From Isoetes taiwanensis (lineage: Eukaryota > Streptophyta > Lycopodiopsida > Isoetales > Isoetaceae): a stretch of 64,000 nucleotides of DNA. A program made the position numbers and the translations under genes. The notes below the pieces were generated by a model. That model ran no database searches. It was not told the origin of the DNA and saw nothing but the letters and a program-made list of their open reading frames with translations. The DNA is taken from positions 11,152,740 through 11,216,739 of the forward strand of contig JAJEKV010000008.1 of the NCBI GenBank assembly GCA_021234155.1, in the 5' to 3' direction. Every line of letters begins with the position of its first letter. The first letter of the stretch is position 1. Positions 1-64,000 of this stretch are shown here, piece after piece.

Positions 1-1170
1 CAAGAAATTACAGGAGATGCGGATCAGTATGGGTATTTATAACCTCCCGCCTTTTGCTACTTCTGATGCATGTGAACTTTGTGGTCTGCAATTTAGCAAA
101 GATTACAGCATGCTTGTGAAGCTCAAGTGCAACCATAAGTGGCATCTAGCATGCTTTGGAGCTGTTTTAGTTGGCATGCACTGTCTGGTTGCAGGATATA
201 ATGAATCAGTGCCACATGCCCTGCTGCTTGAGCTCGGCCATGTCACTGAGCATGCTGAATTGGATGTCCCCGAGGAATCAGGAGAACATGAATCAGGAGG
301 GGATACAGAAGTTGAGGAGCCAAAGGTTCCTCCTTACAAGAGGAAGCATGTGGTGGTTGATACATCAGACAGCAGTGCATCTGAAGAAGCACCTGTCCCT
401 GAAAGAAAATTCAAGAAACGGGTCACAGGGAGTGCCAAGAAAAAGCAGCAAACTAAGGAGGTAGCAGAGGGTAAGTCTTGTACTTAATTTGAGAATTTGC
501 TTCATGTTTTAATTGCTTCACTTAAGTTCTAATTGCTGCTTTTTTATTTGTTCAGATGCAGATGAAGATGAAGACAAGAGCAGTCCAAAGCCACCTGTGT
601 TGAAAGGTTGTTCTTGCTTTGCATTTGTATGTTCTTATTTAATGCATGTATTTAATTCTTATATTGTAAATTGCAGTTGTGAATGACATAGCCAAGGACC
701 TGGTGCTTGAGGGACTGATTGGGGAAGCTGATGAAGAAGGCTTTGGCAGTCCAATGAGCAGCAAATGTAAAGGTATTTTGGATGTCTAATGTATAAAGTA
801 CTTATGTTGTGGTATTTTAATTCAAATTCTAATGCAACTGTTTATGATTTGTGACTGTAGAAACAAGTGTCAAGCACTATGTTTGGCCAAGCAATACAGT
901 CAAGAATTTGATGCTGGATTTGCCAGGTAGTACATTAGCCTCTCCCGAGAAGACAGTGCCAACCCCTAGTAAGTATCTGTTTGACATTTTTATTTGATGT
1001 ATGTTCTCGACACAAATTTAATTATGTGTCCATTTCTTTTTACAGCACTCCCAAATCCACAAGCAGAGGCTGCTGATCCTGTATCATCTCCTGATGATGA
1101 AACCGAGAATGAGATGACTCTGGCTGAATCCTACATGAAAAATAGGGTGAAGTCAGAGAAAAAAGTTTAA
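1..1170 (+). CDS. 3' part of a five-exon gene encoding a zinc-finger protein with an acidic/basic tail
   Basis: Not recognised as a named gene. The frame is open to the window edge, so the true start may lie upstream; the first Met is at 17. Exons read 1-470, 556-606, 677-772, 861-968 and 1046-1170, ending in TAA. Every junction has GT/AG and all four introns are phase 1, which strongly supports the model. The N-terminal part has a CELCG...CNHKWHLACF pattern, a C-x2-C...C-x-H-x2-H-x2-C arrangement like a RING or related zinc finger. Next come an acidic stretch rich in Glu/Asp/Ser and a Lys-rich segment that could be a nuclear localisation signal. A similar but degenerate finger (CVFCSNGF...) lies on the minus strand near 14.86 kb inside a transposon, so this may be a transposon gene rather than a host gene. 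The exon structure is seen directly; function is unknown. Confidence 0.6.
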
Positions 1171-1429
1171 TCTATGATTTCTGAACATCTGATATTTCGA
1201 AAAAACTTTTAACTTATGTACTAATATTTGGATGCCATGAGGCCATCCAGATAAATTTTGTATAGAACTTACTTGTATGACCCCCTTATGTGCTGATATT
1301 ATGACTCACTTATGTGCTGTGAATTGGATAAGACTTATGTGCTGAGAAAATTTTGTATATGACACTTATTTTGAAATGTAATGTATATGCTACTTATTTC
1401 GTTTGTGCTACTTAAGCTATGAATGTATG
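1171..1429. other. Downstream spacer of the first gene
   Basis: AT-rich sequence with repeated words such as ttatgtgctg. It is probably 3' untranslated sequence of the gene ending at 1170. No gene is seen. Confidence 0.4.
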
Positions 1430-2010
1430 TATAAAGTATGCATGTATACATGTATAAGGTATACATTGTATATAATGTATAAGGTATGAAGCAAGTATGT
1501 ATAAGTACGTATAAGGTATACTGTATAAGGTATGAACCAAGTATACTATATAAGGTATGAAGTCTGAAGGTATACTGCATGTATAAGGTATGTAGCAAGT
1601 ATACTGTATGTATAAAGTATGAAGCAAGTATACTATATGTATATGGTATGTAGCAAGTATACGGTATGTATAAGGTATAAAAAGCAAGTGTACTATGTGT
1701 ATAACGTATGTAGCAAGTATACTATATGTATAAAGTATGAAGCAAGTATACTTGTATATGGTATGTAGCAAGTATACTGTATGTATAAGGTACAAAGTAA
1801 GTGTACTGTATGTATAAGGTATGTAGCAAGTATACTGTATGTATAAGGTATAAAGCAACAAGTATACGGTATGTATAAGATATAAAGCAAGTGTAATGTA
1901 TGTATAAGGTATGTAGCAAGTATACTTCTTGTATAAGGTATAAAGCAAGTATACTATATGTATAGGGTATAAAGCAAGTATACTGTATGTATAAGGTTTA
2001 ATGTATACCA
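1430..2010. repeat. Minisatellite, about 28-30 bp unit, roughly 20 degenerate copies
   Basis: Units resemble AAGTATACTGTATGTATAAG plus GTATGAAGC or GTATGTAGC, repeated head to tail with small length changes. Long minus-strand frames rich in Tyr, Leu and Ile across it are by-products of the repeat, not genes. Confidence 0.9.
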
Positions 2011-2063
2011 TGTTTATAAAGTAAGATACCATAATGAAGTAATGAACATATTCTAATAAGAAT

Positions 2064-2172
2064 TTTACAATGAATGAATGTTACATTGAATAAGAATGTT
2101 ACAATGAATGAATGTTACATTGAATAAGAATGTTACAATGAATGAATGTTACATTGAATGAATGAATGAATG
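2064..2172. repeat. 34-bp tandem repeat, about 3 copies
   Basis: The unit begins TACAATGAATGAATGTTACA and continues TTGAATAAGAATGT. Two copies are near-exact and a third runs into GAATGAATGAATG. Confidence 0.85.
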
Positions 2173-2236
2173 TTTAATGGCTCACTTGTTCAATTATTCA
2201 ATTGTTCAATTGTTGGCTTTCCACTTAATCCTGCTG

Positions 2237-2690
2237 ACTTGACTGATGACTTGTTTGCTGCCTTGTCTGCTGAATTGGCTGTTGAGTTGGCTGCTGAGTT
2301 GGCTGTTGAGTTGGCTGATGACTTGGTCGGGCCGACTTGCCTCGCCGGGCTTGCCTCGGCCGACTTGGCTGATGACTTGGGTCGCTTGGCTCACGACTTT
2401 GGCTGCTGAATTTGCTGCTGAATTGCCTGTTGACTTGTCTGTTGAGTTGGCTGCTAATTTGTCTGCTGACTTGCCTGGTGACTTGATTGTTGAGTTGGTC
2501 AGCCGATTTGCTTTGCCGATTTGGGCCGCCGACTTGTCTCGTTGACTTGCATGATGTCTTCTCGTTGACTTGCTCTGCTGATATGTCCGCTGACTTGCCT
2601 CGCTGATTTGTTCGCTAACTTGCCTCGCAGTCTTCTCTCGCTGACTCGCCTTTTGTTGACTTGCCTATTGACTTGCCTGCATTTAGATTG
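2237..2690. repeat. Degenerate 12-bp minisatellite (TTGSCTGNTGAN)
   Basis: More than 25 units of about 12 bp, such as TTGGCTGTTGAG, TTGGCTGCTGAG and TTGCCTGGTGAC. The period is a multiple of three and few stops occur, so both strands stay open (plus strand AELAVELAAELAVEL, minus strand SQLNSQLSSQLNSQ). The array directly abuts the C-terminal coding end of the minus-strand transposase-like gene, whose last residues include GKSIGKSTKGES. It may have grown from that coding sequence. Confidence 0.8.
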
Positions 2691-2699
2691 CTGTTACCC

Positions 2700-5350
2700 G
2701 CATCATCACATTGGGCTAGTATATGTGAATGCGTCTGCAAACTTTCAAGTATGTTTTCATGGATATCATCCTCCAATTCAAACATATTATGTCCTATATC
2801 CTTCATGTCAAAATTGGGGAGACAACTAAGGATCAGTAAACACGCAGGTCGGCTCATATTCAAGTAGTTCATACCCTGCTGTCTCCCACGGTTTATAAAA
2901 CTTTGCTGTGACCACCACTTCCCTCCTCCCAAATTTTTGGCCCCAAGGATCTTTGTATGCTTTCTCTACAACATGCTTAGGTACAGTACATTTTAAGATG
3001 TAGAAATCAACCTTCTCCTTATTACCTGCTGGAGCAACCACTGCAAAGTTCTCTCCTACATCTATAATATCTGATTTCCACTCAGCATCTCCCTCATAGA
3101 CTGGCCCATCAACAAGTGCAGCATCATCCTCAATCCCTGGTCTTAATTCTGAAAACGTCCAGGTACCTATCCTATCTTTGTGTATGCACTTACTGTACTT
3201 ACCCACCCAACAATTATGACAAAAGCATGAGTAATTCATATGTGCAACTTGAGTGGCATCCTTGGAGTTCACTGGCCTGATGCTATGAAATTTACTGGAC
3301 CCTGTTAAAGTAGCACAGTCGAACTGCTCAACCCTGCTTACTTCATCCAGCTTGATCTCCCAAAAATACCTACAAACACATAGTAATGAGTAACATTGAG
3401 TAGTGTCTAATAAGTAACATTGATGAGTAACATTGAGTAATGAGTAACATAGTAATGAGTAACATTGAGTAGTGTGTATTAAGTAACATTAATGAGTAAC
3501 ATTGAGCACTGTCACAGCAGTCATGAATCCTATGTAGAATGTACCTATGTTTGTCAGAATCCTTGAAGTGTTCCCTGCAGGAACAACATCATGAGCATCC
3601 CGTAAAGGCTTGGAATTCCTCTTTAACATTTCATGTGTGGGTGCTCTCTTGAGAACGGCCCCTGCCCCATCATGCTCACCTGCCATTCAAACAATTGTGT
3701 CTATTATCTTACAAAATGTAGGCCAATCAAAACTGATCTGAATTTACCTTTTCCATGATATGAAGCAAAGTAGTTCCAGTTTATTGGAATGCCAGAGCTC
3801 TTATAGAATCTCCCAAGAAAGTAGAATGTTCTTGCACCCTTGAACTGGTGTGAGCAGCCATCAGACCACATTACGTGATTGTTGTATCTGACTAACTTGC
3901 TGGCCAAGTAATCAGCATGCTTGTTTAGACAGTGCTGGACGAATAAGGTGTCATGATCTCTATCATCCGAAATGTAAAAATGTGTCTCCTTGATGATATG
4001 CCTGTCACCATTGCTGAAAGAGTTCTCTTCAACCTCTCTTGCTGTTGCATGCCTGTAACTGATGTGCACAAGTATTGTGCACTGATCATTTCTCCAATAC
4101 AAGCTTTGGATTTCCTGCTGTATTTTGAAGGTATAGTTTTCAGCAAAATCTATGACTGATACCACAGTGTTTTCTGGAAAAGTGCCTAGACATTCTCTGA
4201 ATTGCTTCGCTTGCCACCTTGCCTCATAGTTATGGGGAATGAATTCAGTCACAATCTTTTTGGCATAAGACAGCACATCTGCTGTTGAACTGGTCTTGTA
4301 CACAAGCTTCACAATTGGCTTTGGAACCAATTTTGTCCCACCATTGCCATCAACCTCTTTTGCTGATTCAAAAACCTGAAAAGAAGAGAGTACAACCACA
4401 AAATAAATTTAAGACAACCACAAATGAAAAAACTTAATATGCTTCACATACCCTGTCAAAGGTTTTCCATTCTACCAAATGCCCTGAACTCTTGCTCAAT
4501 TCTTTAGGATACATAGGTAACTTAGAAGGGCCCAGGGCTTTGCATTTCAGCAACATGCGTCATGAGCATACCATCGATGCGAACATCCTTAGCACATACA
4601 ATTGACCTCCACAAATCACTTGATGATTTGTAGGTCATTGCATTTGCTTCACATTTTGGTCCAAAGACCACGCATGAGAACAAGTACAACTGCAAGTCGG
4701 CACCATGGATATTTCTATCCAGCCTAATTTTGTTTAGTGCTTGTCCGACATAGTCAAGCCTCATGTGGTACACACAACAGCCAAAGTTTCTCTATCCTTT
4801 ACTTTTCGAAACTAATGGAGGTTTTTAGTGCGGATCTTTGAGAAAGATACTTCAAATTTTGGATATCCTCTTCGAAATCTTGCATAAAAAGTGCACTGCA
4901 TTATAAGCAACAAAAAGGGTTAGCATTGTGAAGAAATGAAATGATAAATTTCAAAAAAAAAAAGTTACCTCAGTTTCCTCCAGAAAATGAAGGGCATGCA
5001 TTATCTTGTTTCCTTTACCAAGCCTAATCTTAATAACATGTTTCTTGCATGGTGAAACTCGTGTCTGAAAAGTCCAAAAGTTAGTTACTAATTTTTTTTG
5101 TTGTTTCTGCGCTTAGTTTATCAGATCTGGTTTTCTTTTTAAACATTGACCACATTGCACTTGGAAGTTCCCAAGCAATTAGTGCCAGGTACAACAGCAT
5201 ATACCATGGCTGAGTTCCTTGCTGTAAGCACATCCGTTGATCTGGCATACTTATGCTTTGCAAGAGAATTCCTCAAGTTGTTGACAATCTTAGTCATTGT
5301 CCCTAATTCTTTCAATTTCAACATTTCAAATTCTCGGCAAAGATCTTAGC
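2700..5350 (-). CDS. DDE-type transposase-like gene, copy 1 (core and C-terminal domain)
   Basis: Probable transposase of a DNA transposon. The central exon (4375 down to 3748) carries IDFAENY with a candidate catalytic Asp near 4148, VMWSDGCSHQFKG with a second Asp near 3860, and WNYFASYHGKG. A 68-nt GT/AG intron (3680-3747) interrupts HGKG; splicing continues as EHDGAGAVLKR. A second GT/AG intron lies at 4376-4451. Downstream, after an intron of about 170 nt holding a minisatellite, come a WEI segment and a Cys/His region (SCFCHNCW), then GENFAVVAPAGN. The last part shifts frame near 2830, and the C-terminus (FDMKDIGHN...DDIHENILESL) lies in another frame. Upstream exons read near 4522-4800, 4970-5060 and 5140-5330. 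The family pattern (FAENY, SDG, HGKG-x2-DG) resembles DDE transposase-like proteins I associate with animals. The superfamily is not established; Sola, with 4-bp target duplications, is one candidate. Exact exon limits are approximate. Confidence 0.65.
3376..3508. repeat. AGTAACATTGAGTA/ATGAGTAACATT minisatellite in a transposase intron
   Basis: Degenerate repeats of GAGTAACATTGA and AATGAGTAACAT fill the intron between the HGKG-containing exons and the WEI/Cys-rich exon of the minus-strand transposase-like gene. Confidence 0.75.
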
Positions 5351-6750
5351 GGCACCTTGAAGAACTTCTTTTCCTCTCCTTTTTTGACAGTTTTCGACAT
5401 ACCTTATTAGCATGTTCTACAATCAACTTCGACATTTGTTGTTTTCTTCTCTTGCTCAAAACATCTTCCAGATCTTTGTCATCTTCTAACAATTCAGCCT
5501 CCCTTGTTCTTTTTCTTGCTCTCTGCTGCCTTTTTCTTTGTGCATCGATTTTCCTATGACAAATTTTCTTGTGCTTCAGATTCTGCAAATAACAACAGTT
5601 ATGAAAATAAAGCACAGTGCACATAACTTGAGCATCAAAAAGGAAGTCAGTACAGCACCAATAACCTGCTTCAATTTTGTCATACATGTGCTGGTCTTGA
5701 ATGTCCTCTGCATAATCTTGGATGTCTTCATGGACAAAGAAATCCTCTTCTTCCTCTCTTCCAGATTCTGCAATTAATATACTTCTGAAAATTAAGCAAT
5801 AAATTTTATTGCAAATGAATGCAATGACCTGCTTCAACTTGGTCCTCCATGTGCTATTCTTGAATGTCTTCTGCAGATTCAACACCTGTAGCATCATATG
5901 TTGAAAACTGTGTGTCTTTCTCAGCTTCTGCAAATTAAGAACAAATCAATAACAGAACCAAATTCAATGACCCAAGAACTGCTGATTAGTGAACTACTGA
6001 TTACCATGAATGTATTCATAGCCAAAAGATTGTTCTGGAACATCAGGAACATTTGCAAAAGGCTCAAGATAATTATTCCCAAAGAATTTTTGAGGCCAGC
6101 CGACCGCACAGCTGCTTAAATTGCTCGGATTGCTCTACAAGATTATGCAAACTGGACAGTAAATTCTTAGGATCAAATCTTGTTCCATTCTTAGAAATGG
6201 CCAAAAGGAATGCGCCTTCCCAATTCGCTTGCATTGGAAAACATCTGCAAAGAAAAGCAGCAGCTGCATTCTGCCAAACAAACGGAGCTTTGGAAAATTT
6301 GCCCGCCAATTGCAAATTCCAAGCACCACCTGAATTGCTACATACCAGGGATCGCTGGCTTGGACAAACAATCGGCCGATCCTCCAAAATTGATCCGAGA
6401 TCAACCATTTCGGAGGTTGGGAAAAAATGGCGGGGGGGGGGACAGTGACGGGTGCCAGGACGTCACGATGAAGGCCCGCCAGCACCCGCTAAGCACTCGA
6501 TGTCCCGGACTGCTTTTTTGTACACCACCAATAAAAAAAGACCCATTAGCGCGTCCCATTTTTTTCTCCACTTCAACCATACCCCGAGATGTTCCATGTA
6601 GGCTGCTGAGGCTTCTATAGTATTCTTCTCCAAAATGTCATGGATGACGGTCAATGAGGTAGAACATTTCTTGCTGATGTTTTGTATTGTACCGGGCCTT
6701 TTTGCATTTGAAAAAGTACGGTATTGTTTGATCTCTTGCACTTGCAAAGT
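5350..6750 (-). pseudogene. N-terminal part of transposase-like copy 1 (acidic and basic segments)
   Basis: Minus-strand coding-like blocks precede the transposase core. From 5' to 3' they are a block near 6747-6463 (IQNISKKCSTSLTVIHDILEK), a block near 6200-6070 (FDPKNLLSSLHNLVEQSEQF), FANVPDVPEQSFGYEYIHG at about 6064-6006, an acidic block with AEDIQ repeated twice (about 5900-5690) and a strongly basic block QRKRQQRARKRTRE (about 5540-5490). Putative introns with GT/AG separate some blocks. The two AEDIQ exons are similar to each other and probably arose by exon duplication. Frames do not join cleanly, so I treat this as a decayed or incompletely resolved N-terminus. Confidence 0.4.
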
Positions 6751-7143
6751 GAGGTCAGTGGCTAGTCGGAGCCAATGCTTAAGTTCCTTATGTCAGCATC
6801 AAACAATCGGTTATGAGGAAAGCTTTTCGCGTGCGAGGGTCTTTGTGGGCGGACCCTCCAAAGCATATCTCAACAACAGTGAGGAATACAGTGCTGGCCA
6901 CTATTGCTGCAATGTGAAAAGCTACAGAATTCACGCTAGCTCATTTGCGAGCATCTCGGCATAGGACTTCGCACAATCGCAATCCAAATGTAGCTGAGGC
7001 ACTCGGGAGTTATTAGGGCACTGGATCTAAATAGGTTGTCTAATTATCTGAAGGAAAATATCGAAGACATTGAAGATGCTTATAAAGCAAGAAAGGAAAA
7101 TACACGCTTTGCTTTTTAGGGTTCGAGCCACAATTGGCATTGA
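6751..7143. other. Spacer between transposase copy 1 and the 11-kb transposon
   Basis: No convincing gene. It is the left flank of the TIR-bounded element that begins at 7148. Confidence 0.5.
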
Positions 7144-7147
7144 TACT

Positions 7148-7170
7148 GGGTAAAAGAAAGCTAGGGTGTC
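7148..7170 (+). repeat. Left terminal inverted repeat of the 11-kb transposon
   Basis: Exact inverted match to 18198-18220. It begins GGGTAAAAG and is preceded by TACT. Confidence 0.85.
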
Positions 7171-7439
7171 TTACATTTGGCCAAATGTAGAGTAAGAGAT
7201 GTATCACATTTCAAATACATAACCGTTTTTTCAGTATGTACATAATAGCTATATTATGGAATCTTTTTTTTCGGAACTACTTGCCACGTCAATTAAAACG
7301 CAATCATGAAGCAGATTTCAATTCCCGCCGCTGTAACCACTCCAAGAAACGCCTGAACGTTAGGAGAATTTCCCACTTTCTGGCTAAAACTTCGCCCAGC
7401 TCCAGGATTTCCCTCCTTCTTGCCAGAATTCCTCCAGCT

Positions 7440-10400
7440 AACCCTAAACCACGCAAGAACCATGATGAACAACGAAGGAACAGAAATGGCGCAAGAAGAT
7501 TGCAATATCGGGAATGTGACAAAGAAAATGAAGCGTAAGATTGATGAAATTTGTAAATTTATATATGATCGGGTTCAAGATTTACGCCCGCGTGCAAAGG
7601 AGAGCTTTAGCGTTGAAAACCGTCGGGATGAAAGGCTCGCACTTTTTTGAACCCGCCATTGGAAATCGGCGCAAGCAATTCTCGAAGGATACTATGCTAA
7701 AAAAATATCCGTGAAGGTGCAAGCAGAAGTGAAAAGAGCAAATAGCAATGATAAATTAGCAGCTAAGCATTCCCTGTTATCAATGATTGTTGGTGAGAAT
7801 GGAAAACTCAGGCAAAAAGGAGTAGCCTCCAGAATTCTTCAAGTGCAAGCAAGAAACCTCACAAAAGCTGCAATTAGAAGAAAGCGGATGTCATTATCAG
7901 GTGCTAATATGTGGGCACCGGCGCGGAAGGCAACCCGTAGGCGGACATGCTTAGGAATCAACCAAACGGTTGGTAAATGAGTTTTGGTTAACCCCACAAA
8001 AACTTCTCCAAAGTACGGGGATGTCGGGAAGAAAAAGGACACTTCCAATCCAGTTTTGGACATGCCCCGTGTCAGTTTTAAGTCTTTTTAATCCTCTTTC
8101 TTGCAAGCTTGATAGAAGCTAGCTTATGTGCATCCCTGGATAAGTTTAGTAATCCTATTTGCATTCCATGTAAGGGATGTATCTGATATACATTGTAGTA
8201 CATCCAACTACAATAATTATATTTTTACACTTGGAGGTACTGAATGGGCTATGTTTAACAGGAAAAGTACTTGGATGTACTTCCAGTTACATCCAATGTG
8301 GCATAAGGCAGAAAATGTGTTGAAAGTCAGGCTGTGTTATTATAGTCTTGCTTTTTGTAGTTCCCAAGTACATTATAGTACATTTTAAGCCTTTTCGATC
8401 TCGGGGATAGTCTTTAAAGATAGGGTGATACATAAAAGTATTTAAATGTACTTCCTTCCATAAGAAAAGTATGAAATACATACATCTGTAATACAGTGAT
8501 ACTGTCTGTGACCTGGTTACATATTGAGTTTTTTTATGTACATCTGGAACTCTTTGGAGTACATTATTTATACATTTGTACATATCATGTGCTGTGGTAT
8601 GTATGATGGTGTGGTATAGTAGTTGAATGTATATCAAATCATGATCTGAGTGCCATAGAACTAATGCAATGTCTGCAACATCTTTGAATTCGTAAGTAGT
8701 TCTAATTTATATCTTACTTATACATGCCATTTTTTTTTCCTTGCAGAGTGAATTGTATGAGATGTTCAAAGATGAACATCCCGAAGTGAAGATTAGCATC
8801 GAGAAAGTTCGAAATGCTTAAGCCTAACGCGGTGTGAGAAGGTTGAAAGAGAGGAACACATCCGCCGCTGCGTGAAGCATGAACAAGCTGATCTATCTGG
8901 GGAAAGCTTTTAGCGCCCCGAGGAGCAAATTTCATGCCAACCGTACATGTTCTTGTGGTGTTTGTGCAGCAGATGAGAACAATGGCGCCTCGCCAAGCTC
9001 CTTCTAAAACATTTCAAAATGTTGGTGCTATGTGGAGAGCTACTGATGGCCCGTGATAAGGAAGGCGAAGAGTGGCATAGTTTGACTGCGGTGAAGGGAG
9101 AGTGCCGTAACTGTGGTAATCGAAAATATTCAAATCTGTCCCTAAGGAGAAAGAGTCGAAGAATGAGAACATTGAATGGCAAGTTTACAAGCACGCGGAA
9201 CGAACCTTCCAAAGCTGGCACTTCAAGGAGGTTGAAGCTTGTTACCGAAAAGCGGGACTCGGTGTACATTGCTTGACAAGATGTTTCAAAGACCTTACAA
9301 AGTTCACTATTCACAACTTTTCAGCAAGTTGGCGAGCAAACAATTCGTGAAATCGATTTAAAAATTTGAGGGATGATTCGTTTTGTCAAGAATGGACTTT
9401 GCAAGAGAACTACACTTTGACCATTCAGGGGAAGTTCAGTCCGAAAGCATTGGAACAATGACCGATAACTATTCCGTGCATATAACCATGATGAAAGTCA
9501 ATGGCGAGCTGAAAAAACTGTTCATTTGTATGTTTTCGATGTTATGAAGCATGATGCTTTCTTTGTTCATTTTGCACTCAAGAAGCACCATATTTGGATG
9601 ATGCAAAAGGTTTTAGCCACATCAAATACCATGTCATGTGGTCCGATGGGTGTCTGCTTTCGGTTTAAGTGTTCTCGAGCCTTTTATTTGAATGTGGCCC
9701 AATATTATAACAGGTATAAAATTAGGATGCAGTGGAATTATTTTGGCTCAGGCCATGGAAAAGGAGAACATGATGGGCATGCTGCTTTGGAGAAAAGGTT
9801 CCTAGCAGACGAGCAAAGGAAAGAGAATGGTATTCGATTTTGGGTGTTAACTCGCTTGCACTTTGCTGAGACAAAAGAAGTGCAAAATGGACAGAGTCAT
9901 ATGGGAGGTGATGGCAGAAGACATTAACAGGGACCCTCGTTCAGATTGTGAGACATTGCCTGGTACTCTAGCTATACATTGTGTGTCTGCTATTAATCCA
10001 GCTGACCCAACACTTGTCATGTATAGATCCCTGTCATGTTTTTGCAATGGTTGCTTGAATTTCAGATGGGGAGAATGTGAGAATCTCGAGCATTGTGGTG
10101 CATGGAAGCTGCACAAACTGGAGCCTAGTTCGGCCCAGGTCGACGAACAAGAAGAGCTAGTTGGTTTTTATGCAGCTGATGAGCAAGAACTATCCGATGT
10201 ACTCCAAATTGGAGACATATTTGCATCTTTTGCTGCCCCAGGGAATCATGAAAATGTTCCATACTTCGTCCTCCTATGCGTGAAGGAGATGCATATTCTT
10301 CAGGAAGATGTGATTGACGACTATGGAAATAGAATCGGGCCTGGTGAGGGGTTATAGCTGGTCATTACTATCAAGCGCTACAAGGCACAAAGCACAAGTA

Positions 10401-10575
10401 CAAGTTGCTGGATGACAAAATAGTATTGGTACCAGCTGAATCTGTAATTGGAGCAAAGTTCACGATGCAGCAGGTCAAGCATAAGTTGAAGGGGGCACGT
10501 ACAACATATATGATCACACGAGAGGTGCATGACATGCTTATATCAAGCCTACCTGAGATTGTTGAGTGCACATGA
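7440..10575 (+). pseudogene. Transposase-like gene, copy 2, frameshifted
   Basis: Same family as the minus-strand copy at 2.7-6.7 kb. N-terminal block at 7711-7980 (NDKLAAKHSLLSMIVGENGK) matches the block at 60.1-60.2 kb. TSPKYGDVGKK follows near 7995-8030. A tacat-rich stretch of about 0.6 kb then intervenes, and coding-like sequence resumes near 8750. Core: MDFAREL with Asp near 9394, then WSDGC readable near 9640, where a frameshift switches to CSRAFYLNVAQYYNRY, WNYFGSGHGKGEHDG and ALEKR. The C-terminal domain has IWEV, SCFCNGC and GDIFASFAAPGNHENV, another frameshift near 10350, and ends TGA at 10573-10575. HGKGEHDG is continuous here, with none of the 68-nt intron found in copy 1. Stops and frame changes show it cannot encode a full protein. 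Confidence 0.7.
8128..8640. repeat. Tacat/gtaca-rich degenerate repeat inside transposase copy 2
   Basis: Many scattered copies of GTACAT, TACATT and ATGTAC with no clear unit. It separates the N-terminal and middle coding blocks of the transposase pseudogene, so it may be an intron or an insertion. A similar stretch occurs at 14.23-14.60 kb. Confidence 0.45.
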
Positions 10576-10618
10576 CTAAGTTCTGTACAAAGGAACTTTC
10601 ATATTTGCCATCATCTTC

Positions 10619-11171
10619 TGTTATGTTGAGAAAACTAGTCGATTGCTGTAAGTTTTTTTGTTATTTACTTATTTTTTAATCTGAAGTGCATTTTGATACT
10701 TCAATTTCAGTATCACAGAATATCTTCTGTGACCAAGCAAAATGTATATCAGAAAGTACAAAATGTTTATCAATTGTTGCATGAAGAAGTTAAACTAGTC
10801 TGTGTTATGTTGAGAAAACTAGTCGATTGCTGTAAGTTTTTTTGTTATTTACTTATTTTTTAATCTGAAGTGCATTTTGATACTTAAATTTCAGTATCAC
10901 AGAATATCTTCTGTGACCAAGCAAAATGTATATCAGAAAGTACAAAATGTTTATCAATTGTTGCATGAAGAAGTTAAACTAGTCTGTGTTATGTTGAGAA
11001 AACTAGTCGATTGCTGCAAGTTTTTTCTTATTTACTTATTTTTTAATCTGAAGTGCATTTTGATACTTAAATTTCAAAGTATCACACAATATCTTCGCTT
11101 CCAAGCACAATGTATATCAGAAAGTACAAAATGTTCATCAATTGTTGCATGAAGAAGTTAAACTAGTCTGT
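10619..11171 (+). repeat. 184-bp tandem repeat, three copies
   Basis: TTATGTTGAGAAAACTAGTC recurs at 10621, 10805 and 10989, a period of exactly 184 bp. The first two copies are near-identical; the third has small changes and ends near 11171. Each unit contains GTAAGT followed 62 nt later by TTTCAG (or AAG in copy 3), so each looks like a 122-nt exon plus a 62-nt intron. The array starts just after the end of the transposase reading frame. Confidence 0.9.
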
Positions 11172-11559
11172 GAACTTGTTCTGTTAGAATGGATATCAAT
11201 AGCTTTTCTTTTGATTCATGAAACAAAGAAGAAAGTGGAACATGTATGGAGACAAAAACTCTTGTATTACATATCACAAGATATACAACCTGGTCATATC
11301 AGATATGATGCCAATATATACAAGTCTGTTGTTCATGTTTTATATTAACATTAATTTACATTCAAAAATCTGGTCACAACCATGTGAAGCCAATTACATA
11401 CTATTCTCGGGCTGTTTCAATATGTTACTTTCTTGCGGCTTTGTCCATAGCCTGGACATGCCATCTGTATCCTTGTAGCCCTCTGAAAGCATTTGCCTCC
11501 AAACAGCTGTTGTTAGTACATCGGATGGATTGCGTAAAGGATTCTCGCTTCACATCTTG
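11172..11559. other. Region between the two convergent transposon genes
   Basis: Short open frames only. No recognisable protein or RNA gene. Confidence 0.4.
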
Positions 11560-11990
11560 TTGTGTGTCTCGGTGCTATCAACAAACCCTCTAGCCATGGT
11601 TTGAAGTGTCAAGAGACCCGTGTCTTCAACATCACTTTCCCGCCATGAAGGTGGGCATATGCAATTTTCGTTGGGATTGAAGAGCATCTTGTACTTTGAG
11701 TCGTCTACTATTAGTGTGTTCTTTGTTATTCCTGCCCGGATACTTCTCGTGATATAAACTCAATTGGCTTCGGATACAAAGGTTTATCTTCACTTGCTGC
11801 AATCAGGAAAAGGCTGACTCCAAACACGATGGCTTCCATCAAAGGTGAACCTTAAGTCCCTTATCTGCGTCATTGTCAAGATTTTATCCACTACTCTTGA
11901 TAGGTTCCATGGAGCTATTGATGACCATATTCCTACTTCAAAGTGTTCAAATACAAATTCCGTGAATTCGCCTAGGTGGGGCCTTTAAAA
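11560..11990 (-). pseudogene. Coding remnant downstream of the protease-like gene
   Basis: On the minus strand a stretch reads ITKNTLIVDDSKYKMLFNPN and then CPPSWRESDVEDTGLLTLQT, preceded by TMTQIRDLRFTFDGSHRVWS in the same direction with two intervening stops. The continuous, polar, codon-like reading suggests decayed coding sequence. It is probably the 3' part of the transposon's second gene or another fragment of the same element. No family is recognised. Confidence 0.35.
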
Positions 11991-11999
11991 CAACACTTT

Positions 12000-12470
12000 C
12001 TTGCCTATTATGTCATAATTTCCAACTAGTGATCATCCGATACCAAAGTCCTATGTATTTGTTTTGCCAAAACATTATTGATATCAAACACTATCAACCT
12101 TTTTCAGACGTACACTGATATGAAAGAACATGCAATTTATCAATAAAGTATGGTGGAGTTGAATAAAAGAGATTGTATTCAAATTCAATGAAAAAATGTG
12201 TATTTTATAATCAAATAGTGTTTAGCATTGACAATAGGGAGAGGCTGTTTCTTAGCAACATTTATTAGTACCAGGTGGTCTAATAGGTTCTAAAAGCGAT
12301 TTGAATGTGGTCTAACTCCTGAAGTAGTGCTCGGGTGAGAACATCACGACGATCAGATGCATACTTTGTCAAGAACCAGTTTCGGTAATCTGCAAATGTG
12401 ACAACAATACTTACATAATAAGTATTAAAACCATTTGTTTGCAAGACAAAAGAAGTGAGACACTCACATT
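12000..12470. other. AT-rich stretch, no gene seen
   Basis: No convincing coding or RNA feature. It is probably intron or decayed transposon sequence. Confidence 0.35.
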
Positions 12471-12477
12471 GGTAGTT

Positions 12478-13360
12478 TTACCACACATTTGTGTCTACAA
12501 ACTTCGCATATAAAGCCGCAACATAGAGGCCACATGAATCCCCATCTTTCTGCTGTGGACACTTATGAATCTTCACAACTGGTGAAGGATTTTGTCCATG
12601 CTTCAAAAAAGTGGGACACTCGACACAACCGCGTGCCATAGTGAGGATATGGAGCCTGCAAAAGACCAGATCTATTTTGTAGCAAATGAATGAAAAGAAG
12701 TCGCTAACATGGTATCCAATCTACTCAATATTAATAAAAGGAGATGTGAAATACAAAATACCTCTTAAGTGCAAGCATGTCAACGTCAATGTCCTCGTGG
12801 TAATTGAAGATCCGAATGTTGATGGTGTTCTTACTCTTAGTAAGTGCCATGTTGAAGATGGCCAAAGTGTGATGTTCAAGAACTCTACATAGCATTGGAA
12901 TCATGATCCATCGCACTTCAGCCAATTTATCCCCTGAAGAGCTACCTTTACAATATCTCTTCCACCTTTGAGGTGCCATAGATTTATCTTTTTCGCTTGC
13001 CTTGGCCCATGCCGCAAATTCCATGAAGTCCGATTGGGAAGAACCGGACGTCGGCCTTCTTATCATCTGGAACACAGAGCTGCAGGTACCTATAACAAGT
13101 TGAAAAGGATACAATTACTAACTTGACTTACACATACAAATGAACAAGTTCAAAGTCCAGTACCTGGCATACATATCCACATGCCGGTTGGAAAATTTCC
13201 CACATCCATGTCCAAAGACATCTTGTTCAAATAAATAACACTCCATTTCGTGCAAAGATCCCGGGAAAATCCTTGCCTTCTTGAGCTTCATCATTCGGTT
13301 CAAGAAGGCATCAGATGGCTTTGTATTGAGAATCGCAGCCGGGTTCAATGACCAGTACAT
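12478..13360 (-). pseudogene. Ulp1-like (C48) cysteine protease domain of the transposon
   Basis: Ulp1/SENP-type proteases cleave SUMO-like proteins and are often carried by large plant DNA transposons. Three minus-strand blocks are visible. At 13360-13118: MYWSLNPAAIL with FGHGCGKFSNRHVD. At 13114-12731: RWIMIPMLCRVLEHHTLAIF, where the His pair near 12870 fits the catalytic His, followed by IRIFNYHEDID, which has Asn where the family often has Asp. At about 12640-12478: HKCPQQKDGDSCGLYVAAL, with Gln and the catalytic-type Cys (codon 12532-12534) in the classic Q-x(n)-G-x-SCG-x-Y/FV context. GT/AG-like junctions separate the blocks. The His and Cys motifs are seen; the missing Asp and the scattered frames make activity doubtful. 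Confidence 0.6.
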
Positions 13361-13599
13361 TTACACAAATCATCTACATTCGTCTACTACTATCCATATT
13401 ATTTTAAAGTTTTTAACTTGGATACTAGATGTAGAAAAAAAATGTAAGAAATGTAGATCAAGTTACTCAGAGATCATTCTTCCGCTTTCCGCCGATACTT
13501 GTTTCTGAGTCAAGATCCATTTCCTTCCCTACTTTTTTGGTTTCCTCACTCAGATTCTTATTAGGTCCGTAATCCTCGTCGCGAACCTCTTCCTCGATT

Positions 13600-15980
13600 T
13601 CTCATTGTCGAATTTGGCGTCCTTTGCTATGTCGAAGCAAGTTTTGACACAAACTTAAAAGTATAGGGCTCTACATCTTGATGCTCGGAATATTCCTCTT
13701 CATTAGGACACGTAAAACATAGGATGTCATGGATTTCTCACCGGCTGTACACTAAAATAAAATGCTTTCTTACATTTTCTCTTTGCTTCAATTATCTTCT
13801 TCCGTGGCTTTTTAGGCGTGGAGTTCTTCTTTGGAGTCACATCTTCTGCCACGCCTTTACTTTTGAAGATGTGGCCTTAGCCTGCTCCCTCAATCTCTCG
13901 AAGTTCCCGCTCATAATGTGGAATGTCACCATGCACTGGTGCCGACCTCCTCAACCTTTGTATCACCAGCAGAATAGTGATTTTGCTTTTTCCTTCAATC
14001 ACTGCTTTCTTTCCCTCGGCTACATCTTGCACCTCAATTTTCTTTGGAACCTCCAAAACTGTGAAAACCGAACCAAGAATAAGAAATTGCTTCCTCTGAC
14101 ACAATGCAAATCGAATTTGAAAACAAGCGACCTCGATCCGTGGTGTAATTTCGCCAAGAGTAGTTTTTGGCACTTTGAAGCTCGAAAATAAATCACATAA
14201 CAAATCGGATATCGGCCTCAAACTAATCGGTCTCTAACCGTTTCATACATATCAATAGTCAGACATATTACTAGAACTGATCTACATTGAAGTACTTTGA
14301 GTACATACATATGTAAACAGCTATTTATCCAGATGGAATGTACATGTAATGTACATGAATGTGCTCCAATGTATGCACATGTACACATCACACAGTACAT
14401 AAAATACCTCTAAATGTTCTGCCACAAAACTCAGTACACAACTCCTAATTTTATGTATTTAAGTTCTACATTTAGGACCCTACACTGTGAATGTACAACA
14501 TGTATGTAAGAAACACATATATGTATGACATGCAAGCCAAGGAACTATAAGTATAAAATAACCAGTACACTCCTACATGTCAGAGCAAAACCTTAAGTGC
14601 AAAGAATCTACATGTAAATGGATTCTACATGTAAATGGATTCTACATTGCAAGTAATCCCGGGTGCAACAAATTGAACATAAATCATGAAATATCGCTTA
14701 CCTCCGGTGTATACACACCCAAGGTCTTTGAAATGTTATCGCCCCATTTGCATGCTCTTGGGCGGGATAGTCCAAAGCAGAAATAGAATATGAGAAACGA
14801 AGATATGAAATGAATGCTCGCGATGGAGCAACTAGGATAGGTTCATTATTAGCAAAGCCATTACTGCAAAACACACATCCATGCACAGATATGAATTTTT
14901 CTTCAGCTGGAGAGATCACTAAGCTTGTTTTGGGCTGAAGGAGAATCGCTGCAGAATGCATCATGTACTTATGCATATCATCAAGCCGTCATAAAGACTC
15001 AAACCTGAACTTTGTGGGCCTCCTCAAGTTCCGCAATCCTCTTTTCACATAACTCCTTCTCCGAATGGCTTTCTCCAATGGCTCCTCGAATTCTCTTCAA
15101 AGATTTCTTCCTTCCTGTTTCTATCTCTCATCAAAAGGTCTACCTCCTGCTGCACAGTCTTGATGTCTCTCTTATTCTGCTTAGCGTCGTCGAGAACACT
15201 ATTGATGTCTTCTTGTATCTGTGCTAGGTCCTCTTCATGTGCATCCTTTCTTCCTGAAATCTTATTTATATTGTCACGTAATTAAATGCTGCTGGATTTT
15301 CAGTTCTTCAACCTTGGATGTCTTTGCTAATTAACTCTCCATGACAACGCCGCAATGTGAGTTTCGCAAATTCAAGCTCTTCCTTAGGGTAAAATCCTTG
15401 CTGAAATTTAGGAACCTTGGATGTGGATTTAGAGGTCGCAATTTCTTCTGTAATAGCAGATTCTTTTGCTCCTCCCTTTGCCAAATCTTTGGCCAAAACT
15501 TTAAAAGTATCCCAATCTACTTTTTTACCTGTCAATTGAAGGGCAAATGCACGAGCAAAGTACTCAGGTACATGGCGATTTGTGACCTCCCGCTTACCAA
15601 AAACAATTTCATAATGTTTGTAGAAGTTCTCGCCCACTCGGCTTCACGCTTAGATTCTTTGAACCCCCGTGATGTCTTTGGGCCCCACCGCTTTCGTCCA
15701 TTATCATTTGTAAATCTGGAAAAATTTCATCCGCATTTACACATCTTACATGCTTTGCTTCCCAACAAATGGTTCTTCACAAATAAGTCTTCTTTTTGGC
15801 CCGGGTTCCTCGAAGTTTGAACCTTCCTCTTGTTTTTTCGGCTTTCTTGCTAGAATCGGCTATTTTCAAATTTTTGTTTAAACTGGTGACTTAGGGAGGC
15901 AAAGGCGCCCATTGCTTGGATTTTGGCAAGGATTTCGAGGAAGAAGAATAGTTCTGATCCGAATTACCGTTGATCACTTT
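13600..15980 (-). pseudogene. 5' part of the transposon's second gene: coiled coil, zinc finger, basic tail
   Basis: Upstream of the protease-like domain on the minus strand. Order from 5': a Lys-rich start near 15.98-15.84 kb (SLNKNLKIADSSKKAEKTRG); a block at 15637-15308 with NFYKHYEIVFGKREVTNRHV; a coiled-coil stretch at about 15245-15010 (EEDLAQIQEDINSVLDDAKQ) with a frameshift; a finger-like block near 14910-14800 (CVFCSNGFANNEPILVAP) whose later Cys/His positions have decayed; and basic blocks at 14.2-13.7 kb (KPRKKIIEAKRKCKK). The finger resembles the one in the gene at the window start. In-frame stops and shifts show a pseudogene. Splicing is likely but not resolved. Confidence 0.45.
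14230..14600. repeat. Tacatg-rich degenerate repeat, probably intronic
   Basis: Repeated TACATG, GTACAT and ACATGTA words, including a duplicated CTACATGTAAATGGATT unit near 14.61-14.64 kb. It resembles the stretch at 8.13-8.64 kb in the same element. Confidence 0.45.
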
Positions 15981-16104
15981 CGAAACACGTAAAATTGAAC
16001 GGCGGCAAATTTTTTTCCTAAACAGGAAACACTTCGCAATCTCCTGCCCTTGGTATGCAATACAGGAAATTGAGATAACATTATGCTCCCACCTTAGCGC
16101 CCGC

Positions 16105-16274
16105 CGCCTTCTTCACCGCCTTAGCGCCCACCGCCTGAGCGCCCAGGCCCGATCAAGCTCATGTGAGGCTGCAGGGGGATGTTCTCTATCAGCCCGCTCA
16201 CCGCCTTCTTCACCGCCTTAGCGCCCACCGCCTGAGCGCCCAGGCCCGATCAAGCTCATGTGAGGCTGCAGGGG
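16105..16274 (+). repeat. 97-bp tandem duplication upstream of the LINE ORF1
   Basis: CGCCTTCTTCACCGCCTTAG begins at 16105 and again at 16202, and the two copies match through CTGCAGGGG. It is GC-rich, unlike its surroundings. It precedes the ORF1-only LINE and could be its promoter repeat, but that is inference. Confidence 0.85.
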
Positions 16275-16549
16275 CAATCATCAGCGGAAAACATGGTTAT
16301 GGCATAGTCTGGCATCACCAGCATCAACAGCATCAACAGCCGGGTCTGTTCATGTGAGTCGGCTAGCTTCCAGACAAATCCAGCTTCGGCCACATCAGGG
16401 CTCTAGAGGCCGAGGGTTTTTGGCCCAGTGCAGCAAAATTAGGCGGCCCTTTTGGCTTTGCAATTGACAGCAGCAGCGGAATCCGGCCTCGGCTTCAGGG
16501 AATCACGGCACAGCTCCGACAGATCACGATAGTTCGGCAGAGTCCCTTA

Positions 16550-18024
16550 CTTTGCTTCTGCTTTTGATGCCTACGTTGCCTTGGTGTCTAGTATCTTACC
16601 GTTTTGAACTCTTGATCATCTCTGGCCCCCTTTGTCACTCACACCAGGTTTGGGATTGCCTCTGCTTTCTTTGTCTTTGCCCTTGGAGATACTTCTGTTT
16701 TGTGGCCCATATCCTACAGTTTCGATTCCTTGAAGCTTGGAGCTCCTTTCTTTTCTTATAAGCAGTTCTGCTGGCCCATCCTCTTGTTGCTCTGAATGGC
16801 TCGTCAGATCAAACGCATGGCCAGGGAGACCCGTAAAGAAAAGAACCTCGTTAGGCTGCCGGAGCCAGTCTTAAATAGGCCCTATGACCCGAATTGCGCC
16901 ATATCTCCGTGCAGCCCCATCATTTGGGCCTCGGGCCCTATTTTGGCGAGACCCGGACACACCCCCAGACACGCGAACCCGCTCCGGATGCATCTTTGGT
17001 CGCGGCCTTGACCAGATTAATGCTCTCGATCCATTGTTTGCCTCCGATTTTTGCTGGTCGAGATCCGCGACGATCCAATCGACAAGTCCACACTCCACAG
17101 CACATCGGCTCCATTGCCCTTGGGAAGCCGGGTCCGGCTTCTAGAGATGCCGCGCATGCCGGGCGGGAGCTGATTCGGTAAAGACGGTAGTGCTACACTG
17201 CAGCCTCCCCTGGGGTTAGCGCCCGAGCATGTGGATGCTACGCCCCGTGCCGATGATACCACGCCTGTGCCCACACGGCCGTCATCCGAGGGTTGTTTGC
17301 CCACTGCACAGGTCCCGCTTTCGAAGCCTGACCAGGCCACAGTGCACCCGTTAGCCTTGAACCTACGCATTGTGGGTTTGGAGGAAGCAAGCGACACTCC
17401 TGGGGCAGTTGAGGTGACCCGTTTCTTTGCAGAGGTGATGCACGTACAGGCAGATGGCATTCTCTCGGCTCGTCGAGTTGGAGCAAAAAGACGGCCGACC
17501 GGGCCCCCGCCATTTGCTAGTCGGGCCGGGGATGCTTTATCCAAGCTGCACATCCTCCGCCATGGCAATCACTTGCAAGGGACCTCCTTCTCAGTCCAGG
17601 AAGACCTTACCCCAGCACAGCTCTGCCGACGGAAGGAGGAATTATGTCGAGTCCGCGAGGCTCGTCTGCACCGGAAGTGGGCTGTGTATAGAGGCGGCCA
17701 GGCTGTCATTCGGGATCACTGGCCACTTGATCCATGGGCAATGTCTGTGTAGCTGATTTGACTCCGAGATCTGCTTGGGCTTATGCCCTTTTGTTTTGTT
17801 TTATTCTAGTATTGTGATTTGCTACGGGGCATAGTCCCCCGAGTTCTCTGTACTGGGGCTAGTCCCCACGTTTGATTTTGGCTTCGGCCTTTTTGGTTTG
17901 GTCACGGGGCTTGGTCCCCGAGTTTCAGTCTGGGCTTCTGCCCTCTCTTTTGTATTGGGTCCCATAACCCGATTGGGTTCCGCGGACGTTAAAAATTTCT
18001 TCCTTCCTTCCTTCCTTCCTTCCT
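16550..18024 (+). mobile_element. ORF1-only LINE copy ending in a (TTCC)n tail
   Basis: A GC-richer block inside the 11-kb transposon. It contains a LINE ORF1 coding frame followed directly, with no ORF2, by a 3' region. That region carries GGTCCCATAACCCGATTGGG, then TTCCGCGGACGTTAAAA, and ends in (TTCC)n at about 17992-18024. The same terminal module is found at other LINE 3' ends in this window. The 5' limit is uncertain; the 97-bp repeat at 16.1 kb may belong to it. Confidence 0.6.
17174..17752 (+). CDS. L1-type ORF1 protein (RRM plus C-terminal domain)
   Basis: LINE ORF1 proteins bind element RNA and act as nucleic-acid chaperones. The frame is open from 17174 without an obvious ATG, so the N-terminus is missing or starts elsewhere. 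Near the middle, LNLRIVGLEE starts an RRM-like region, followed by ADGILSARRVGAKRRPTGPP, then LHILRHGNHLQGTSFSVQED, LTPAQLCRRKEELCRVREAR and WAVYRGGQAVIRDH. That order matches the RRM and C-terminal domains of L1-type ORF1p. It stops at 17752, and the 3' terminal module follows within about 200 bp. No endonuclease or reverse transcriptase lies downstream, so this element must rely on another LINE, as half-L1 (HAL1) elements do in mammals. Confidence 0.6.
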   Translation, partial: FGKDGSATLQPPLGLAPEHVDATPRADDTTPVPTRPSSEGCLPTAQVPLSKPDQATVHPLALNLRIVGLEEASDTPGAVEVTRFFAEVMHVQADGILSARRVGAKRRPTGPPPFASRAGDALSKLHILRHGNHLQGTSFSVQEDLTPAQLCRRKEELCRVREARLHRKWAVYRGGQAVIRDHWPLDPWAMSV

Positions 18025-18197
18025 CCGAAAAATTGCAATGAAGGTCCGTTCTGGTTGCCACTGCCACTCATAATTTTGAATTGCTGACGTGGCTACTCCT
18101 AATCATTACATATCCCAACTAACTAAAATTCAAAAAAATAACAAAAACGGGTGCCTACATGCCCTACATTATACATAATGTAAGGGCATTTTTTTTA

Positions 18198-18220
18198 GAC
18201 ACCCTAGCTTTCTTTTACCC
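18198..18220 (-). repeat. Right terminal inverted repeat of the 11-kb transposon
   Basis: Exact inverted match to 7148-7170, followed by TACT, which also precedes the left end. Confidence 0.85.
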
Positions 18221-18299
18221 TACTATCAGTTTGACTCAATGGCCAGAGTGATCTGATAACCTAAGAAGTAACCATATGCGTTGTATTATTTTGTATAGG

Positions 18300-21110
18300 A
18301 GTTCAATATAGAATAGAATAGAATAGAATGGAATAGAATATACATTATTGTTCCTTGTGCCCTGAGGCCTCTGGACTTATGTAGCATGGGCGAGCTCCCT
18401 AATGGGTGCTACTAGCACATCACGCTGGTTTATTGTAGCCTTTTCTGAAGGCTTCCTTATTTCTATTAATACCGGCATCCCGCTTTGAATCGGCATCATG
18501 GCTGTGCAGAGATGCGTCGTTATCAATCAGCTTTAAGTTGAGCGTTTCTTGGGCAACTATGACTCGCCTCTCGGGCGGCTCATAACACAAGCCCTTTTTC
18601 TTTATGTACTTCCCGGTGTCTGGTCTTCATTTCCCGTATTGCGTCTGCCAAATCTCTCATTGTTTCTGTCCTTACCATCATGGCGTGTACGGGCTGCCCC
18701 CATCTTATGTTTCTGTATTTGTTTCTAATGTCTCCATATATTGGGCACTCATTGAGCATGTGATTCTCGTCCTCCACTTCCCCACTGTCACAAATTCTGT
18801 ATATCCAGTCGTCTTTCTCTACTCTCCTCCATCTGTCCTTTTCAATTCTTAGATCATGGCTCCCCATCCTAAATCTCGCTAGGGTATCTTTCCTTGTTTT
18901 CCCTAGTAGATTATCTCGGTACATCTGCTGTCCTATCTGTTGTTCTGGATTGAAGACTGTCATAGGCCAAAGTGTCTTGGGTGCTGTGTGTCTTTGCAGC
19001 CATGCTCGCGTAGCCCTGTCTGTCCAGTCCTCATTCTATTTACCTACGTCCACCAGGTCGCTCAGATTCATCCCCATTTCTCTGGTCCACACTGCCACAT
19101 CCTTAAACCATCTGCTGCTCGCGATGATGTGTGATTTTGCTGACTCGCTGATCACGATACTCGATAGTTTATTTGGTTTCCCGCCTGCATTATCTCTTAT
19201 GAGATATCTTATAGTCTTCTACCATGCCCTCACCTCCATTGGTTTCTGCCCTCTCTCGTATACTATGGCTGTTAGTGGTGTATTTGTTCTCATCTTAAAT
19301 TCCTGTTTATGCCACTGTCTAAGGATCCCTTCCTATTTTTCCCATTTCTTGTCTGTTAATCCCGGTCCCCAAGCTTCAGCCCCATATAGCTGCGTCGTCA
19401 CGGCCACTGCACTGAACAGGTAGCATTTTATCTCCCAGTCTATTATTCTATTTTTGTTACAGAAATTTTTCATATTAAAGTAACTCCCAATGGCTGATTG
19501 GAATCTCGTATCTGCCCCTTTAGCCCATTTCCTGTTACTTGATACAATTCCTTGTTTATGGGAAGCTAAACTACTGAACAACTGCATCTTATTTGAATAT
19601 CAAGAACCAAGTACAATATATGTATCAAACTGATTGTTTACACGGTTAACCACCCAACCGGATCCACAGGGTTTTCTTGGCAAATTGGCAATCATAAACA
19701 ATCATGGCAAAGTATATCTCTGACTCTGGCTCACCAGCCGTCCGTAACAACTCTACATAGCCACGGCTTTAACTCAATCTCAGCTCAGGGCTTTATAAGT
19801 TAAGCCTTCAAGGAATTTGCACAGCAGAATCGAATAGTCTCCCTATAAACATTTCGGAACTCCACTTGGGCCTTTCATTACAGAGGAGCAGGTATCAGCG
19901 TCGATTGATTCATATCTTCTTCCTTGGTTACAGCTTGGCGGCCGGCCTTTCTAACTCATACGAGCCAAAACTGCAGAGCTCTTCTGCCCACTGCAGATCA
20001 AGAATAGATGATCTCCCTCTCTACTGCGGCCACAGGGGTATTTTCTGCTCCAGCTACCCTTGCCGGGTTAAACAGCTACAGAGGTGATCAGTCCGGATTT
20101 CCAGGCATTTTTGGCCGATGCCGCTCACCCATTAGTCGCCCCTACTCTCCTGCTATCAGATCGATGCCTCCTATATAGCTGGATTCGGCCTTTTTTATCA
20201 GGAAAAGGTATTGACAAATATACCTCGATCCAATCTTCCTTTTTGAGTTGCGCTGGCCCTCTTCTATTAGCTAGAAAGCTTCTGTTACAGTCTCGACCCC
20301 CTTAATTAGATAACCCTTTTTCTCCATGACCACGACCCATCTTTGGGTCGCATCCTTAACCCCAATAAAAGTCAATGCTCCTTTGTTGTTCAATAGTTCA
20401 CAACTATGTCCATGTCTCTTAATAATATTCCTTGCCCACTAGGCAACAACTAGAGATATTTAACTTTGCCATATTTTTGCCATGCCCCCATAACCCTGGC
20501 GCCGTGGACCACTCCCCCGTGCTTGACCCTGTATCAGTTACCGAAGATGACTATTTTGGTCTTTGCAAGGTTTACTGTTAACCCTATCTTTTCGCAGAAG
20601 ATCTCTGGTAGTTTCAGTAATCTATGCATTCCCTTGTTTTTTGTAGCCATCATGCTCAGGTCATCAGCATATAACATGATGGGTACCTTGGTTTCCCCTA
20701 GTGTAGGAGCATCCATGTCCCCTTGTTGTTCTACTATGAAGTCTTGTAATGCATCTATGTATATTCCGAACAATGTGGGGATAACGGGCATCCCTACTTT
20801 ACTCCCGTGTCGCGATTTATTGCCTTTCCCTCCTCTTCCATTTTTGCATATACATTGTGATACAATCTTGCAATTGCTCCTACCATATCTCTTGGTGCGT
20901 GCATATCTATGAGTCTCTCCATGAGCTTCATCCTCGGTACTGTGTCAAAAGCCTTTCTAAAGTCCACAAAGCAACATATTACTTTCTTCCCCTGGATTCT
21001 ATTCTGCTCTATTAATATCCGGAGGGTTGTGATATCTGAATAAGGGTCTTTGTAAAAGAGAGAAAAAAAAAAGAAAGCACATTTCTTACTATATTTTTTG
21101 GCTAATATTA
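18300..21110 (-). mobile_element. LINE ORF2 remnant, minus strand, with an internal insertion
   Basis: The 3' end is at about 18307-18341, a (GAATA)n tail. Reading leftward on the minus strand, RT blocks are at 21060-20794 (VICCFVDFRKAFDTVPRMKL) and 20791-20534 (IMLYADDLSMMATKNKG, with the YADD catalytic motif, then LTVNLAKTKIVIFG). A thumb-like block is at 19587-19333 (AVTTQLYGAEAWGPGL), and the C-terminal Cys/His region at 18963-18580 has RICDSGEVEDENHMLNECPI. The RT and thumb blocks are separated by about 0.9 kb of unrelated sequence. No endonuclease is present, so the copy is 5'-truncated. Frames do not join. Confidence 0.75.
19597..20470. mobile_element. Insertion of about 0.9 kb inside the LINE, possibly a solo LTR fragment
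   Basis: It splits the LINE between its RT and thumb regions. It begins TGAATATCAAG, consistent with an LTR-type TG end. The segment at 19644-19667 is repeated in inverted orientation at 55803-55825 with an exact match of about 22 bp (core CCACCCAACCGGATCCAC). The right boundary is approximate and no target duplication was confirmed. Confidence 0.4.
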
Positions 21111-21470
21111 AATCAACTGCCTCTTGATTATGCATGAAATTCAAAAATGTATTAGCACTAATTAAGCAATATTGATCCTGCTTAATCCAACCGCTCGAAA
21201 TTCTTGGATCTTAGAGCTTCTTAAATCTTAGAACTTGAATAGGAATTCTCTACATCCGAATGATCCTTTACTTATCATTGCAATGGGGAATGCACAGGCA
21301 TCAGATTGTTGCCAGATTTTTATTTCATATAATCTTATTTCTATTTCATTCTTGTTAAAAATACATACAGAACCTGGGATATAAAAATCCAAAGCCAAAA
21401 CTTAAGAACCTACACTCTTCTCACTTCAGCCCGGATTTCACAAAGGTTTAAGTTGCACTCTTAGCCTAAT
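21111..21470. other. Spacer between the LINE and the gypsy LTR
   Basis: A short minus-strand reading frame (LNFMHNQEAVDLILAKKYSK) joins the end of the LINE RT block. I do not recognise it. No other feature is seen. Confidence 0.3.
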
Positions 21471-21671
21471 TTGCCACAATGCGCTCTACAATAGGACGGG
21501 GTAATGTGCGGCCACAGTAATCTCAATGCTACATGCAACACAACTCTCTAGACTAGAGAGGACATAACACTTAAATATGGCACTAGCTATAAACATATAA
21601 CAAGATTTCATACAATGTGCTCCAACTTTTGGGCGCATCCACAAAAGTTAAGCTACTACTAAGGTATTACA
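21471..21671 (-). repeat. LTR segment of a Ty3/gypsy element
   Basis: This segment starts TTGCCACAATGCGCTCTACA, ends AAGGTATTACA and recurs at 32271-32485 with clear similarity. On the minus strand the sequence just before it is GGTGAGAA, then TGTAATACC, which fits a purine tract followed by an LTR start. Decayed gypsy integrase coding sequence lies immediately to the right. Confidence 0.6.
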
Positions 21672-21689
21672 TTCTCACCTTGTAGAATT

Positions 21690-22962
21690 CAATTCATGTC
21701 CTCATGAGTTACTTGAAAAGACGGTAATATCTCCTTGGACTTGTTAGCATCTTCCCATGTCGCATCTTCTTGAGGATATCCTGGTCATTGTAATAGATAT
21801 TCCTGAATGATCCTGCCCCTTAGCACTTTAACATCAAGTTGAAAATTCTTTAAGGTTGTATTGCGACTGTTTTCTCAACTGCGACCAAATTATTCTCTGA
21901 TAGTACATGGGACCGATCGGCTTAATATTTGCGTAAATTGCTAACATGGAATACATTATATACTTTGACTTCAGCAGGCAGTTCCAATTGGTATGCAACT
22001 CTTCCTATTTCCTGAATGATCTTGAAAGGTCCTGCATACCTAGACGCCAGTTTTCCAGCTTTCTTAAATTTCAAGGTGCCCTGCTTAAGATTAATCCTAA
22101 GGAATACGATATTACCCTTTTGAAAATTTAGGGGTCTTCTTCTCTTATCTGCATATTGCTTATGTCGATTCTGCGTTGTAGCAATATTATGCCTGATAAT
22201 TCTGAGCTATGTTCCAATATCTTCTCCTATGGTCTAGACCAAATCTACTTTACACTTTGGACTACACCAGGTCAATGGGTGTCTACATTTCTGTCTGTAA
22301 ACTAGTTTAAGTGGACGCATCTTTATGGAGTCCTGATATATGTTGTTGTAAGCAAATTTTGCTAAAGTATAGGTAGGACTCCCAAGAGTGTGGATGTGCT
22401 GGCACATACATCTGAAGCATGTTTTCCAAGACCTGATTAACTCTTTCCACCTGGCCATCCGTTTGAGGATGATATGCAGTGCTCATTCACAATTGGGTCC
22501 CAACACCTTGGAACAAGGCTTGCTAAAACTGACCAACAAAGCAGGAGTCTCTGTGAGACACGATAACTTAAGACATTTCATATAGACGGAATACATCTTT
22601 GATAAAAGCCTTAGCAATATCTGCCATAGTGGTCATGGTTTTTGTGGATATAAAATGATCTTGCTTAATGAGACGATTCATTACTATGTAAATGGAATCA
22701 TATCCCGCTTGAATCTTGAGCAAGTGCACAATAAAATCTATACAGATACTTTCCCATTTGCATCAGAAAAAATATCCAACAATTACAATTCACTGGCAAT
22801 CTTCTGGTGAGAAGCTTTCACTTTTTAACATGGCAAAGATCTGGCCATGTAATTTTCATGCCGGGCCAAAAGAACCATTTACAATTGGGAGAGTTTTTTG
22901 AATTCCAGGATGACCCGATATTGGATTGTCATGAGCTTCTTTCAGTATTTGTTGTTTAAGCT
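21690..22962 (-). pseudogene. Ty3/gypsy integrase remnant
   Basis: Minus-strand blocks in several frames. LKEAHDNPISGHPGIQKTL near 22955-22890 is the zinc-binding H2C2 start of a gypsy integrase. Further on, a reading frame near 22450-22380 gives VERVNQVLENMLQMYV, the conserved end of the integrase core. Blocks near 22.1-21.9 kb resemble the chromodomain-side region (VAYQLELPAEV-like in a shifted frame). Stops and shifts are frequent. The 5' continuation is interrupted at 22963 by a plus-strand LINE. Confidence 0.65.
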
Positions 22963-24477
22963 CTGCCTTCCCCGACGCTCTTCGGCTTGTACATTGACCA
23001 GCTAGAAGAATGGCTAGCCGAGCACCGGGGAGGGGAGGAGCTCGATTGATGCACCACATAATCCCGCAACTCATATATGCCGATGATGTTGACTGCGCCG
23101 CATATACCCCCAGAGGACATGCAACGCCACCGGATGCTTTGGACACTTTCTCGCCAATTCACCGACATGAGAGTTAACTTGGCCAAGACAAGGGTGCCGC
23201 TGGTCCCATCATCCCGCACCCACGCCTTCCCTCATTCACTTACGGGTAAGTGTAGTGGAGGTGGCTCGGCCTTATAAGTATTTGGGCATTGAGTTTTCTA
23301 CTACCACACATGGGATGCATCCATCGTTACGGGTCACCGCAGCCGGAAAGCCCTCAGATGCAATGCAAAACAACAAATACAAGGCAGAGTTGTATGCATG
23401 GGATCACCAGCACACTTGTTCGTGGCCTTGGTTGAACCGGGTCCTCCTCTATGGGGCGTATGTGGGGGCAGTGATATCCCTCACCACTTGGAACGATCTA
23501 GAGTGGGTGTACGTAAGGCTTTCTTGGCCCGGCAATGGGAGTGAAATCCACGGTCCCATATCAGATCTTGCTCCGTGAGACAAAGCTTCCTTCCATTACA
23601 GAGAGCCGCTACTGAACGCCACATTATTTACTTCCGTAAGGTGGTGGCTATGGATGAAGCCCGCTGCCCAACCTTGCTTTGGCAAAGGGCGATGGGCCCG
23701 CAAATGACTCAAAGCTCGGGCTGGAAAGACAAGCAAGCCCAGTGGTTCTCGCTATGGAATGTGCAGGCACACAGATGTGGACCGCTGCATACACCGAAGG
23801 AACGCTACGCGCCTTTGAAGCAAGATTTTTGGATGCTTGCTTCATGGCCAAGCTTTGGGATGCAGAGGCCCCGTCACATGTCAAGGTGGCAAATTATCGA
23901 CAAGCAGGTTAATCCCATGCTCACGAGGGGCCCACACCACTACCTCGCGCACCCATCTACCCATGAAAAGCGCAGTGGTGATTGCTTCCATTCGCGACAG
24001 TGCACACCACCTCGCATTGAGATGGGGAGATGGATTCGGGAGCCGCGTGAGGACGAGTCCGCCGCCGCCAACAGGCGCCATTGAGGATGAAAGTCACGCC
24101 CTCCGTGCCTGTCCGGGCAGACGAGCATATCCGGCTCCTGTGATGCTCTGTTAGTTGTGCCCCATCGCCTTGCATGAGCTAACGAGCACGGCCTCTCAGA
24201 GGCTTGTTGGGATCGCATACCTCGGGAGGTAATAGATACGCGGACTCGCTTATGCCCCCTATCCCGACATTAACCTCAATTTGTACTTGTGATTATGTAT
24301 ATAATGCGGCAAAGATGTCAAAGATCCTTATTGCTACTAAGGTTTTTCCCCCGAAAACCCTTCGGAGCGGGGGTTTTTAATCCTGGTAGTAATACGCCTG
24401 CTGCTCTCTCTTTGTACTTGGGTCCCATAGGCCAGTTGGTCTCCGTGGACGATAAAATCATATTCTATTCTATTCTT
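22963..24477 (+). mobile_element. 5'-truncated LINE inserted into the gypsy remnant
   Basis: It starts within the RT palm (LYIDQLEEWLAEHRGG), continues with an ADDVD-like segment and MRVNLAKTRVPLVPSS, then thumb and C-terminal blocks (SDAMQNNKYKAELYAWDHQH; HHLALRWGDGF). These match the minus-strand LINE at 28.2-31.6 kb block for block. The 3' end has the stem-loop segment at 24341-24383, the terminal module GGTCCCATAGGCCAGTTGGT CTCCGTGGACGATAAAA at 24421-24457, and an (ATTCT)n tail to 24477. Several frameshifts are present. Confidence 0.75.
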
Positions 24478-24479
24478 AT

Positions 24480-25390
24480 CGGTATTCACAGTCAACTTTG
24501 ATAAAACAACTTAGACCCTTCCAACTTATAAGGATTTTTGCTCACACCCTGCTCTAGCACTATTGTTATAGGTCGATAATGAGGATCTTTTTGGATCGAT
24601 TGACTTAAATTGCTATACGACTGATTACTCCACCAGTAGCATAAGCATGCATGTCTGGTTCTACTTTTATTTCCTCTAGATTAACTAGTTGGGGCCGTCC
24701 ACACTGCTCCTCAGTACGAGAATTTCGCAGGCCAGCAACACTTTGCATATTTGCTGCTCATCAATTTTAATTCCCTGGATTCCCACCGGTAGCTTGAGGC
24801 TGGTTATCAAGTTTCCCATAAGCAGCATTTCTGTCAAACTCACTAGTGTTAGCAGCCTGCTGTCCTACAATACTCATATTTCTCCATTTTTGGGGATAAC
24901 ACGTCGCATTATGCCTAGCCTCTTTGCAGAAAAAAACATAATCCTTCTCGGCAACATCATTCTCGTTTCTCCTAGCTCATCAGAGTTGCTGCATTTGTCT
25001 ACCTTGCAGGAACATGACGTACATTTTCTTTTGGAGCACCAGGAGCAATAAAGAATTTCTCCCTCTACACACAACTCTATAATAGATTTCACTCTGACTC
25101 CTTCTCATCCGAGGTGATGGAAGATGTCCCAGAAGAATTGGACTCCTTCAAAATCTCATTCCCGAACTCACCATTTGGGTACTGAATTCTTGACAGCTGC
25201 TCATACTAGAGTTGATGGAATATGTTCATCAACATCTCATATATCCTATATTTGGAGATGAGTTCCAGTTCGTCCCAGGTTTCTTGGAACCATCAAACAG
25301 ATATACAACAAATAACAGGATTAGTCCACAAGGACTAAGTGGAGAGGGAAGAACAACGGGAACATCTTTACTATCACATAGTAAGGTAGT
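24480..25390 (-). pseudogene. Possible retrotransposon gag or linker remnant
   Basis: Minus-strand reading near 24.95-24.60 kb gives FFCKEARHNATCYPQKWRNM, like a decayed zinc knuckle, then VNLEEIKVEPDMHAYATGG. It may be the upstream part of the gypsy element split by the LINE at 22963-24477. Weak evidence. Confidence 0.25.
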
Positions 25391-26160
25391 CTAGCATCAA
25401 AAGAATGGCTATAGATCTTACCTGCTCCACAGTGCCCCTGCATTCGCTAGAACAAGATCACATGCATGCCTACACACATACACATCCCTACATGAAGAAT
25501 ACATGTTAAGTGTACTCCTTAAGTCCCGACCTCAAGGAGATAATCCTTCTCTATACATACAAGCCTTATCGCAAAGAGGCTCTCCCCTTGGTCTCGCCCA
25601 TCTAGCCATCTGGTCACGGGCATTACATGGCCACCCCACCCCTCCAAAGATGGGCCGTTGAATAATCGTCTAAGATGCAACTTCTACACATTGAGAGCCT
25701 TAATATATTCTAGTAGCACAAAGTTCACCAACCACATTCATACAGAACATAACTACAACATTCATGCAATATGCAAACACATTCTACTCCATAGTAAAAA
25801 ACACCAGCAATGCAATTCTATGATCCTAGCTGAGCATTCCAAATAATAGTTAACGTGCTAACACAAACTTGTAGGCCAGTCCATAGCGCTAATTCTACTC
25901 GCAAATTTGTGAGTTAGGCTCGCAATATTTCCCTACACTATAGGATTTCACGTCTATGGTTTGAGATGCTTGGATATGCCCAATTGATGCTAGCCTTATT
26001 TTCTAGAGGGTCCGTCAGTACAATAGACGAATTAATGACATCCCTGAATCCTATGACTCTAGGTAATGGCAACTTGGCATGAATCCTATGACTCTAGATA
26101 ATGGCAACTTGGCAAGACCGTATTCAGATAACATTTCTATACAGCCTAGGTTCTAAAACT
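25391..26160. other. Non-coding stretch
   Basis: No gene seen. It contains a short direct repeat near 26051-26112 (ATCCTATGACTCTAGATAAT-like, twice). It may be LTR-derived. Confidence 0.35.
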
Positions 26161-26170
26161 TAATGTGCTA

Positions 26171-26302
26171 GGTAACCGGCTAATTGAGGGATTTCTGGCC
26201 GATAAACTGGCAGACAGCACCATCAGGAGCCGCCTTAGCCGCGAGCGGCGCTGTTCGCCTACCGGTTTACTGGCCAGAAACCCTGAGATCCGGCTGGCTA
26301 CC
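26171..26302. repeat. Imperfect 40-bp inverted repeat (hairpin)
   Basis: GGTAACCGGCTAATTGAGGG continuing to 26213 pairs with 26261-26302. The interior is itself partly self-complementary (GCCGCC...GGCGGC-like). It could be a foldback or MITE fragment. Confidence 0.6.
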
Positions 26303-26958
26303 AAATGTAAGCTGGCATATAGGAAATTCCGTTCTTATGGATTTTTGCATGTTGGGGACCTTCAATATCCACGGCTATGGAGTTACTACGGAAATGTCTA
26401 AAAGCATGCACTCGGATCGGATTTTAAGGAAAGCAATGCAAGTGAAACAGAGCAATGCAAGCGAAACAGGGATCTGGCAATAGGTCGTTGTTGCAAACCT
26501 ACAAAGAAAGGATTTCAAAGTTGCTTCTTTCTGTGTTCCCATTTGCAGAAATCCTAAAGAACAGGGGATCGCCGGAGAAAAGCACAAACAGGCTACAAAT
26601 GCCCTCCCGATCGCTGCAAAGAGGAGAATGGAAAGAATAAGCTCTACTCTGCGAATAGGAGAATTGGAAGAATAAGCTTCTCAAAGCTTCTGATCAACCG
26701 TAATGTCTTGTTGAAGACAGGAAATGGAACAATGCGGAACAATGAGAGAAAATGGCGCACTTGAAGGCAAAGCAGAGTTGCTCGATAGGGATCCTTCTCC
26801 TTCACAAATGCTCGATGCCAGATAAGAAACAGGGGGAGTTTTGTCAGGCGCTACAAAGGAAGCTATGGCGGCATTGTAAGCAGCCACCAGGAATGGTAAA
26901 ACCAATTAGGAAATATTCGAGGGATTCTCCCAAACGGAGTTTATGTATACAGGAATGC

Positions 26959-27016
26959 CACTTTAGGTGACATTCTGGGGAGGCACTTTTGACTCCCCGG
27001 AATGTCACCTAAAGTG
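26959..27016. repeat. Near-perfect inverted repeat, arms about 24 bp, 10-nt loop
   Basis: The left arm starts CACTTTAGGTGACATTC and the right arm ends GAATGTCACCTAAAGTG; GGGGAG pairs with CTCCCC next to the loop. Related AATGTCNCCTAAAAT words recur near 27.99-28.05 kb. Confidence 0.85.
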
Positions 27017-27032
27017 ACATTGGTGCAAGGTG

Positions 27033-28132
27033 AATGTTGCCTAGACCACTTTCTGACGTGGCGTCGACGTGGACTAAACCACCAACGTGACATTTTGTCC
27101 TTCCTTCTGCAAGTCCGACGAGTGCTCTCTGCTTCGTCGATGGCGCTGTGATGTTCTGCGGTGGCGCTGACGGATTTGGAGGTTAAATCCGAGGCGCTGC
27201 ATCATGCTTAAGCTAGGTCATAGCTTTTTTTTCAAAAAATTTTGAGTGTAGCACTGCCTTTCCTCATCTTCTTATGTGCTTAGGGGGCTAGGACGAGCTC
27301 TGGCATTGTCTAACCTTAGGACGAGTTCTACACCGAGTTTTGGCATTTTTGCAACCGAGTTTGTGTAAATCTTGCTGCAGGTGCAGATTTTTCTTTGAAA
27401 ATGTTGCAGGATGTCGCCTAATATCTTTATTTCTCCTTATCAGGTACCTTTTCTTGGTTATTGGGAGGTGCAATGGAAAGCAGACGAAGAATGCTTTGGT
27501 TTTTAGTGTTTTCTAGTTTGAATCTCGGTGTGATTCTAAGTTATGCTAGGTTGAAGTGTTTAGGCATGGATTCGGCTCCTAGTTTTGAGCTGGACAGTCT
27601 TGAAGGCAATGAATCTGAAGTTCTGAAGGATATCAGTAATCTTTGTGAAGATTTTGAAGTGGATAATACAAATGGAGTTATTTCTTTGATCAATGACCAG
27701 GTTATAGATATACAAAGTTATAATGATACTGATGAAAACTTCAATGCTTTGTCAAAGAAAAGTAAGCTGATCAAGAACGTGTATCTTCTTGAAAAGGACG
27801 CTCCAAAGAAAGGTACATTGCATTTTCATAGTTTGCTTATAGCTTTTATTGTGTAAAGTTTTTAAAGCTTCTGCATGTTTTGTTCTTGCAGAGATTACTA
27901 ACATTTTGTAGAATGTTGTGGGACATACGAAAGGAAAGAAAAAAGATGAAGCAAACTATAGAATGCCGACTAAAATAAAATGTTGAGCATAATGTCCCCT
28001 AAAATAGAATGTTGAACAGAATGTCGCCTAAAATAACAATGTGAGTAAAGAGAGCAACATTCACGGAAAGAATACATGACACGTGGCAAGTTACGATTGG
28101 CTCAAACGTCAGAAAGTGGTCTAGGCAACATT
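27033..28132. mobile_element. TIR-bounded element of 1.1 kb carrying a coding fragment
   Basis: A 27-bp exact inverted repeat bounds it: 27033-27059, starting AATGTTGCCTAGACCACTTT, and 28106-28132. Sub-terminal GCAACATTCAC near 28060 mirrors the left end again. No matching target duplication was found and no transposase is present, so it would be non-autonomous. Inside is a short plus-strand gene fragment with an intron-like junction. Confidence 0.6.
27473..27912 (+). CDS. Two-exon coding fragment inside the TIR element, N-terminal membrane-like segment
   Basis: Not recognised. The reading frame runs from MESRRRMLWFLVFSSLNLGV, which looks like a signal or membrane segment, through an acidic region (LEGNESEVLKDISNLCEDFE) to KDAPKK. 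A GT donor (AAAG|GTACAT at about 27811) and an acceptor (TTCTTGCAG near 27890) allow a second exon reading EITNIL and a stop. Upstream, the frame is open to MGGA at 27461. The fragment ends within the TIR element and may be a captured piece of a host gene, as in Pack-type elements. Alternatively it is a short native gene of the element. Confidence 0.35.
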
Positions 28133-28195
28133 TATGTGTTAATATTCTTAGTAAGCCAGGGGGATATCGGGATGTGATATCCCTTAAGAAAAACA

Positions 28196-31100
28196 TAATA
28201 GAATAGAATTGTTTTTATCGTCCACGGAGACCAATCGGCCTATGGGACCCAATACAAAAAGCGCAGCAGTCACATTACTGCCCGGATTAAAAAACCCCCG
28301 CCCCGAAGGGTTTTCGAGGGAAAAACCGTGGCAGCAATAAGACTGCTGACAACGATTAAATGGTTGACTGGGGGCATATCTGAGCCCTCAAGACCAGAAT
28401 GTATGATCCGAGTGAGCGCACCGAAGTGGTGCCCAGTATTATGTGTAGCGGCTCATCAGGTCTAATCAATTGAGCATAGCGTGTCCGAATCTGATCATAT
28501 GCCGGGCAGCTCTGGAAAGTGTGACACTCATCCTCAACAGCTCCCGTCTGGTAGCACTGACAAATCCTATCCTGACGTGGCTCCCCAATCCATCGACCTG
28601 TCTCAATCCGAAGATGGTGGGCACCTGTGCGAATGGAGACGATATGCCTGCGCTTTTTCATGGGCAGATGTGAATGTAGGTAGCGCTGTGGGCCTCGTTC
28701 TAATGTGGGATTTATATGCTGCTTGTAATGTGCTGTTTTGACTTGCTCCAGGATCCTGGAATCCCAAAGCTTGCTGGAGAAACAAACATCAAGGTAACAT
28801 CTCAGGCTGTCGCGACCTGCCTCTGTTTCTACCTGGATGCACATGTGCTCCTGGACATTCCATCTAGTTAGCCACTGCACTCTTTTATCCTTCCAACAAT
28901 TCTTGAGTCGTTGTGGTCAAGTGCGGTAGACGATCATCATCCATCTTTACCACCTTCTTGATGTGTCTATCAAGGGCCGCTCGCTGAAGTGGCAGGAAAC
29001 CTGTCTCCTGCAACAAAATTTGATATGGGACCGTGGATTTCACTCCGAGTGCCCGTGCTAAGAAGGCCTTCTGCACCTGTTCTAAGTCGCTCCAAGTAGC
29101 AAGGGACACCACTGGGCCCCAGACTTCAACCCCGTACAAAAGAACGGGCTCTACCAATACCCTGAACAGATGTGCCTGATGTCCCCAATCATACAATTCT
29201 GCTCTGTGGTTATTGTTCTGCATTGCATAAAGTGCTTTCCAGCCTGCTGCTACACACAATCTTATGGAAGTGTTCCAGCATAGTGTAGAAGGAAACTCCA
29301 CTCCCAGATACTTGTAGGTGGGTGTCACCTCCACTTGTTGCCCTCGATAAGTGAATGAAGGGGGCCTTGGATGGCGCGAGGATGAGATTAGGACCACCTT
29401 AGTCTTGGCCAGATTGACGTTCATGTCTGTGGCCTGGCAGAATGTATCCAGAGCATCTAGGTGAGACTGCATATCCTCTGGAGTGTGAGCTAAGAGGTCA
29501 ACATCATCTGCATAGATGAGTTGCCTGATGACCTGATGCAAAAGTTGGGTCCCGCCACCCCCGTTGTCCATGAGCCAGTGTTCCAACTGGTCAATGTAGA
29601 CCAAACAATGTTGGGAAAAGAGGACATCCCCGGCGGACCCCAATACTGCTAGTGAATAGTTGTCCCGTCATCCGCGAGATTCGACTGAACAACTCTCGCA
29701 CAACCCAGATAATCGCATTTTGCATATCCACAGGAACCTCCAGTTGCCGCAATCTTTCCCATAACTTTTCCCGAGGCATAGTGTCAAAAGCCTTCACAAA
29801 GTCAACAAAGCAACAATACAAATCCCGCCGACGGTTTCTGCTATCCTCAACCAAAGTCCTCAATGTGAAGATATGATCAATGGTTGAATGCCGGGGTCTG
29901 AACCCTGCTTGCGTGAGAGCTTGCACACCTGTTGCTTCTGCCCACCTGGTCAACTGTTGCTCAATAATGCCAGCTAGCAGTTTGGCAAACACCAACCCGA
30001 CCATGATTGTTCGTAATTGGTTGGACTATGTGGATCTCCCCGCCTTGTAAATGGGGACAACTCGCTTGTGGTCCATGGCTGGGGAATCCTTCATGTAGTG
30101 CTCGTTGAACATAGTGGTTAGGACCGGTACCATAGGCTCCCCCGCCCACTTGAGCAACTCGCCCGCATACCATCCAGTGCATTTGCTTTCCCATTGGCCA
30201 AATGCCGCGGACCACGGGTAACATCATCCTCGCGGATTTCTAATGTCGGACCATTCGTGGGGGTATGAGTGCTCGTGTCCCTTGAGGATCATAGAGTTGC
30301 TGCAAGTATTGTTCCCACTGCTCATTAGTGATGTTCCCCGTAGGCTGGGCTGGCTTTTGAAGAACCTTGCGCCAAAAGGTTCTAGGATGGCTTTCCAACA
30401 TGTAAAACATTTCCCTTTGATGACGTGCAATGTACTGAGATTTTTTTGCCTTCAAGAAAGCACGATCATCGCGGTGGTGGCATGTGGGCGCATTGCGGGA
30501 TCTCGTGGATCCGGGCGGAGCCGGCATTTGTATTCCTTACACTCAGCATCAAACCACTGATTACGCGGGAATGTTGCAGTCCCTGTGATACTTCTCGGGC
30601 ATGCTATCCCAAAACATCTCTCTGTGATAGTACCAAGTAGCTCAATCAGCTGACATGTTTGCTGCTCTAGCGTGGGGGCCTGCAAAATTCCTGAAAGGTC
30701 ATCTATGAGCATATCAGTATAATCCTTTGCCTGCTCATAATCCAATCACAAGTGAGGTATACGAGGAGCTGCCGTAGAAGGGGTTCTAGCAGCTTGCCAA
30801 GCCAACTGCAGGTAGAGTGGAAGGTGATCTGAGTCAGTCTCCTCATATCTATTGTCTGTGCCTACCCGAAAGTGGTTGATCAAATGTATATCCTGCTCAG
30901 CGACTAATAGATAGTCCACCACACTAGATCCTCCACCCTGATTCTCTTGTCTGCAGGTGCACTTACTGGAGAAAGGCCACTGTGCCAGGCCATTACAAAT
31001 TCAAGTCAAAGACATCACATAGTAGAAGCAATCGCCGCCAAAGCGCTGGACGACTATCATCGATGTTCAGGGCCAACGCCTCCGGGCGTGGGCGCAAGGT

Positions 31101-31575
31101 AACACATCTTGAGCCAAAGGATCAAGTCTCATGGGCTGCTCTACTCCTGTCCGTGCATTGAAGTCCCCAAGGAGTACCACACTACCCAACTGTCTATGTT
31201 GCTGTATGTCATCATATAGATCGACATATGTTGCTTTCTGCATGTGGAAAGTAGCAAGTAGCCAAGAAGAGAGGGTTGCCACTACAATTCTGCACCCGCA
31301 CCCACAAGTACCGGTTGTGTCTGTCAATCTTGTGCAGGAAGACCGATTGTGCCAAAGACTCCCAGTAATAAAAGGCAACCCCTCCATGTCCCCTCTTGCC
31401 TGTGCAGCTATTGAAGACTGAGAAATGTTGATAGCCTAGAAGATCGGGTAGCCTGTGTCCTGCGTGCTCCCATATCTCCATGAGGAAGATGAGATCCATA
31501 TCTGCAGCAACAGAGTTGAGACTATCCCCCTTCTGCCATGGGAAGCAATAGTCACGACTTTCTAGAAAACTCGAC
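28196..31575 (-). mobile_element. LINE with endonuclease and reverse transcriptase, minus strand, 5'-truncated
   Basis: The largest LINE copy. Reading 5' to 3' on the minus strand: apurinic-type endonuclease at 31570-31067 (MDLIFLMEIWEHAGHRLPDL, TGKRGHGGVAFYY, VVLLGDFNAR); linker at 30745-30240; RT at 30004-28885 with QAGFRPRHSTIDHIFTLR, CCFVDFVKAFDTMPREKLW, GVRRGCPLFPTLFG, a 1-nt frame change near 29.6 kb, LIYADDVDLLAHT (YADD) and MNVNLAKTKVVLIS; then a C-terminal Cys/His region near 28.6-28.5 kb (HHLRIETGRW, CQCYQTGAVEDECHTFQSCP). The 3' end holds the stem-loop segment (28284-28327), the terminal module (28211-28251) and an AATAGAATAGAAT tail. Frameshifts disable it. Confidence 0.8.
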
Positions 31576-32270
31576 TAGGCACAGGTTACAGACCCGCTTG
31601 ACTGGGAAGGCATTCAACAAGAAAGCCAAAGTACAATTCAAATGGTATTTATCAGGATCATGATTTCCAAATTAACAGCCCACCTGGACTTTTGCAGACT
31701 ATCCAACAAGAACCGGTTGCTCACAGATTTACGGTCAGAGGAAATAAAATTGGAGTTGTAGTTGCAAGCATGGCTCAAAACAAGAGTTGGTTCTTATGCC
31801 TTTGCTTTATTTCTCTTTAAGCTACACCACAGAGACGAATTTTTCAAGCACCCACCTTTAGATCAGTGTGTGCTGAGTTCCTAGAACACTAGCATCCTAC
31901 CTATTGAAATCAAGACTTTCCGATAGAGAAAAAAAATTCCAGGAAGTTTTTCGGTCAAAATCCATAGGTTTCTTTTAAATTTTTCCAGACGAAATCTAAA
32001 TTTTCATAGGCCCCTTCCGCCTAGCATAAATTATACAGGAAATATACTTGTTGGATTTTTAGAGTTTGTCCCACACTGCTTTAGATAGCTTCTTCGGTAG
32101 TTTCAGGCCGAACTTCTCCTACTTGTGCTTGTCGCTCCAGTCCAACACTCCAAGTGCCTTCCTTCTTCTCTGGCTTGCTTCCAATCTTTTCTAAAACCTT
32201 ATTCTTTTTAGTCCTTCTTGAATATTATCTAACCCATTTAGACCTTCGTTAAAATATCCCATAGCTTTAG
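31576..32270. other. Non-coding stretch between LINE and LTR segment
   Basis: No gene seen. Probable LTR or 5' untranslated transposon sequence. Confidence 0.3.
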
Positions 32271-32485
32271 TTGCCACAATGCGCTCTACAATTGCATGGG
32301 GTAATGTGTGGCCACAGTAATCTCAATGCCACACGCAACACAACCCTCTGACTAGGAGCACGTAACTCTTAAATATGGCACTAGCTATAAAGGTGTGATA
32401 AGATTCCATACAATCTACTCAATCTTTGGCCGCATCCATTCATTGAAATATTGAGTAAAAAAACTAAGCTACTAGGGTCATTACA
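32271..32485 (-). repeat. Second copy of the gypsy LTR segment
   Basis: Similar to 21471-21671 over its whole length, from TTGCCACAATGCGCTCTACA to TAAGCTACTA...ATTACA. No gypsy coding sequence adjoins it, so it may be a solo LTR or a fragment. Confidence 0.6.
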
Positions 32486-33168
32486 AAAAATCAGGCGTGC
32501 ATCCAATTTGTAATGATATCTCTCTCACTGTTTTGCAAATGATAGATATATTCAAAGATGGACATCTCTTTTAAAAGAGTTGCCACGATAATTCACACCC
32601 ACCTCAGTAAGTCCCAACCAGCTGATGGTGTTGAAGAGGTGCTTGAAGTCATGCACTCTAGGAGAGGCTAATGGCTCATTTATCCTCTGGAACTAAGATG
32701 ATATGTATGAGATAGATGTTGAGCCAACAACCTCGAATCCCAAACAAAGGCTTGGTGCAAGATGGTAACAGGCCAACATCATTAACCAAGTATACTTTAA
32801 TTCATCTAGAATGTGAAATTTGGCACTGTTGTCACCCCATACCTGGAGGAAAGAGTTTCGTTACTTTATGGACCTGAATGATGTCATGTGCGGCCAGTTC
32901 CTTAGGATTGAATACATGTAACCAAATGGTTTCTGAATATTTCATTATACATGGACTACTGTAACGCAAAAGCCATATGTGCCACCTTGGGCCACTGCAC
33001 TTTGCTGCCAAAAGGCACTTTCATTGAAGTTGGGACTATCTATTCTCAGTATAGGAGCGGACTCGCAGTAATACCTTCATGGATGAATAGTACATAATGA
33101 TGTGGTTCCATATCTTTCCTTATCTTCAAGAAATATATTTTCTACATCATTGTTAAGGTTCTAGATTT
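32486..33168. other. No gene seen
   Basis: Short frames only. Composition fits decayed transposon sequence. Confidence 0.35.
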
Positions 33169-33232
33169 AAAGGAAGGAAGGAAGGAAGGAAGGAAGGAAG
33201 TATATTTTAACGTCCACGGAGGCCAACTCATG
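33169..33232 (-). mobile_element. Very short LINE 3' end with (GGAA)n tail
   Basis: (GGAA)n at 33170-33200 followed by TATATTTTAACGTCCACGGA and GGCCAA. This is the reverse complement of the terminal module at the other LINE 3' ends. Only about 35 bp of LINE remain. Confidence 0.65.
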
Positions 33233-33840
33233 GAGAAATACATTCTTGATAGTGATAAAAGCTTGACCAATTGACATGAACGAAGATGCCCTACTTGATT
33301 AACTATTGAAAAGCTCCATTGTTTGTTTCAGCGGGCATGGTATGCTACTAAAGACCCTCAAATGGAAAATAAGAAGGAGACTTTCTATGTCGAATAAGAA
33401 GAAGCTTTCTAACACTATTAAGATTTCTGTGCTCGTTGCTGAAACATATTCAGCACTCATTAAGGATGGCAACTAGTTTGAGAAAAGCTGCATCAAAGCA
33501 TGAATTCAAAAAATGGTCCATAAATTCAGCTTTATCTAAATAAATATAACGAAACAATGCATTCTATAGATGACTAAAATGCATTGGAGTATTAGTGCAC
33601 ATATTTATTCTTGAGTGCTAACTTGGATTCTTTCTGCCTCCTTCTTTGCCTTCTCTTTTTTATTTTAGCTTTTATTTTCTTTTTTTCTCCTCCGCTCTAG
33701 GATCTACATCAGTATTTGTTTCCATCCAGAATGGAAATATAATCTACAACTATGAATTTTGAAATAAAATAGGGAAAAGTAATTGCACAACAGAAACAAA
33801 ATTGAGAATTTTGGAATGGAATTGGATAAGACAAAATGAA
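33233..33840. other. No gene seen
   Basis: AT-rich sequence with T-rich runs near 33.65-33.70 kb and no supported feature. Confidence 0.35.
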
Positions 33841-34422
33841 ATGTCGTCGATTCGCGTAGCGAATCGCCATTCTTGCTCAAGACGAGCATGCATGCATTGC
33901 ATGCGTCGCATGCATGCATCGCATGCGTTTTGGGCCGTTCTTCAGGTTGGGCGTTTGCTACTTATTGCGGAGTTCTTCATCGACGTTTCATCGGCGCTTC
34001 CTCTTCTCTCAGCAGTACCTTATTCTCTTTGAATTGTTTCCAGGCAGGGGAGGGGCTTCTTCCTGCCTGGTTTGGCCAATTTGGCGTTGCTTTCCTGCTG
34101 TCCTTTCCGGCCTTTAGCCTTCATCCTGTGACCTTCGTCCTCGATCCTAGTTTGTTAAGGAAGTCCTTTGGTATTCGGGCGCTTTGTTGGTTTCATGCGA
34201 GTCGCAGTGCAAGAATGTCGTCGATTCGCGTAGCGAATCGCCATTCTTGCTCAAGACGAGCATGCATGCATTGCATGCGTCGCATGCATGTGCGTCGCAT
34301 GCATGCATCGCATGCGTTTTGGGCCGTTCTTCAGGTTGGGCGTTTGCTACTTATTGCGGAGTTCTTCATCGACGTTTCATCGGCGCTTCCTCTTCTCTCA
34401 GCAGTACCTTATTCTCTTTGAA
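33841..34422 (+). repeat. Direct duplication (about 200 bp each) with palindromic GCATGC-rich core
   Basis: ATGTCGTCGATTCGCGTAGC starts at 33841 and 34214, and both copies run to CTTATTCTCTTTGAA (34033 and 34422). The second has about 16 extra bp in the CATGCATG-rich core. Each holds GATTCGCGTAGCGAATC, a perfect inverted repeat. The intervening segment's end (GGCGCTTTGTTGGTTTCATG through GCAAGAATG) recurs at 34889-34928. Confidence 0.9.
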
Positions 34423-34735
34423 CCCACCCTCCCCCCCTTCTTTGTTTTTTATATTTTGTACAAGTTCTGTTTATCATGTTTTTCCACCCGGTGGGTGATG
34501 CTTTTTTTCCACCCATTCTTTGGTATGTTTCTCGTTTGTTGTGTTGGTGATGTCGGTGTACAAAGTGTTGGCGGCGCCATCCGCTTTGACTTCTCCATGC
34601 GGGGGTTTTTGGGAGCGATTCTATGCCTTACGCTTGTCTAAGCCCCTTGCGTCAAGGCTTATCACTAGGGTTTTTCCTCGAAAACCCGAAAAGGGGGGTT
34701 TTTTAATCCCTTGATAAGCTTTTCGGCAGTACATC
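34423..34735 (+). mobile_element. LINE 3'-region fragment with the shared stem-loop
   Basis: Contains GTTTTTCCTCGAAAACCC then GGGGGGTTTTTTAATCCC (34668-34710), matching the stem-loop segments at 24341-24383 and 28284-28327. It follows directly on the duplicated block, with no coding sequence between. Confidence 0.5.
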
Positions 34736-35061
34736 AGCCACTCATCTATTAGCATTGTATTTGTTTTTGGGGTCCAAATGATATAATTGGATTTTCCCTT
34801 TATTTTTCGTGGGTAGTTCGCATGTGTGCGGCTATCCACTGTCCACCATTGTAGAAATCTGCTGAGATGAATGAGAAGCCTATCTATCGGCGCTTTGTTG
34901 GTTTCATGCGAGTCGCAGTGCAAGAATGAAATGAAATGTGTTATGTCTATGGATGGCCACTCAGGCCCATTAAACGACAATATCATCATAGAAGAGTAGA
35001 CGAATTTCTGCATCCTCATCTAACTCCACTTCACTCATACTCGCAATTTCTAGTAAAACAT

Positions 35062-35800
35062 TTATGTTTCTCTATACTGTAAAATTTTTATCATATAAGA
35101 ATTTATTGTATCTCTCTGTAGAGAAAAAGATTCCTTGAGATCACTTTCAAGTATTCCAAACCTGTCTCGCATCAAATTATATGTTGGGCATTGTAATAAA
35201 ACATGTTCTTCATCTTCTACGTCTCTAACAACACAGACTTTACAATCTCGCATTGTCTTGAGAATGTTTCCCCATCTCCCTACTTCGACTCCAAGATGGT
35301 GCAAGCCGAGACGAATTCTACTTATGGTGTGCCTCTTCTTTATAGAGATATTCTTATGGAAGTGTGCAGCAATGTCTAGATTGAAATTTATGTTTTGCTT
35401 ATATAAGAGCATTCTAATATTTGGATTCTGCCACAATTTTTTTCTTTATTTTTGCCTGAACCCACAGCCTAAGATTGTTCTCAATAGGAGTACATCTTTC
35501 CATTGAATATCCCATTTGCTTAACCATTTTTTCACATCTGCAAACCATCCTTTGTCTTCATTTTCCAACATAGCATGATGTGAGATTCTAGTATCATCCA
35601 TTTGTCTAATTTTCTTTAAATACTTGATGCATCTGAGTATTGCTTCCCCTTCTAGTGGCATGAGTCCACCTTTAGCTAGCATCATCAAATATGGAGTTTG
35701 AGCCTCCACACCCAGCTTTAAACGCATGAATTTTTGTAGAACCTGCTCAATATCTTCCCAAAGCATTGTGATAAGCTTGGTCCCCAAATTTCACAGCCAT
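35062..35800 (-). pseudogene. LINE ORF2 C-terminal remnant, minus strand
   Basis: Block at 35787-35446 reads as a thumb and connector (MLWEDIEQVLQKFMRLKLGV; MLAKGGLMPLEGEAILRCIK). Block at 35436-35062 carries the C-terminal Cys/His region (HTISRIRLGLHHLGVEVGRW; CKVCVVRDVEDEEHVLLQCP). It is a different LINE subfamily from the copies at 23 and 28-31 kb. It ends head to head against a plus-strand LINE at about 35.80 kb. Confidence 0.7.
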
Positions 35801-36562
35801 ACACTCAAGATATCACCCAAGATATTTGGATTATATATAGATGCACTGGGAGCATTTACAAGAGACCGGGGAGGGGATGAACATTCACCAATGGGGGGAG
35901 GAAGCATGGTACCAATTATGTTGTATGTAGATGACCTAATAATGATGACAATGGACAGAAAAGGACTAAGAAGGATGATGGAAATACTAGAAGGCTTCTG
36001 CAGTCATAAAGGGCTAACAATCAACCTTGAAAAAACAAAAATATTGAGCTTTGGCAAGACACTCAAGGAGGGTAAGGAGGTCAGGTACATGGGTCAATTA
36101 GTGGAAGCAGCATCTGAATACAAATACCTGGGATAAAAACAGGAGTCAAGAGAACATGGAAGCAAGGAATAGAGGAGAGATGGCAAACAACGATAAAAAG
36201 TTACTATGGGATGCAATCAGTATGCACGGAGAATGTGATCACAGATTGGGGGGTCAAAACACAAATGTTCGGCATGGCAGTAACCCCGACGATGCTATGG
36301 AGTGAAGATATGGGGATGTAGTGCATCACCAGACAAATGGTCAAAGGCAGAGAGGTTAATTAAGCACTATCAAGCGAAGGCGTTAGGAGTAAAAAAGACC
36401 ACTCCAACGACAATACAGCTTCACGAAACATGAGTAATACCCTTTGAGGTGTAGGCATTAGAGAGAACAATTGCTTACCTAAGCAGGAACAGTACGTATG
36501 GCTCCAGCTTTTGATTAATAAACATTTTTCCCATCTCTTCCACAAAAAAAAAAAAAAAAAAA
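35800..36562 (+). mobile_element. 5'-truncated LINE with poly(A) tail
   Basis: Starts inside the RT (IYIDALGAF-like), with MVPIMLYVDDLIMMTMDRKG (YVDD), LTINLEKTKILSFG and EYKYLG by 36136. Decayed thumb sequence follows, ending AATAAACATTTTTCCC and about 21 A residues at 36542-36562. The poly(A) end contrasts with the simple-repeat tails of the other LINEs here. Confidence 0.7.
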
Positions 36563-39500
36563 ACTAGTCAAAATCACTTTTGATTACTGCTTTCTTTGTA
36601 TGTATAGGCCTTTCTGAGCTATAGTAGATGTAGATATAATTAGCCAAGTGTAGCTTCTACTGAAATGCTCGGAGTCTTAATTTCGTCAGCATTATACTTT
36701 TTCTGAATTCTAATTGTTTGCAAAATAAGCATCAATATATACATGTCTAGTAAAATCTATATTTAAGAAAAGGAAAAATGTGATATGTAAGTAGATAAAG
36801 TATGCATGTAAGCCAGAATTGTGGCCATGGAAAAAATTAGTGGCTATATATAGCCAAATGGCGATTTTTTAGGGGGTGTAGGCAATTTTTGCGGCAAATT
36901 TTATGAAGAGAGATTTTAAAAAAAAAATAAAAAATAGCCATAGTTAAAACAAGTACTCCATTATTTTTTTAGGATTAGCCAAACTATTTTCCCCCTTTTC
37001 CTTAAAGAAAAAGGGATTAGTCTTTCTTTATATTATAATATTTATATATTAAATCATTAATAGCCAAACAAAAATGAATTCTTATTATAGACTTTTACAC
37101 ATCCCCACCTACCATCATCAGTGATAGTAGTTTTTCAAACTATGAATTCCTATTATATATACCACATATGCATCTTCAAAAAGGAACTGTAAGAGATGGT
37201 CAATATCCCTCTAGATGCCCGAGTTAGTTGCATAACATCTTCCTTCAAGGATTAGAGATAAGTGCAATTTGATCACCATATCTACAAGGTGTCATTGCAT
37301 TGAATGTAGTTCAGACTATGGATGTTATAAGCTATGTTGTGAGCTTTTGTTAAAAGTTTTTCAATATTATTATATGTTCCTTGATTGTTGATTATTATTT
37401 GTAATTGTAGTATAATTATCTAAAGCTACAGATTTTAATTTACATTTTTTGCTTTTTCCAGTTAAAAAAAAAATAGGCAAGTGAAAGTTTATAGTACATA
37501 ATTCAAAAGTTTCGCCAAGTCCAAATATATATAAATGTAATAATAATAATAACTTTAGTCAAATTTATATCATAAAATACTATAAAATTTTGAAAAATAA
37601 CCAAATCATTTTTTATGAAAAAATATATAATATGCTTAATTTTTTCCCTGATTGTGGCAATGTTGTAAGAACCAAAGGAACAACTTTGTTATGTCAAATA
37701 AGTAACAGTTCTTCAGTCTAAGTTCATGGCAAATATTGCATCATTAGAGAGTAAGAAAGGACCATCATAACCCCCAATACTATCAAAGTTTAAGTTCGTC
37801 ATAGGTCCGTCACCAATGATACTTTGGATGTCAGATTTTCTTCTGGCTTCTTGATTCAGTTGTTTTTTCGTAATCTTTGAGAGACTACTGACTACATATA
37901 TTGAATAATAGTACCATTCCAAACATTAAAAAAAAAAAAAAAGCAAAAATATGTTTATCAGTTTGTTAGTTGTCCATGGGAAATGTAATTTTACTTTCAC
38001 GAAATTGTATTTTTACTTTCACGTATAGATATAAATAACAAAACAGATGCATGGCAAAAAGTAAAAAATGGACCACTATAATCGTTTGAATTATATATTT
38101 GCTTGTTTATTGTAAATTATTGTGCAATGCATCGTGAAGTTGTGTTTATAAAGATGGAATGTGGAGTTATTTGGAAACATTATATTTGAATTTTTGATGG
38201 CGTTGCTTAATCTGATGGTGAGTTAGGATGAGAAACCACATTCTAACTACAAAAATCAATTAAAAATTTGATGATGATGCACATCAACTTCTGAATTGGA
38301 AAGCGAGAAGTTTAGCCGTACTAGCTAGTTGTTTCGCGGTAGAAAAATAAAGATGATCCAGAACTAATAACTATAGGTGTCCTATGATGAAGTAGACTTG
38401 AGATCAAGATGTTTGGTATGAGGATGAAATTTATTGTACTTGATAAGAGCAATAAACATACAGTTTGACTCTTTGAATAGTAAGTTATAACCTGAAAGAG
38501 ATGCAAGAGATAAAGCATGTCATATGTTCCAGTTGACATAGCCTGTTTTCGTGAGTTCCAGTGACAAGACTGGTGCCAAACATAAAAAATTGTAGACTTT
38601 CAAAGATCGAGACGATTCACAGCATGATTTGACACCGTAATCTGTATAGAAGAAAAGTTCTGGATCTGTTTGTTGATGATGAACAAGACCATTATAGCAT
38701 GTATCTTTTTTATATCTGCTCACGTGTTTAAGAGCCTGTAAAAGGAATAAATGAATCCACATACAATCCATTCATAAGCATATGCAGGTTCTAATAAATA
38801 TAGAAACCCTATCAAAGGGTATATATCTTCTTACACGTCCTTCATTTTGTATCCATATGCCAACAAATAAATGGACAAAGGAATATATTTGAGCTTGGAG
38901 TACTAATGAGAATCATTGCCCTTGTATATACAATTAACTTGGTTATTTGTAGGATCAGACCTCAAATCGGTGGTCACCAGATCTGCAGAATTACTCACAT
39001 CTGGCATATCACATAAAATACGGGGGTATAGAAAAATAAAGGCATGCATTTTGATAAATATCAGAAATACAGGGGTAATTTCACAAATACATACATACAA
39101 CGGCGTTTTACATTTTCCCTTAAAAACTAGTTTACATCTCCAATGACAGAACTTTTAAAAGTATTCTTATGCAATCTTGAAGGTTAAGCGATGGAGCTGT
39201 GAAGAAACTTTAATATCAATGAGTGGGGAAAATCAATGAGGGGGGATACTGTCAACATCCTAATAGATCTAATAATCAAGTCTATGCAAATATGAGAACA
39301 AAACATATGAAAAGGATGTAAGAGAATTGGATGGACTACAGAAACAGCGGCATAACTCTTACAGAATATTATCCAATCTACATTTAACATTTTTACGTGG
39401 CATATTGAAATAAAAAAGTTTAACTCTGCTAATTGAAGTCTTTCCAAAATCACACACTCTATAAACCATCTAGGCCTTTCAAGAGATTGACGCCAAGCTT

Positions 39501-40249
39501 CCTCAAATTTAAAAGGATGCCACTGAGGCTGGCCACCACTTTTCTCACATTATCACCACACAACCTGGTGTTGTGCGTTTTATCTTGACTATTTTTGCAA
39601 GATGTGCTTAAATTGGTGAAATATGTGCATAAATGGAGAATATTATGGGTGTAATGTGGGGAAAATGTATTGAAGTTGAACTTATGGAGTTGAAGGTGTA
39701 TAAAAGTCCTTTCCAATGGTTAAAGCATGGGGTGAGGTGGCACAATCCTAAGAGACATGTAAGTTATTGGAGATCTAATGGTGGAGATTGCTTAACGATG
39801 ATGAATGGAGGAGATTTGTTGTGTAAGTTTAAGAGGAGGCACATCTCCTCATTCTCTCTCTCTTTCACTCTTGCTCTTGAAGAGATTATCTATTGTATAG
39901 TGTTTCATGGAAGAAACAAATAATGAAGAGGAGGATGAACCTCCAGATTATCTCGATTATTATTTGGTTGTGCAATTGAGGTGTATTTGATCTCTTGTTC
40001 CATTCTTCAAATTCTTCTCTTCAATTCTCGTGTCTTGCCTTTTGAGTGCTTGCTGGTAGAGTGTGGCACAGCCTGATGCATATATTTTGCATTCTGCTCA
40101 GCTTGGGGTTTGGTTCATTCAGTTGGATTACACCTGGTGACAAGAGCAGTTGCGTTCCACAGCCACGGCATGTTGGGTCTGAGCACGAAGCCTCTATGGG
40201 TGGAGGTACAAGCAGCCATTGCGTGCTTTTCCCCATGCTAAAGAAAGCA
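36563..40249. other. AT-rich region without a convincing gene
   Basis: Low-GC sequence with an A run near 37928-37943, ATA-rich stretches near 37.0-37.6 kb and only short frames. From 39.8 to 40.1 kb a CT-rich block and AATTCTCGTGTCTTGCC-type sequence, then ATTACACCTGGTGACAAGAG, could be an old LTR end and primer site, but no partner LTR was found. Its right edge (about 40190-40254) continues the tetratricopeptide-like frame that the LTR element interrupts. Confidence 0.4.
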
Positions 40250-40254
40250 AACCC

Positions 40255-40441
40255 TGTTGAAGAACGGAAGGGAAAGGGAGAGATGAAACAAGAACAAGAT
40301 AACTCTGTATATTTATGAACTGTGTGAATACAATGAATATATAGGGGCGTTGCCCCAAATCATGGCTGAACCGCCGGAGATGACCGTTGGGATGATCCCA
40401 ACTACTCCCACAGGTGGCAGTCAGGGATGCAATCTCTAACA
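40255..40441 (-). repeat. 3' LTR (187 bp)
   Basis: Identical by eye to 42231-42417. Begins TGTTGAAGAACGGAAGGG and ends AATCTCTAACA on the plus strand. Confidence 0.95.
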
Positions 40442-40450
40442 TTCCCCCCC
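40442..40450 (-). promoter_or_regulatory. Polypurine tract
   Basis: GGGGGGGAA on the minus strand, immediately before the 3' LTR; expected site of plus-strand DNA priming. Confidence 0.85.
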
Positions 40451-40481
40451 AAACCTGATGCCACAAACCAAGAATCGTAGA

Positions 40482-42119
40482 TCATCCAGGATCCCATATA
40501 AAAGTATCTACTGTTACCTCTTGAATGGTGAAGGATAGAAAGCTGGCAAAACTTAAGTATTCCCAGCAATATGAAATTCTTATTTCATTTAAAACACCAT
40601 AACGATCATCAAGTCTGAACTGTTCCTCGGACCAGCAATACAATCCGTCGTTCTCAAAGCAAGAAACTACCCAACTTGGGCATTTTGCATTTGAATCCAA
40701 GATCAACGGACCGAAACTGGGTCTCAAATTTAGAGTTTGCCAAGACAAGCAGGCTAACAGTTCCACTGCTCTCAAATCCAATGACCACATAAATCCCTTG
40801 CATCTCCAGATCAATGCCCACCTGCAATCTTCTCTAGCTTCAAGCATATCAAACTGCGCAGCACAAGCGGTTTTAACAGCAAAAACCGCCCCTCCAAATG
40901 TAAATAGATGGAAATTCGGCCATGTGTGGCCTGCATTCAATCGTGGCTCACTTCCTTTTGTGTATTCAATTAACTCAAAACCCAAAACTAGATAAGGAAG
41001 GCTAGGATCTCCAGCCTGCAGCAAGAATTTGCTCACTAAGATGTTCTGATTCTGCATATCCATATACCATATCCAATATTCATGAGATCCATAAAATGTT
41101 CTCTTATCAATAGAAAACACCTTTGGAATTAGCTTAACAAGACTAGCAGCCGAATCAATAGAAAACGCCTTTGGAATTAGCTTAACAAGGCTCTGAATTT
41201 CTTGTGAAATCTCGTTCACACAATCTATGCCTGCAAATGTGGAGAATCCCACATGGTTTTCCACAACTGGTTGCCATTCCCTTTGATAGATTACCTCTTC
41301 ATCTATGAGGATTTTCTCATCTTCTTTAAAGATCCGTTTCACAAACTGGTCTGTGTTTGGATCTGCCTGACAAAAGATCAACTTTGCCTGCAGATTTGGT
41401 GTTGAATCCTCTCCAGAGATGAACTCTGCTCCGGCATGCATGCGTTTATCAACAATAGCATGGATTTCTGGTATAATGAAACATGTGTTACTGCCTGCTT
41501 CAATCTCAAAAACCTGCATTGTCCGATTCCTCAAATCTGCAAGCACTGGCATCCCCAAATTTCCTCCGTCAGCAGAATTAATAATGTGTCTATCTGGGCT
41601 CTTAGCCCCACTTTTCAAGTCCTCCTTACTAGGAGCAAGAATCCTGGAGAATCCCAAGAATCCTCCCTCTATACCAAAGATAAGCTTCTCCTGTATGTCC
41701 TGCATTGACTCCTCCCCGAGGATCAATGGCTGCTCCACCAGGTCCATTGCTAAATCTTCTACTGCATCTGGTTTCACCCATTTAGGGTCCGTCACCAAGC
41801 TTTTACTACTGAGAATCAGCTTCTCCCGCAGGTCCCTCACCGAATCCTCTACTCCATCCTCCAGAATCAACTTCTCACTGAAGTCCCTCGTTGAATTCTG
41901 GTACAAGCGCTCATCTACATAGAAGATTTCTTCACAAAAGAACGTCTCCTCTTGTGGAAGAATCATCCTGTTAGCTACACTTTCTTGAGAATTTTCCTTT
42001 TGAATTTTTGGAAGATCCTGCCCTGTGGGACTGGGACATTGAAATGCCCAATGCCCAAAACCAAGACAGTTCTTGCACTGATCAGTCTCGAGGGCATGCA
42101 TTGCCCTCCCTCCAATCAT
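40482..42119 (-). CDS. 545-aa CCHC zinc-knuckle protein of the LTR element
   Basis: A single uninterrupted ORF from ATG at 42119, about 100 nt after the primer site, to a stop about 30 nt before the polypurine tract. Residues 15-28 are CKNCLGFGHWAFQC, a C-x2-C-x4-H-x4-C zinc knuckle of the retroviral Gag type, but at the N-terminus rather than the usual C-terminal position. Residues about 60-260 are acidic and repeat an EKLIL/EKLIF motif about five times (EKLILEDG, EKLILSSK, EQPLILGE, EKLIFGIE, AKLIFCQA). A 48-nt in-frame tandem duplication (41106-41201) repeats SLVKLIPK-FSID. The C-terminal half is rich in Trp, Phe and Cys. No polymerase motif is present. It may be a divergent Gag-like packaging protein or a captured host protein with a knuckle; I cannot decide between them. 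The intact frame fits a young element. Confidence 0.85.
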   Translation of the reverse strand: MIGGRAMHALETDQCKNCLGFGHWAFQCPSPTGQDLPKIQKENSQESVANRMILPQEETFFCEEIFYVDERLYQNSTRDFSEKLILEDGVEDSVRDLREKLILSSKSLVTDPKWVKPDAVEDLAMDLVEQPLILGEESMQDIQEKLIFGIEGGFLGFSRILAPSKEDLKSGAKSPDRHIINSADGGNLGMPVLADLRNRTMQVFEIEAGSNTCFIIPEIHAIVDKRMHAGAEFISGEDSTPNLQAKLIFCQADPNTDQFVKRIFKEDEKILIDEEVIYQREWQPVVENHVGFSTFAGIDCVNEISQEIQSLVKLIPKAFSIDSAASLVKLIPKVFSIDKRTFYGSHEYWIWYMDMQNQNILVSKFLLQAGDPSLPYLVLGFELIEYTKGSEPRLNAGHTWPNFHLFTFGGAVFAVKTACAAQFDMLEAREDCRWALIWRCKGFMWSLDLRAVELLACLSWQTLNLRPSFGPLILDSNAKCPSWVVSCFENDGLYCWSEEQFRLDDRYGVLNEIRISYCWEYLSFASFLSFTIQEVTVDTFIWDPG

Positions 42120-42217
42120 AATTTCTCCCTTTTAAATACGATACAGATTTTCACGCATCCTTCTCCTCCCTCTCCTGCAGGATCTACTCCATTGAGAGTC
42201 CTTCTCAAATGGAGAGA

Positions 42218-42230
42218 GGCTCTGATACCA
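42218..42230 (-). promoter_or_regulatory. Primer-binding site (initiator-Met tRNA)
   Basis: TGGTATCAGAGCC on the minus strand, directly after the 5' LTR. This is the standard plant copia primer site. Confidence 0.9.
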
Positions 42231-42417
42231 TGTTGAAGAACGGAAGGGAAAGGGAGAGATGAAACAAGAACAAGATAACTCTGTATATTTATGAACTGTG
42301 TGAATACAATGAATATATAGGGGCGTTGCCCCAAATCATGGCTGAACCGCCGGAGATGACCGTTGGGATGATCCCAACTACTCCCACAGGTGGCAGTCAG
42401 GGATGCAATCTCTAACA
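42231..42417 (-). repeat. 5' LTR (187 bp)
   Basis: Identical by eye to 40255-40441. On the minus strand it contains CCCTATATATTC and CATAAATATACAG as possible TATA elements. Confidence 0.95.
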
Positions 42418-42422
42418 AACCC

Positions 42423-42935
42423 AAGCCAAACATGCACCTTAGCATAAGCAGGATCTATTTGCAAGGCTCACGAAATCTCGTTGCGGGCCTCTTCTAATAT
42501 TTTTGAATCTTGTTTCTTGTCTAAGTTGCCATCTACAAGCAGAACCTCTGCAAGCTTTGTCTTGAGTACCACAATCTTAGGAAGGCCACATGCTTTACTG
42601 AGTCACTTGTGAATGCTGGCAGCCAAGAGTTTCTTTGGGAGATTGGCATCTGCTTGCATCACCGCCTGATGCATCTTATCAATTCTATTTCTCCCAAGAC
42701 ATTTCTCCCTCAAAATATCGACCTGGAGCTGCCCCTTTTTGAACATGAGAACCAACTCGTAGAGCTGCATACCCCATAAACTCTCATCCAAAGCTGGATC
42801 TGACTCCAAGGATGGCTCAATGCCCCCATGGGACGAGATCTCATCAAATGTGTCCTTCCTCTGCCCAAAATTCCCGCCGTAAAATGCCAAGAAGAGGCAC
42901 TGTGTCTTGTAGTACTGCGGCGGTGTCATCATTGT
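42423..42935 (-). pseudogene. Tetratricopeptide-like gene remnant split by the LTR element
   Basis: Minus-strand block at 42932-42603 reads MMTPPQYYKTQCLFLAFYGG and later LWGMQLYELVLMFKKGQLQV. After a frame change, 42600-42490 reads ACGLPKIVVLKTKLAEVLLV then ILEEARNEIS, a TGA, and ALQIDPAYAKVHVWLG up to the insertion point. Across the insertion, with one AACCC removed, the frame continues FAFFSMGK at 40254-40225. ALQIDPAYAKVHVWLGFAFF fits the TPR helix pattern (A..IDP.YA...LG.A....G). The TGA could be a decayed CGA Arg codon. The parent protein is not identified; the frame change and stop mark a pseudogene that predates the insertion or a gene with unresolved introns. Confidence 0.5.
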
Positions 42936-43542
42936 GTCCTAGAGTGGCAAAGCAAAAAGCACACTGAAGATAATATTCTTAGATTGTTGAAAGGAATGCC
43001 CCAATTACCAGATTCGCACCGATCTGCTCCCAATCTTAATAGAGGAATGCTATGATCTGAAAGCCCTGTATGATCTCAGTACAAGAATTAATCCAGAGAT
43101 GAGATCTGTACATAGAATGTGATTTGGATCAAATACTACTACAATTGCCATCCCAAGCTTCTCTGATTGGAATAAGTTTAGAAAAGATGGGAACAAGACG
43201 CAAATTGCAAAAGTCTTCAGTGTTATACAGTCTTTTCCTTCAGTTATAGTTTTTTATCCTTCAGTTTTTCATGTTCCTTTCCTTTGTTATCCTTTCCCAT
43301 GGCTGCTAACAAAACAACTATTTGCACAAATTACAATAGATGCATCAGTTCAACCTTAACGTTCTGCCTTGATGCTCCGCATCGTACTAAGCAGCCGTTC
43401 TTAGTACATTCATCTTACAAAATGTTATCTTTTCTCCTTGGGCAATATAAATGTACGGAAGATGTATAACACATTTGAGGCGTTCTGTTCTTTACTTTTC
43501 TTCAATTGTTAGGGTTCTGCCAACTATCACTCAGATCAACTT
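42936..43542. other. Spacer between the TPR-like remnant and the PPR gene
   Basis: No gene seen. Confidence 0.4.
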
Positions 43543-43700
43543 CGTAAAAGGATCATAAACAATTTTCTGTGTGACATCTCTTATTTCTAACATCGCCTTC
43601 AGAATATCCGGTTAACAACTGCGTAAAAGGATCATAAACAATTTTCTGTGTGACATCTCTTATTTCCAACATCGCCTTCAGAATATCCGGTTAACGACAA
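43543..43700. repeat. 79-bp tandem duplication downstream of the PPR gene
   Basis: CGTAAAAGGATCATAAACAA begins at 43543 and at 43622, and the copies match through CCGGTTAAC with one or two differences. It lies 80 bp past the PPR stop codon and may be in its 3' untranslated region. Confidence 0.9.
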
Positions 43701-43780
43701 AGTGTGAGTGAGTTAATGGCCTTGATCAGATTTAGTCTCATATGCACCGTAGTTGTTAACGTTCATGGTGGAGATGGAGA

Positions 43781-46228
43781 TCACCAATAGTCCCTGCAAG
43801 AACACACACCATCCTTAATGACATGAAACCGATGGGCATCCCTCACAACAATTTCCCGTGCAACCATCTTGGAGATGAACTTAGCTGCATTGTGGCAATC
43901 TGGACATTCCCGGACGTTTTTAATAATCCGAAGGGGAGTTCCAGCTGGCGTACTGATGAGACCAAACGCAAGAGCCAGCTTTTCGGTATGATAGCAAAGC
44001 ACATCATCCCTATGTTTACCAACACCATGGAAGATAGCCTTTGTTTTTGGTGCATACCCTTCCTCTTTCATGGCTTTCCTTAATCTTTCCACCTCTGCAT
44101 GGACCAAATCTATTTGAGGATGTGACCTGCCTCCTGCGACAAATTCATGTATGGTATTGTTGACTTCAATCCAGCTGCGACCAGCCTCTTTCTTTACCCC
44201 GTTTTCTATCATTGCTTCCTTAATCTTGGCCACATCACTCCATCTACCTTCTGCAGCATAAATGTTGGAAAGAACAGCATATGCCTCAGAATCCTTTGAA
44301 TCCAAGGCAAGAACATGCTCTGCTGCGAGCCTCCCTTCGTCCAAGAAACCATGTATTCCACAGGCCCCAAGGTATGTCTTCCATACTACAAGATTAGGTT
44401 TGAATGGCATTTTTATTATTAGATCCTTTGCCTGATCTAGTTGGCCAGCCCGCCCAAGTAAGTCAACTATGCATCCATAATGTTCTGTCACAGGTACAAT
44501 TCCGTGCATCTCACTCATGGAAACAAAATAGTGACAGCCTTCTCTACCAAGCCCACCATGACTACATGCAGAAAGTATGCTGATAAATGTTATGCTGTTT
44601 GGCTTTAGACCTGCTTGTTGCATATAATTCAAAACTTCTAAGGCATCCTTCCCATATCCATGCTGAGCATATGCAGCAATGATGGCAGTACATGTAACCA
44701 TATTCCTTGTGCCCATTTGGTCAAAAACTGACCGGGCTTCTTCCACTCGGCCACATTTCCCATACATATTCACTAGGCTAGTCTGCAGCATGAGGTCGTG
44801 CTCAAACTTTTTATAAAGTTTGACATGCATCTGCATTCCCTGTGATAGTGCAGCTAAGCTGGCGCATGCATCAAGAATGGTCACATAAGTAATTTTGTTT
44901 GGAACAATGTTGTCCAAATGCATTTTATAAAAATGTTGGAGGGCCCAAAGACTATAGCCACATTGAGCATAAAGTCCAATGAGAGCGTTCCATGTTACTA
45001 CATTCCGCTCGGGCAACTTTCTAAATAATGCATAAGCCTCATCTACATTACCACATCTCCCATACATATTAACTAGAGCAGTTCCTAATAAAACATCAAC
45101 TTCTAGTCCTCCATCAAGAATCATAGCATGAACAACCTTGCCTCCTGCAAGTAATTCAGCCCTAGAACATGCAGCAATAGTGGTAATAAAGGTTACCTTG
45201 CTTGGATTTGCACAACCATCCACCAGCATCTGGAAAAAAAGTTTAAGTGCCCGTTCACCTTCTCCACAATGTGCACATGCTCCAATCATAGAAGTCCATG
45301 CAACTATGCCTGTGTGTTGCATTTCATTGAAAATTGATAATGCATTTTTCAATGTTCCACAGGTTGAATACATTTTAATAAGAAGGTTCCTAATGGAAAT
45401 GCTTGATCCAAAGTTCCACTTGGCGATGGATGCATGGGCTAACTTCCCTACTTCCAAGGCACCTAAGTCAGAGCAGGTTCTCAGAACAATGGCAAAGGTC
45501 ACTTCATTTGGATGTAAGTTATCATCCAACAGCATTGACTTGAAAAGTTGAAGGGCACCATTTGCATGTCCATGTTGGGCATATGTAAAAATTATTGCAT
45601 TCCAGGATACAGCATCCAATTCAGACATCATCTCAAAGATATAGCATGCATCTTCTAAACTGTTACACTTGCCATACATATTTATAAGCGCATTACCAAC
45701 AATCACATTCAATCGAGGCCCTTTACAAATAATATAACTATGGATCAGTTTTCCTTTATCATGTTCACAAGAAGCGGAGCATGCGTTTAGTGCAGTAACA
45801 AATGTGATTTTATTCGGCTCAAATCCCTCTAAAATCATTCTATTGTAGATATCAACAGCATCCTTGCTATAACCATGCTGTGTATATGCGGACATCATTG
45901 TATTCCAAGTGACAACATCCTTACTTGGCATATCATCAAACACAGCAAGTGCATTCTCTAGACTTAGGTACTTGCCATACATTCTAATAAGAAGATTCCC
46001 AATATACAAGTCCCTGTTCAATCCAACTTTATTAATCCGATCATGCACTTCCTTTCCTTCATATACACTGCTACAATTATGCAAAAGACGAGCATATCTA
46101 TGTCTATCTGTTACCTCCAGATTATCCACCAGAGACTCCAAGCCCCCATCATGAATCTCCATTCTTGGCGCAGCCAGTGTTGAATGCAATTTACATGCTC
46201 CAACCCCCACAAAAGCATCGGTCTGCAT
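43781..46228 (-). CDS. PPR-DYW protein, organellar C-to-U RNA editing factor
   Basis: PLS-class PPR proteins bind one organellar RNA site, and the DYW domain is the cytidine deaminase that converts C to U. The 815-aa ORF is intronless and intact. A long run of PPR motifs (residues about 70-590, e.g. DVVTWNTMMSAYTQHG, NVVTWNALIGLYAQCG) is followed by E/E+ motifs (VPVTEHYGCIVDLLGRAGQL) and a full DYW domain: PG box near GRSHPQ, HTE (His747, Glu749), CPDCH (Cys775, Cys778), HRFH and CSCRDYW at the very end. All expected zinc and catalytic residues are visible. The ATG at 46228 has an in-frame TAA four codons upstream, so this start is forced unless an upstream exon exists. The N-terminus (MQTDAFVGVGACKLH) is not a strong transit peptide. 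This is the only clearly functional host gene in the window. Confidence 0.95.
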   Translation of the reverse strand: MQTDAFVGVGACKLHSTLAAPRMEIHDGGLESLVDNLEVTDRHRYARLLHNCSSVYEGKEVHDRINKVGLNRDLYIGNLLIRMYGKYLSLENALAVFDDMPSKDVVTWNTMMSAYTQHGYSKDAVDIYNRMILEGFEPNKITFVTALNACSASCEHDKGKLIHSYIICKGPRLNVIVGNALINMYGKCNSLEDACYIFEMMSELDAVSWNAIIFTYAQHGHANGALQLFKSMLLDDNLHPNEVTFAIVLRTCSDLGALEVGKLAHASIAKWNFGSSISIRNLLIKMYSTCGTLKNALSIFNEMQHTGIVAWTSMIGACAHCGEGERALKLFFQMLVDGCANPSKVTFITTIAACSRAELLAGGKVVHAMILDGGLEVDVLLGTALVNMYGRCGNVDEAYALFRKLPERNVVTWNALIGLYAQCGYSLWALQHFYKMHLDNIVPNKITYVTILDACASLAALSQGMQMHVKLYKKFEHDLMLQTSLVNMYGKCGRVEEARSVFDQMGTRNMVTCTAIIAAYAQHGYGKDALEVLNYMQQAGLKPNSITFISILSACSHGGLGREGCHYFVSMSEMHGIVPVTEHYGCIVDLLGRAGQLDQAKDLIIKMPFKPNLVVWKTYLGACGIHGFLDEGRLAAEHVLALDSKDSEAYAVLSNIYAAEGRWSDVAKIKEAMIENGVKKEAGRSWIEVNNTIHEFVAGGRSHPQIDLVHAEVERLRKAMKEEGYAPKTKAIFHGVGKHRDDVLCYHTEKLALAFGLISTPAGTPLRIIKNVRECPDCHNAAKFISKMVAREIVVRDAHRFHVIKDGVCSCRDYW

Positions 46229-46800
46229 CCTAGCTGCTTAATAAAGCATGTATTGTTAGTTATGAAATGGGTTAATGTTGAACTGAGTTGCAGCTGAAAA
46301 GAGGGGCACCTGGACTGATTTCTGATTTGTATGGCACAAATCGGATCCTTCCATTCCCGAGCTCCACATGTGGGGCTTGGCTCCACATACTCGGGCAAAT
46401 TATGTGAGGTTGAAGTACATGGTGCGTGCGCAGAAGATGTGCTCCAAAGTGACAATTAGCCCAGTCGGCAATCCGTCGGCAATCCGACGCCCGAAGGAAT
46501 TGTAGGAAAAATCGAAAGACAACTAAGATAATCGTTGATATACGCAGATTATAAAATCCAACCTCGGTGGGTCAGTCCCATAGTTTGATTGGTATAGTGT
46601 ATTGATTGGTATAGTGAATATACATTTGCCCAATTCGTTTGGTATTATGTTATTTTGCTACGTGGACTATCACAGTCGTCGGATCTGTCAATCCTACAGT
46701 CCAAACTATATGTTGGAGCCTCTGAGCACCTCTCGTTTCGCTTATGCTCATTTATGATTGGGGGCGCTTATGATTTTGAGATGTCAAATACGAGTTTGCC
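46229..46800. promoter_or_regulatory. Upstream region of the PPR gene
   Basis: Presumed promoter and 5' leader. A minus-strand frame (46455 to 46111) overlaps the PPR start in another frame and begins MSLWSTSSAHAPCTSTSHNL, a Ser/Thr-rich sequence of transit-peptide type. Joining it would need a splice or frameshift. No clear TATA box was assigned. Confidence 0.3.
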
Positions 46801-46946
46801 TAAAGTTTTGATAGTATATCGAGCCTCTATACGGCTTCCGCTTAAGGCTTTAAAATATAAAATATGGAAGCTCTAAAGTTTTGATAGTATATCGAGCCTC
46901 TATACGGCTTCCGCTTAAGGCTTTAAAATATAAAATATGGAAGCTC
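46801..46946. repeat. 73-bp perfect tandem duplication
   Basis: TAAAGTTTTGATAGTATATC begins at 46801 and 46874; both copies run to ATATGGAAGCTC. Confidence 0.95.
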
Positions 46947-47044
46947 GAACCTCTACCAAAATAACTCAATGTCCTAATAAGACTACTTTAACCAATCTAA
47001 CCAGTGAGCTAATGTGACTAATTTTTATCTTAAATCTTGTTTTT

Positions 47045-47046
<2 letters not shown>

Positions 47047-47076
<30 letters not shown>
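47047..47076. repeat. Poly(T) run of about 30
   Basis: An uninterrupted T tract. It could be the poly(A) tail of a minus-strand retro-inserted sequence to its left, but no matching body was recognised. Confidence 0.7.
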
Positions 47077-47081
<5 letters not shown>

Positions 47082-49967
47082 AACCCATTGAATTGTTTCA
47101 GGGATATGCTATGGTTTCAGGAATCCCCCTGGAACCCCCTGTTATTTTGCTACATATTGGGAGGGTATTTTGGCATTGGTTGAGGCTATGATTTCGGTAT
47201 TGTATTGTATTGAAAACAATATTTTTTTTGCCATGTGAGAGGAGCTTAATTAGTATTTTCTATTTTAGGGTGGCATTTGTGTTTTTTTATGCTTATGTCC
47301 CAAAGGTCTTATTTTGGGAATGCACGAGCTTTTTCTGGGCAAATTCTTGCATCGGATCTGCATCGGCCACAGACCCGGAACAGGCAGAGGGCAGATTGCA
47401 TGGCAGGGATTGGGTGTGAGGCGGATTGTTGCACGTCTGATGCCATCAGTTGGAGGAGCTTCAGAATTGTTGGCGAGGTAGCCACTTCAGAATTGTTGGC
47501 CAGGTAGTCAGCGGCAGCAAGAATCTGGCATGAGGTCGTTGGTGAGCGTGCTTCCTTTTAATGTGATTTGTTATAGGGGATCAATTTTGGCAGGTATTTA
47601 TTGCAAAGTGATCAGCGGCAAGGCAGTTTCGTATTGAGTTTTGTATTGGGCGGTACCTAGGTGCAATTTGCAGGGTCCTGGTAAGGCCACCTTGGCCTGG
47701 AGGTTCAAATCCTCCATGCCCTCTTATCTGCTTGGCAGGGCAGAGCAGGCTGGCTTGGAGTGCCATAGAGCATTCGATTGTTGATTTGTTAAAATATTAC
47801 CTTATTTTATCTGGCGCCATTGGTCTAAACCTATGGAGGGTTGTCTTGGTGAAAGAGCTTCGAGAGTTGGAGGCTGCGAGGCAACGTGGCGATTCTATTG
47901 TGGCTAGGTGTAGCGAAAGGCAGATGCCAGAATAGCTTCTTTCTTGTCCTCTGTTATGTATTTCAAATCCTGTGTATAAACTTGTGTATAAACCGACTTG
48001 GTTGTCTTAGCTACGCCATATAAAACGCCATGTGCTTTGGAGCAATGGTCATGTAAAAATTTCCTGTGCATTATTGACAATATAGCTTTAGTACCATATG
48101 TTCGATGCACACCATTGGAACCTGTTTTTTAATTTTTGGTCAAAATCTTAATGTCGATCAATTTGGCACAATATCGGGAATATCCCTCGGATTGATGCCT
48201 CAGAAAGAAAGATAGAATAAGGCCCATAGATGTAAAGATGGAATAAAACGACAGATAAAAACCATTCTATCTTATCTATCTATTTAATAAAAACAAATTC
48301 AAAAACTCCAATTATAAAAATGACCTACATAATGTTCTAACTCCAAGAGGACATGAGTATTATGTTTTGTACCATGTGCAGAATGCTTAAACTAGAAAAT
48401 GGCATTTGGAGCTCGTAAACTATGGAAAATTGTGTGACAGCCTTTCGATGACATGGTACAAATGTTGGGACTAGTGACGTTTGTAGCTTCACAAATTGAA
48501 ACATAAGCTAGACACCCATTTGCAACATGGACGGACTTACTAGATGTGTGATATATGTGTTATCAGGGTTTTAACGACGATAACAAGCTCCATTATCACC
48601 GAAACTCACTTTGATACCAGGGTAGCCCTTAAGGACGAAAGTTCGCCAAAAGGCTATTTTTTAAGGGTATCGAGAAATTTTGACGCTATGGTTTAGTAGG
48701 GTGCATTATAGATGAAAAAAATAAAATTAGCCAACTTTTCTACAAACAAATCGCGCTCCACATGAAAATTCGCCACATCTACTAAGTGTCATAACTATGG
48801 ATTTGCCTTATCCTCTACCCCCCTTCTCGAATATTTCTTAAGGAATCGCCTAATATTCTAGGCTTTCTACATAACCTAATCTATTCTCCATATCCATCCA
48901 GGTACATATGACAATTTTAAGAGTTATTTTTGTAGCTATTGTGTTTCAAACACTTCTAAGGATGCACTGGAGAGCATTTTTTTTACAGACCTCCCTTTTA
49001 ATAGATTTGTTTTATCTACAAGGATAAGCCACGTTCACATTTGCAAAGGTTAAGTTGTGGTATTGCATCATGCAACTATAGTTATAATGCATTTGTGTCC
49101 TTGATTAAATATGGATGCCGGTGAATAAAATTTCACCATAGAAATTGCACTTGGAAAATAAAGACACTTAAATCTTGGCAAAATAATATTGGCCATGATT
49201 CGCCTAGATTTCTATAAAGAACATTCATGTCTAGAAAACATTCGCCAGCATAACTAATCTTGCAACTCTATTATTCGCCTGACCTTCTAAATTATGCAAA
49301 GACAAATTTGGCCTTAAGGGCAACCCTGTTTGATACCCTATATTCACCTTTATATCGTGTTTTTATATGCATCTTGATATAAATCTCAAACATGCCATTA
49401 TCAAGTTTTTTCACCATTTGCTCCTTTTTGCTCTTGCTCCTCCTTGCCAAAGCACCCAAGTGCTACTTTAAGCTTTTTACCCATAAGCCAAATGCATTAT
49501 CTAGGTATAATGCCACCTTAATGGTGAATTTGCTAGCTAAGTCTAAATCGTAAAGAATTTGCTAGCTAAGTCTAAGTCGTGCAAACCTTTAGTCTTTATC
49601 TTTTCTTGGTATATTGCTCTATGTTGTATGAAGCTCATATACATGCATGCAATGTATAATGAAACTAGGTGCATTATCCAAGTATGATGCCTCCTCAATG
49701 GTGAATTTGCTAGCTATGTGTAAGTCTTGTGCATCTTCGTATAATGCTCTATGTTGTATGAAGTTCATCGTGTAAAATATGTTTGTTAACACAACAAGAT
49801 AGACCTTTCAGATTAATGTCAACTCCAACAAAATTGCTACTAAGACTTTAATTTCAACAATATAATGAACATCCTTTAGTGTCAAATAATGTAGAGAACT
49901 AGTATTATTTCCTAGTCTCAAATCTCAAATTCAATTATAAATACTTATATCACACCAAGGTCATCCG
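47077..49967. other. No convincing gene
   Basis: Short frames only. 47.2-47.95 kb is GC-richer and reads partly open (ELRELEAARQRGDSIVARCS), possibly decayed transposon sequence. 48.1-49.97 kb is AT-rich and featureless, apart from a short direct repeat GAATTTGCTAGCTAAGTCTA at about 49525 and 49556. Confidence 0.4.
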
Positions 49968-50447
49968 TGTAGTAACTGCATAGTAAACAACACTGCAAAA
50001 ATCTTCTAAACATATTGAACTACTCATATCACATTAGAGTTTAAATTCTAGGTCACATACCTCAGTCGATCTCAATTCCGATGCACCTGTTGCTAACCAA
50101 ATGCTTGTTTAATTTCATTTATGCATTCAGTCTGGCGGTATTGCCTAATCGTCTGTTGTTCTTCCATGAGATCAGGTCATGTCTTTTCAGCATTGGACCG
50201 AGATTTCAAACTACGACTCCCTTCTTAATGCTTGACCTAATGTCAACTTTCTAAGAAACACACCTTGTATATGCAATGGTTTTATTTTAAACACCATGTA
50301 TTTCTAATATCACATTGTCCCAAAGACAAATCACTACTTGTTTGCTTCAATAATCCCTTCCCATATGTATCTTCATATTAAATGCAGTACCTCCACTAGA
50401 TGATCAACATGTCCTGTGAAATTTGATATGAACTCCAATATCTTGCA
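49968..50447 (-). repeat. 3' LTR of the copia element
   Basis: Direct repeat of 53339-53845. Shared sequence runs from AGTAACTGCATAGTAAACAA to AACTCCAATATCTT. Confidence 0.65.
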
Positions 50448-50480
50448 TTCCCCTTTTCAGATCACAATTTCACAATGTCT

Positions 50481-53369
50481 TTACAGTTTATCATTCCATC
50501 CCAATGCTTTAATTAATATATCTGCCAATTGATTTTCAGTGTTGATGTAGACCAGTTGAATATGTCCTTTGCCAACCATATCTCTAATGTAGTGCATTTC
50601 CATTTCAATGTGTTTTGTTCTCTCATGAAGTACGTGATTTTTAGTCATAGCAACGCAACTCTGATTATCACAAAATAGCTGAGTACTTCCTTCTTGAGTA
50701 ATCCCCAATTCATTCAATAACCTTCTCCAAATAATCTCCTTGGCTGCTAGTGTGGTTGCAACATATTCTGCTTCTGCTGTTGACAATGCTATTGAAGATT
50801 GTTTCTTGCTCCTCCAACTTATAGGTGCTCCTTCCAGCATCAATATATATCCAGAAGTGGATTTTCTTTCATCTAAGTCCCCACACCATTCTGCATTTGT
50901 GTAACATTTTAACTGCATGTCATCTGACCTGTATATTATTCCTGTGGTATTTGTCCCCTCTAAGAATCTTAACACCTTCTTTGCTGCTGTCCAATGGTCA
51001 AGACCCAGATTATTATTATATCTGCTTAACACATTTACAATGAAAGCAATATCAGGCCTTGTATTATTGGGAATAAAGAGCAAACTTCCAACTAATTGTC
51101 TGTATGCTATTTTCTTCATTTCTTCAATCTCCCTTTCTGACTGTGGACGCATTTGCTTAGATAGTTTTGCATCCAGGAAGAATAGGTGCTTTTAATGAAT
51201 TGCAATCTTGCATATTAAATTTTTCCAGTATTGTATCAATGTATTTACTTTGGCACAGGGATATGGTTATGTTATTCCTATCTCTTTTCACCTGTACTCC
51301 TAGAAATTGTGATAGTTCACCTAGATCTGTCATTTTATATCTTCCTTTCAGCATTTCTTTACACTCCTTCATAAATTCTGAATTATTTGATGCTAATACA
51401 CAATCATCCACATAAATTGCCGTTATGCAAAAACTGTCTTCCTTCCTTAGAAGATATACGTTTTTATATCATTTGCCAGTTTTGCAAACCCTTGTTCCTT
51501 CAAGAAATCATTTATACAAGCATACCATTCCCTAGGTGACTATTTTAGACCATAAAAACCTTTTTAAGCCTCCACACCTTTCCTATTCTCTTCTCAAAGC
51601 CCTGAGCTTGATTCATGTAAAGTTTTTCTTTTAAATTTGCATTTAAGAAGGCAATGCACACATCCATGTGGTGCAAGTCCAAGTTCAATGCATTTGAGGC
51701 TGCAATAATCATCCTAATACTAGCCAGCTTGACCACTGGTGAGTAAGTTTCTTCGAAATCAATACTCCTTTTTTGTGAATAGCCTTGGGCTACAGGTGCT
51801 TTATATTTTGGAGTGCTATCAGCATTAACTTTAAGTTTATATACCCACTTGTTGCCTATTGAGTGTTTTCCCTTTGGCAGATCCATTAACTTGTATCTAT
51901 GTTCTATCAAAAGATTCCATTTCATCTAGCATAGATTCTTTCTATTTATGGCCTTCTAATCCATTTATTGCTTCTTCAAATGTTTCTGGAACATTGCCTG
52001 CATCACCATTAAAGCTTCATCCACATTCATTTCTTGAAGTTCAAATCTGTTACTCTTGCCATATGTTTTCCTGCCATATGTTGTTATGTCTAAATTCAAT
52101 TCTTCTCTAAGTCTTTCACCATTTTGTTCATTTGCATCCCCTTCTGACTCTTGATCAGAGTCTGCATAATTATCTGTATCTTCAGCTGCATTCATTTGGT
52201 CATTTTTATTCATAATTCTGTCAGAGCTTGCAATGTGTTTTTCCTCTTCATTTGTTTTCTTATCAACCATAGGTCTGTACAGCTCATTCTCCACAAACGT
52301 CACATCTCTACTTAGTATAACGTTTCTTTTCAAAGGGTTGTACATTTTGTAGCCTTTGGAATTATCATCATAGCCCCCTAAGTATGTTATGACTGACCTG
52401 TCATTTCCTTAATTCTAATTTTCCTGACCACATTTGTTCAGGGCATTTTCCTTTTAAGCTTACAGATGGCAAGGTGTTTTGTATTAGTACTATAGTTTTC
52501 ATCACTTCCCTCCAGAGGAAATTAGGTAAGTCAGCCTGTCTAAGCATGGACCTAGTAGCATTTAGTATTGTTTTGTTTTTTCTCTCTGCTATCCCATTCT
52601 GCTGAGGTGTGTAGCTGCATGTGTACTGCCTGTGTATGCCTCTATCTCTATAATACCTTTTAAATCTGAATGAGAGATACTCGCCTCCTCGATCTGAATG
52701 TACACACTTGATTTTCCTCCCAGTTTTGAGCTCCACCTCAGCTGCATACTTCTTAAAAGCTTCAAAAGCCTGGTCCTTTGATCTCAAGCAGGATATCTTG
52801 GTTTTCCTGCTAAAATCGTCTGTAAACGTTATGAAATATTTTTTTCCAGTTATCCGTATCACATTTATGGGACCGCGTGAATCAATATGGACCAATCCTA
52901 GAATATCATTTGATCTTCCCTTTGTGTTTGAGAATGGGAGCCTAAAATGCTTTCCCAACATACACCCCCTGCAAATGTAATTTTCTAATTTGCTGTCTGC
53001 AGATTTGATTCATCCATTTTTAATCATTGTTTCTACACTTTTAACATTAGTATGTCCAAGTCTTTCATGCCATGTAGCTATATTTGGTATTGTGGCCATG
53101 TTTACACTTCCAATACACTATAAATTTCCAACCCTTCTGCCTAAGAATTTCAGTTTATTTCCTTCAACGATTTTACAATGCATTTGCTCAAACATTACTT
53201 TGAATTCCATATCCACAAGTTGAGAAATTGAGATCAAATTTCTAACTAAACATGGTACACAAAGTACATTCTGCAGATTGACTATCTCTCCTTCTAAATT
53301 GAACAGCTCGAGTATTCTAACATCTTCCACCTTTTGTGTGCAGTAACTGCATAGTAAACAACACTGCAA
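50481..53369 (-). pseudogene. Copia pol: pre-integrase, integrase, RT and RNase H, broken frames
   Basis: Order on the minus strand fits Ty1/copia, with integrase before RT. 53369-53118: GAG pre-integrase region (LQNVLCVPCLVRNLISISQL). 52961-52401: integrase core with FTDDFSRKTKI, CVHSDRGGEYLS and TPQQNGIAERKN, so the D, D and E residues are present. 52345-51965: connecting region with low-complexity acidic sequence. 51925-51545: RT start (KWVYKLKVNADSTPKYKAPV; LHHMDVCIAFLNANLKEKLY). 51440-51157: YVDDCVLASNN, the catalytic YVDD. 51152-50481: RNase H (CGDLDERKSTSGYILMLEGA; STAEAEYVA). Frame changes between blocks and a stop near 51.55 kb make it a pseudogene. Confidence 0.9.
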
Positions 53370-53852
53370 AAATCTTCTATTCTATTCTATTCTATTCTAA
53401 ACATATTGAACTACTCATATCACATTAGAGTTTAAACTCTAAGTCACAGACCTCGGTCGATCTCAATTGCGATGCACCTATTGCTAATCAAATGTTTGTT
53501 TAATTTCATTTATGCATTCAGCCTGGCGGTATTGCCTAACCGTCTGCTATTCTTCCATTTTGGGATCAGGTCATGTCTTCTCAGCATTGGACTGAGATTT
53601 CAAACTATAGCTCCCTTCTAAATGCTTGACCTAATGTCAACTTTCTAAAAAAGACACCTTGTATATGCAATGGTTTTATTTTAAACACCATGCATTTCAT
53701 ATATCACATTGTCCCAAAAACTACTACTTGTTTGCTTCAATAATCCCTTCCCATATGTATCTTCATATTAAATGCAGTATCTCCCATAGATGATCAACAT
53801 ATTAGAGTTCTCCTGTGAAATTTGATATGAACTCCAATATCTTATACATGCA
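53339..53852 (-). repeat. 5' LTR of the copia element, with (TTCTA)n expansion
   Basis: Similar to 49968-50447, but near 53376-53398 it has four extra TTCTA units where the other LTR has only CTTCTAAAC. Confidence 0.7.
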
Positions 53853-53884
53853 TGTAATGTTAGAACTCTAAGCTAATTAAATCC

Positions 53885-54080
53885 TTGGCCGAACGATTAG
53901 TAAGATGCATTAATCCGGCAACTAAAATGGATGTCTTAGTCCACACTTCTTCAAGCATGCAGCAGCATCTGAATGCATTGAATGTTGTTTGCCAACACAC
54001 TAGAATGTGCGTCAATTTGGTCAAGATCAAAGTGCTTCTGGTATCATGCAACGCAGGTAGCCTTGCTTTAAGCCAGTTGA
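53885..54080 (+). pseudogene. LINE reverse transcriptase relic
   Basis: VLVHTSSSMQQHLNALNVVC then MCVNLVKIKVLLVSC aligns with LLAHTPEDMQSHLDALDTFC and MNVNLAKTKVVLIS of the LINE at 28-31 kb. Only the segment just after the YADD motif remains. Confidence 0.6.
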
Positions 54081-54091
54081 CAGCAAATCAA

Positions 54092-54998
54092 AATTTAATT
54101 TCATACTATGCATTAATTACGACCTTATGAATGCCTTGCTACTGCAAAACTGGCCCTCGATTTCTAATTGCCACATTAAAAAGAGGACAGATCCAAACTT
54201 CATTCGGTCAGTTCCCCTTGCTTCTCGTTCTCAACTCAGCTTCTTGGCCACGTCCCAGGTGCAAAAGACCAAAGCTCGATCCCTTAAACACAAACCCTTC
54301 AAGAACCTGGCAACTCACAAGGTTTACATTTCACAGGCCCTACCCTTGTCAGATTTACCAAGACCTTGCATCATGTCTTGACATAGAGGGGAGGTGTTAA
54401 CGCCAGAGCATGGACCCTAAGAAACCCCCGGAACTTGCTTGCCCCAAAAGTCCTCTTCCCAAGGCCCTGGGGACGGGCGTGCAATGTCCCCTCTCCAGAA
54501 TGTGATTTGGCTCTGCCAATGGACTGTTAACGTCGACATTGTCCTGGTGACCAAGTTTCGTCCCCTCCTCCAAGAAGCGCCAAAGTAGCTCATGTTCAGC
54601 ACTCTCGTAGTCAATTGGCTTAGGCCTTGGGGAGAGGACTTTTGGAGCAAGCAACTTCCAGGTGGTTTTTAGGGTTCGTGCCCTGGTATCAACACCCTCC
54701 CTCTACATCAAGATACGGCGCAAGGTCTGGTCGAATCTGACAAGGATATGGCCTCCGAAACGTAAACCCTGTGAGTTGCCAGGGTTTTGAAGGGTTGGCA
54801 TTTTGGGGATCGAGCTTTGGTCTTTTGCACTTGGGACATGGCCGAGAAGCTGCAGTTGAGAACTTAAAGCAAAGGGAACTGACAGAATGAAGTTTGAATC
54901 TGTCTTCCTCCCGATGTGGCAATTAGAAGTCGAGGGCCGCTTTTGCAGTAGCAAGACATTCATAAATTTGTAATTAATGCATAGTAAGAAATTAAATT
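54092..54998. repeat. Large inverted repeat of LTR-element 3' ends
   Basis: The left arm (about 54092-54470) and right arm (about 54998-54615, inverted) are clearly similar. Both read TTTAATTTC, ACTATGCATTAATTAC, TTGCTACTGCAAAA, then GACCAAAGCTCGATCCC, GGCAACTCAC and a purine stretch (TAGAGGGGAGG or TAGAGGGAGGG) followed by TGTTAACGCC or TGTTGATACC. The purine stretch plus TGTT fits a polypurine tract and LTR start, so each arm would be the 3' end of an LTR element. A spacer of about 145 bp separates them. Confidence 0.75.
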
Positions 54999-54999
54999 C

Positions 55000-57795
55000 T
55001 ATTTTTTTTATCAACTGGCTTCCTAGTTCATCACAAGCATACAACCCAATTTCCCGAATTTTTGGAGAAGGTCTAGATCAAAGAGTTAGCATTAGAATGG
55101 TCCGGGCAGCCCGTTGTCTGGCACCCGAGCTGGCACCCTTCCCCAAGTCAAACAAGGCCATAAGCTTGCATGGCCGTGATATGGAGCAAGCACGGGGGAG
55201 TGGTCCATGACGAATGGGTTATTGGAATTATGGCAAATGCTATGTAAATGTTATTCCTAAGGTCACCTAATAATATAAAGGGGCATATCATAACATAGCA
55301 TTTGGATGTGAGAAACCATTGATATTTGTGGAAGGGGTCGAGGCACTATCATTGGGATGATTATTGGTTGAGAAAAAGATCATAGATAATGTCCCATATG
55401 ATAAGTCATATAATCTAATTAAAGGCAAGGAGATATTTTGAAAAAAAAAAGCACCTGCTAAAAAAGGCTAAAGTCGCAGAGAGATCTATAAATAGAACCG
55501 AAACTTCAGTTGGATATATCTCCGCAATCAGAACTCCGATTGAAGCGACCTTTAGCTCATTGGAACCGGCTCGGAGTCTAGTTTCCGAATTGGGCAGCAC
55601 ATTCCGTAGTTCATCCATATGAGAGAGTAATGGCCGAAAACGTGACAAGGGGTCACAGATCGCTGCCATAGCGACTTCACATATCTGCAATTGTTTTTAT
55701 GATGTGTGGCTACTTGGAGTAGCTAGATTAGTCTGGAAGGCTAATAAGCCAGATGCCAGAGCTTTGTATTTGCCATAGAGCACTTGTGTTTTGCCATAAC
55801 CCAGTGGATCCGGTTGGGTGGTTAATGGTGCTGCCATATCAATTGTGCATGAATAAACTTTCTTTAGTCCGGAGTTCTACTATTTCATTACGGTTCTATG
55901 ATTCTTTGTTGTTACAACTTCCCAAATATACATGAATCGTATCAGGCCGCCTCACAAGAGGGGAGAGTCTGGTCCCTAGGAGGCGGGACCCAAAAAAGTT
56001 CCCGAGGCAGTCTTTCCTAGCAGCGCTCCCATGGGGGGCCATACGCTAATGACCATCCTCTTGGAGATCGATTCCCCTATCTGACTGTGATGCTCCACAC
56101 CAAATATATGATGCCCCATCGTACATCTCACAGGAAATCCCCCATCCAGACCTCCAGTCACATGGGCCCTCCGTCTATCCCACACCCAAGATATCTCTGG
56201 TGGGGGAAGGGGACATGAAGATATCTTGCGTGCCCTTCCCTTATGGGCTCCTATAACAGCGGAAGCATAACATAATGTCATCACTAACAATAACAATACA
56301 TTCAACTACCTTGAAGGGTAGCATATCCATACAACCATAGATACATCAAAGATAGCAAAGATGCGGTAAAACATATGAACTCCTACCCAGGCTCATACTC
56401 GTAAGGGAGGTCGACTGATGGCTAGGCCTTAAGATAGAGCAGACCGAGATATAACAATGGAGGGGCTAGCTATAGACAATGGCTAGGGTTGACCACTCCA
56501 CCTGCCCCTCCTGTGCATACTTTGCAGATGGGCTAAATTGGGCTCTGGCATGACTATAACCTGCCGGAGATGTAGTCTCATGGTATCACCCATTGGGACT
56601 ACTATGGGTTGCATCTCTCCGGTCCGATGAGGTAGGAAGAGTTGCATCTCCCCTTCCGGAGGACTAGTGGCTTCATGGGTAGCTAGAGGATCGTGGCGAC
56701 GCACGTCCTTACCCGACTGAACTCCCCAAAACAAGAGCCAGGCCGACACCTGCAACTCTTGAGAGTCAGGGCAACACCATTGACCGAGGAAGTGTCGGAT
56801 TCATACCCGGCCCACATGAAGTGACCGATTATAGGTCTAGCCCACTATGGGTCCCCAGTAGCCGCGCTCAGCAGGGACCTCTCTTCACTTTTCCACTAAC
56901 CTCATTGTATGGTGCTAAGTCACTCCATAGCCCCCGTAGCCGGGTGTTCCTATACAAAGGCCGCAACTAATAGGAACTAAACGGTTTAAACTAGGAGCAT
57001 CATCTAGTAATGGCCACTACGTCACTATCCCCCTTCCCAATACACAAGAGGTGCAACATAAGATCAACCATCATCGTACATCAACATAATCATGATAAAT
57101 AATGAAAATAACATCTAATCTACACACATGAATCTACCTACTTGTTAGGGTTCCTTGAATAGGGTTTGAAACCTAGACTGGGAGTTCTAGCAAGGCTCTA
57201 CTAGCAAGATAAGATACTAGCTCATCTGGAATCCTAGGATCCAGATGATCTACCTATGAATGTACTTGAATACCTGCTCCGGACGAACTCCCTCCAACTC
57301 CTGGGGTCTCCATGACTTGCTGACGAGTCGGGATGGTTCCTCCTCCCTCTGATGAGCGCATTGCCTTGGGGGTGTCGATCTGAGTTGTGCCGCAATGAAT
57401 GGTATTCGAAACGGAGTTCCGAGCGAAGAACTGTTGGAGCCAAAAAATGGCCTAGGGTTAGGGCTAGGGCATTGATAGGTTAGGGATCCATATCGCTGCC
57501 ACATGGCTCCAGTGGGGTGCTTCCATGTGGCGGGTGCCCAATAAGGTGAGGCCATGTGGAAATGGTTCTATACCTAAGGTTGGCTAAGTTATATGAATAA
57601 TTTAGTCATGCTCCCTTTTCCACCTACTCTGGTGTACAAGGCTACTAAAGTAGGCTTGTATAGTGATGTGGCCCATAAATATACGTATTTATAGCGTATA
57701 TTTCAGGGGAACGTTCTCCCCCCTTACGATAATGTTGTCCTCGGCATTACGCTAAGGTGATGAACCTGCAACAACCTTGCAAAGCTCGCAACATG
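55000..57795. other. LTR-like non-coding region
   Basis: No gene seen. 55803-55825 is repeated inverted at 19644-19667. The block at 55.70-55.94 kb looks like an LTR end. 55.94-57.6 kb is GC-richer with TATAGGTCTAGCCCACTATG-type sequence typical of gypsy LTRs, but no paired LTR was found. Confidence 0.35.
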
Positions 57796-57800
57796 AATAT

Positions 57801-57945
57801 AGAATAGAATAGAATAGAATAGAATAGAATAGAATAGAATAGAATAGAATAGAATAGAATAGAATAGAATAGAATAGAATAGAATAGAATAGAATAGAAT
57901 GGAATGTTTATTAACGTTCACGGAAGCCCGTAGGCTATGTATTCT
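57801..57945 (-). mobile_element. LINE 3' end with a 100-bp (AGAAT)n tail
   Basis: 20 perfect AGAAT units (57801-57900), then GGAATG and TTTATTAACGTTCACGGAAG CCCGTAGGCTATG, the reverse complement of the LINE terminal module. It abuts the gypsy remnant to its right. Confidence 0.75.
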
Positions 57946-57959
57946 TGCACTTCTACCAC

Positions 57960-59760
57960 AAGCTATTGTATATTTGTCAAAGTTGTTGAGAAACTTCCAC
58001 TTTGGACACTAGATTGTGCCACATATCTGGGGTCAAGCATTGGTAACCGTAACTAATCATGAAGGGAGACATGTTCGATGACTCTTGCTTCGTATCATTG
58101 TACGCAATTCGACTAGATGGATGTAACCGGCCCATTTGGATTGCTTGTTCCAAATGTAGTTTCTCAACATGTCCTCCAAATTTGCACATTTGTCTGCAGA
58201 TGATAAACATAACTCCTCCACACCTTGGTGCAGATCGTATTGAAAAAGTCTTGCCAAAAGGCGCTAAAGAACTTTGGATCTCTATCGGTGGTGATCGCCC
58301 TGTGCATTCCATGCAATCTAAGAAGTCTCATTGGTGGATAACAAGGCTAGATCCAAAGATGTGTCCATGTTGTGCCCTTTTTGATAACTTATCTACCACA
58401 ACCCTCAAGGCATCAAAGCTCCTTGTTGTCCTTGGAAGGCCTGCTCTGAAATCCATGCTGACAACTTTCCACTTGGCGTCTGGCACTGCCCAAGGTTTCA
58501 AAGCTCCCGGATTCGAAGTTGTTCTGCCTTTGTCTGCTGACACAATTGACATTTTTGGATATACCTGACTATCTGCTTCTTCATGTCCGGCTAGAAGTAG
58601 CTACTTGTAATTTTGAAGTAGGCCTTTATAAATCTTGCATGGCCGATAATATGGCTATTATACGTGTTAAGATTAGCTTCCTTACTCCTAATGCTTCAGG
58701 TATGCATAGTTTGTTCTTATGATAATATTGCCTTCCATTTTAAAATGTTTGAAGGTCTCTCTTTCTTATCCATATGTGCCTGAACTCCGTTCTAAAGGAG
58801 ATGGCTTCTTCTATCTTCTTGCCAAATTTGCTTATCAATGTGGAGATGGCGTTGCAAAATGATACTTCAAAAGCTTGCCAACAAGTGGCGCCATCTTAGC
58901 ATCTTCAAGGCTCTCCTCCAATGGACTGCATGCTCCTCCATTGATTTGCTGTAGATCAAGATGTCGTCGAAGAAAAATTGATGACGAACTCGTCTAAGAA
59001 ATCTTTGAAGATGTCATTCGTCAAGTGCCTAAAAGTTGTTGGAGCATTCAATAGATTCAGGGACATTACTATGAACTCATAGTGCCGATACCGCGTTTTA
59101 AAGCGGTGTTATAAATATCTTCCCCTTCATCCTTATTTGATGATTGCCCGACCTTAAATTGATTTTATAGAAGAATCTCTGATCCATTACGTCATCTGCT
59201 TGTTGGGCCGCCAATGCTTGATATACATCTTCCGACTTCCATCCTGGCCGAAAGCATCCCCAAGTCGAGCAACTCCTACAACTGCTTCTTGAGCTCTGCT
59301 AGCTCGTGAGTGCTCATTCTATAAAGAGCTTTGCTTGTCAGCTCTGCATCTGGTGCAAGAGTGATCTCAAACTCCATCTCTAGAGCAAAAGCTCTCAAAT
59401 TTCATCCAGAGATTCTTGATTAGCTTAGCAATCGGCCAAGGCAACTATTCTGAAATGACATCTTCCTTCTTACTCTTATTGTCAGGGTCGACGACTTGTA
59501 GCTTAAGTATATGCGACCTCATCCCTCATGATGCACTTAATTGCTTTGTTGACATGCATTGCGCGACTGAAATTACTTAACTTTAATTGTAAGGTGCTTG
59601 CCCTTTGGCGCTAGGATAGACATCTCTTGCTTATGATAATCAATTATTGCCTTAGCCGGCTTTAATATTCCATATCTATTATGAGGTCATACTTGCCGAT
59701 GTACATAACTTGACGTCAATGCTTGACTTTGCTCTACTTAAGTTCATTCTTATTCCTTTG
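57960..59760 (-). pseudogene. Ty3/gypsy RT and integrase remnant
   Basis: Minus-strand blocks. Near 58985-58925: FFFDDILIYSKSMEEHAVHW, where F-F-DD replaces the usual YVDD. Near 58.60 kb: YIQKCQLCQQTKAEQ (integrase zinc finger). 58552-58328: PWAVPDAKWKVVSMDF then FDALRVVVDKLSKRAQHGHI (integrase core, first Asp). Near 58.29-58.10 kb: AITTDRDPKFFSAFWQ (second Asp) and NPNGPVTSI. The RNase H region expected between RT and integrase is largely missing. Many stops. It ends against the LINE tail at about 57.95 kb. Confidence 0.7.
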
Positions 59761-59845
59761 GTGCTGCTAATTTTTCAGTCTTGCCATACTTACTGACCTA
59801 GATTTAGACTTAAATTCCAATAAAAGTGAATATATACATGAGGGA

Positions 59846-60239
59846 TCAGTCATTAGAAAACATTTCATACAATAAAGAATGAAATACCTGTGGTATATCA
59901 AGAAACTGGATTGCTTGATGTCTTTTCTTTCTTACATCGCTGTATTTAGGTGAAACCTTGGTGTTGTTTAACCAAAATTGGATGACTAATTGCTTTGTAT
60001 CTTCGTCCAAACAATCAGATCTTCTCTTTCTACCTAGTAATGCCATATAGTTGTCTCTTTCTTCTGCCTGCAGCATATGATAAATTTTGAGGATGGCAGT
60101 TCAACATTTTTGAAGCAACTCCTTTTTCCTTCAATTCCCCATTCTTCCCAACAATCATGGATAAAACAGAGTGCTTGGCTGCCAACTTGTCACTGCTATT
60201 AGAAGATTTAACCTCTTCTAATCCATCTTTGAGATTCAA
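59846..60239 (-). pseudogene. Transposase-like copy 3, second half of N-terminal region
   Basis: Reads LKDGLEEVKSSNSSDKLAAK and HSVLSMIVGKNGELKEKGVA at 60239-60080, then in the next frame GRKRRSDCLDEDTKQLVIQF and KVSPKYSDVRKKRHQAIQF to about 59880. These align with NDKLAAKHSLLSMIVGENGK and TSPKYGDVGKK of copy 2. The upstream part continues at 62067-62430 beyond an insertion. The catalytic core is absent in this copy. Confidence 0.65.
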
Positions 60240-62029
60240 GCATAGGAGCGATGGCGGCTGTTAGGGCGCAGTAGGGCTGCAGCGGCGGCCGCCCGAGCAG
60301 AGGTTTTTTCTTCGATTCTAAGGCGAGGCTGGAGGTGCAGCGCATCCTTGCAACCATGATGATTATGCTCTCTTGTTGCTGGTAATCTGTGTGGTTTCAT
60401 TTATGTCTTAGAACAGATTTGGATGTGGAAAGATAAGGCCGATATCTTCGCTTTTATCTCTGTTCTTGGTTTATTTAAGCCATAGTGTAGATCAGATTTC
60501 TTGTTGATGAAGGGACCAGCATTTTTGTGGACGTAATATTGGATGATGTCTGTCGTAGTGCATATAGCCAGGTCTTCAGGATGGATGTGTGGAGCTTATG
60601 TTATGGTGATTGCCATGGCATTTTGCAGACCCTATCCGGTATCCATAAAGGTTTTATGCACCTGCTTGGTAAATGCTGCTCTCATCTTTCAGTCTCAGGC
60701 TTTGGTTCAGAAGGCTCTGTCATTAGCTGTGATATCATATTAGAATCTACCCGCACCACTGCGGTATGGGCCTGCACTCATTGCAGGGTCCTGGTTGGTT
60801 CAGTTGTGATGCTTATAGCTGGTAAATGGTGGTGACTTCGATATTAATATGGGTGAAAGCATTCAGAGGTTTAGGTATTGCTAGAGCAGTTTTTGTTAAG
60901 TTGTTTTGAAGCCCTGTGTTTTTGTGGGGTTCCTCCTGTATGGTTCTTGTTTGGTGGCATACTTTAATAAGATTTTCTTACAGCTTGGCAGTTTTAGTAT
61001 TAAGTTTGTCTTTGCATTTTCGTTTGGCTGGTGCTTTTCCTACTCTTGCAAAAGCAAATCAGCATAGGATCTGATGGGCCTTGAATTTATTAAGCCGGCA
61101 TTTGAAGCTTATCTATTCTATGTGGATGAACCTTTGTGCAAGTGATCATTTTGCGCAGGATTTACAAGAAAATATTGCGGGTGGGGAACTTCATATTGTA
61201 AATCATGTTTTAGATGATGGTAAGTTCTATCCAGGTGTGGATGCAGTGATGAATTTGGCATTGACACTCTAAGTTTGAGTCAGATCATTAAAGTTTTGCT
61301 TCTTTTCAAGACTATGCTGAAGAAACTATTGCTTTAGAAGGGTGTTCAGATAGGCCTGTGCTCTCCTGTCCCAGCCAGGAGAAGCTCTATGTGAGATTTC
61401 TATAATCCATTGTCTCCGAAATGGCTACCTGTAGTATTAGGGGACGAGAGGCCCCTGATATATGCGCTTATGGCTCTAGGGGTGACAAGACCACGAGGGC
61501 TAGATATATATGAGTTAGTTTTGGCACTTCGATCCTAGGGCAGTTTTGCACGAGGTGATGGTTAGAGAAGAGGTAGAGCAAAGGCTCCCATAGTACCTGG
61601 CTGTCACTTGAAGCTGCTATTTTCGGGGAGAAGCTTCATCAGGATCATGAGTCAGAACTGATGGATTGCTAAGGTTGTTCTGCTGCCAGTGGTGATTGGA
61701 ATTGTTTCATAGAGTTTGGACTTACAGTGCAATAGCTTAGGGCCGGTTTTTTTTTAGGTTAGTGGGGGATGGTGGTGGTTGCATAAGTAGCTGATTGTAG
61801 GAAATTGAGGAATTATCTTCCGTAGTACTTGATTGTTGGGAAGAGGCTGTGGCCATTGCTATAGTCCTTTCTGGAAAAGTGGTGGCCCCCATAGTACTAA
61901 TGAGCAAGGAAGAGGTTGAGAGAGCTCCAATAAAGTACTGCATTAGCTGGTTGTGTATCTTTCTGTGCTCTTCACTAAATGGGTGAATAAGGGCTTATGT
62001 ACCATCTATATATCAACAAAAATTTCTTA

Positions 62030-62066
<37 letters not shown>
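60240..62066 (+). mobile_element. Poly(A)-tailed insertion of 1.8 kb
   Basis: It begins near 60240 with a GC-rich start (GGCGGCTGTTAGGGCGCAGT) and ends TTTCTTACCCTC plus about 29 A residues (to 62066). It splits the transposase-like reading frame: SEAVVKRSL lies just right of the A tract and LNLKDGLEEV just left of the start. No clear target duplication or coding domain was found; the longest frames (e.g. 61081-61272) are unrecognised. It may be a processed transcript copy or the body of a non-autonomous retroposon. Confidence 0.6.
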
Positions 62067-62067
<1 letters not shown>

Positions 62068-62430
62068 AATGAACGTTTCACCACTGCTTCTGAAGGTAGC
62101 CCAATCACAGGTTTAAACAACCCCAATAACCTGTTGTCTTGCAAGATCCTGGAAACCAATACCTCTCTTTGACCAGAAGATAGAGAATTGGCTTCATTTC
62201 TAAAAGCATTCAACAACCTTTTCTGCTCTTTTCCTGATTTTTTTGGTGATACACCTGGAATATGATTTGCCATTCTCACTGTTGACAATATCATTCTCTG
62301 TCACTTCATTCAGCATGTCATTCAGAGTATCTTGTTCAACCATTTTCTGCCTCCCTTTGTCAATTTCGGTTTCACCGTCCTCATTTTGGACATCACCCTG
62401 AGTCATTTTGTCCATACGTTTAATTTTCTT
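62067..62430 (-). pseudogene. Transposase-like copy 3, first half of N-terminal region
   Basis: Reads MDKMTQGDVQNEDGETEIDK, then, after a frame change near 62.23 kb, KAFRNEANSLSSGQREVLVS and LGLFKPVIGLPSEAVVKRSL up to the poly(A) insertion. FKPVIG...K matches FEPAIGNRRKQFSKD near 7650-7690 in copy 2. Confidence 0.5.
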
Positions 62431-62561
62431 GTGCCATGTCCCTACTACTATGAAACCTGATATGCATGCAAAGACCCGGCAAGAACTTGAAATTCTTTTC
62501 TTGGTTTTAGATTCTTAGACCGTAGATTGGAGGGAATTTGCTTGCTTGGGGATGGATTGGA

Positions 62562-63109
62562 GGGTGAAAGCATGCTAGGGTGTACCATCTAAAGTACTTT
62601 TTAGGGAGTGCGAAACTACCCAAAAAAAATACCCAGCACTGGGTACTGGAAACTTGCATAAATGCCGCAATAAACAATAAGTTTGAGAGTTAATTCATTT
62701 ATTTTAGTCTCTGATAGTGTAGTACCATAGATTGACATGTTATTGACCTTCAATCAAAAACATTTGATTCATTTTAATGGAAAGAAAAAACAGAAAGTAC
62801 CAGTTTTAGAAGTACCTAGTAGAGATACTTTTGAAGGTTCAAAAAGTGGTACATTGTAGTATGCTTTTACCCTGGAGGGAATTTGCTTAAATCAGAAAGA
62901 ATCCAGTGGTTGTATCCAAAATTTCGCAACAACCGTCGGCCGCTTCATGTTATGATGACAAACAACCAAATATATTCCTTTTTTAAATATATATGACAAG
63001 CACGTGGCCTCCTACCATACATTCAAAATTACATAAAAAATGGGGTTTCTAGTGCAAAATAGTACATGAATTTAGAACTAATGTATGATACCCTAGCGTG
63101 TTTTTACCC
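62562..63109. mobile_element. Possible MITE with TIRs like the 11-kb transposon
   Basis: GGGTGAAAGCATGCTAGGGT at 62562 and, inverted, GGGTAAAAACACGCTAGGGT at 63109 agree at most positions, and both resemble the 11-kb element's end GGGTAAAAGAAAGCTAGGGT. The interior (0.55 kb) has no coding sequence. Flanking 4-mers differ (TGGA and TTCA), so no target duplication supports it. Confidence 0.45.
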
Positions 63110-63139
63110 TTCATCAACCCCCAATTCCTTATTTAGATT

Positions 63140-63905
63140 CTATATCTTTTAAATCCTTAGCATCCTCCACTTGGAACACGCTTCATATTTTGCATCACAA
63201 TTTTATTACCGACTCTTCTATGGCAGTAAGCGAGACTATATCCTTAAATTTCTCTTAAAACTCAACAATTTTGTGGTCATCAGTGCTTTTCCACACTTGA
63301 ACTAGTCTAAAAGAGGTTTTTGTTTTCCATCCTATAAGTTTCAGATCTTCTGCTAGATTCTTAGCGACCTGAAGGAGTTCAGTCATAAATTTTTAAGGGC
63401 TTGATTCTTTAAACTGCAGCAATCTTCCTTGGAGTGTCCTGATTTCTCCCTTATTATTTTCTGCATCAAAGGTCAAGTTCTTGAAGTTTATGGACCATAT
63501 TCCAGACTAGATCTCTATCACTGGCAAATCCTCCCGTATATTGTTGTTCTAGCCTCAGAATTTCCTGTTGACAGGCAAGAATCTATCTTTCTTGTTTGAT
63601 ATCCATGCATTCTATGGCGGCATTCTGCTGATCTCTTATAATGTCAAAGGCCATTGTTAGATCCCGCATTTTCTGCCATGTCAGGTCTCTTTTTTCCTCA
63701 AATTTAAAGAAAGCAAGAGGATATGAAGATTCGGCCCCAAAGAAAGTTCTTGGCGAGTTTCAAGTCCAAAAATCCAACAGCAGAGCTGGAATATAGAGGG
63801 ATCTGGTTCTACAAAAAGAAAAATGTCCAAGAAAGAGTGATTCTTTCCATGAACCATTTCCAAAAAACCAGTGTTGTTGATTGCTTGGATCAATTTCCAT
63901 CCTTC
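63140..63905 (-). pseudogene. Coiled-coil-like coding remnant
   Basis: On the minus strand, codon-like reading runs MTWQKMRDLTMAFDIIRDQQ, ILACQQEILRLEQQYTGGFA, then NLTFDAENNKGEIRTLQGRL and VAKNLAEDLKLIGWKTKTSF with a few stops and shifts. The heptad-like pattern suggests a coiled coil. It may correspond to the coiled-coil part of the transposon's second gene near 15.1 kb, but the sequences do not clearly align. Confidence 0.35.
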
Positions 63906-64000
63906 TATAGAGAAAGAAAGAACCCCCAGAAGATCCCTATCATTTTCCTCCCGAAATTTAAAGAAACCTATGCTAGCTCTATCCCTAATAGCAGAAAAAA

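Follow-up and report, generated by a model that had tools for sequence, protein, structure and literature searches.

A predicted HGKG transposase and convergent NIF and C48 protease domains in a multi-copy DNA transposon of Isoetes taiwanensis

Organization and copies of the element

The window analysed here is a 64-kb stretch of the Isoetes taiwanensis genome, and its positions 7144-18224 are a single copy of a multi-copy DNA transposon. A transposase-like gene of the HGKG type on the plus strand faces coding regions on the minus strand for an NIF (FCP1-like) domain, a C48 (Ulp1-like) protease domain and a zinc finger. The features, in window coordinates, are as follows.

2832-4944, minus strand: second, different HGKG transposase gene, encoding a related protein and lying outside the element (homologue search)
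7144-7147, no strand: left target-site duplication, TACT (4-bp flanks identical in 14 of 17 other copies)
7148-7171, plus strand: left terminal inverted repeat (TIR), 24 bp (inverted-repeat scan; genome TIR search)
7172-7189, no strand: 18-bp subterminal palindrome TACATTTGGCCAAATGTA (by eye; in all 17 fetched copies)
7462-7980, plus strand: probable first exon or exons of the transposase gene (MMNNEG...), frame broken, boundaries estimated from reading frames
8735-10563, plus strand: HGKG transposase core, with CCC-H, DFAENY region, SDG region, HGKGEHDG and C-terminal domain
10619-11170, no strand: three 184-bp tandem repeats between the convergent genes, the third copy 70% identical
11424-12103, minus strand: NIF/FCP1-like phosphatase domain (Pfam on single open reading frames and on a composite)
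12301-13360, minus strand: C48 (Ulp1-like) protease domain, split over several exons (Pfam on the composite)
14708-15912, minus strand: N-terminal part of the minus-strand gene, with a basic stretch, a coiled coil (by eye) and a RING-like zinc finger
16045-18025, plus strand: nested insert of about 2 kb with a 3' (TTCC)n tail (edges by eye, to within a few bases)
18160-18188, no strand: imperfect palindrome, right subterminal (by eye)
18197-18220, minus strand: right TIR, 24 bp (inverted-repeat scan; genome TIR search)
18221-18224, no strand: right target-site duplication, TACT (read from the window sequence)

The first-pass annotation had delimited one element by perfect 23-bp TIRs and a TACT duplication; the ends, their perfection and the duplication stand, and the repeat length is corrected to 24 bp. 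The two TIRs are 100% complementary and are the only matches with at most three mismatches in the window (0 in 100 shuffles). At the same tolerance the genome contains 552 matches (292 forward and 260 reverse), compared to 1 forward and 0 reverse for the reversed pattern used as a control. Among the 100 TIR places listed, 24 adjacent plus/minus pairs lie less than 25 kb apart, 15 of them at a spacing of 8.7-9.5 kb, and no adjacent pair at such distances has another orientation. Seventeen copies with perfect TIR pairs were fetched in addition to the window copy. The identical 4-bp flanks present at 14 of these 17 pairs vary in sequence, the duplications across copies including CGCT, CTCG, AGGT and TGTC, and the element ends are GGGTAA. 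These TIRs also bound the other copies, in keeping with the original delimitation. The combination of TIRs with a target duplication of fixed length in several independent copies places the family among cut-and-paste (TIR class) transposons.

Full copies of the family are about 9.06 kb long, and 11 of the 17 fetched copies align in one piece to a reference copy, L031, with 88.6-92.9% identity. The window copy owes its greater length to the nested insert of about 2 kb, which does not align with L031, is foreign to the element and is retroposon-like; its open reading frame at 17174-17752 had no Pfam match. Tandem repeats with a spacing like that of the 184-bp repeats are also found in L031. Rfam at gathering thresholds gave no match in the window.

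The convergent layout and the tandem repeats between the two blocks could also be explained if the protease-NIF block were a separate transposon nested in the HGKG element. However, in the 11 of 17 copies with a single-piece alignment the block is colinear and enclosed by the family's TIRs, the inverted-repeat scan detected no second perfect end pair inside the element, and the combination of HGKG with NIF recurs at other loci. Because the coiled coil-RING, C48 and NIF regions lie between those TIRs in full copies, they do not form a nested element of their own, and we consider that explanation largely refuted and highly improbable.

The predicted transposase and the minus-strand domains

The transposase core aligns by tblastn with an open 629-amino-acid frame at another locus, L052, in two pieces with 32% and 61% identity (E 8e-85). 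The DFAENY reading is broken in the assembled window copy and was taken from other copies. The transposase family lacks a Pfam match: no Pfam transposase model matched P0001, P0010, P0061 or L052 at E≤0.1. The HGKG fragment of the window likewise had no match among PDB sequences. A structural model of an HGKG relative predicts an RNase H fold of the DDE/D transposase type, in which the D of DFAENY lies on the first strand, the D of SDG lies at the end of the fourth strand and the nearly invariant D of GKGxxDG starts the next helix. We predict with high confidence that the HGKG protein is the transposase, which would cleave the element at its TIRs and integrate it through a 4-bp staggered cut. 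The public HGKG-type proteins P0001-P0133 have the same DFAENY, SDG and HGKG architecture, with the CCC-H region in the longer ones, and no Pfam domain is recorded for those listed. Fusion of HGKG to C48 or NIF was not seen among 15 profile-search matches, none of which has a recorded Pfam domain. In a pattern search for HGKG relatives, eight stretches in viral contigs and 188 in bacterial or archaeal genomes fitted the pattern, and none was confirmed.

On the opposite strand, the C48-like protease with coiled coil and zinc finger is present and convergent as originally described, the zinc finger being a weak RING match (22.8 bits in the composite, under the cut-off of 27). Exons joined from several copies match PF02902 with E 2.4e-8 and 34.5 bits (cut-off 20.7), and the best single open reading frame of the window gives E 0.0049 and 17.2 bits, under the cut-off. 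The C48 region has the Q and C of QQKDGDSCG and an HH pair. Where C48 proteases usually carry an Asp, the residue read by eye here is Asn. A PDB sequence search with the C48 composite gave one weak match (E 0.11), and the composite minus-strand protein had no homologues at E≤0.01.

The NIF domain had been missed in the first description of this gene. The composite matches PF03031 with E 5.9e-17 and 62.3 bits (cut-off 21.8), two single open reading frames of the window score 24.5 and 19.2 bits, and the NIF protein at HGKG locus L051 scores 46.7 bits. The corresponding frames at loci L048 and L050 miss Pfam at E 0.1 and match the window NIF by tblastn (E 9e-11 and 1.5e-11, respectively). Locus L051 also has a PTP-NADK-like fragment (E 5e-8). 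The catalytic motif of NIF/FCP1 phosphatases is DxDx(T/V). By eye, the pair of catalytic Asp residues is not intact, reading D..N in the window family and L051, E..N in L048 and E..D in L050. These residues suggest that the NIF domain is a relative in fold whose activity is doubtful, with assembly errors possible at the catalytic positions.

Copy differences and the pseudogene question

The first-pass annotation had put the element forward as a candidate autonomous family. An intact copy of the transposase gene or of the minus-strand gene was not seen in 18 copies, in which an anchor-word search found longest open fragments of 312 and 370 amino acids, respectively. One interpretation is that the family as a whole, the window copy included, consists of ancient, dead pseudogenes, consistent with the stop codons and frameshifts of the examined copies and with the 88.6-92.9% identity of one-piece copies to L031. 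We consider this unlikely, however, given how the differences are distributed. Pairwise substitution is 1.2-1.3% at columns at least 6 nt from CG/CHG motifs and 27% at the motifs. The last 72 bp, which are free of these motifs, differ by only 0.6% pairwise, although the 24-bp TIR within them was selected as perfect. The most variable position of all, at 32%, is the middle base of CAG/CTG. Since this base is not a deamination target, cytosine deamination was rejected as the main cause. Moreover, the assembly corresponds to one made with nanopore reads of the R9.4.1 type. Clustering of copy differences at CG/CHG motifs is as expected of nanopore base-calling errors, and the reading frames are confounded by probable errors of this kind. 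The HGKG transposase-like gene reported on the plus strand is confirmed, but its label as a pseudogene is unsafe because the copy differences concentrate at these motifs.

A codon-position test for selection within the young family showed no clear excess of third-position changes in the regions tested. The NIF variants common to at least two copies number 3, 2 and 6 at first, second and third codon positions, counts too small for a verdict. The dN/dS against L052 was 0.22 for the window copy, a value we do not rely on, with dS uncomputable in 17 of 18 comparisons.

Recurrence of the NIF companion and relation to known transposons

Pairing of HGKG with NIF is not confined to the window family. 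Among the matches listed, a convergent NIF lies within 5 kb of the HGKG 3' end at 17 of 72 other HGKG loci, compared to a random expectation of 0.06 pairs, and 54 of the 72 have no NIF within 5 kb. The NIF proteins of the paired families are 24-37% identical to one another. Sequence-level reading of five HGKG loci found two without NIF in the 10 kb fetched, and a simple exact-seed scan found no TIRs around L048. Co-location shows that HGKG is repeatedly accompanied by a convergent NIF (FCP1/SCP-like) gene in several divergent I. taiwanensis families. When the 150 NIF loci that best fit the Pfam model were compared with the 72 HGKG loci, no pair lay within 20 kb, so that companionship with HGKG is not supported for most of the genome's NIF genes. 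The first-pass annotation, to which the pairing of HGKG with a protease was unfamiliar, was right that such a convergent pair is present, and it missed the pairing with NIF in other families.

The C48 and NIF regions might instead be captured pieces of host genes, functionless passengers of the Pack type, leaving the transposase as the sole working part. Ulp1 in plant Mutator elements is already known (PMC2836005), an intact copy of either gene was not seen, the NIF catalytic Asp positions vary by eye, and L051 contains the PTP-NADK-like fragment. In addition, no C48 was found close to any of the 72 HGKG loci from other families, although this test is weak, since the PF02902 matches listed omit even the C48 of the window family. 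However, NIF recurs convergently in HGKG families whose NIF proteins are so dissimilar, and many NIF matches, among those listed, have open frames of 200-390 amino acids. The repeated position and orientation of NIF disfavour random capture, and we regard passengers as an improbable explanation.

Mutator duplications are about 9 bp, whereas those of the window family are 4 bp and the family has an NIF domain. No Mutator transposase Pfam match was found for the HGKG proteins scanned, and MULE was rejected. Plant and animal Mutator elements that bear Ulp1 resemble the family in being DNA transposons with an Ulp1-like domain (PMC2836005). Sola elements (Sola1-3), compared by description only, share 4-bp duplications and TIRs with it. 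According to PMC3627910, Sola2 has a long transposase, can carry the extra gene Fanzor and makes AT-rich AWWT duplications; the mixed duplications of the window family are not AWWT, and Sola2 was rejected. Ginger1 also has a 4-bp duplication, and some Ginger1 elements have an Ulp1 (C48) domain, which is C-terminal in the transposase itself. According to PMC2836005, Ginger1 duplicates CCGG/CCGT and begins with TGTNR. The window family has neither, and was not assigned to Ginger1; it has GGGTAA ends, varied duplications and C48 on the opposite strand.

Taken together, the region is very probably one copy of a cut-and-paste family of about 9.06 kb with an HGKG transposase and a recurrent NIF companion. 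We know of no phosphatase-type partner gene kept beside a transposase across divergent families. A literature search, at the level of titles and abstract openings, found no description of such a partner, and no paper combined the string HGKG with the word transposase. We tentatively propose that HGKG may represent an undescribed eukaryotic superfamily that combines an integrase-like transposase with a convergent FCP1/SCP-fold partner, to which one lineage would have added a SUMO protease and RING that control host marks during transposition. Also tentative is the suggestion that the companion could be a transposition helper that edits post-translational marks of the host. Such a companion would comprise C48 and NIF in one protein or in neighbouring genes, and would help transposition by countering host control through these marks. 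C48 would edit SUMO marks, and NIF would act on CTD-type phosphorylation, or merely bind the CTD where catalytic residues are lost.

The copy differences suggest that methylated motifs in repeats are misread in the nanopore assembly, and therefore that ‘dead’ transposons of this assembly need to be judged again. If functional, the companion points to control of transposition via RNA polymerase II CTD phosphorylation or SUMO.

Ends and copies of the transposon

The transposon at 7144-18224 is bounded by perfect 24-bp terminal inverted repeats (TIRs) and a TACT duplication, and no TIR match with up to three mismatches was found elsewhere in the 64-kb window. The single element proposed by the first-pass annotation is thus borne out, and its TIRs are perfect as claimed, although 24 rather than 23 bp long. 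The window copy matches L031, the reference copy, except for about 2 kb that are absent from L031 and account for its 11-kb size:

16045-18025: nested insert of ~2 kb, with a (TTCC)n tail and, near its 5' end, two 80-bp direct repeats at 97-bp spacing

An ORF in this insert (17174-17752) resembles a retroelement ORF1 by eye; a Pfam scan of it returned no match. Integrase and RNase H ORFs of a Copia-type retrotransposon, also recognized by eye, lie in pieces at 50481-53009 (-).

The TIR had 292 forward and 260 reverse matches genome-wide, compared to 1 and 0 for the control. Among 100 listed sites, 24 adjacent +/- pairs are no more than 25 kb apart, 15 of them spaced 8.7-9.5 kb, and adjacent pairs in other orientations were absent. 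The genome search for further TIR pairs that had been suggested from the sequence supports the delimitation: of the 17 listed pairs closer than 10 kb, all of which we retrieved as copies, 14 have identical 4-bp flanks, with varied sequence (the exceptions are L033, L037 and L045), and 11, including L031 itself, align to L031 colinearly, in one piece and at full length. Five copies align piecewise (L037, L040, L041, L042 and L045), with L042 disturbed in the part encoding the Ulp1-like protease domain (C48), and L047 has lost both C48 and the FCP1-like phosphatase domain (NIF).

Partner genes of the HGKG transposase

Five other HGKG loci, with long open frames, were read at sequence level in 10 kb fetched for each. 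A NIF gene is convergent to the transposase in three (L048, L050 and L051), and L051 additionally carries the coiled coil-RING part; in the fetched sequence, NIF was not found at L049, which contains a run of N, or at L052, where retroelement-like ORFs follow the HGKG gene. Between the two genes of L051 lies a PTP-NADK-like fragment (L051:3776-4105; Pfam E 5e-8), possibly captured from the host.

At genome scale, we compared 72 HGKG loci (79 rows minus 7 secondary pieces, the best of 13,198 candidates) with 147 NIF loci (150 best rows minus 3 second pieces) retrieved with the L051 NIF. NIF lies within 5 kb of 18 of the 72 listed HGKG loci, 17 times convergent on the 3' side and once divergent, compared to 0.06 pairs predicted by random placement; members of a single family do not count as independent observations here, and one of the 17 is the locus of L051, whose NIF was the query. 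Within 20 kb, the listed loci form 23 pairs (20 convergent, 2 same-strand, 1 divergent). Not one of the 150 listed NIF rows nearest the Pfam model came within 20 kb of any of the 72 listed HGKG loci, so HGKG adjacency is a property of L051-like NIF genes and not of NIF genes generally. Absence of pairs means little, since all locus lists are top-scoring subsets (for NIF, the best 150 of 4,698 and the best 150 of 3,261 candidates). The Pfam-nearest rows include a recurrent NIF class (scoring ~65-77 bits against PF03031, with ~220-350-aa open frames) found on many contigs, away from the 72 HGKG loci.

Across the window family, L048, L050 and L051, NIF protein identity is only 24-37%, and L048 and L051 share 42% identity in HGKG, so the pairing extends over old lineages. 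To the left of the element, 2832-4944 (-) is occupied by another, different HGKG transposase gene, which contains introns; the 2.8 kb of sequence on its 3' side showed no convergent NIF.

No HGKG locus among the 72 listed has any of 52 matches to PF02902, the C48 model, within 20 kb, a weak test because the window family is missing from both lists. Collapsing the listed rows by hand gave 115 C48 relatives, of which 33 fell on contigs C1-C995, 27 of these with a perfect family TIR within 12 kb. The PF02902 matches also contain a repeated class (profile 130-201, 91-aa open frame, more than 20 rows) whose position is unrelated to the HGKG loci compared, and which is possibly another Ulp1-bearing transposon.

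Known systems and possible mechanism

Ulp1 domains are present in Ginger1 and Mutator elements (PMC2836005), and Sola2 elements have AT-rich 4-bp duplications (PMC3627910). As described in these papers, both the Ulp1-bearing systems and Sola2 differ from our element in duplication, ends or gene order. Literature searches, with subscription journals and Repbase Reports largely outside their coverage, returned no paper for HGKG with transposase, and no title or abstract start describing the pairing for FCP1/NIF with transposons, passenger phosphatases, or Ulp1 with transposons and fern.

Beyond what was observed directly (element ends, target duplications, multiple copies, gene order and the recurrent pairing), we infer that the HGKG protein would use an RNase H-type site for cutting and joining, its cuts staggered by 4 bp. 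More speculatively, the partner protein would edit or read a host modification. In the families read, the NIF catalytic positions differ from the usual Asp pair, and NIF may therefore serve binding instead of catalysis.

Apparent decay of the family

The first-pass annotation described the transposase gene as a pseudogene. Frames are indeed broken in the assembled copies, but true decay is doubtful because the changes cluster at CG/CHG motifs. In an alignment of 17 copies (window included, L047 excluded), mismatches and gaps relative to the consensus affect 22% at CG/CHG columns, 12% at adjacent columns and ~3% at least 6 nt away. Rates peak at 32% on the middle base of CAG/CTG, compared to 4-6% for the control motifs CAA/TTG and CCA/TGG. 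Pairwise substitution is 27% on CG/CHG motifs and 1.2-1.3% at least 6 nt from them. Columns within 2 nt of a motif make up 29% of the alignment and hold 37 of 53 deletions, 66 of 87 insertions and 270 of 397 substitutions of the window copy. An open 818-aa pentatricopeptide repeat (DYW) gene at 43781-46237 (-), identified by eye, contrasts with the transposon's broken frames.

The I. taiwanensis assembly is reported to have been built from R9.4.1 nanopore reads and polished with racon and pilon (PMC8566536). At CG/CHG, the differences among L031-L046 and the window copy (7148-18220) probably stem from nanopore miscalls of methylated cytosines. Given this clustering and the nanopore reads behind the assembly, we conclude that base calls at methylated sites, within repeats beyond the reach of short-read polishing, probably went wrong often enough to account for much of the decay seen, and that the family is probably young. 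Such errors, if real, would touch repeat-borne frames across the I. taiwanensis assembly.
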